Virus record (IMG/VR): IMGVR_UViG_3300030117_005127
Coordinates: 1 to 31,964 of that record
Strand: one strand, 5' to 3'
Length of the DNA: 31,964 bases
Origin: a virus
Of the stretch, positions 1-31,964 are shown one piece after another (the first letter of the stretch is position 1; every line of letters starts with the position of its first letter). A program made the position numbers and the translations under genes. The notes under the pieces were generated by a model. It saw nothing but the letters and a program-made list of their open reading frames with translations, was not told the origin of the DNA and searched no databases.

Positions 1-1
1 T

Positions 2-1405
2 CAAAGGCAAGTTCTTGAATTAGGGTCTAAAATCCATTACTACAATCCTAATGCTACTCCCATTTTCTCTATGTTCGGAATGAAGTCAGTGGTGACTCCA
101 GTCCCTATTTTCGAGTGGATGGAAGACGAGTATATGATTAAAAAAAGTGAGAAGTTCAATGTAACTACTTCAGATGTTGCCGATACAGCAACAGGTGGCA
201 TAAATGGTCATCACACAATTCTAATAGCTGAAAGACAAGCTCAAATGGAAATGTTTGAAGTTGGTGGCATCTACTCTGCTAGCATTGCAGGTGGTTCTGC
301 TGCTTTACAAACTGATGTAACTCATTTCATTTGTATTGCGGTTGGTAAAGATGTGAACCATGCTAGTGCAACAGATAAAATGGCTCAGTTTCTTGGAGCG
401 CATGCCCATGCTAGTCTTGATGCTTATAACGTAGAAGCCTGTGCTGATGGTTCTGATTTAATTACAGCAGACGCATCTGGTGTTTTAACATTAGAATACG
501 TCGCAAATGCTGGTCTTTTTTACGACAATGGAACTGCAACATCGTATTATGGGTATCAAACTCATAGTGCAACTAGCGGTTTTGGTGAAGTTACTTTTGC
601 TGACGCTGATTATTTTATGCGTGAAAATGGCGTAGCAGGTATTGCTGAAGGTTCTGCTGTTGGCGTAGAAACTCGTAAAAAAGTTCGTAGGTTGAAAAAC
701 TGTACGCAAATTTTTCGCGAGCCATATACAGTAACTGGAACTGCGAAAGCATCTAAACACTACGGTGGTTCAGAGCTAGCAAGATTGCAAGCTAGAAAGC
801 TAGCAAAAATCAAAGGAGATATTGAATGGGCTATCTTAACAAATGGCGCAATTTCTCTTGATGCTACTGCTGAAAACCCAAAACGTACCTTTCAAGGATT
901 TGATGTTAGTAGCACTAATGGTGCGGTAACATCTTTGAATGGTGCTAGCAATACCAATATGCAATGGACTGTAAGCTCTGGTCTTTCTAACCTAGATGGT
1001 GTTTCAGAGTATCTATTTCATGACATGGTTTCAGGTTCGATGAAAAAAACGGTATTTTGTTCTAATAAGTGGCTTGTTAAGCTTGTTGCTGCTACAAGAA
1101 GTGCAGATACTGGTTTTTACGATACTGGTGAAAAAACAGCAACTGGTCTACGAGTTCGTTCTTACATGGGTCCAGTTGGTCAGTTAGACTTTATCCCTCA
1201 TCCATACTTAAATGGCTCTTTAGAAGATTACGCTGTTGCGGTTGACCCTGCGAATTTTTCAATTCGCCCGTTGGCTGGTCGTAACATGCAACTTCGTAAA
1301 GACATTGTTAAAGATGGTCGTGATGGTCAAACTGATGAATGGCTAATGGAAGTTGGTGTTGAGATTCGTAATGAACAAACACATGCTGTCTTAAAGCTAG
1401 TCTAA
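2..1405 (+). CDS. Major capsid protein, 5' end cut by the window
   Basis: The reading frame is open from base 2, so the start lies left of the window; the methionine at 71 is internal. Just upstream of it the frame encodes a segment ending in NATPIFSMFG, typical of the N-terminal part of phage capsid proteins of the SU10/DUF5309 type, which are thought to have an HK97-like fold and form the head shell. About 467 residues are visible, a usual size for such proteins. The C-terminal part has the fold-typical mix of a long helix (near residues 235-250 counted from base 71) and a regular ending (WLMEVGVEIRNEQTHAVLKLV region). Neck and tail genes follow on the same strand. The family assignment is from pattern memory, without a profile search. 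Confidence 0.7.
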   Translation, partial: QRQVLELGSKIHYYNPNATPIFSMFGMKSVVTPVPIFEWMEDEYMIKKSEKFNVTTSDVADTATGGINGHHTILIAERQAQMEMFEVGGIYSASIAGGSAALQTDVTHFICIAVGKDVNHASATDKMAQFLGAHAHASLDAYNVEACADGSDLITADASGVLTLEYVANAGLFYDNGTATSYYGYQTHSATSGFGEVTFADADYFMRENGVAGIAEGSAVGVETRKKVRRLKNCTQIFREPYTVTGTAKASKHYGGSELARLQARKLAKIKGDIEWAILTNGAISLDATAENPKRTFQGFDVSSTNGAVTSLNGASNTNMQWTVSSGLSNLDGVSEYLFHDMVSGSMKKTVFCSNKWLVKLVAATRSADTGFYDTGEKTATGLRVRSYMGPVGQLDFIPHPYLNGSLEDYAVAVDPANFSIRPLAGRNMQLRKDIVKDGRDGQTDEWLMEVGVEIRNEQTHAVLKLV

Positions 1406-1418
1406 AACCTAATAATCG

Positions 1419-1461
1419 CTTGGGGGCGGCAGAGAGCAATGCAATCGAGACCGCCCTCAAG
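1419..1461 (+). other. Stem-loop between capsid gene and next ribosome site
   Basis: An 11-bp stem (1419-1429 with 1451-1461, one G-U pair) closes a 21-nt loop. No T run follows, so it does not look like a simple rho-independent terminator. The AGGA-type ribosome site of the next small gene begins two bases after the stem. It could protect the 3' end of the abundant capsid message, partly block read-through, or be an RNase III-type processing site; these are inferences. Confidence 0.6.
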
Positions 1462-1473
1462 ATAGGAAAAAAT

Positions 1474-1593
1474 ATGAAAGAAACAACATACGGAACGGGA
1501 GCAACAACATTTAGCGATGGTTCGTCAAGAATGACAACTACGTTAGGAAAGAAAAAATCGCGAATCCGTAAAAAACGTAAAAAGAAATACTAA
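1474..1593 (+). CDS. Small, highly basic protein after the capsid gene
   Basis: This 39-residue ORF starts with ATG 5-6 nt after a GGAAAA-type ribosome site. Its stop codon TAA shares its last base with the ATG of the next gene (TAATG), which suggests translational coupling. The first half is rich in Thr, Ser and Gly. The C-terminal 14 residues are almost all Lys and Arg (KKKSRIRKKRKKKY), which would bind nucleic acid or acidic protein surfaces. Its place between capsid and neck genes suggests a minor head component, but I recognise no family and the role is unknown. Confidence 0.6.
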   Translation: MKETTYGTGATTFSDGSSRMTTTLGKKKSRIRKKRKKKY

Positions 1594-2510
1594 TGAGATA
1601 TCAAGAAGCATACGAATTAATTGATGCAGGGGTAGTTGCAGGTGGAATTGAAATTCCTGTATCTCACAATTTAATGGAAATCTATTTTGACCAGGCTGTA
1701 AATGATATTGCTATGAGAGCAGTCCGTAAAAAGGATTTTCAATCGTTCAGCTCTAGCGGTAAAGAGTATATTTTTACTAAAAACAATTATTCAGGTCAAA
1801 TTTACAAGGTTGAGTTGGACCAAGTCGATGTTCCTTTTGTGGATGAATCTGCAATTATATCGAATGTTGAAGATGACGATGTTTCTAAAATTGGATACTA
1901 TATAAAAACAGATACTTCAACAGGTTCCATAACAGCAATTACATCAGCATCCCCAAGTGCAGTAACATCAGCCTCTCATGGATTAGAAACTGGAGATTAT
2001 GTTATTTTTAGCGAAATAAAAGGTCATTATACAACAGCAAGTAAGGTATCTCACTTAAATAGCAAAAGACTTGTGATTACTAAAGTAGACGCTAACAGTT
2101 TTTCTGTGGCAGTAGATTCTTCTAGCGGAACAACTGCGTATTCTAGCGGTGGATTTTGGCAGGAAGACACACATAAGCTATATTTAACAAAGAATCCTGA
2201 TTCTGGAGATGCACTAAAAGTTTACTATTATGCAAAACCAGAACCAAAATCCAGTATAGCTAGTAGGGTAGATTTACCCGAACAATTAATTCCAGCGGCA
2301 ATTCACAATACATTAGGTCATTTTTTAAATCTTGGAGGAAACCTTCAAGTTGGTAGCGGGCATATGGGATTAGCAAAAAAGCTGGAACAAGAATACATTG
2401 ACACTTCGCGAGCAAAAGAACCAATGCCTCATTTGGTTCCAAATCCTATGCAAGTATTTGTTACAACAAGAAATGGCTCTATTGGTAACCTAACTGGAGC
2501 AGATGATTAA
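1593..2510 (+). CDS. Neck/adaptor-like virion protein with inserted beta domain
   Basis: A 305-residue protein translated by TAATG coupling from the basic small gene. The N-terminal (1-60) and C-terminal (205-290) parts look helical and resemble head-to-tail connector (adaptor) proteins of podoviruses. Residues about 105-190 form a beta-rich insertion with the pattern SHGLETGDYVIF...NSFSVAVD...TAYSSGG, similar to the small beta modules (E1 FCCH-like) often inserted in phage adaptor and tail proteins. It probably sits under the portal. The next gene also overlaps by one base and looks like a second neck protein. Function is inferred from position and length more than from a firm family match. 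Confidence 0.55.
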   Translation: MRYQEAYELIDAGVVAGGIEIPVSHNLMEIYFDQAVNDIAMRAVRKKDFQSFSSSGKEYIFTKNNYSGQIYKVELDQVDVPFVDESAIISNVEDDDVSKIGYYIKTDTSTGSITAITSASPSAVTSASHGLETGDYVIFSEIKGHYTTASKVSHLNSKRLVITKVDANSFSVAVDSSSGTTAYSSGGFWQEDTHKLYLTKNPDSGDALKVYYYAKPEPKSSIASRVDLPEQLIPAAIHNTLGHFLNLGGNLQVGSGHMGLAKKLEQEYIDTSRAKEPMPHLVPNPMQVFVTTRNGSIGNLTGADD

Positions 2511-3163
2511 TGGCAACTTTTCAAGAAAGAATTGAAGATATAATTGGAGCTGTTACAAGTGTGGGTTCTGATGATGCGTCTGCAAATCAGCAAGCTATAC
2601 AAGATGCGTTGCAGGATACAGCAAAAGATATTATAAATAAAGTTCAACCAAACATATTTATTCAATTTGCTACAAAATCATCTAATGTTGAATCTAATCC
2701 TATTGCTAGTAATTTAGAAAATTCAAGAATAGTTTTAGTAGAAAGAAAAGAAGACGACGATACCTCAAACCTGTTTTTGTCTTGTGTTTTTATTGATGCC
2801 TCTTTACATGGGAAAATACAAAATCCACATAGTATTTTTTATGCTACAGACGAAGCTCCTAGATGGACATTTGAGAATAACGATGTTTATGTGCATCCAA
2901 AACCATCTTCTAATAATCCAGCAAGATATTATGTAATGGAAAATCCAACAATAGAACACGGCGATAGTGCTGTTGCTAAGTTCCCTGACGAGCTAGAACA
3001 TGCCTTAGTTTTAGGTGCTAGCTCAAGATTAAAATTTAGAGCAATAACGTTTTACAACGAGGATGAAGACCCAGAATTAGTGACACTTCATCGCGCTCAA
3101 TATCAGGAGTTGCTTACAGAATACAACAATGCGCTAGCTCCATTTCTAGCTCGTGGTCAATAA
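2510..3163 (+). CDS. Second neck/adaptor-like virion protein
   Basis: This 217-residue protein starts with the ATG of a TAATG overlap and ends in another one. It has a helical N-terminus (ATFQERIEDIIGAVTS), a beta-rich middle and a helical C-terminal region with PDELEHALVLGASSRLKF, the kind of layout seen in phage head-closure or gatekeeper proteins that cap the portal exit. It lies between the first adaptor-like gene and the nozzle-like gene, the usual place for such a protein. I do not recognise a named family, so the role is an inference from gene order. Confidence 0.5.
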   Translation: MATFQERIEDIIGAVTSVGSDDASANQQAIQDALQDTAKDIINKVQPNIFIQFATKSSNVESNPIASNLENSRIVLVERKEDDDTSNLFLSCVFIDASLHGKIQNPHSIFYATDEAPRWTFENNDVYVHPKPSSNNPARYYVMENPTIEHGDSAVAKFPDELEHALVLGASSRLKFRAITFYNEDEDPELVTLHRAQYQELLTEYNNALAPFLARGQ

Positions 3164-6100
3164 TGGCAAAGCAGACCTATGTTATTAAAAATTTTCATGG
3201 TGGTTTAAATTCTAACGCCGACCCTAGAGATATAGCCCAAGAAGAAGCGTCAGATATAAAAGCTGGCATTACCAACCTTGGTAAGTTAACAACTTTAGGA
3301 CAGTTTGATACTGGGACCACCACAGGCTCAAATACAACAGGGGACATAGTAAATAAGTATGGGCTATTTGTAATGAGTAGCGATACGAAAATAGACAATA
3401 GCGCTGGTTCTGAAACTTTAATATTTTTATATGACCAGGGAACAAACATTGATGTTTTAGATAGCTCTGGTTGGAATGCAAGTGAAATAACAGTAGCAAG
3501 TAGTTCTAAGCCTGTGTTTTTTTCTGCTGATGGTATATTAAGAGTTGGAGATAAAAACTTAAACTCTCTTGGAAGATGGTATGGGTATATTAATCGAACT
3601 GCATTTTCTTCACTAGGTTCTTCAGAAGCGATAAACGATTGGGTAGATACAAACGCATATCCAGCGACTCCAAGTGCTGGAAATTGTTTAATTAGCACTC
3701 CAAATAAAGCATCTGATAGCACTGGTCCAAATTCAAATATAGCACAATATATAGGCGCAATTGGAAGCGGTTTAATTGACAATAATGCAGTAAATCTACG
3801 AGTTGGAGTTGCAGGGGTAACGTCAGTAAAAACAGATGGAACTGCAATTAACGCCAGTCATGATTCTGCAAAAGTTCCAAATGAATCCGATAACTTAATG
3901 GACGATTACAGAAAATATACGGGTGGTAGTAGCGGAGTTTACGCAAATGCTGAAGATGTGTATCCATTGTTTTTAAATAACAATATTATAATGGGCGGAA
4001 AAGAGGGTTTTAATGCTCGTAACGGAGCATCAAACGAAATTAAAGATGACGGTTCAGTTGCTAATTTAAATTATACAATTAATGATAAAAAATCAGTTGC
4101 TGTTGGTGTGTATTTTTGGCAAGAAGAATTAGATAGGGTAAATGTTGTTACTGTAAAACTAGGTGGAGATTCAAGCAATTACAGAGAATGGCAAGTTCCT
4201 GTATCTAAGCTAGCAGTGGGTTGGAATATTCTTGTTTGCGAACAAGGATTGCAAACTTCTGAAACAGGCGCACCTCCAGCTTATGGAGATAGCCATGATT
4301 ATTATAGCATTACAGTAACCCAAATTAATGCAACAAATGGAAACGCAAATACAGATGTTCCAAAGTTCTATATTAGTGGTCCAGTATTAATTGAAAATAC
4401 TGGTAGCATAGGTTATACAGAAGGTACATATTCATTTTATTATACCTGGTTATTTGACGATGAAAAACAAGAATCTATGCCATTTAAATTTCAAGACACA
4501 GACTCAAGTGACAGTTATGCAAAAGAATTAAATCAAGTTACAATTGTTGGCTCTACTCTTCTTTTAAATTTTGACATATATATAAATGCTAAGCCAAGCG
4601 GTACATATGGATTAGATAAAAGAATTATAGGTTCTCGCGTTTATTATAAAAAAACAGATGATGATAATTATTACTTAATTGGAGAATCTAATTTTATTGA
4701 TAAAGGTTTTAAGTTTTTTCCTGAGGCAGAAACATACGATTATAGTTTTATTGATGTAACAGACACAACAACTAATCTTGCCAATGCGGTTGCTATTACT
4801 GGAATAACTCCTGAAAGGGCAAATGTGGTTGATACTTGGAAAAGTTTAAATGGGTTTTATCAAAAAGTTGATACTTTGCAAGCATCTTGGAAAACAGGAA
4901 CCGTTCAGGGAAGAAGAGCGTATGTTGGAAACGTTAAGCAAGACAACGTTACTTATCCAGATAGAATGTTAAAAAGCATGGTTAATCGCTTTGATACATT
5001 TCCAAATAAAGACAGTATTGTTGATGTTGCGGTGCGAGACGGAGAAAATATTGTTAAACTGGAATCATTTGCGGACAGAATATTGCAATTTAAAGAAAAA
5101 ACACTGTATGTGATTAACGTTGCTCAAGGTTCTGAGTTTCTAGAAAATATTTATCCATATAATGGAATTGCAAATGAATATCATAGTATAAAAACAGATA
5201 AAGGAATTGCATTTTTTAATGAATATGGTGCGTATTTATTTACAGGAAACCAGGTAGTTAATTTATTAGAAAAAAATGGAAGAACAGTTATTAGCGAAGA
5301 TACATGGAGAACCTTTATTACTAACAGCGGAATAGAGGACTCTTCTATTGGATATGCTCCTAAAAAACATCAAATTGTATTTTTAAACTACGATGGAATA
5401 ATATACGTTTATAATTTAAAATTAGGCTCGTGGATTTTTACGGGAAATACGTTAAATGCATATAGAGATTATGATGCTAGAAAAATTACTAGGCTAGCAG
5501 TAGATGGAGACAACAATATGTTTTTTATTGGTGGCACAAACTCTACTGTCTATAAATACAGCCATTTACCGTCTACTACTCATGATTTTACATATATTAC
5601 AAAAGATATTGACTTTGGTGACCCTTCAATTAGAAAAAAAATATACAAAGTATATATAACTTATAGAACGGCTGCAAATGAACTTCCTAATATAGTTTGT
5701 ACTTTTGATGTAAATGGAGAAACAGCATATGATAAAACATTTAAAGACGGAACTAATTATTCTACTTTTTTATCAGATTACAAATCGCTTTTGCCGTCTG
5801 CAAATTGGACAACAGCGGTTTTAAAACCAACAACTAGCTCTGAGGCAAATAATATTTATTCATTTGCTTTAAAATTAAATATTAACTCTAATGTTCGCGC
5901 CAATACGGCTCAAGGGGCTGATGATGCAACTCATATTACACTAGACTCAGGTGCTTCTTCAGTCGATGATTATTATAATAATATGCAAATTACAATATGG
6001 AGCGGAAATGGATTGGGTGAAACAACAAGAATACATGATTATGTAGGTAGTTCTAAGGTAGCAACTGTAACACCTGCATGGAGTACAACCCCAAACAGTT

Positions 6101-6186
6101 CTTCTAAATTTATTATTGGCTTAGTTCCGTCCTCTTTTGAGATAAACGACATTACTATTGTCTATAGAGCAAAAAGTGTGAAATAA
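3163..6186 (+). CDS. Large tail nozzle-like (tubular protein B-like) structural protein
   Basis: At 1007 residues this is the largest of the neck/tail genes before the ejection genes. The N-terminus has the pattern FHGGLNSNADPRDIAQEEA followed by GKLTTLG, which recalls the start of podovirus nozzle/tubular-B proteins, where the chain enters a beta-propeller. Most of the length is beta-rich with propeller-like repeats (for example RILQFKEKTLYVIN, AFFNEYGAYLFTG, IVFLNYDGIIYVYN, NMFFIGGTNSTVYKY at about residues 635-800). The C-terminal 150 residues look like a separate beta domain. It would form the distal tail tube through which DNA leaves. Coupled by TAATG overlaps on both sides. The family call is moderate. 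Confidence 0.55.
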   Translation: MAKQTYVIKNFHGGLNSNADPRDIAQEEASDIKAGITNLGKLTTLGQFDTGTTTGSNTTGDIVNKYGLFVMSSDTKIDNSAGSETLIFLYDQGTNIDVLDSSGWNASEITVASSSKPVFFSADGILRVGDKNLNSLGRWYGYINRTAFSSLGSSEAINDWVDTNAYPATPSAGNCLISTPNKASDSTGPNSNIAQYIGAIGSGLIDNNAVNLRVGVAGVTSVKTDGTAINASHDSAKVPNESDNLMDDYRKYTGGSSGVYANAEDVYPLFLNNNIIMGGKEGFNARNGASNEIKDDGSVANLNYTINDKKSVAVGVYFWQEELDRVNVVTVKLGGDSSNYREWQVPVSKLAVGWNILVCEQGLQTSETGAPPAYGDSHDYYSITVTQINATNGNANTDVPKFYISGPVLIENTGSIGYTEGTYSFYYTWLFDDEKQESMPFKFQDTDSSDSYAKELNQVTIVGSTLLLNFDIYINAKPSGTYGLDKRIIGSRVYYKKTDDDNYYLIGESNFIDKGFKFFPEAETYDYSFIDVTDTTTNLANAVAITGITPERANVVDTWKSLNGFYQKVDTLQASWKTGTVQGRRAYVGNVKQDNVTYPDRMLKSMVNRFDTFPNKDSIVDVAVRDGENIVKLESFADRILQFKEKTLYVINVAQGSEFLENIYPYNGIANEYHSIKTDKGIAFFNEYGAYLFTGNQVVNLLEKNGRTVISEDTWRTFITNSGIEDSSIGYAPKKHQIVFLNYDGIIYVYNLKLGSWIFTGNTLNAYRDYDARKITRLAVDGDNNMFFIGGTNSTVYKYSHLPSTTHDFTYITKDIDFGDPSIRKKIYKVYITYRTAANELPNIVCTFDVNGETAYDKTFKDGTNYSTFLSDYKSLLPSANWTTAVLKPTTSSEANNIYSFALKLNINSNVRANTAQGADDATHITLDSGASSVDDYYNNMQITIWSGNGLGETTRIHDYVGSSKVATVTPAWSTTPNSSSKFIIGLVPSSFEINDITIVYRAKSVK

Positions 6187-7592
6187 TGGCATTTACAAGG
6201 CAAGAAAGAACACTTAGCGGTAGAAAATCAAATCTACCTTTAATTAGAAAAGGAATACCAGACTCTAGGGAAGGATTTCATGGTGATATTGCATTTATAG
6301 AGCTAGATGGAATTGGTATTGTTCAATATGTAAAAATTGAAAACAACTGGAAAAGAGTAGGATTTCAGGAAACATCTGCAACAACACAAGCAGAAGTAAT
6401 TTCAAATGAAATAAAAGAAAAAGAAGATACATTAAGTGATTCTGATTTTATTCATAGTGACGGCTCTGTTCCCTTTACTGGTAATCAATCGCATGGCGGA
6501 AATAATATTACAAACGTTGGTTCGTTAGACGTAGATGGAGCCACAACGTTAGACCAAGTAACAATAGACACTACAGATGGAGATTTTTTAGTAAGCGGTG
6601 GAAACGATATTAATTTAACAACAACTGCGAACTGTGATTGGAATACCGCTACTCTTGATTGGGATAATTCTTCTACATTTAATCTTACTTCGCTTGGCGA
6701 TTCTATTATTAATGCAACGGGAGTTGAAGCAGCACCAAAAACAATTACAATTCAAGGCGGAGATTCTGGATTTAGTGGAAGTGCATTTGGATATTCAAAA
6801 ATGCTTGCTTACAATAAAATTAGCGAAGATGGCAGTATTGCAGATAATTTTGATACAAATGGAATAGAAATAAAAGCAGACGCTGGCAATACAAGTGCTA
6901 AGCATAATAATATTTTAATTCAACAATACAATACACATTCAAAAGGCAGTGGTTATGGTGTAATGATAAAAAGTTCCAATGGTATTTATATTGATTCTGT
7001 AAACAACAATCAATCTCAAAATACTGCAATTATAATGCAAGCAACTGGAACTATAGACATTGGTTTAAGTACCTCTTCGGCGTTGTCTCCGAATACAAAT
7101 CAAGCAAGGACTAAAATACATGGTGTATCTGAGGTAGAAACTTTATATAGACCAGCCTCTGACGGAACCGCTCATACAGATAATCATTATCCAATAAACA
7201 CAGCTACACATTCAGTAAAATTTGACCATATAGATACGTTTAAATTATTAAGAGCAACAACATATTTAGCTAGCAACACATCTCTTTCTAATTCTTCGTC
7301 TATGACTATAGTCCATCAAGATAATGACGATAATTCACTAGGTACTGTTTGGATGGTTACTGTTTATTGGAAACATTCAACCTCAAAGAAAAATTTACAA
7401 GTTTTTTGGGTTTATTTTACTTCTTCAAGTTCTTACAATATAGTAAAGGTTGTTGAAGATTTGAATGGTAGCACTACAGCAGGTGTTTTATCTTGGACTT
7501 CTGGAGGTGGAATTGTTTGGACAAATCAAGATACTCAAAATGCAAGGGTGCATGCCTCTGCATTAAAAATACAAGGTAGTAACGATTTTTAA
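6186..7592 (+). CDS. Fibre- or appendage-like virion protein
   Basis: This 468-residue protein begins in a TAATG overlap. Residues 1-70 form a compact anchor-like part; then come Asn/Thr/Ser/Gly-rich segments (NITNVGSLDVDGATTLDQVTID, then DINLTTT) with the alternating pattern of beta-helix or beta-prism fibre shafts found in many marine phage fibres. The last ~140 residues form a different beta domain ending in IQGSNDF. Its place after the nozzle suggests a tail fibre or a peripheral tail protein. It shares style, but no obvious long identity, with the fibre at 15848. Receptor unknown. Confidence 0.5.
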   Translation: MAFTRQERTLSGRKSNLPLIRKGIPDSREGFHGDIAFIELDGIGIVQYVKIENNWKRVGFQETSATTQAEVISNEIKEKEDTLSDSDFIHSDGSVPFTGNQSHGGNNITNVGSLDVDGATTLDQVTIDTTDGDFLVSGGNDINLTTTANCDWNTATLDWDNSSTFNLTSLGDSIINATGVEAAPKTITIQGGDSGFSGSAFGYSKMLAYNKISEDGSIADNFDTNGIEIKADAGNTSAKHNNILIQQYNTHSKGSGYGVMIKSSNGIYIDSVNNNQSQNTAIIMQATGTIDIGLSTSSALSPNTNQARTKIHGVSEVETLYRPASDGTAHTDNHYPINTATHSVKFDHIDTFKLLRATTYLASNTSLSNSSSMTIVHQDNDDNSLGTVWMVTVYWKHSTSKKNLQVFWVYFTSSSSYNIVKVVEDLNGSTTAGVLSWTSGGGIVWTNQDTQNARVHASALKIQGSNDF

Positions 7593-7605
7593 ATAAGGAA
7601 TTATT

Positions 7606-8616
7606 ATGGCAACAGCAACAAATCAAGACATATTACAAGCATACCAACAAAGTGTTGGTGCTGGTGAAGGTCAGGTTAATACTCAGTTATTAATACAAGC
7701 CTTAAGAGATAGGCAAAGAAAAGCAGTAGAGGAAGACGCAATGAAAGCAGAACGCTGGAAATCTGGTGGAAAATTAGGTTTAAATGCTTTAAAAGCCAGA
7801 AGAGATTTTTTGTTAGCAAAAAGAGCAAATCCTGATTTAAAATTTACACAGTTTATGTCTGACCCTCAAAGTGCGGGTAAATATATGGAGCAAGGTTCAA
7901 ATCTTATAGCGTCAGGTAAGGAACAACCAATAGGGCTAAGAGAAACATTTGGGCTTCAAGGTTTAAAGTTTAAAGATGATTCTGGAACAGTTAATATTCC
8001 AAAAAATTTTGGAAAATCTTCTAGTTCACCGTTTGGTAAGAAAGACGCATATAATTCTATGGGTCTAACAACACCTTCACCAAGTTTATCTTCTCCTAAA
8101 TCTCCTGAGGTTTCTCAACAGTTTTTAGATGCTACTTCTGGAGAGGGATTGCAAAATACTCTTTTATCGAAACCAGATAATATAATGCAACAAGCTGCAA
8201 AAGGTATTTCACCAAGCACTTTGCCTTCAAATGAGCTAATGCAAGATACAAATCCACTAATTCAAGGAAGCAAGGCAAATCCAATTATGTTTCCTCCACT
8301 AGATGCAGTAACAAGCACGGCAAATAATATATCTCCAATTCAAGGACCTATGGGAGATATGATACAAAAAGTTCCTGTTAACGACCCTTTGGCTGGAGCT
8401 AGCACAGTAAAACAAGGTCTAGGTCAAAAAGCATTAGGTAGCGTTGGTGGAATTTTACAAACATTAAAAGGCGCAAAAGGAATGGCTAAAGAAGGTGCAA
8501 ATATAGGAAATGTATCTCAAAGTCTTGGCGGAATGGCAACATTAGCAGGTTTGGGACCAATAGGTCTTGGTTTAGGCTTAATGGGTGGAATTGCATCATT
8601 AAGGAGAAGAAAATAG
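7606..8616 (+). CDS. Internal virion (DNA-ejection-like) protein with hydrophobic C-terminus
   Basis: A 336-residue protein preceded by AAGGA at a normal distance. The N-terminal 60 residues are Gln-rich and helical, the middle is low-complexity and rich in Ser, Pro and Asn. The C-terminus is a Gly/Leu-rich hydrophobic stretch (about residues 311-331) closed by Arg-Arg-Arg-Lys, which could insert in a membrane. It is the first of four consecutive genes between appendage and fibre, the usual place of ejection (core) proteins in podoviruses. No specific family recognised. Confidence 0.5.
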   Translation: MATATNQDILQAYQQSVGAGEGQVNTQLLIQALRDRQRKAVEEDAMKAERWKSGGKLGLNALKARRDFLLAKRANPDLKFTQFMSDPQSAGKYMEQGSNLIASGKEQPIGLRETFGLQGLKFKDDSGTVNIPKNFGKSSSSPFGKKDAYNSMGLTTPSPSLSSPKSPEVSQQFLDATSGEGLQNTLLSKPDNIMQQAAKGISPSTLPSNELMQDTNPLIQGSKANPIMFPPLDAVTSTANNISPIQGPMGDMIQKVPVNDPLAGASTVKQGLGQKALGSVGGILQTLKGAKGMAKEGANIGNVSQSLGGMATLAGLGPIGLGLGLMGGIASLRRRK

Positions 8617-8625
8617 GAGTTTATT

Positions 8626-9216
8626 ATGGCAAGTAAATGGCATCCAGCAGCAGGCGATTGGGGAATTTTTGGTTCTACAGAAGGAGCAGACCAAGCTAGA
8701 AAAGCTAGGACTGCAATACAGCAACAAATGCAAGACATTCAAGGTAGAAGAGAAGGTTTAACAGAATATTTTGAAGGACTACGAGGATTTAATCAGCGAG
8801 AAAATGAACTTACTGAGGCACTTAGAGAAACAGAACTAGCACAAGGAAGGACTGCAAAAGCAGGAAGCCGACAAGGTTATTTATCAAGTTTAGAGAACTT
8901 TTTAACAAGTTCTTATAATATTGGCTCTGAATCTGATGCTAGAGTTAGTAGAGCTAATTTAGCAACAGTAAACAATCCTCAAGAGATGTTTGCTTTACAG
9001 CAAAGAAGAAGAGCGGTAGAACAAACAGCAGACGCACAAAGGATAAAAGATGAATCTATGGGGCAAAATCTAACTGCTAGCGATTTAGCTTTTAGGCAAA
9101 AACAAATAGGTCAAGAAAGAGCGGACTTACAATTAGGAATGGAAGAAACAAGGTCACAGCAACAGTTATCAGACCAATTGTTTCAATTACGAGAAGCTCT
9201 TAATCAATATTCATAG
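8626..9216 (+). CDS. Helical coiled-coil internal virion protein
   Basis: This 196-residue protein has a TAGGAG ribosome site 7 nt before its ATG. After a short N-terminus with GDWGIFG it is almost wholly helical, very rich in Gln, Glu, Arg and Ala (about residues 20-80 and 120-190), with long predicted coiled coils. Such Ala/Gln-rich helical proteins are typical of the ejection proteins that line the head core or form a conduit across the cell envelope. Its neighbours support this. No named family recognised. Confidence 0.5.
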   Translation: MASKWHPAAGDWGIFGSTEGADQARKARTAIQQQMQDIQGRREGLTEYFEGLRGFNQRENELTEALRETELAQGRTAKAGSRQGYLSSLENFLTSSYNIGSESDARVSRANLATVNNPQEMFALQQRRRAVEQTADAQRIKDESMGQNLTASDLAFRQKQIGQERADLQLGMEETRSQQQLSDQLFQLREALNQYS

Positions 9217-9225
9217 AGGTATATA

Positions 9226-10224
9226 ATGGCATATAGAGAAAAAGTATTTAATGCAAATGTGCTTACTGATTTATTAAGTACATACTTAACACATAGAGCT
9301 GGTGAGCGTGAAAAGTATTATGAAGCTGAGCAAAAAATGAATAAACCTCAATACAGAACTGTAGACGGCAATTTAGTAGAAATTGGCAGAGGTGGTCAAA
9401 TGAGAACTTTAATGTCAAAAAAGCAAGAAGAAAAAGAACCTAAGTTTGAAGATTTTACTAAAGACGGCATTATATATAAAGGTCAGTTTATGGGTAAAGA
9501 TTATACCCAAACCCCAGAAGATATAGAAGTTGGTATGCCAAAGTCTTATCAATACACAGGTTTTAGTGACACTCGGTTTAAACCAGAAGATAAAGACAAA
9601 AGAAAAAAAGAAATAGAAAATAAAGATATTCAGAGAATGGTTGCTGAACGCAAAACATTAATTAAAAGAAAAAATAAAAATTATGATATTGAAGATTTAA
9701 TAATGATAGAAAAAGGCATAATACCTAAGGATTTTACAAATACAGACCAAGAACAACTTGATTATATAGAACAAAAATTAGTTGAAAAAGGCTTTGATAT
9801 ATATGGTCAAGAAAAAAAGTTAGATAGCTCTAGTGCTTCTAAGGTCAAAAAAGGAGATGATTCTAAATTATTACAAGATTTAAAAAATGAATTTCCAGAC
9901 GTAGGCGGTGGTAATGACCCCCCAACAGAAAAAGATGCTAAGTATTATTTTAGTAAGAAAGGTAAATCAGATTTTAAAAAAATTGTAGAAGAATTTGAAC
10001 AAAAGTATCCCCCAGGAACATATGACCCCCTTAAAGTAGATATGGAACAAACTCGTTTTTGGTTTGAATTAGAGCAAAAATATTTACCAAAAAATTTAGA
10101 TTCTCATTTGGGAATGACATATAAAATGCAATATAATTTTGACATTGCAAGAAAGTTTGGAAGAGATGGGACAATAAACAATCCTGATACTTCTAAAACT
10201 ATAAAAGGAAGTTTTTGGGAATAG
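9226..10224 (+). CDS. Charged internal virion-like protein of unknown fold
   Basis: A 332-residue protein with GAGG before the ATG. It is strongly hydrophilic, rich in Lys, Glu, Asp and Tyr, with no membrane segment. The N-terminus (about 8-32) is helical and the rest looks like short charged modules separated by linkers. It sits directly before the giant ejection-type gene and its stop overlaps the region just upstream of that gene's start, so the two are probably translated together. I do not recognise the family; an internal virion or assembly role is inferred only from position. Confidence 0.45.
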   Translation: MAYREKVFNANVLTDLLSTYLTHRAGEREKYYEAEQKMNKPQYRTVDGNLVEIGRGGQMRTLMSKKQEEKEPKFEDFTKDGIIYKGQFMGKDYTQTPEDIEVGMPKSYQYTGFSDTRFKPEDKDKRKKEIENKDIQRMVAERKTLIKRKNKNYDIEDLIMIEKGIIPKDFTNTDQEQLDYIEQKLVEKGFDIYGQEKKLDSSSASKVKKGDDSKLLQDLKNEFPDVGGGNDPPTEKDAKYYFSKKGKSDFKKIVEEFEQKYPPGTYDPLKVDMEQTRFWFELEQKYLPKNLDSHLGMTYKMQYNFDIARKFGRDGTINNPDTSKTIKGSFWE

Positions 10225-10226
10225 TT

Positions 10227-13200
10227 ATGTCTCAAAATGCTCAAAAACTATTTAACTATTTACAGGAAAACGACCCTAACCCAGAAGTTTTTGGAGACTT
10301 TAATGTTTTTGCTGAGCAATTAAAAAACCCAGAAAAAGCAGAAAAACTTAGAAATTACTTAGGAAACGAAGAGGTTTTTGGCGATTCTGCTACGTTTTAT
10401 AATAAAGTAAACGAAGAAAACGTTACGCAAGAGCAACAACTTACTAGTGATTCTAATGTTTCAATTACAACAACTGATAGTTCTGACCAAATATTACAAA
10501 ACGAATTAGATAATCCAGATTCGTCTTCTGCTGTATTAAACCAAATTACAAATCCTAATTACGAAACAAATCAAAAAGTAGATAGCTCTGATTATGGATA
10601 TTTTCAAATAAACGATAAAGTTTGGAATGACACATCAATGTCTATGTTTGGTAAGCCTGTTGCAGATTTAAATAATGCTGAAAATATTGCGCTAGCATCA
10701 CATATTGAGAAAAAAAGCCCTCGTTCTTGGAATAATTGGGTAGCATTTAATAAAGGAAGCCATAAAGATTTTGATGAAATCACTGATGAGCAAATTGTAA
10801 ATAATTATGGAGTTCCAGTCGATGTATTAGATTCTATTAATCAATCATTTGACGACCCTGAAACAGCTAAAAAAGTTATGCTAGCAGAGTCTGGTGGAGA
10901 TTCAACTGCTATTAATATTAACTATACACCTCAAGAAGATGGTCAAGAAACAGTAAGCCAAGAGACATTGCAACAGAGCAATCAATTAATTAATAACTTG
11001 CAAAGTTTTCAACCTCAATTTGAAACAGCAGAGCCAAGTGCTACCGATGTTGTAACAGAAATGGAAAGGCAAGAGTTTCCTACTTTTGGTTTAAGCGGAA
11101 CTCAAATTGCTCCATTTATTCAAGAAAATGTAGAAGATTTAGGAAAATGGCTAACTGACCTTGATGACCCTATGTGGGAATCAAGAGAACTAAAAAATTT
11201 AAAACCAGTAGTTGAATTAGGAATTAATGCTATAAGTAGATTTCCTTTTGAAATGATTGGACTGGCTGTTGATATTCCAACTTCTTTAATTGCCACTCCA
11301 GAAGAAGCGGTAATTGGCTTATTAAAATTTATCCCTGAAGAATTTAATAATTTAGTATTAGCTACGGGAACATTAGATGTTTTAAGTCCTTTTATGTCTT
11401 TAGCTGGTTATGATTTATCAAGGGATGAATTAAACAAAATGAGAACCGATGCTCAAAAACACATATTTGATACTGGAGGTGTTTACACATATTTTGCTGC
11501 AAGTGGGCTTACGCACTTAGGAAAAAAGAACTCAAGTATAATTGAAAAAAATAAAGAGTTTAGAGATGTTGTAGAGCTAGCAAATGACAGACCAGCTATG
11601 GGAAAAGTAACTCCAGAAATGAAAACAGCGGTTGAAACTTTAAAGAAAAATGTAAAGCTAAAAGAAAAAGCAGAAGTTGTAAAAAACAATCAAATACTTA
11701 CCGATTATTTAGAAAAATGGGAAGTTGAGAAAAAGGTTGAAAAAGCAAATGTTATTTCAGAACAATTAGAATTAAAACTAGATACAAAACCTGTTGCTAA
11801 AAAAACAAAAAAACAAAAAACGCAAAAAACAGAATCCACTGAAATAAATCTTGAAAGAGACATACCTAGTCCAACAATAGAAACAAATAAAATTAAAAAA
11901 GAAGTTCAAAAAGCTCAGAAAAAAGTAGAGTCGATTACTAAAGAAGTAAAAAAACAAAAACAAAAACAAGTAAAGTCTAGTCCTGCGGAGGTTGTTCAAG
12001 AAATAAAAATAGAAAAATCTTCAGATTTAGGTAAAGCAAAAAACCTTGAACCAATAAAAGGAGAACCTGCTAAAAGATACAATTCAAAAGAAAAAGTTGA
12101 TGCTTATATAGAAGAAAAGCTAGGCGAATATGTAGGACAAAATGTTGTTGCTAACTATGGAAAACTAAAGAATGGCAATTATATAGTTAAAATTTTTAAG
12201 AAAACAAAAGAACAACCGCTACCTATAACCGCAACAAAGAGACCTGGTGCAAAGATTGAAAAAGAAGCTAGTACAGAAATTGTTGGTAAAATGCGAGACC
12301 CAAGAAGTTTAAAACGAAGAATCCAAAATGAAGATATATTGCTTGAAAAATATGAAGCTCAAATATCTGAACTAACAAGAAGTGCTGAAATAAATAATTT
12401 TGAATTAACAAAATTAAAAAAACAAAATCTTGAAACTGGAATAAAATCACCTAGAGAAAAATTATTAGCAAACTCTATTGATGCAGCTACTTCATTAATT
12501 GAAAAAACTCAGCTTGAAGTTCAAAAACTAAAAACAACCAAAGAGTTAATGAAAGATGTAGCTCGTAATCTTTCTAGAAGAACTGCAAAAGGTTCTGTAG
12601 GTAGAAATGTAGGCAGAACGCAAAAAGAACGAATTGAAATAGATAGAATGAATAGAGAGCTTGCGAGAGATATAAACCTTATATGGGAAAAAGGTAATAC
12701 AGGCGCAAAGAAGACTAAAAAAGCCTTGATGAATTATTTGAAAGAAAATAACGCTCCAAAAGTATTGGTAAATCATGTTAGAGATAATTTTAAAGAGCTG
12801 TACGATTACACTGCAATAGAAAACATGAAAGTTCTTGCAAATGAAATAAATTCTGAGCTACCTCAAAGTCAAGGAGAGGTTAGAGGAACGAGAACGGCTA
12901 CAAGGACTAGGGATGAATACTTTGACAATTTAAGAGTTGATATTATAAGTGGCAAAGAACCTAATAATGTAAAATTATCCCAAGTCGATTTGATGGAAAG
13001 CTTAACTAATAATATTGGTGGAGAAAAATCAGCAAAAGCAAAAGGAACTAGAACTCTTGCAGACATTGAAAGAGGTACTAGAGAAAAAAACAATATGGCA
13101 AAAGTATTCCATGAGCTTGAGACTGGAAAACTTTCGGTAGAGGCATTGCCAGAACTTCAAGCAGGTCACATACATACTGGCGCTACTCTTTTAGAACAAT

Positions 13201-15356
13201 ATTATAAAGATAGAAGTCCAGCTACTAGAGATTTATTAATAAGGTCACTTTTAGCAACTAAATCATATATATCAGAACCTTCAAGAGCGCTAAGAAACTT
13301 AAGAGATTTACAAGCAGAGGGAATACGAAACTGGAAAGAATATGAACAGTTTTTTAATAATGATGCTACATTAATTGAATTAATGAGAGATGTATATGAA
13401 GGTAAAGAAGTAAAAAGAAGTAGATTGTTTAAGCTAGCAGAATGGGGAAGAAACATGAAGCTAGCAACAGGTTCTTCTATAATAAGAAGTTTTGCAGGAA
13501 ACACAATGTCTAGCGTAGATGCCTATGCTAGAATGCCTTTTGAATTTGGTGCTGATTATTTAATCAGAAAAACAAGTGGTGCTTTATATGAATTAACCAA
13601 TGGTTATTATGGAAATTTAAGTCCTAATCAAATGAATAGATTAGAAATTGGCGCTCAGTTTGCTGGTTACCGTGCGGGATTTAGAAAAACAGGCAATTTA
13701 TTGTATGATATGTTAATGGAAAATGACCGCGCATTGCGAGAAAGCCCGTTTTTTCAAAGAGAAGGGTTTACTTATAAAGACATCAAGGGTAAAAAAGGTG
13801 TAATTATTAGAACACCACAAAGAGCGCAAGGTATGATTGATATTATGTATCGCGTTCCTATGACAAATGCCTATATGCACCGCTATGCTGTTCGACAGGC
13901 AATTAAAGATGGTTATAAAACAAAAACAGAAATTTTACAAAGAGCAAATGAAATTATAGAAACACAATCTTTAGATGCTAAGTTTATAGAGCAAGCTAGA
14001 AAAGATGGAGAATATGTAACATTTCAGCGAGAACTAAAAGGTATTGGTGCTTGGGCAAATAAATTAAGAACTGGAAATACTAGAGGAGCTGCGGTAACTC
14101 AAATGCTAGTTCCATTTTTTAACACTGCTGGCAATTTATTTAAATATACGCTAGAACACACTCCTCTTAATGTGTTTATGAAAGATTTTAGGCAAGGTTT
14201 AGTTGAAGCTTTTAGCAGAGAGGGTGCAGGAAGTAGAAAGCTAGCAACTGAAGTCGGAAAAATATCTACTGGTCTTGGTACTATGTATTTATTAAACGAA
14301 TTTTTAGTTGAAAACGCTATGGGCAACCTTACGGGTGATTGGTCAGATATGTCCGCAGAGGAAAGAAATATGAGGACTGTAGATGGTCAGCAAGAATATG
14401 CTTTAAAATTAGCAGATGGGAATTGGGTTAGTTATCGTGGATTTGAACCTATGTCAAGTTATTTAACGTTAATTGAAGCGTTACAGAGAACTGAAGAAGA
14501 TGCGTATGCTAGTGATGAAAATATAAAAAAATATGGAAATATGGTAAAGGATGTAACCTTTGAGCTAGGTAAGTCATTTGCAGAAAATCCATTCCTTGCA
14601 GGAACTGGAGATTTATTTAAAGCAATGCACGGCAGAAAAGATTGGTTAGATTTTTTGTTTAACTTTGGAGCTGGAATGACAGTTCCAGGTACATATAGGC
14701 AATGGCTTAGCGTTGTTGACGATAAAAGAAGAAGAAGATTTAAGTTAGCAGATTACGACGAAAATACAAATTATATAGAAATACTAGAAAGCCAAGCAGA
14801 AAATATATTGCCTTGGTTTATAGAAGGTAGCAACTTAATAGCTTTAGACCCATTTGGTAATGAAATTCTTAAACCAGACCCTGTTGGCGGTTTGCTAGCA
14901 TGGAGGGAAACACAACCCAAAAATGACCCAGTATATAAAGAAATACAAGAAATTTATTTTGACCAGGGAAAAGGTTTTAAACCTGCTAGCGCATTTTTCA
15001 CTTCTTCTGATTTGGCAAAAATAAAATTAACTCCAAAAGAACACCATGCGTTAATTCAAGCATCTGGGCAAGAGCTGTATAATTTTTTATCAAAAATAAT
15101 ACAAACGGAAGAATACCAAAAAATTCCTCCAGCAATACGAAGAAAAAAAATTAATGAAATGAAAGAAAAATATATTAATACATATAGAAAGCTTTTATTT
15201 ACAAAAGATTTAGCTGTTCCAAGTGCAATTATGAAAACTAAAGAAATAAGTGGTGAATTTCAAACTCCAGAAGATAGAGAAAACTACTTAAAAGAAATAA
15301 GAAGTAAAATTCCACCACGAACAGTGAATGAAATTTTAAATGAATATATGCAGTAA
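10227..15356 (+). CDS. Giant internal virion/ejection protein with permuted lysozyme-like motifs
   Basis: I place the start at ATG 10227 (1709 residues), 4 nt after GGGAAT; an in-frame TTG at 10215 would add four residues. Residues about 119-172 hold SSDYGYFQIN and a W..W pair (W168, W171), the substrate-cleft motifs of lysozyme/transglycosylase domains. ESGGD, the motif that normally carries the catalytic Glu, follows at 221-225 instead of preceding them. Residues about 334-395 are hydrophobic, 420-720 are Lys/Glu-rich coiled coil, and the last 700 residues are a helical domain with FFNTAGNLFKYTLEHTPL and a C-terminal part typical of T7 gp16-like giant ejection proteins. It would enter the host envelope, open the wall and help pull in DNA. 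The ejection role is fairly secure; wall-degrading activity is inferred. Confidence 0.7.
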   Translation: MSQNAQKLFNYLQENDPNPEVFGDFNVFAEQLKNPEKAEKLRNYLGNEEVFGDSATFYNKVNEENVTQEQQLTSDSNVSITTTDSSDQILQNELDNPDSSSAVLNQITNPNYETNQKVDSSDYGYFQINDKVWNDTSMSMFGKPVADLNNAENIALASHIEKKSPRSWNNWVAFNKGSHKDFDEITDEQIVNNYGVPVDVLDSINQSFDDPETAKKVMLAESGGDSTAININYTPQEDGQETVSQETLQQSNQLINNLQSFQPQFETAEPSATDVVTEMERQEFPTFGLSGTQIAPFIQENVEDLGKWLTDLDDPMWESRELKNLKPVVELGINAISRFPFEMIGLAVDIPTSLIATPEEAVIGLLKFIPEEFNNLVLATGTLDVLSPFMSLAGYDLSRDELNKMRTDAQKHIFDTGGVYTYFAASGLTHLGKKNSSIIEKNKEFRDVVELANDRPAMGKVTPEMKTAVETLKKNVKLKEKAEVVKNNQILTDYLEKWEVEKKVEKANVISEQLELKLDTKPVAKKTKKQKTQKTESTEINLERDIPSPTIETNKIKKEVQKAQKKVESITKEVKKQKQKQVKSSPAEVVQEIKIEKSSDLGKAKNLEPIKGEPAKRYNSKEKVDAYIEEKLGEYVGQNVVANYGKLKNGNYIVKIFKKTKEQPLPITATKRPGAKIEKEASTEIVGKMRDPRSLKRRIQNEDILLEKYEAQISELTRSAEINNFELTKLKKQNLETGIKSPREKLLANSIDAATSLIEKTQLEVQKLKTTKELMKDVARNLSRRTAKGSVGRNVGRTQKERIEIDRMNRELARDINLIWEKGNTGAKKTKKALMNYLKENNAPKVLVNHVRDNFKELYDYTAIENMKVLANEINSELPQSQGEVRGTRTATRTRDEYFDNLRVDIISGKEPNNVKLSQVDLMESLTNNIGGEKSAKAKGTRTLADIERGTREKNNMAKVFHELETGKLSVEALPELQAGHIHTGATLLEQYYKDRSPATRDLLIRSLLATKSYISEPSRALRNLRDLQAEGIRNWKEYEQFFNNDATLIELMRDVYEGKEVKRSRLFKLAEWGRNMKLATGSSIIRSFAGNTMSSVDAYARMPFEFGADYLIRKTSGALYELTNGYYGNLSPNQMNRLEIGAQFAGYRAGFRKTGNLLYDMLMENDRALRESPFFQREGFTYKDIKGKKGVIIRTPQRAQGMIDIMYRVPMTNAYMHRYAVRQAIKDGYKTKTEILQRANEIIETQSLDAKFIEQARKDGEYVTFQRELKGIGAWANKLRTGNTRGAAVTQMLVPFFNTAGNLFKYTLEHTPLNVFMKDFRQGLVEAFSREGAGSRKLATEVGKISTGLGTMYLLNEFLVENAMGNLTGDWSDMSAEERNMRTVDGQQEYALKLADGNWVSYRGFEPMSSYLTLIEALQRTEEDAYASDENIKKYGNMVKDVTFELGKSFAENPFLAGTGDLFKAMHGRKDWLDFLFNFGAGMTVPGTYRQWLSVVDDKRRRRFKLADYDENTNYIEILESQAENILPWFIEGSNLIALDPFGNEILKPDPVGGLLAWRETQPKNDPVYKEIQEIYFDQGKGFKPASAFFTSSDLAKIKLTPKEHHALIQASGQELYNFLSKIIQTEEYQKIPPAIRRKKINEMKEKYINTYRKLLFTKDLAVPSAIMKTKEISGEFQTPEDRENYLKEIRSKIPPRTVNEILNEYMQ

Positions 15357-15480
15357 TTCCTTCATTTTAGTGTAACATTTTTGTAACATTCCTCCTTAAA
15401 TTCTCCTATATTTAATAATTGATGCGCCCATGTCAGCCATTCTCGGGCGGTAAGGCGCACAAACAAGCAAGGAGAATACT
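15357..15480 (+). promoter_or_regulatory. Leader region of the fibre operon: arm-like repeat, AT-rich promoter candidate, stem-loop
   Basis: This 124-bp gap separates the ejection genes from the fibre operon. It holds a TGTAACAT direct repeat (15371-15389), an AT-rich stretch with TATATT at 15407-15412 that could be a -10 element without a clear -35, and a stem-loop with TGCGCC (15423-15428) facing GGCGCA (15454-15459). A GGAG ribosome site follows at 15471-15474, 6 nt before the next ATG. A promoter for the fibre and lysis genes is likely here by context; the exact start is not evident. Confidence 0.45.
15371..15389 (+). repeat. Stray copy of the attP arm-type motif
   Basis: TGTAACAT occurs twice with an 11-bp period. 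The 19-bp unit differs from the unit at 23181-23199 next to attP at only two positions. All other copies lie in the attP arms. It may bind the same phage protein (integrase or excisionase) or be an operator for the fibre operon. Confidence 0.65.
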
Positions 15481-15846
15481 ATGGCTAACTATTTGACATC
15501 TAAGTCACACCAAAAAAGTGTAGTCGAATCTTTAAACGCAGATGTATCCGCTGGTTGGACCGTTTCTAGCGCGCTAACTATTTCTAGCGCAGCTCACGCA
15601 TATAAAACTTTATCCTCAGATACTAATTCAATTTTAATCTATTCAGATTCAGATGTTTATATTCGTTTTGACCAATTAACAAGCGATACAATTTCTACAT
15701 CAAATGATGTAATTATACCAGCACAAACTTTAATGAGCATTCGCGTTCCTAATGGATTAAAAGCTAGCGCAACAACTGCAATAACAGTTCATTTTAAACA
15801 AGTTACGTCAGTTGCAACTAAAACTTTAAGATTAGTCGAGGTATAA
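15481..15846 (+). CDS. Small beta-rich virion protein
   Basis: A 121-residue protein with GGAG 6 nt before ATG and its own leader region. It is rich in Ser, Thr, Val and Ile with regular beta-strand alternation and very few charged residues; it has no signal peptide or membrane segment. It could be a head decoration protein, a fibre attachment protein or another small capsid component. Its message probably runs on into the fibre gene, which starts 2 nt after its stop. I recognise no family. Confidence 0.45.
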   Translation: MANYLTSKSHQKSVVESLNADVSAGWTVSSALTISSAAHAYKTLSSDTNSILIYSDSDVYIRFDQLTSDTISTSNDVIIPAQTLMSIRVPNGLKASATTAITVHFKQVTSVATKTLRLVEV

Positions 15847-15847
15847 A

Positions 15848-18760
15848 ATGTTTCGTTCAATAACTAATAATACATCAAAAAATTTCAGTGCAGGCGGTAC
15901 AATTTCTGGAGACGTTACTATTGATGGAGATTTAACTGTTTCGGGCGGGATTGGTTTAACGCTTTCTGAAGTAATACAAGGCACATCTACAATAGATGTC
16001 ACCAATACAGAAGCATTACTAATTAGAAAAGACTCAGATTCTGGGGATGTGTTTGTCGTGGATACGCAAAATACACGAGTTGGGGTGGGCAATACAGCAG
16101 AAGTGAATTTTCACATCAAGTTAGCTGATACTGCAAATGCAAGAATAGAAGATACAAGTTCAGGTGGAATTGCGAAGTTAGATTTTAAAAATGATGTAAG
16201 AACTGCCACTATTGGAGTCTACGGAGATGACTCTAATAACTTTAAAATTGACCATGGTGGTGGACCTGTTTTAACTATTAATACGGCTCAAAATATTGGT
16301 ATCGGAACAACCTCACCACAAAAAAAAGTAGACATTGTACAAATTTACAGTACAGGTGGTTCATCAAATGAGGATTTACAATTATTAATTAGAGGTGGTA
16401 ATGCAGACCTTGACCCAACTGGAGATTCTATTGGTCTTGGATTTGGTTATGGCTCTGCTGATAATTATGTAAAATCTGGTATAGTACACGAATTTACAAG
16501 TTCAAATGGAAGTGGAACATTGCATTTTTGCACCAGTTCTGTATCGGGAACAGATATAATCAATAAAAGCGATTCAAAAATGTCTATTAGTAGTGCTGGT
16601 AATGTATCTATTGGTAATGCAAGTCCTTCGCCAGTTCATGCAGATTACAGTTCATTACAAATTGGTGGTCAAGGTCTTATATTTTCAAACACAACTGCTG
16701 GTGCAGATAAGTCTTTATATATTGGTAACAATGTTTTTAGACATACTGATGGCAGTTGGGATACTGTAGCAAACGATGAATCAATGTTATATGAGCAACA
16801 TGGTGGAAAACATTATTTTTATATAGCACCTGCTCATGCAAGTGTATCAAGTTTAGCAACAAAATTTGTAATAGATGCTAATTCTAGAATTTCACTTAGT
16901 AATAATGGTGGAGAGGCAACCAATACAATTTTTGGTTATCAAGCTGGTAATACTATTCATAGTAGTTCTGGAATGAACACTTTTGTAGGGCATCAAGTAG
17001 CAGATACAAGTAATGATGCCGATGCAGATGAGAATACAGCAGTAGGACATCTTGCATTGAGTGGTTTGACTTCAGGAGCAAAAAATGTAGCAATAGGTTC
17101 ATATACAGGAATAAATATTACTAGCGGTGACGAAAATGTATTAATTGGAAGGTCTGCTGGAAATAATCATAATAGTTCTGATTTGGTAGGTATTGGAACT
17201 GCTACGTTAGCATCAATTAGTGATGCGGCGGCTGATGGAACAGTTGCTGTTGGATATAATGCCCTTACTGCACTTACATCTGGAGGTTTAAATACTGTTT
17301 TAGGTTATAAAGCTGGTGGAGCTGTGACAACTGGAGCAAGTAATGTTTTTATTGGTCATCAATCTGGGCAAACCACTCACACAGATAGCACTGCAAATGT
17401 AGCAATTGGAAGACAATCGTTTGCTGGTACTCATACAGGTTCAGGCTGTGCTTCAAATATTGCGATAGGTAATCTTGCTATGGGGGCGGGTGCTTGTAAT
17501 GGAGCTAATAATAATGTAGCAGTTGGAGATTCTGCTTTAGAGGATGTAACTATTGCTGATGGTAATGTTGCTTTAGGTTATGCGGCTGGTACGGCAATCA
17601 CCACTGGTGAAGGAAATGTCTGTATTGGAAAAGGAGCTGGAGATGGATTTGATGCAGAAAATTATAATATTTTTATTGGCGAAGATGCAGGAGGAGGAGC
17701 AATAAATGGAGCAGATAAATGTATTGCTATTGGTAAGTCTGCATTAGATGGAGCAATTACTGGAGATGGAACAATTGCGATTGGTCACGATGCCCTTACT
17801 GCATTGACTTCTGGTGCCGGTAATACAGCAGTAGGATATAAATCATTAACTGCTTTAACGGATGGAGAAAGGAACACAGTTGTAGGATATGAGGCTGGTA
17901 TTGCGTTGTCTTCGGGTACAAATAACACAGTTTTTGGTTATGAGGCATTAAAGAATGAAGATGGGCATGGTAAGAATACAGTTTTTGGAACACAAGCCTT
18001 GTTTACTCTCAATGCTGGTGCTGATGGACATAATACTGCTATAGGATTTCAGTCAGGTGATTCAATGAGTACTGGTACTTCAAACACACTTGTAGGCTCA
18101 TCAACTGGTCGTACTATTGCTGGAGGAACTACAAATACTATTGTAGGTAAAGATTCAAATGTGGCTGATGCTGGTGCAACAAACAGAAATGCATTTGGAA
18201 GTGGAATTACTCTTGGAGTAAACAATTCAGTAGTACTTGGTAACAATGATGTTACTGATGTTTATATGGCACAGGATAGTGGTGCTACAGTTCATTGTGC
18301 TAATATAAACTTAGGTGGAGCGTCAAGTAGTGGAGCAAATGTATTAGACGATTACGAAGAAGGTGACCACACTGTTTCTGGAACAGATGATAGTGGAACA
18401 TTTACTTTGCAAAGCGGTGGAGATACTTTAACGTATACAAAAATTGGTAGACAAGTTACTGTCGCTGGTGAACTTCAAATAAATGATTTATCTTCTGCTG
18501 GTAGTGGAGGCTTAAGATTTAGTTTACCTTTTGCAGTAGCAGACCAAACTGAAACAGGAGATAGGTTTGTTGGAACTGTTCAAACAAGAAATGTTGATTA
18601 CAGTGCTAATGTAGTTAGTGCTTGTGCGAAAGCAGTAGTAGGAACACAATATTTTTATATAGTTGAAATTGTAGATAATGGAGTGGAGTCATCTCTTGCC
18701 TCTGGTTCATTTGCAACAAATGATGAAGTAACTGTTACATTAACATATTTTACATCTTAA
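15848..18760 (+). CDS. Long tail fibre with YadA-head-like repeats
   Basis: This 970-residue protein has GAGG before its ATG. The N-terminus (1-75) has the pattern GDVTIDGDLTVSGG followed by TIDVTNTEALLIRKDSDSGD, common in fibres of marine phages. Residues about 358-770 are some twenty repeats of 16-19 residues of the form NTAVGYxALxxLTSG, matching the left-handed beta-roll of YadA-like trimeric adhesin heads. The last 150 residues begin LDDYEEGDHT and form a C-terminal beta domain shared by many phage fibres, probably for trimer closure or receptor contact. Base usage differs from its neighbours: it lacks the hexamer GCTAGC, which is frequent elsewhere, and this may reflect module exchange. 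It should decide host range. Confidence 0.75.
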   Translation: MFRSITNNTSKNFSAGGTISGDVTIDGDLTVSGGIGLTLSEVIQGTSTIDVTNTEALLIRKDSDSGDVFVVDTQNTRVGVGNTAEVNFHIKLADTANARIEDTSSGGIAKLDFKNDVRTATIGVYGDDSNNFKIDHGGGPVLTINTAQNIGIGTTSPQKKVDIVQIYSTGGSSNEDLQLLIRGGNADLDPTGDSIGLGFGYGSADNYVKSGIVHEFTSSNGSGTLHFCTSSVSGTDIINKSDSKMSISSAGNVSIGNASPSPVHADYSSLQIGGQGLIFSNTTAGADKSLYIGNNVFRHTDGSWDTVANDESMLYEQHGGKHYFYIAPAHASVSSLATKFVIDANSRISLSNNGGEATNTIFGYQAGNTIHSSSGMNTFVGHQVADTSNDADADENTAVGHLALSGLTSGAKNVAIGSYTGINITSGDENVLIGRSAGNNHNSSDLVGIGTATLASISDAAADGTVAVGYNALTALTSGGLNTVLGYKAGGAVTTGASNVFIGHQSGQTTHTDSTANVAIGRQSFAGTHTGSGCASNIAIGNLAMGAGACNGANNNVAVGDSALEDVTIADGNVALGYAAGTAITTGEGNVCIGKGAGDGFDAENYNIFIGEDAGGGAINGADKCIAIGKSALDGAITGDGTIAIGHDALTALTSGAGNTAVGYKSLTALTDGERNTVVGYEAGIALSSGTNNTVFGYEALKNEDGHGKNTVFGTQALFTLNAGADGHNTAIGFQSGDSMSTGTSNTLVGSSTGRTIAGGTTNTIVGKDSNVADAGATNRNAFGSGITLGVNNSVVLGNNDVTDVYMAQDSGATVHCANINLGGASSSGANVLDDYEEGDHTVSGTDDSGTFTLQSGGDTLTYTKIGRQVTVAGELQINDLSSAGSGGLRFSLPFAVADQTETGDRFVGTVQTRNVDYSANVVSACAKAVVGTQYFYIVEIVDNGVESSLASGSFATNDEVTVTLTYFTS
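16921..18165 (+). repeat. Coding repeat array of YadA-head-like units
   Basis: About twenty units of roughly 48-57 bp encode the repeated pattern N-T/V-x-I/V-G-x-x-A/S-G or -A-L. Two units share nearly identical DNA (TGCCCTTACTGCA at 17261 and again at 17790), so units may recombine to change fibre length. Confidence 0.65.
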
Positions 18761-18773
18761 TTGGATAATTAAG
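18756..18773 (+). other. Small stem-loop over the fibre stop codon
   Basis: CTTAATT and AATTAAG form a perfect 7-bp stem with a GGAT loop that covers the fibre stop codon. No T run follows. The AAGGAG site of the next gene begins about ten bases later. It may shield the end of the fibre message; the stem is AT-rich and weak. Confidence 0.4.
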
Positions 18774-18794
18774 TGGAAATAATAAGGAGTTAAA

Positions 18795-19028
18795 ATGGCT
18801 TTAGAAAAAAAAGAAACATACGATTATGAAGTGCGTGGTGAATATAAAATTATTCAAGAACGCTGTAAAACGTCTATACTTGAAGATGGTAAAGAAATAT
18901 CATTTTCTTATAAAAGAAAATCATTTAATCCAAGCACAGATATAAGTGCTGAAAGCGATGAATTAAAAGCATTAGCTAATTCATTATGGACAGATGAAAT
19001 TAAAAAAGCATGGGCAGATAAAGATTAA
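18795..19028 (+). CDS. Small conserved-type phage protein after the fibre
   Basis: A 77-residue charged, soluble protein with a strong AAGGAG site. It has a short beta N-terminus (YDYEVRGEYKIIQERCKT) and a helical C-terminus ending in WTDEIKKAWADKD. Small proteins of this style are often found next to fibre genes in marine phages, some as assembly helpers, but I cannot assign a function. It starts a run of small genes leading to the lysis cluster. Confidence 0.5.
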   Translation: MALEKKETYDYEVRGEYKIIQERCKTSILEDGKEISFSYKRKSFNPSTDISAESDELKALANSLWTDEIKKAWADKD

Positions 19029-19045
19029 CAAACAAGGAGTCAATA

Positions 19046-19318
19046 ATGGCTAAAAAAGAAAAAGAAAAGCCAGTCTTGAATCTTGATGGCAAAGAATACG
19101 TTATCGAGAATATGACTGATTCACAAAAAGAGCTAGCTGCTGAGGTTGCTATGTATCAAAATCATGTAAGTGATGTTCAAAATAAACTGAATACAAATGC
19201 TTTTATGCGTCAGCAATTAGTTGAGTGTGAAAAAGCGTTTGTGGAAAAACATCAGAAAGGTGTAATGGAACTTAAAAAAGCTTTAGAGCCTGAAGTAGTG
19301 GAGGCTGAAGCAAACTGA
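19046..19318 (+). CDS. Small helical protein, DUF6447-like pattern
   Basis: A 90-residue protein with AAGGAG before ATG. It begins with a Lys-rich stretch, then LNLDGKEYVIENMTDSQKEL and a helical region with MYQNHVSDVQNKL. This 'x-LDGKxYxIExLSDxxK, then helix' layout is seen in small cyanophage and marine phage proteins (I recall DUF6447 for the type, unconfirmed). Function unknown. Its TGA overlaps the next ATG (TGATG). Confidence 0.5.
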   Translation: MAKKEKEKPVLNLDGKEYVIENMTDSQKELAAEVAMYQNHVSDVQNKLNTNAFMRQQLVECEKAFVEKHQKGVMELKKALEPEVVEAEAN

Positions 19319-19608
19319 TGTTAATAAGGAAAAGTTCTCAGGGTCATGATTTGAAGTTGTATAGAAATACGACTCCAGGTGCGACTAGAACAAAGAAATT
19401 TAAAGATGGTACAGAAGAGACCCTGACTTATCCTACAAGTAAAACATATTTCCTTGTTTTTAATGGAAGCATAATACAACGTAGCGATAATTGGAATACA
19501 ATTGAACAGGCATATGTTGATAAATGCGATGATGAACACGGAGGGGGAAAAGGCAGAATGGTAGTCGGAAAACATAAATTAGTTGATGCAATAATAACAG
19601 AATTATGA
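19318..19608 (+). CDS. Small soluble phage protein of unknown function
   Basis: A 96-residue protein translated from the TGATG overlap. It is basic and beta-rich in its first half (GHDLKLYRNTTPGATRTKKF, then YFLVFNGSIIQRS) and ends in a helix. It has no cysteine cluster except one Cys and no membrane segment. The next gene starts inside its last codons (ATGA). I recognise no family. Confidence 0.45.
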   Translation: MLIRKSSQGHDLKLYRNTTPGATRTKKFKDGTEETLTYPTSKTYFLVFNGSIIQRSDNWNTIEQAYVDKCDDEHGGGKGRMVVGKHKLVDAIITEL

Positions 19609-19895
19609 AAAGCCCTTTAACAACATTAGTGCATTGGCAATTAAAAACAGGACAGTTAGATGGTTGGACCGCTTATCATATTGCAGCAGGTGCTTTTTTC
19701 TGTAAAATTTTTCAATGGTTACATTGGTCTGATTTCTGGTGTGTAATGGGCGTATTAATTATAGGTATAGCTTGGGAAGTTTTTGAATGGATAATAGAGA
19801 ATTATAAGCCTTATGTTACTAAAGAAAGATGGGCATACAATACAATGGCTGATATTGTAGTAGAAACGGGTATCGCATGGTGGATGGTGCTATAA
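19605..19895 (+). CDS. Small multi-pass membrane protein in the lysis region
   Basis: A 96-residue Trp-rich protein starting in an ATGA overlap. It has two or three membrane segments (about 22-40, 44-64 and 82-96). The polar residues H25, E58, E61, N79 and D83 within or near them recall the spacing in VanZ/DUF2238-like membrane proteins, which is a weak resemblance. In a lysis cluster it could be a holin or an envelope modifier, or a superinfection factor. Not assigned. Confidence 0.5.
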   Translation: MKSPLTTLVHWQLKTGQLDGWTAYHIAAGAFFCKIFQWLHWSDFWCVMGVLIIGIAWEVFEWIIENYKPYVTKERWAYNTMADIVVETGIAWWMVL

Positions 19896-19934
19896 ATAAA
19901 AAAAATAAAAAATTAAAAAATGGAGATTTTAAGG

Positions 19935-20090
19935 TTGTTTACTCAAAGCCTAATACGTCTTACAACTTTTCTGTTCGCTACATTTATATTGATTAACTCT
20001 TTAGGATGTGAGGGTTGGTCTGTTATGGGGTATTCTTTTGATAAATCACAAGATACTACAGAGGTAAAAATTAAAGAGATGTATGAATGA
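19935..20090 (+). CDS. Small secreted or lipoprotein-like protein
   Basis: I choose TTG 19935 as the start because GGAG lies 9 nt before it; an in-frame ATG at 19920 without a ribosome site would add five residues. The 51-residue product has a basic start, a hydrophobic signal segment (TTFLFATFILINSLG) and a Cys right after it, close to but not a perfect lipobox, since Ser rather than Leu is at -3. The mature part is about 27 residues, acidic and polar. Small outer-membrane lipoproteins next to endolysins are often spanin subunits (Rz1-like), but Pro richness is lacking, so this is only a possibility. Its end overlaps the next gene by 8 nt. Confidence 0.45.
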   Translation: MFTQSLIRLTTFLFATFILINSLGCEGWSVMGYSFDKSQDTTEVKIKEMYE

Positions 20091-20403
20091 AAAACCAAAT
20101 ACCGCTAGAAGTTATCGTACTGCTATTCTTGATGATAATGCCATTGTTAGCATTAATCTTAAATGGCTGGGTCAAATATGTGTTCTCATTGGAATATTGG
20201 TCTATGGGTATTGGCAAATTGAAGCAAGAATTAGACGATTGGAAAATAGCGTTGTTACTCAAACTAAACAAATTGGGAGCTTACTTGATAAGCACATCGT
20301 GGAAGAACGGATTGAACGAGAAGAGTTGGCAGAAAAAGTAGCATTTTATGAAAAAGAATTTAATATTAATCCTTTAAGCTGGGGTAAACGTAAGAAAAAA
20401 TGA
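20083..20403 (+). CDS. Membrane-anchored coiled-coil protein, spanin-like layout
   Basis: A 106-residue protein with a cytoplasmic N-terminus of about 26 residues, one membrane helix (about 27-45) and then a charged coiled coil (46-90) ending in Lys-rich residues. The 'helix plus periplasmic coiled coil' layout next to a small lipoprotein-like gene resembles an inner-membrane spanin (Rz-like), although topology is not proven. The competing ORF from 20087 in another frame is less regular and is treated as a shadow. Confidence 0.5.
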   Translation: MNEKPNTARSYRTAILDDNAIVSINLKWLGQICVLIGILVYGYWQIEARIRRLENSVVTQTKQIGSLLDKHIVEERIEREELAEKVAFYEKEFNINPLSWGKRKKK

Positions 20404-20525
20404 GCGAAGCACAAGAATCAATAATTAGAAGTCAAGCTGTTTTAATGCTAGCTCGAAATATAGGAAAAAACACTATTTCAAATAGAATTTTAAAAAGATT
20501 AACAAAATGTATTAAAAATAAATAA
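20400..20525 (+). CDS. Very small basic protein
   Basis: A 41-residue ORF whose ATG overlaps the previous stop (ATGA) and whose stop overlaps the next ATG (TAATG), so it fills the gap exactly. The sequence is helical and basic (RILKRLTKCIKNK at the end). It has no membrane segment. The perfect fit between overlaps is the main support. Function unknown. Confidence 0.5.
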   Translation: MSEAQESIIRSQAVLMLARNIGKNTISNRILKRLTKCIKNK

Positions 20526-20842
20526 TGGATTTCATGGCTATATATGGAGAAGCAGGAATGATTGGCGTTGTAGGTGCAATGTTTGTTTATCTTGTAATAT
20601 CTCTTTCTAACAAATCCGCTCGACAACAAGAGACATTAGAAAATCTTAAAGTTGAAAACAAAGGTCAAAGTGAAACTTTAGAAAACATGGAAAGCATGAT
20701 TATAAAGCTTATAGATAGATGGAATAAATCAGATGAAACTCGAGATAGACGTCACGAAAAGCTAGTAGAAGAATTAAATGACCAATCAGCAATTCTTATG
20801 GAAGTTAAAGGGAATTTAAGTCGTATAAATGGAAAGCATTAA
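20525..20842 (+). CDS. Single-pass membrane protein with coiled coil, lysis region
   Basis: A 105-residue protein with a short N-terminus, one membrane helix (about 9-27, GAGMIGVVGAMFVYLVIS) and a long charged helix (30-100). TAATG overlaps join it to both neighbours. Such small proteins often act as holin partners or spanin-like parts in phages. It resembles the protein at 20083 in layout but not in sequence. Role inferred from context only. Confidence 0.5.
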   Translation: MDFMAIYGEAGMIGVVGAMFVYLVISLSNKSARQQETLENLKVENKGQSETLENMESMIIKLIDRWNKSDETRDRRHEKLVEELNDQSAILMEVKGNLSRINGKH

Positions 20843-20982
20843 TGGATAGTTTGAAAGTAGCGATAATTAGTTTTAGTAACTACGCAATAGGATTAACCCA
20901 AATACATGAATCTTTGCAAATCGTAGTAGCAATTCTTTCAATTATTTTGTTACTAATGAATATAAAAAAAGGAAATAAATAA
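20842..20982 (+). CDS. Small membrane protein, holin candidate
   Basis: This 46-residue protein starts and ends in TAATG overlaps. Residues about 26-41 (LQIVVAILSIILLLMN) form one strong membrane helix followed by a basic tail (KKGNK). An amphipathic segment precedes it. Size, one helix and basic C-terminus fit the smallest holins, and the endolysin lies one gene downstream. This is the best holin candidate in the window, but 19605 and 20525 are alternatives. Confidence 0.5.
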   Translation: MDSLKVAIISFSNYAIGLTQIHESLQIVVAILSIILLLMNIKKGNK

Positions 20983-21245
20983 TGGATATAAAAGCGATTG
21001 TAATAGGCGAAATAACCAAACAAGCAGAAGCATCTGTACCTCAATTAAAAAGCGCAATTAATAGTTATATAATTGAAACTATTCAATCAAAAGAATTTGA
21101 AAAAGAATGGGCAACTGCTATCAATGAAAAAGTAAACTTACCAGGACTCAATGAACGAGCAGAACAAGTTTTTTTTGAAAAAGTTATTGATAAGGGTACA
21201 GATTTAGTTGCTGGTGTAATGTCAAAAATATTAGAAAAAAAATAA
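20982..21245 (+). CDS. Small helical protein before the endolysin
   Basis: An 87-residue soluble, mostly helical protein joined to both neighbours by TAATG overlaps. It contains KLPGLNERAEQ-like polar helices and ends in Lys-Lys. The central EFEKEWATAINEKVNLPGLN may be a turn between two helices. Proteins of this size and style precede endolysins in some marine phages, but I know no function. Confidence 0.5.
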   Translation: MDIKAIVIGEITKQAEASVPQLKSAINSYIIETIQSKEFEKEWATAINEKVNLPGLNERAEQVFFEKVIDKGTDLVAGVMSKILEKK

Positions 21246-21733
21246 TGATTGATTCATTACAGATGCTAACAGTAATTAAAGACACTCTTGAAAAAATGGG
21301 TTCTAAGTACGCTAGCCACGATGCTCAAATGTTAGTTTACCGCACTGGATTAGTTGAATCTAAATATCAATATATTATGCAAAAAGGAGGCTCAAACATA
21401 GCCAGAGGACATTGGCAATGCGAACCTTGGGTAATGGTAAGTCTTTGTAATGATTATTTGCAATATAGAGAACCGCTTTTAAAAAAGGTTGCTGAAATCT
21501 GTTATCTTGATTGGAGTTTTTTTACTAATCCAAAAGAGGAAGAGTGGAAAAATATATTAACAACTAATCTTATTGCTGGAATAGTGGCATGCAGACTTCA
21601 TTATTGGAGAGTTCCACGCTCTATGCCAAAAACACTTGACGAACAAGCTGCGTATTGGAAAGACTGGTATAATACCGCAAAAGGTGCTGGTACGGTAGAA
21701 CATTTTAAAAAAATTGTTTTGAAATACGGTTAA
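21245..21733 (+). CDS. Endolysin (lysozyme-like)
   Basis: A 162-residue protein with the pattern RTGLVESKYQYIMQKGGSNI followed by GHWQCEPW (about 33-62), which matches phage muralytic proteins of the type 'xxESxLGxYLxQxGGGPALGxWQMEP'. E38 is the likely catalytic acid. The C-terminal half has LIAGIVACRLHYWRVP and a YWKDWYNTAKGAGT segment, also typical of this family, in which Y-R-P and the GxGT part shape the cleft. It should cut peptidoglycan at the end of infection. There is no signal peptide, so a holin must release it. The match is from pattern memory and fairly strong. Confidence 0.72.
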   Translation: MIDSLQMLTVIKDTLEKMGSKYASHDAQMLVYRTGLVESKYQYIMQKGGSNIARGHWQCEPWVMVSLCNDYLQYREPLLKKVAEICYLDWSFFTNPKEEEWKNILTTNLIAGIVACRLHYWRVPRSMPKTLDEQAAYWKDWYNTAKGAGTVEHFKKIVLKYG

Positions 21734-21736
21734 TTT

Positions 21737-23185
21737 ATGAAAAGCAAAGCTGTCTTTTGGACTCATGAAAAAAAAGACAGGGCAACTAAACTTCTTTTAA
21801 AAGGCTATACATATAGTAAGGTAGCCTCAATTCTTAATTCAGAATATCCTGGTGAAATTTTTAACGCAGAAAAAATCCGAACTTTAAAACGAAGCGGTAA
21901 ATTGGGTATTAGTCCTAATAAAAGTTTACACGACACAGTAACTGAACACAATGAAGACTTAGGTGTAAATATTGACAGTTTTCAAGATGAACAAGATGAT
22001 TACAAAAAACCAGGTAAAAACTTTCAAGTAGTTGGCAATTATGCAATTTTAGATTACAGAGGAGAAAAAAACCCTCAAACGTTAGACGAGTTATTGCAAG
22101 CTTGCAACGTTGATAAAGAAATATGGAAAGTAGATAGATATGTAGTCAACAAATGGGAAACGGCTATGAAAACATCGGAAGCAATTATTCATAGACCTTT
22201 ATTTCAGGTTAAAGCATGGCTGGTAAGAATTAAGCCTGTTGAAGTTGAATTTCCACATGTTTCTCCAATAGCTCCATTAAAACTTAAAAATTTTAAAATA
22301 AACATTAAAAAATCTAAAAATTTTAAGAAAGCACTTATTATACCAGATGCTCAATTTGGTTTTAGAAGAAATACCGAAACTGGAATACTAGACCCTTTTC
22401 ATGATAGGCAAGCTCTTGATTGCGTTTTGCAAGTCGCTGAGCTAGAAAAACCAGACACTATAATATATTTAGGTGACATGATGGATTTACCTGAATGGTC
22501 AGATAAGTTTTTGGTTTCTCCTGAGTTTTTTTTTACTACACAACCAGCAATTAACGAATTGCATTGGTGGACCAAGGAGTTTAGGCAACATTGCGAAACC
22601 ATGATTTATTTAGAAGGCAATCACGAATTAAGAATGAGCAAGGCTATATCAAAAAATATAATCGCAGCATATAACCTTAAACCAGCTAATGAACCAAAAA
22701 AGATTCAGATGACAATTCCTACTTTGCTAGCTCTTGATGATTTAGATGTAGAATATAAAGCACCTTATCCCGCTGGTGAGTATTGGCTAAACGATAATTT
22801 GCGTGTTTCTCATGGCACTGTAGCTAGAAAAGGAAACGCTGATACTGTGAAAGCAATCCTAGCTCAAGCAAGAAATTCTGAAATAGTTGGACATATACAT
22901 CGACATGAAATGGCACAAAAAACTGTGCATCCTCGAAAGGGTATTAGAACATATGTAGCATATTCCCCAGGAACTGTTGCGCGCATCGAATCCAACATTG
23001 TGCCTGCATTTAGCCCAAGAAATGATTGGCAACAAGGTTTTGCATTAGTAAACTACCAAGATAATAATGGACTATTTCAAATTATACCACATAGTATATT
23101 TAATGGAGTCACATTATATAATGGGCAAGAACTCAAAGCTAGAACTCCTTTAATTAACAAACTTAAAAAAAAGTTGGATTTGTAA
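21737..23185 (+). CDS. Metallophosphoesterase with N-terminal HTH-like domain
   Basis: A 482-residue protein. Residues about 8-57 look like a helix-turn-helix module (TKLLLKGYTYSKVASILN), 95-165 form a linker domain with VDRYVVNKWE, and 198-395 are a calcineurin-like phosphoesterase: PDAQFG (D204), GDMMD (246-250), GNHE (294-297), SHG (H359) and GHIHRH (385-390), all metal ligands. The first motif has Gln where D-x-H is usual, as in several phage relatives. It may be a nuclease or a nucleotide/protein phosphatase; the DNA-binding-like part favours DNA. It is the last rightward gene before attP, a place where accessory genes accumulate. Its stop lies in the first arm repeat. Confidence 0.7.
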   Translation: MKSKAVFWTHEKKDRATKLLLKGYTYSKVASILNSEYPGEIFNAEKIRTLKRSGKLGISPNKSLHDTVTEHNEDLGVNIDSFQDEQDDYKKPGKNFQVVGNYAILDYRGEKNPQTLDELLQACNVDKEIWKVDRYVVNKWETAMKTSEAIIHRPLFQVKAWLVRIKPVEVEFPHVSPIAPLKLKNFKINIKKSKNFKKALIIPDAQFGFRRNTETGILDPFHDRQALDCVLQVAELEKPDTIIYLGDMMDLPEWSDKFLVSPEFFFTTQPAINELHWWTKEFRQHCETMIYLEGNHELRMSKAISKNIIAAYNLKPANEPKKIQMTIPTLLALDDLDVEYKAPYPAGEYWLNDNLRVSHGTVARKGNADTVKAILAQARNSEIVGHIHRHEMAQKTVHPRKGIRTYVAYSPGTVARIESNIVPAFSPRNDWQQGFALVNYQDNNGLFQIIPHSIFNGVTLYNGQELKARTPLINKLKKKLDL

Positions 23186-23263
23186 CATTTGCGTAACATT
23201 GATAAAAGCCGAGTTACAAATATGTTACAATATTCTTTAAGTTCAACAATATCAATACATTCG

Positions 23264-23310
23264 CTTGGCTACGGACCAGAAGGTTGGGGGTTCGAATCCT
23301 CCCGGGCGTA
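23264..23310 (+). other. attP core: 3' half of a tRNA-Arg(ACG) gene
   Basis: From the anticodon stem onwards the sequence reads as a tRNA: anticodon loop CTACGGA with ACG at 23271-23273, T stem GGGGG/CCTCC around TTCGAAT (23286-23302), acceptor 3' strand CGGGCGT (23303-23309) and discriminator A (23310). The D arm and 5' acceptor strand are absent, and the pair 27-43 is a C/A mismatch, so the identity with the host gene probably begins one or two bases later. Integration here would rebuild the host tRNA gene. Confidence 0.8.
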
Positions 23311-23338
23311 CAGACGATAAACTAAGTCTAATGACGGC

Positions 23339-23368
23339 AAACCCCCTTTATTGGTGGTTTTTGTTTTT
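23339..23368 (+). terminator. Probable rho-independent terminator right of the attP core
   Basis: AAACCCCC and GGTGGTTT pair over a 6-nt loop (one mismatch) and T-rich sequence follows. It would end rightward transcription coming from the late genes across the attP core. The mismatch makes it moderate in strength. Confidence 0.5.
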
Positions 23369-23409
23369 ATGGTTGGCGTGGTTTATAGTGGTTTGTAGGG
23401 GTTTGTTCT

Positions 23410-23469
23410 GATACAAAAATGCTACACCTTGATACAAATATGCTACACCTCAGATACAATTATGTTACA
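23410..23469 (-). repeat. Three phased arm-type repeats of attP
   Basis: Units at 23410-23426, 23431-23447 and 23453-23469 (GATACAAATATGCTACA and close variants) are spaced 21 and 22 bp apart, about two helical turns, so protein bound to them would lie on one DNA face. They end two bases before the integrase stop codon. Confidence 0.75.
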
Positions 23470-23471
23470 TT

Positions 23472-24482
23472 TTAGGGAAGAGAACGAATTTTCTCGTCAA
23501 TAAAATCAAAATCCTGATGAGTATAAATATCCGCTGTAGTTGCTTCGCTGCTGTGAGCTAGCATTTTCTTTCTATCTTTTGAGCTTAAGCCGCCTTCAGT
23601 TAACATCATCATGTTAAAAGTGTGTCTTAAACAATGAATATCTGCGCGTTCATTATATCCAATTTTTAATAATTCTTTTTTAAATCGCTTTGTAGAGTCA
23701 TCTCTATCTTGTTTTTTTGTATAAACATTAACAATGTTCATTGCTTTTAATTTTGGATGTAGGGGTATTTCTATAGGTACATCAGTTTTATTTGTGTCGT
23801 GAATTAATATTCTATCTTTTTGTACCTGGTTTTTTGTCAAAGTCCCAGCATCGCTAGCTCGAAGCCCAGTGTAATAGCAAATACTCCAATAAGCTTTGTC
23901 TTTTTTTGAAATATTATTAGACCTTAATATTTCTAAAACATATTGCGTGGGTATTGGAATGCGTTTTTTAGGGTTATGCTTTGGTATGTCTGGATGCAAT
24001 GCAGGGTTTTCGTTTTCAAAATACTTATATTTTGTTGCAAATTCAAACATAAGTTTAATATTTCGTACTTCATCCCCTACTGTTTTTGCAGAAACATTAC
24101 CTTCGTGTATTCGATATACAATGTATCTATCTATATCGCTTGAATCTACTTGTGTAAACATTTTTCTGTTTTTTGGTATTTTCATAAATTCATTAAAATT
24201 GTCAATATATTTACACTTTTGTTTAAGGTAACCCATGCTCTGGTCTTTTGTTTTTTTTGAAATCATATTTTGCTTAAACTCTTCACATACATCATGTATA
24301 GTCATACGCTGATTCTGTGGGATGTTGTTCTTTTTAAAAAAAAGTTCTTCATCCCACTTTTTTTTCAGGATTTTTGCTAGCTTGAGGGATGCGGTCCCAG
24401 TGCTTCGCATAATTCTATTAGGAGGAGTGCCTTCTGTGTACCACCAATTTGGACTATCTCCTCTGCGATAAAGCCTGCTCAA
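23472..24482 (-). CDS. int: Tyrosine site-specific recombinase (integrase)
   Basis: A 336-residue tyrosine recombinase. The N-terminal part has a short beta region for arm binding (WWYTEG...RSTGT) and residues about 60-155 form the SAM-like core-binding domain. The catalytic domain shows R208 (TGLRASD), K232 (NKTD), H283 and R286 (HCLRH), H310 (LAHSS) and the nucleophile Y320 (DIYTH), so all six active-site residues are present. It should recombine the adjacent attP core with the host tRNA-Arg gene. Its start overlaps the repressor stop by four bases (ATGA), so it is read from the repressor promoter and may be made in lysogens or just after infection. Confidence 0.92.
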   Translation of the reverse strand: MSRLYRRGDSPNWWYTEGTPPNRIMRSTGTASLKLAKILKKKWDEELFFKKNNIPQNQRMTIHDVCEEFKQNMISKKTKDQSMGYLKQKCKYIDNFNEFMKIPKNRKMFTQVDSSDIDRYIVYRIHEGNVSAKTVGDEVRNIKLMFEFATKYKYFENENPALHPDIPKHNPKKRIPIPTQYVLEILRSNNISKKDKAYWSICYYTGLRASDAGTLTKNQVQKDRILIHDTNKTDVPIEIPLHPKLKAMNIVNVYTKKQDRDDSTKRFKKELLKIGYNERADIHCLRHTFNMMMLTEGGLSSKDRKKMLAHSSEATTADIYTHQDFDFIDEKIRSLP

Positions 24483-25306
24483 TTTATATCTCCATTTATA
24501 ATAACAGATTTACTTAAAACTTTAACAGGTTTTGATTTCCAATCAAGTAAAATATAACATATAGTATTGCAATAATGTTCACCAATTACATATTTGACAG
24601 GCGTAACCATATAATGTAATCCAGCAACCCATTTTAAAGAATCCAAAACAGCAGGCAAATTTCGAGTCATTCGTTTCAACTCTTTTAAAGACTTAGTATC
24701 AATAATTTTATCAACAGGGTGTTTATCAGTTACATGCCAGTTGTTTTCAGAAAAATACTGATTTCTGATTATGTCAGTTGAAGAATTTAATTTTTTTGCT
24801 AACATTTCAATGCCTTCTATGTTGTATATCTTTCGCTCCATTGGTTTCAGACTAAAAATATTTTTCATCTCAACTGTTGTCTGCATATCAGCTTGAACAT
24901 CATCAAATTTCATTTTTTGCAACGGCTGTTGTTCAAGTATATTTTTAAGCATCACTAGTTCTTTTTCTTGCTGTTCTATTTTGTCCTTTTGCAGGTCAAT
25001 TATATATTGACTATCCATTTCTGACTCCGTTTGATTGTCTTTGAGTTTTATATTTTTGTTTTTTAACTCAATTTTTTTATTATAAACTTTTAAAAATCCA
25101 CTTTCCTCTGATTTATTGTCAATATAATCAGCAACAGAAGTGTTGTACGTTTTGCAGTATTGTTGAATAATTGACAAAGGCATTCTTTTTCTAGACTTCC
25201 AATTTGACACAGCAGCGGGCGAAACTTTAAAGACTTTCGCTAGCTCAGCATCCGAATAGATTTCTTGTTCTAATTTTATTTTATTTAGTATAAATTGTAT
25301 ATTCAT
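24479..25306 (-). CDS. Phage repressor with CI-type HTH and unfamiliar C-terminus
   Basis: A 275-residue protein. Residues about 1-64 are a helix-turn-helix domain (SDAELAKVFKVSPAAVSNWKSRKRMP) of the bacteriophage CI type. Residues 98-125 form a coiled coil. The last 140 residues have no Ser-Lys S24 peptidase motifs, so RecA-driven self-cleavage is not expected and induction must work otherwise. No Shine-Dalgarno site precedes the ATG, which could mean a leaderless message as in lambda cI. It faces the early genes across a control region with inverted and tandem repeats, as expected of the lysogeny regulator. The C-terminal family is not recognised. Confidence 0.75.
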   Translation of the reverse strand: MNIQFILNKIKLEQEIYSDAELAKVFKVSPAAVSNWKSRKRMPLSIIQQYCKTYNTSVADYIDNKSEESGFLKVYNKKIELKNKNIKLKDNQTESEMDSQYIIDLQKDKIEQQEKELVMLKNILEQQPLQKMKFDDVQADMQTTVEMKNIFSLKPMERKIYNIEGIEMLAKKLNSSTDIIRNQYFSENNWHVTDKHPVDKIIDTKSLKELKRMTRNLPAVLDSLKWVAGLHYMVTPVKYVIGEHYCNTICYILLDWKSKPVKVLSKSVIINGDIN

Positions 25307-25324
25307 AACAAAAAGTGTTTTAAA

Positions 25325-25385
25325 TTAAGTAAATGTGTATTAACTTAACATAACGTTTATTAAACCGATTTAAATAAGGTTATGT
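25325..25385. promoter_or_regulatory. Lysogeny control region with inverted repeats
   Basis: Between the divergent repressor and early genes lie TTAAGT (25325-25330) facing ACTTAA (25343-25348), and ACATAAC (25348-25354) facing GTTATGT (25379-25385), with partial symmetry extending inwards. These are likely operators for the repressor and hold the two divergent promoters, whose -35/-10 boxes I cannot fix in such AT-rich DNA. Confidence 0.5.
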
Positions 25386-25415
25386 CATACACAAACATAC
25401 ACAAACATACACAAA
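25386..25415 (+). repeat. Three tandem decamers CATACACAAA
   Basis: Three exact copies of the 10-bp unit follow each other, one per helical turn, with a degenerate fourth (AATACAAG). They lie between the inverted repeats and the start of the excisionase-like gene. Binding of a small regulator in an array is likely. Too short and without spacers to be CRISPR. Confidence 0.75.
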
Positions 25416-25438
25416 AATACAAGCAAAAGGGGTAATAA

Positions 25439-25627
25439 GTGCATGATTTCTTAACGGTATCACAAGTTGCTGACGAACTAAAGGTTTCAAAAGGCACAAT
25501 TCGACAATATATACAAACGGGAAAGCTGAAGGCTAGTAAGCCTAATGGTAAGAATTTTATTATTATGCGAGCTGAGCTTTTAAACTTTGTAAATAAAACA
25601 GTATATAAACCATTAGCTACTCTTTAA
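25439..25627 (+). CDS. Excisionase-like small DNA-binding protein
   Basis: A 62-residue protein with GTG start, preceded by AAGGGG at 6 nt. It has the HTH_17/excisionase pattern LTVSQVADELKVSKGTIRQYIQTGKLKASKP, a MerR-like winged helix that bends DNA. As the first rightward gene next to the repressor it may be a Cro-like switch, the excisionase for attP, or both. The nearby decamer repeats may be its sites. Confidence 0.7.
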   Translation: MHDFLTVSQVADELKVSKGTIRQYIQTGKLKASKPNGKNFIIMRAELLNFVNKTVYKPLATL

Positions 25628-25668
25628 TTATTAGTTCTGAAACGTAAGTGAAAGAACTAATAATTAAA
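25623..25668 (+). other. Perfect 16-bp inverted repeat (long stem-loop)
   Basis: 25623-25638 and 25653-25668 are perfectly complementary (TTTAATTATTAGTTCT in the left arm) around a 14-nt loop. The left arm contains the stop of the excisionase-like gene. An AGGGAG ribosome site follows at once and no T run is present on either side, so it is not a typical terminator; an RNA control element or an operator is possible. Confidence 0.7.
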
Positions 25669-25676
25669 AGGGAGCA

Positions 25677-25883
25677 ATGAAAAAAGCAGAATCAATAGCA
25701 AGAAAAGAATGTGCCAATTATAGTGGGGGAAAATGTTTAGGAGTTATGTTTACAAGAATTGACGGAAAAATAACTTTTAAAATAGACAGTAGGTTTGCAG
25801 GAAAAGACTGTTCTAAATGTTTAGAAGGGTGCATGTATTTTAACAACATAATAAAAGGGAGTGGCAATTATGCCTCAAGATAG
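25677..25883 (+). CDS. Small cysteine-rich, probably zinc-binding protein
   Basis: A 68-residue protein with GGGAG before its ATG. Cysteines occur as C12, C20 and a CSKCLEGC cluster near 45-51, which suggests one zinc site formed by CANYSGGKC and CSKC. The rest is basic with Lys-rich ends. Such small zinc proteins are common in early phage operons, often as transcription or anti-host factors. It overlaps the next gene by 14 nt. Family not recognised. Confidence 0.55.
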   Translation: MKKAESIARKECANYSGGKCLGVMFTRIDGKITFKIDSRFAGKDCSKCLEGCMYFNNIIKGSGNYASR

Positions 25884-26052
25884 TGCCGTTTTAAAAATGA
25901 GAATAGAAAGGACAGACAAAACCACAAAAGAGGATGTGAAAAATTTCTATATAACAGTAAACAGAATGGCAGAAAATTTAGGATTTAAGGTAATTGCACC
26001 AAAAGAAAACAACCAACACTTAGCACTTAGAGGAGAAATAGAAGATGAGTGA
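25870..26052 (+). CDS. Small early protein of unknown function
   Basis: I start at ATG 25870, 8 nt after GGGAG; a GTG at 25861 would have the ribosome site against the start. The 60-residue protein is basic, with one beta stretch (VLKMRIERTDK) and helices. Its end overlaps the next start by 8 nt. No family recognised. Confidence 0.5.
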   Translation: MPQDSAVLKMRIERTDKTTKEDVKNFYITVNRMAENLGFKVIAPKENNQHLALRGEIEDE

Positions 26053-26548
26053 AATTGAGCAAATAGTATTAGATGAGCTTTCCGATACTTTAGAGGAAAA
26101 AAAAGAAAATGATGAATATAAAGAATATGAGGCAGACCAAATTTTATGGAAAATTAATCAGCTAGAAAAAGAAATTGAAGATATAAAGCAAAAACAGATG
26201 GAATCAGCAGAATTTTACGAAAGAAAGATTGAATCCGTAATAAAACAAATACAGTACAGAGCCACTATCCTTGAGGGATATATGATGGACGAATTTAAAA
26301 ATAAACGGAAAAAAACAGTAAAAACGCCGAATGGAACATTGAGAATGACTTCAAGAACCGTAAAGAACTTTGGGGATGACGGAGACTTAATAAAGTTTTC
26401 CTATTACCATGATATACCGACAAGGGTTACCGAAAAGCCTGATAAAAAAGCTATTTCAGAATATATAAAAAAAACCGCACATATTCCCGATGGATATTCT
26501 GAGGAAAAAGAAGATTCGTTTTCTTACAAAACAAACAACCAACAATAA
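26045..26548 (+). CDS. Gp157-like recombination accessory protein
   Basis: A 167-residue protein with a long coiled coil (about 20-95) followed by a small beta domain containing KTVKTPNGTLRMTSRTVKNF and then IP...PDKKAISEYIKK...IPDGY. This order matches the Siphovirus Gp157 family, found next to single-strand annealing proteins in many phages. Its exact role is unknown; it is thought to help annealing or to block host nucleases. The ERF-like gene follows 10 nt downstream, which supports the call. Confidence 0.65.
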   Translation: MSEIEQIVLDELSDTLEEKKENDEYKEYEADQILWKINQLEKEIEDIKQKQMESAEFYERKIESVIKQIQYRATILEGYMMDEFKNKRKKTVKTPNGTLRMTSRTVKNFGDDGDLIKFSYYHDIPTRVTEKPDKKAISEYIKKTAHIPDGYSEEKEDSFSYKTNNQQ

Positions 26549-26557
26549 GGAGATAAT

Positions 26558-27244
26558 ATGCCAGTAAAAATACATGGGAAAGACTATCGCACCGTAGCAG
26601 AGCGAGTAGAACTTTTTCATCAAGACAATAAAGACGTTGAGAAAAGTATTACCACAGAAATACTTCACAACGATGAAAGCACAGTAATGATGAAGACTAC
26701 CGTTACCGTAAATGGCTCCACATATACAGGTCATGCCGTTGAGGTTTACAATAGTTCAATGATTAATAAAACATCTGCATTAGAAAACTGTGAAACTTCA
26801 GCAATAGGAAGAGCTTTGGCTAGTGCAGGATTAGGTGGAACTGAATTTGCATCTGCTGATGAAGTTACAAATGCTATTTCCCAACAAAATAAACCCGCAG
26901 CGAATAATGGTGCTAGCACAAATGGGACCGCCCAGGAAACAAATACTGATGATGAAATTGATTGGGAAAAGGGAAGAGAAAACTCTGTCCCCTTTGGAAA
27001 GCATAAGGGAGAAAAGTGGAAAGATTTGCCATTAGATTATTTAAAGTGGATAGCTGAAAAATCAGATAATGCTCAATGGAAATCAATGGCGAACGCTGAA
27101 GTTATGGTTAGGATTACTAAGGGAGCAACTGAGCAAATGAAAGAGAATGAAAAGCAAATGAATCCTGCTCTAGAAGAAAGCACAGAAACCAAGCAAGAGT
27201 CTATGTCGTTAGTTGATGAAGACGATGATGATTTGCCATTTTAG
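26558..27244 (+). CDS. ERF-like annealing protein with DUF3820-like domain and SSB-like tail
   Basis: A 228-residue protein with AAGGAG before ATG. Residues about 8-105 (YRTVAERVELF, TGHAVEV, INKTSALENCETSAIGRALASAGLGG) resemble the ERF/RAD52-like annealing proteins of phages. Residues 134-170 (VPFGKHKGEKWKDLPLDYLKWIAEK) match the DUF3820 type. The end is DDDDLPF, the acidic tip that in bacterial SSB binds recombination and repair partners. The three parts in one small protein suggest annealing tied to SSB-partner recruitment. It probably works with Gp157-like and Hjc-like neighbours in phage DNA recombination and replication. Domain limits are approximate. Confidence 0.65.
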   Translation: MPVKIHGKDYRTVAERVELFHQDNKDVEKSITTEILHNDESTVMMKTTVTVNGSTYTGHAVEVYNSSMINKTSALENCETSAIGRALASAGLGGTEFASADEVTNAISQQNKPAANNGASTNGTAQETNTDDEIDWEKGRENSVPFGKHKGEKWKDLPLDYLKWIAEKSDNAQWKSMANAEVMVRITKGATEQMKENEKQMNPALEESTETKQESMSLVDEDDDDLPF

Positions 27245-27246
27245 TC

Positions 27247-27498
27247 ATGACACAGAAGAATATAATACTCGACTATTTAAAGAAGAATAATAGCATTACC
27301 TCGTGGAAGGCAATACAAGACTTCCACATTACGAGAGTTGCTGATGTTATTCTTAGACTTAGGCAAGAAGGACACAATATAGAAACTCAAAAAGTTACCC
27401 ACAGAAACTCTAGGACGGGAAAAGTTACACAGTACGCTAAATACGTTTATCACGAACCTATTGTTGTTGGAGATAATTACTCTCTTGCGTTGTTATAG
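27247..27498 (+). CDS. Small helix-turn-helix protein (HTH_39-like)
   Basis: An 83-residue protein, 2 nt after the previous stop, without its own ribosome site, so translated by coupling. MTQKNIILDYLKKNNSITSW then IQDFHITRVADVILRLRQEG is the pattern of the winged-helix HTH_39 family, common beside phage recombination genes. It probably binds DNA, possibly as a regulator of the early operon; no operator is evident. Confidence 0.65.
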   Translation: MTQKNIILDYLKKNNSITSWKAIQDFHITRVADVILRLRQEGHNIETQKVTHRNSRTGKVTQYAKYVYHEPIVVGDNYSLALL

Positions 27499-27509
27499 GC
27501 TCAATAAAA

Positions 27510-27547
27510 ACAAAGGGGGCATTTCTTCTGTTCCTCGCCCCCTTTGT
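27510..27547 (+). other. Perfect 11-bp G+C-rich stem-loop before the resolvase
   Basis: ACAAAGGGGGC (27510-27520) pairs fully with GCCCCCTTTGT (27537-27547) over a 16-nt loop. The next bases are the CGGGAG ribosome site of the resolvase; no T run follows. Its placement right against the ribosome site is shared with several other hairpins in this window. Confidence 0.7.
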
Positions 27548-27560
27548 CGGGAGTATAGCT

Positions 27561-27974
27561 ATGCCGAGTAGGAGCAAACAAAAGGGAAACCGATTTGAAA
27601 GGGAAGTAACCAATATTGCAAAAGAATACGACATAGATTCAAAAAGAGCGTATGGGAGTAATGGATTATCTCTTGGGCATTCAGAAGAAGTAGATGTGCT
27701 ACTAAGCACACCTGATAAAGATTGGAGAGTGCAATGCAAAGTTCGGAAAAACATAGCAAGCTGGATTAAACCCGATACTAGCGTAGTAGACCTTCAAGTT
27801 GTTAAAGAAGATAGAGGCACTATATATGCAGTATTACCATATGAAGATTTTCTTGAACTTATAGCGGACGATGAAGAATACAGAAATAGCGGTCAGGAAA
27901 AATTAGATGAAGAAAGGGATTTTCACATAAACAGAAGACACGAAATAGAAAATGACATCAAAGAACAATTATAA
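27561..27974 (+). CDS. Hjc-like Holliday-junction resolvase/endonuclease
   Basis: A 137-residue protein with GGGAG 7 nt before ATG. The start KGNRFEREV (8-16), then D45 in EEVDVLL and QCK (58-60) correspond to the E...D...ExK active site of archaeal Hjc-like resolvases and VRR-NUC type nucleases, with Gln in place of the usual second Glu. It would cut branched DNA during phage recombination or packaging. The C-terminal 40 residues are a charged extension, not part of the core. Overlaps the next gene by 23 nt. Confidence 0.7.
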   Translation: MPSRSKQKGNRFEREVTNIAKEYDIDSKRAYGSNGLSLGHSEEVDVLLSTPDKDWRVQCKVRKNIASWIKPDTSVVDLQVVKEDRGTIYAVLPYEDFLELIADDEEYRNSGQEKLDEERDFHINRRHEIENDIKEQL

Positions 27975-28143
27975 AATTGGCGATACGGTAACTGCAAAAA
28001 CAATCGTTGAAAACGGTGAATCTAAACTTGTTAGTGGTGAAATAACATCTATTACAGATAAATATATTTTTTTATTAAGAAAGTTCCCTAAACGAGAACA
28101 TTTCTCAGTAAAAATAGCAGATATTGTAATTAGAAATAAATAA
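27952..28143 (+). CDS. Small beta-rich protein
   Basis: A 63-residue, basic protein starting inside the resolvase end without a clear ribosome site, probably coupled. The pattern YKIGDTVTAKTIV...LVSGEITSITDKYIFL suggests a small SH3/KOW-like beta barrel. Function unknown. Confidence 0.45.
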   Translation: MTSKNNYKIGDTVTAKTIVENGESKLVSGEITSITDKYIFLLRKFPKREHFSVKIADIVIRNK

Positions 28144-28153
28144 AGGAGAAAAA

Positions 28154-29110
28154 ATGCCAAGAAAAAATGGAAAAGCACCTGCATTTATGTTTTATGCAGG
28201 AGATTTTTTATCAGATTTAAATGTACAAATAATGACAATGGCTCAAAGGGGAATCTATGTTACCTTGCTTGCTATGGAATGGATTGAGGGGAGTCTACCG
28301 TCCGATACTAGAACATTAAAGGTTCTTTGCGGTCAACATCCTGATTTTGAAAATGACTGGAGTGCCATAAAACATTGTTTTTATGAAGAGAATGGTCGTT
28401 TATACAACAGAAGATTAGAAGTTGAAAGAGCAGAGCAGAAAAAGAGAGCGGAAAAAAATAGTAAAAATGGAAAGCTAGGAGCAATGAAAAGATGGAATAA
28501 GAAAGATGATAGCGAGGCTATAGCCACGCCATTGCCTTCTAATGAAAAAGAAAAAGAATTAGAAATAAAGAAAACTAATAAAAGAAATAAAAATAAAGAG
28601 TTTATACAAGAATTTATGGAAGAGTTTTGGAACTTATATCCAAATGGGAAAAACAGAAAAAGAGCAATGGATAAATATGTTATGCTTAGAAAATCAAATA
28701 CCCCCAAAGAAGATATTATTAATGGCTTAAAGTCTTACTTGAAACATTGGAAACAAAGTGGAACACAACCTGAATTTATACCTATGGCTAGTACTTGGTT
28801 ACATGGTGAGCAATTTAACGATGAGTTAATCGCCAATACAAAAGTGGTTCAAAAGTTAGCTCCTGAAATAACTAGCTTTGAATATAAATGTATAGAATGC
28901 GGTATAGAAAAAACATTTAAAGAAGAAACATACGAACTTTGTGAATGTGGAGATGGGATATTAGAAGATAAAAAACATGTAAATCAGGAACTTGCTAGAA
29001 GGTCTGCTCCGCAGCAACAAAAAGCTAGCACACCTGATTCTGGTGAAGAATTTAGCAATCAAGAATTTAGTAAAATGATAAACAATCTTACGAACTCATT
29101 AGGGGCGTAG
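28154..29110 (+). CDS. DUF1376 replication-type protein with zinc ribbon
   Basis: A 318-residue protein with AAAGGAG before ATG. Residues 10-50 (FMFYAGDFLSDLNVQIMTMAQRGIYVTLLAMEWIEG) match DUF1376. Residues 159-222 (FWNLYPNGKNRKRA...STWLHGEQF) match the C-terminal region of phage replication-initiation proteins. C246, C249, C263 and C265 form a likely zinc ribbon. It probably recruits the host replication machinery, as no polymerase, primase or helicase gene is seen in the window. Confidence 0.68.
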   Translation: MPRKNGKAPAFMFYAGDFLSDLNVQIMTMAQRGIYVTLLAMEWIEGSLPSDTRTLKVLCGQHPDFENDWSAIKHCFYEENGRLYNRRLEVERAEQKKRAEKNSKNGKLGAMKRWNKKDDSEAIATPLPSNEKEKELEIKKTNKRNKNKEFIQEFMEEFWNLYPNGKNRKRAMDKYVMLRKSNTPKEDIINGLKSYLKHWKQSGTQPEFIPMASTWLHGEQFNDELIANTKVVQKLAPEITSFEYKCIECGIEKTFKEETYELCECGDGILEDKKHVNQELARRSAPQQQKASTPDSGEEFSNQEFSKMINNLTNSLGA

Positions 29111-29162
29111 CATTAATTGTAGATATGGTTGGCACTTGTTTACAAATTAACTTTCAAATGAA

Positions 29163-29396
29163 GTGAAAAAGGATGATAAATACGCCCCTAAAAAATACAA
29201 TAGAAGTAATTCATTTGATGCGAAAAAGGCAGACCAAGATATTAAATATTGTACAAACTGTAGAAGATGTTGGGAAATTGTGAGAACTAGCAGTAGCTAT
29301 AAACTGATACATTATCAAGATTTTCCTACATATAAGAAAAAAAGAAAAACTTGTTCTTTTTGTACAAAAAAAAATAAAGGCGTGCATGTTGTATAG
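29163..29396 (+). CDS. Small zinc-ribbon protein
   Basis: A 77-residue, Lys-rich protein with a GTG start and no clear ribosome site. Two Cys pairs, CTNC (plus a third Cys in RRC) and CSFC, about 35 residues apart, suggest a zinc ribbon. It may follow the DUF1376 protein in function, for example by binding DNA or RNA polymerase. The start is uncertain. Confidence 0.55.
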   Translation: MKKDDKYAPKKYNRSNSFDAKKADQDIKYCTNCRRCWEIVRTSSSYKLIHYQDFPTYKKKRKTCSFCTKKNKGVHVV

Positions 29397-29598
29397 GTTA
29401 CCCACAACTACAAACAACCTATTCGCTCCGCATAGCATCTCCCATGTACGCCTATCCATTAGAGAGATGTTTGAAACAAATCATCGCTTGAAATTCAATC
29501 AAAATAAGGAATTGAAAATTTTATTCAGACTATTAATAAGTGAATGGATAAGTAAAGCATCTCTCTATATAAAAATTGAAAAATATGATAATCGTTAA
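29386..29598 (+). CDS. Possible small helical protein, overlaps a putative structured RNA
   Basis: A 70-residue ORF with AAGG 5 nt before ATG, overlapping the upstream gene by 11 nt. The second half is helical and basic. However, the same DNA holds complementary segments that could form an RNA pseudoknot, so protein-coding status is uncertain. Confidence 0.4.
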   Translation: MLYRLPTTTNNLFAPHSISHVRLSIREMFETNHRLKFNQNKELKILFRLLISEWISKASLYIKIEKYDNR

Positions 29599-29812
29599 CA
29601 TATCAGAATGGATAGCCCAACTCTTTATATTGGGCTTAGCCCTTATATTTTGGTGTATAGGGCTATTTTTTCTAGCATTGCTTATCGACATATACCAAAA
29701 AATATTTAAAGAAACCTTCGGAGGATTATTATGCCTAATAAAAAGAAAAATATACCACATAATTTTCTTGGTAAAGAAGATATTTTCTTTGCCAAAATTA
29801 AAAAAGGACTGA
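29585..29812 (+). CDS. Possible small membrane protein overlapping a terminator-like structure
   Basis: From ATG 29585 (an in-frame TTG at 29576 is the alternative) a 75-residue ORF encodes a strongly hydrophobic segment at about 8-36 and a basic C-terminus. No ribosome site precedes it. Two adjacent hairpins and a T6 run lie inside it (29614-29671), and its last 82 bases overlap the better supported gene at 29731. It may be real, a leader peptide, or chance. Confidence 0.4.
   Translation: MIIVNISEWIAQLFILGLALIFWCIGLFFLALLIDIYQKIFKETFGGLLCLIKRKIYHIIFLVKKIFSLPKLKKD
29614..29671 (+). terminator. Tandem hairpins with T6 run: terminator or attenuator
   Basis: AGCCCAA/TTGGGCT (29614-29620 with 29630-29636) is followed directly by TAGCCC.../GGGCTA (29637-29642 with 29660-29665) and TTTTTT (29666-29671). 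The inner arms could also pair with each other (GGGC with GCCC), giving mutually exclusive forms like an attenuator upstream of the gene at 29731. Confidence 0.5.
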
Positions 29813-29883
29813 AGCGTTTTCTAGCACCGCCTTCAGCTCACCAGCAAAAGAAAAAAGGCATCCAGAGAGACCCAGAATGCTAG
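29731..29883 (+). CDS. Small basic protein with strong ribosome site
   Basis: A 50-residue ORF with GGAGG 6-7 nt before ATG, the best Shine-Dalgarno match in this part. The product is Lys-rich (MPNKKKNIPHNFLGKEDIFF at the start, basic end) and soluble. It overlaps the next gene by 7 nt (ATGCTAG). Function unknown. Confidence 0.6.
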   Translation: MPNKKKNIPHNFLGKEDIFFAKIKKGLKRFLAPPSAHQQKKKGIQRDPEC

Positions 29884-30158
29884 TGAGAAAAACTAATAAA
29901 ACTAAAAAAAAACCTATAAGTAGAAAAAAACTTACAAAGGAATTTGTAAGTCTATATCTTCATTCTCTACCTAATTGGCGAGTAGCGGAATATGGCGAAA
30001 AATACTTAATGAGAAAATTAAACAAGCTTTCAGATAAAGATTTTGTCGAAAAACTAAACGATAAACACTTTGGTGACATTGGCGCCCCTGCTGTTGCTCA
30101 ATGGGAGTTGTTTAATAGGTATATAGAGCAACAAAACGCAAAGAAAAAAAGGAGCTAG
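29877..30158 (+). CDS. Small basic early protein
   Basis: A 93-residue protein starting in the last codons of the previous gene. The first 20 residues are Lys/Arg-rich, the rest helical (LPNWRVAEYGEKYLMRKLNK). It ends in KKKRS, and its stop TAG is part of a GCTAGC hexamer. No family recognised. Confidence 0.5.
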   Translation: MLVRKTNKTKKKPISRKKLTKEFVSLYLHSLPNWRVAEYGEKYLMRKLNKLSDKDFVEKLNDKHFGDIGAPAVAQWELFNRYIEQQNAKKKRS

Positions 30159-30159
30159 C

Positions 30160-30480
30160 ATGGAGCTTTTGTATTACACCTGGGAAATATTTACAATGGA
30201 CGAAAAAAATGCGTGGTGGTTAATGATGGTTGTGTTCTCTATAACTTGCATTACATTTATCTATACAAATGTTAAAATCAGGTTAACTCAGGAAACGCAG
30301 AGAGCTAGGTTGAAAGAGATTGAATATAAAGTATTGTACATATTTGAAAAAATAAAACGCAAAGACATCAGCAACAGTCAATTACACATGCTAATTAGTG
30401 ATAAATTTAAAGAGCTAAATGAAGCTGTTGCTAGCTCACCCGCAGCGACGCCCGCTGCGAAGCTAGAAAAGGAGAAATAA
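30160..30480 (+). CDS. Small single-pass membrane protein
   Basis: A 106-residue protein with AAGGAG before ATG. One membrane helix (about 19-37, WWLMMVVFSITCITFIYTN) is followed by a long charged helix and an Ala/Pro-rich tail (SSPAATPAA) encoded by a locally G+C-rich hairpin. It may act in host envelope modification or superinfection exclusion; this is only a guess from its layout. Confidence 0.5.
   Translation: MELLYYTWEIFTMDEKNAWWLMMVVFSITCITFIYTNVKIRLTQETQRARLKEIEYKVLYIFEKIKRKDISNSQLHMLISDKFKELNEAVASSPAATPAAKLEKEK
30432..30465 (+). other. G+C-rich stem-loop before a ribosome site
   Basis: CGCAGCG (30441-30447) and CGCTGCG (30453-30459) pair over a 5-nt loop, with an outer TAGCT/AGCTA helix. 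The AAAGGAG site for the gene at 30480 begins a few bases later. It is a G+C-rich island in AT-rich DNA and also codes for the Ala-rich tail of the protein above. Confidence 0.6.
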
Positions 30481-30728
30481 TGATTTACAAAGTATTAATA
30501 AATGTAGATTCTAATAATTTAATTGATACAATGTTTTTTACTAATAAAAGAAAAGCTATAAGTTGGGCAAAAAAACAATGTAAAGACCTAACTTATGAAG
30601 GTAGCGGTGGTGAATGGGATTATGCTCAATCAGCTACTTATGAGATTAAAATTTTAAAATCCCCTAAAAATAAAAAAGAATTAATTAGTTTTTTAAATAC
30701 CTACGGTACTCAACAAGGGGAATATTAA
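30480..30728 (+). CDS. Small soluble early protein
   Basis: An 82-residue protein with a strong AAGGAG site; TAATG overlaps link it to both neighbours. It begins with a beta strand and has a helical, Lys-rich centre (KRKAISWAKKQCKDL) and ends YGTQQGEY. Unknown family. Confidence 0.5.
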   Translation: MIYKVLINVDSNNLIDTMFFTNKRKAISWAKKQCKDLTYEGSGGEWDYAQSATYEIKILKSPKNKKELISFLNTYGTQQGEY

Positions 30729-31087
30729 TGCTAAAAAAAGACTATCAAGACCAACGCGACCATTTAGGGGCGCACCTAAAAAATAGCGTAAGTAAGGTGT
30801 ATCAAATAACAGACGGCATATTGCAGATTTGCCAGTATGCTAGAAAAGGTAAACTGGGGAAGGGCAGGTCGTTCAAAGAAATAGAAAAGCTAGCACTAGA
30901 ATTGCGACACTGGAACGATGTACCTGCTAACATCAGCTATAAGTTTTCGCCTTTGGGTGTGATGGACAAAGAAGAAGAGTGGAAGAAAGAGAAGGTGGAG
31001 TCTAATAAATTTATGTTATCGAAAGATGATGCAGATAATAAAATATACCCTACGATTAAAGATATTAAAAATGTATTAGTGGGTTAG
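30728..31087 (+). CDS. Last rightward early protein, unknown
   Basis: A 119-residue charged, mostly helical protein, coupled by TAATG. Contains HLGAHLKNSVSKVYQIT and a LELRHWNDVP segment. No membrane segment or cysteine cluster apart from one Cys. It ends the rightward operon; a terminator follows at 31169. Confidence 0.5.
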   Translation: MLKKDYQDQRDHLGAHLKNSVSKVYQITDGILQICQYARKGKLGKGRSFKEIEKLALELRHWNDVPANISYKFSPLGVMDKEEEWKKEKVESNKFMLSKDDADNKIYPTIKDIKNVLVG

Positions 31088-31168
31088 GTGTGAAATTAGT
31101 TAAATTTACTTAACAACGGTCTTTTATATAGGCGATTCTCCGTCTTAAAGTGCTAGTTGTTGGTTGTT

Positions 31169-31199
31169 GAAAGGGGTGCGTCAACACCCCTTTCTTTTT
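31169..31199 (+). terminator. Rho-independent terminator closing the early operon
   Basis: GAAAGGGGTG and CACCCCTTTC form a perfect 10-bp stem with a 6-nt loop, followed by TTTTT. It separates the rightward early genes from the leftward genes at the right edge. Confidence 0.8.
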
Positions 31200-31204
31200 A
31201 TATG

Positions 31205-31369
31205 TTATTTATATTTATCTTTATATTTATCGTAGTTTTTTAATATTTCCATCCACTCTTCTTTTGTGAGGCTAGTTAATTGTCTAGCACGAGGGTCTAA
31301 CATATTGTATGTGCCTTTATTTTGTATTTCAAAGTATGATTGAAATTTATCTCTATCTATGTTTATCAT
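31205..31369 (-). CDS. Small leftward protein with strong ribosome site
   Basis: A 54-residue ORF on the minus strand, with AAAAGGAG 5 nt before ATG. Soluble and charged (MINIDRDKFQSYFEIQNKGT at the start, Lys/Tyr-rich end). The leader AAAGGAGCAAAAATGA is shared exactly with the gene starting at 31890. Function unknown. Confidence 0.6.
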   Translation of the reverse strand: MINIDRDKFQSYFEIQNKGTYNMLDPRARQLTSLTKEEWMEILKNYDKYKDKYK

Positions 31370-31406
31370 TTTTGCTCCTTTTGGGTTGTTAATTTAATTA
31401 ATTACC

Positions 31407-31622
31407 TTATATGTTATTATTTTTAAAATATTCACTTAATGCTCTCCAAACTATTTTCTCGGTTGCCATTATTTTTCTAGCAAGTAAAGTTGGTGTTGAT
31501 TCGTCTTGCCTAAACCATTCACTTCTCCACATGTAGTATGACTCTTCAAATAATTGCCCTACTATTTCAGCAATATATTTTTTACTTATTGCAATGTCTT
31601 TGTTATCAACTGTTACTTTCAT
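31407..31622 (-). CDS. Small leftward helical protein
   Basis: I start at ATG 31622, which has GGAG 7 nt upstream; an earlier in-frame start at 31652 would lie inside the upstream gene. The 71-residue protein has a beta start (MKVTVDNKDIAIS) and helices containing ESYYMWRSEWF. No family recognised. Confidence 0.55.
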   Translation of the reverse strand: MKVTVDNKDIAISKKYIAEIVGQLFEESYYMWRSEWFRQDESTPTLLARKIMATEKIVWRALSEYFKNNNI

Positions 31623-31623
31623 G

Positions 31624-31890
31624 TTAATACTCCGACATAAGAAATTCATCAATGTATATTTCTAGGGTATCCCAAGACACCCCCAAGCTAGCATCGTGAC
31701 CCCTTTTAACGTCGCTAAGTATATCCATGCACTCTTCATCTGTAAGTTTTACAGAATCTCCATATTTTTTCTTAAACCAATCACGACTTTGCATGTCTTT
31801 TAAAGCATTTTTTACGTCATCAATGTGCCATATAAGTGCGATTGAATTTTCGCTAGTATAACCATATTGATATGTTGTTACTTCGCTCAT
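31624..31890 (-). CDS. Small leftward acidic protein, conserved-looking
   Basis: An 88-residue protein with AAAGGAG 5 nt before ATG. The pattern LIWHIDDVKNAL...LTDEECMDILSDVKRGHDASLGVSWDTLEIYI has the look of a small protein family shared among phages, with acidic helices. I know no function. It would be coupled to the upstream partial gene (ATGA). Confidence 0.6.
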   Translation of the reverse strand: MSEVTTYQYGYTSENSIALIWHIDDVKNALKDMQSRDWFKKKYGDSVKLTDEECMDILSDVKRGHDASLGVSWDTLEIYIDEFLMSEY

Positions 31891-31964
31891 TTTTGCTCCT
31901 TTGTTATTTTATTAATTATTTTAATAGCATTTAAGCAAGCGTTTCTGTATCCCACATCATATGC
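31887..31964 (-). CDS. C-terminal end of a leftward gene, cut by the window
   Basis: The minus-strand frame is open from the right edge for 25 codons (ending ITKEQK) and its TGA overlaps the ATG of the next leftward gene (ATGA). The overlap and the ribosome site inside it support a real gene end, but little sequence is available. Confidence 0.5.
   Translation of the reverse strand, partial: AYDVGYRNACLNAIKIINKITKEQK

Follow-up and report, generated by a model that had tools for sequence, protein, structure and literature searches.

Two questions are raised by this locus: into which gene does the phage integrate, and which bacterium is its host? The window analysed is the first 31,964 bases of the 39,557-bp IMG/VR record IMGVR_UViG_3300030117_005127, which is classed as linear. 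It carries a partial tRNA-Arg(ACG) sequence surrounded by repeated short words and followed by an integrase gene. The site was identified as an attP because arms stand on either side of the core, phage genes are found on both sides, and the layout is the same in 12 related contigs. We consider it very probably the complete attP of a temperate marine phage infecting Candidatus Neomarinimicrobiota (SAR406). SAR406 is an uncultivated phylum that is widespread in the ocean, and little is known of its phages.

Layout of the attachment region and state of the sequenced DNA

The features of the region are listed in Table 1. The earlier note had placed a tRNA-Arg(ACG) 3' half at 23264-23310; the identity was correct, and the coordinates are revised in the table. 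ARAGORN found no tRNA gene in the window, so the core is a partial tRNA copy lacking the 5' half. The terminator-like hairpin beyond it has one stem mismatch in the window copy and is perfect in the related contig L004. Sequence similar to this hairpin is also present 3' of the host tRNA-Arg in the SAR406 genomes G122, G123 and TMED46. A terminator scan and folding of the hairpin were not significant for the window copy, and Rfam gave no match in the window.

Table 1. Features of the attP region and neighboring genes (window coordinates).
Feature	Position	Strand	Remark
Left outer arm-type unit, TGTAACATTTGCGTAAC	23181..23197	+	Two differences from the consensus of the earlier note
Left inner arm-type unit, TGTAACATATTTGTAAC	23213..23229	-	Opposite orientation to the outer unit; kept in nearest relatives
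attP core, 3' half of tRNA-Arg(ACG) (anticodon stem to 3' end)	23266..23311	+	46 bp identical to host genes
Terminator-like hairpin (C-run/G-run) with a T tract, following the tRNA half	23336..23371	+	
Right arm-type unit 1, TGTAGCATTTTTGTATC	23410..23426	-	
Right arm-type unit 2, TGTAGCATATTTGTATC	23431..23447	-	
Right arm-type unit 3, TGTAACATAATTGTATC	23453..23469	-	Absent or decayed in Met-type relatives
Tyrosine integrase, 336 aa	23472..24482	-	Pfam Phage_integrase, E 8.7e-14; reads toward the site
CI-like repressor (HTH)	24479..25306	-	Weak hits near cut-off
62-aa HTH_17 protein	25439..25627	+	E 7.4e-11 to HTH_17 domain

The integrase gene adjoins the site, as the earlier note had claimed. 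Its catalytic residues R208, H283, R286 and Y320 are invariant among 10 relatives and H310 is nearly so. The N-terminal 50 residues are conserved; no named arm-binding domain was matched in this part, and the structure model there has a pLDDT of about 45, too low for confidence. Phage records contain no close relative of the att/integrase region (best integrase identity 25 to 28%). The small HTH_17 protein is a candidate excisionase.

Two scans of viral contigs recovered relatives with integrases 66 to 98% identical to that of the window. Left arm, core, right arm and integrase stop follow one another in this order in 12 of the 12 contigs that cover the site; with several near copies among them, the set amounts to about seven distinct versions. 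In the window, virion genes lie to the left of the site, and the integrase, the CI-like repressor and replication genes lie to the right. Since an arm and phage genes lie on each side of the core, the DNA is not an integrated monomer. The sequenced copy is unintegrated, i.e., a free circle, virion DNA, a concatemer or the middle of a tandem dilysogen, which agrees with the previous claim of a free form or concatemer. A tandem double lysogen or a replication concatemer, rather than a free genome, is an unlikely source: the attP form was seen in all 12 relatives found, and the record contains neither joined host DNA nor a second phage copy. It has to be said for this source that an attP between two phage copies in tandem would look identical, and that the record is a linear, gapped scaffold and not a closed circle (10-N gaps at 31965-31974 and 37496-37505). 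The window end abuts the first gap, and the middle piece of the record (31965-37495) has a somewhat higher GC content (0.378 versus 0.342).

Arm-type repeats at the site and upstream of late genes

Two left and three right units had been described as sharing one word. The four minus-strand units at att fit TGTARCATWWTTGTAWC exactly, and the outer left unit differs at two places. Each unit is a direct repeat (TGTARC/TGTAWC) with the two parts 11 bp apart, about one helical turn. Allowing one mismatch or less to the looser word TGTARCATNNNYGTAWC, six units were found in the window, five of them inside 300 bp; dinucleotide-shuffled windows (n = 60) contained a mean of 0.1 units and a maximum of 1. 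We infer from the sequence that the repeats are integrase arm sites. The sixth unit, which is perfect and far from att (15371-15387), was not mentioned in the earlier note.

The arm word recurs as TGTAACATTWTTGTAACAT at 15371-15389 in the window and at G246:20681 and 37452, G249:21762 and G250:19175 in related records. These copies sit in short gaps upstream of late genes (a portal-like gene; the gene at 15481), as if they were part of a late promoter or operator. Because the same repeat is present there, the arm units may not be read by the integrase alone. A related word, TGTAACATWATCGTTAT, is found in five family records (G000:38556, G246:16801, G248:18635, G249:17821 and G250:15919); in G000 it precedes a small gene. 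The leader of the gene at 15481 also contains a hairpin at about 15423-15465 with the stem TGCGCC/GGCGCA. The equivalent leader hairpin of the relative L111 has the stem TGTATC/GATACA and a similar loop, a comparison of two sequences only.

The TGTARC repeats could instead serve mainly as operators or promoters for a phage regulator, the integrase arm sites being elsewhere or coincident with them and the core still an attP. Such a role would fit the perfect unit TGTAACATTTTTGTAAC, which at 15371 precedes a late gene and in three relatives precedes the portal-like gene or its homologue; it would also fit the related word at G000:38556 and its homologues. It accounts poorly for five units that cluster around the core at fixed spacing and are asymmetric between left and right. 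In addition, two other integrases that share the core have words of their own (CGTCCC and TGTGAC) at the equivalent places, and in the available L014/L015 sequence these words occur only at att. We consider a mainly regulatory function rather improbable and retain the assignment as putative arm sites.

Matching tRNA genes and probable decayed borders in SAR406 genomes

A 42-bp word from the core was searched in one genome per species (84,980 species). Exact matches were found in eight genomes, all Candidatus Neomarinimicrobiota (Marinimicrobia, SAR406), and 8 of 8 fall inside intact tRNA-Arg(ACG) genes. The prediction of a host tRNA-Arg with a matching 3' half was thus borne out. A degenerate word covering the variants of the sister phages matched 16 of 245 SAR406 genomes. 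The tRNA-Met core matched six SAR406 genomes exactly and 40 within two mismatches. Both cores are exact in TMED46 (G003) and G002. The GC content is 34% in the window and 32 to 43% at the matching host loci. Major capsid relatives were also considered as a host clue and dropped, being too distant to name a host.

The earlier note had proposed searching bacterial genomes for prophages at tRNA-Arg(ACG). None of the 245 SAR406 genomes yielded an intact prophage; two of them have decayed borders. The same genomes contain no close integrase, only distant ones, some beside tRNA-Leu or tRNA-Met. In a BLAST comparison of the phage region with the phylum, the match extended beyond the tRNA in G122 and G123, which belong to one genus. 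In G123:C31, an intact tRNA-Arg leads into the terminator-like hairpin, then two right-arm units and finally the last 15 integrase codons, where the match ends. In G122:C19, the tRNA-Arg is followed by 86 bp of the corresponding phage sequence. A left-arm-like unit, TGTCACATAATTGTAACAT, is present further downstream in both genomes. In G123:C28 it precedes GTTACA at the phage-like 43-bp offset, a partial tRNA core and a host gene common to G122. This partial core (L089, about 3820-3915) is a hybrid that follows the Met type as far as the T-arm and the Arg type beyond it, and is possibly the trace of a target switch. The G122 and G123 sequences likely mark the two ends of an old insertion at tRNA-Arg, most of which has been lost by deletion. 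This reading is called likely and not proven because the G123 borders are on two contigs and the left arm is degenerate.

Two other loci were rejected. The match in G133 covers only the host tRNA and its flank. In G041, two tRNA-Met core copies enclose 22.8 kb of sequence (L074-L075, G041:C12:47611-70423) that lacks this integrase; by eye, its proteins look like products of type III CRISPR and reverse-transcriptase genes.

The attP and SAR406 assignment follows from Arg-core matches that are all in SAR406, sister Met cores that are also exact there, and the tRNA-Arg junctions in G122 and G123. Counted against it are the failure to find an intact prophage or a close integrase in the 245 SAR406 genomes, a second G123 border that sits on a separate contig with a degenerate left arm and a Met/Arg hybrid core, a repeat that is not exclusive to att, and an integrase N-terminus with a weak model and no match to a named arm-binding domain. 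The 46-base tRNA match and the decayed scars indicate that the phage hosts are uncultivated ocean SAR406 (Marinimicrobia) bacteria. This host link is the useful part of the result, and an exact attP-attB pair with decayed junctions ties a family of temperate phages to SAR406 more firmly than a composition-based prediction.

Target switching, proposed mechanism and known systems

The tRNA-Arg core is found in the window, L004-L007 and L096, and a tRNA-Met(CAT) core in L008-L011 and L097-L099. The Met users occupy two places on the integrase tree, which requires at least two target switches; some branches of the tree are moderately supported. Related integrases are generally known to change tRNA targets; in this family, the sister integrases that have moved between tRNA-Arg and tRNA-Met open target choice to testing. 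Partial tRNA copies are present in many phages, and yet it is highly improbable that the core is an accidental or stray piece of a tRNA with no part in integration, as its position between the arms and beside the integrase is constant in all relatives, the layout persists while the tRNA identity changes, and host-tRNA junctions are present in G122 and G123.

In the proposed mechanism, the integrase from the adjacent gene would bridge the arm units and the core, and the 46-bp core would recombine with the host tRNA-Arg(ACG) gene at its identical 3' half. The crossover is probably in the anticodon loop, judged from the position where identity begins. A crossover in the T-loop is disfavored, since the attP identity begins at the anticodon stem in all relatives. 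The host tRNA would retain its own 5' half and receive an equivalent 3' half and terminator from the phage, so that it should stay functional. A more speculative extension, which we think unlikely, is that one DNA-binding protein reads the TGTAAC direct repeat both at the attP arms and at late operons, and that targets are switched by recombination between Met and Arg cores via the shared T-arm sequence. The latter step is suggested by the hybrid core in G123. If true, shared TGTAAC recognition would couple integration or excision to late transcription.

One close comparison is with the IMG/VR phages L014 and L015, which have exactly the same tRNA-Arg core, the terminator-like hairpin and the same arm positions. 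They differ from the window in their integrases (just 31 to 33% identical) and in having their own arm words. L015 also carries five tandem 11-bp copies of GACTATTCCCT at 559-613, just past the right arm of its different integrase. The attP of phages with heterobivalent tyrosine integrases, of the lambda or L5 type, likewise has a core between repeated arm sites and an adjacent integrase gene read toward it. Unlike these, the window attP has its own arm word with units built as direct repeats 11 bp apart, and its integrase has no close named relative (25 to 28% identity to the best phage records).

In a literature search of partial coverage, no paper on both Marinimicrobia and attP was found, and novelty is not thereby proven. 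SAR406 was among several phyla newly linked to viruses by Roux et al. (2015; PMC4533152). The hosts of uncultured marine phages were named by exact attP-tRNA matches of 36 to 46 bp to Prochlorococcus, Synechococcus, SAR11, Verrucomicrobia and others (Mizuno et al., 2013; PMC3861242); SAR406 is absent from the text of that paper. Compared with those phages, the one described here comes with decayed genome junctions and a tRNA-Met-using sister set as extra evidence.
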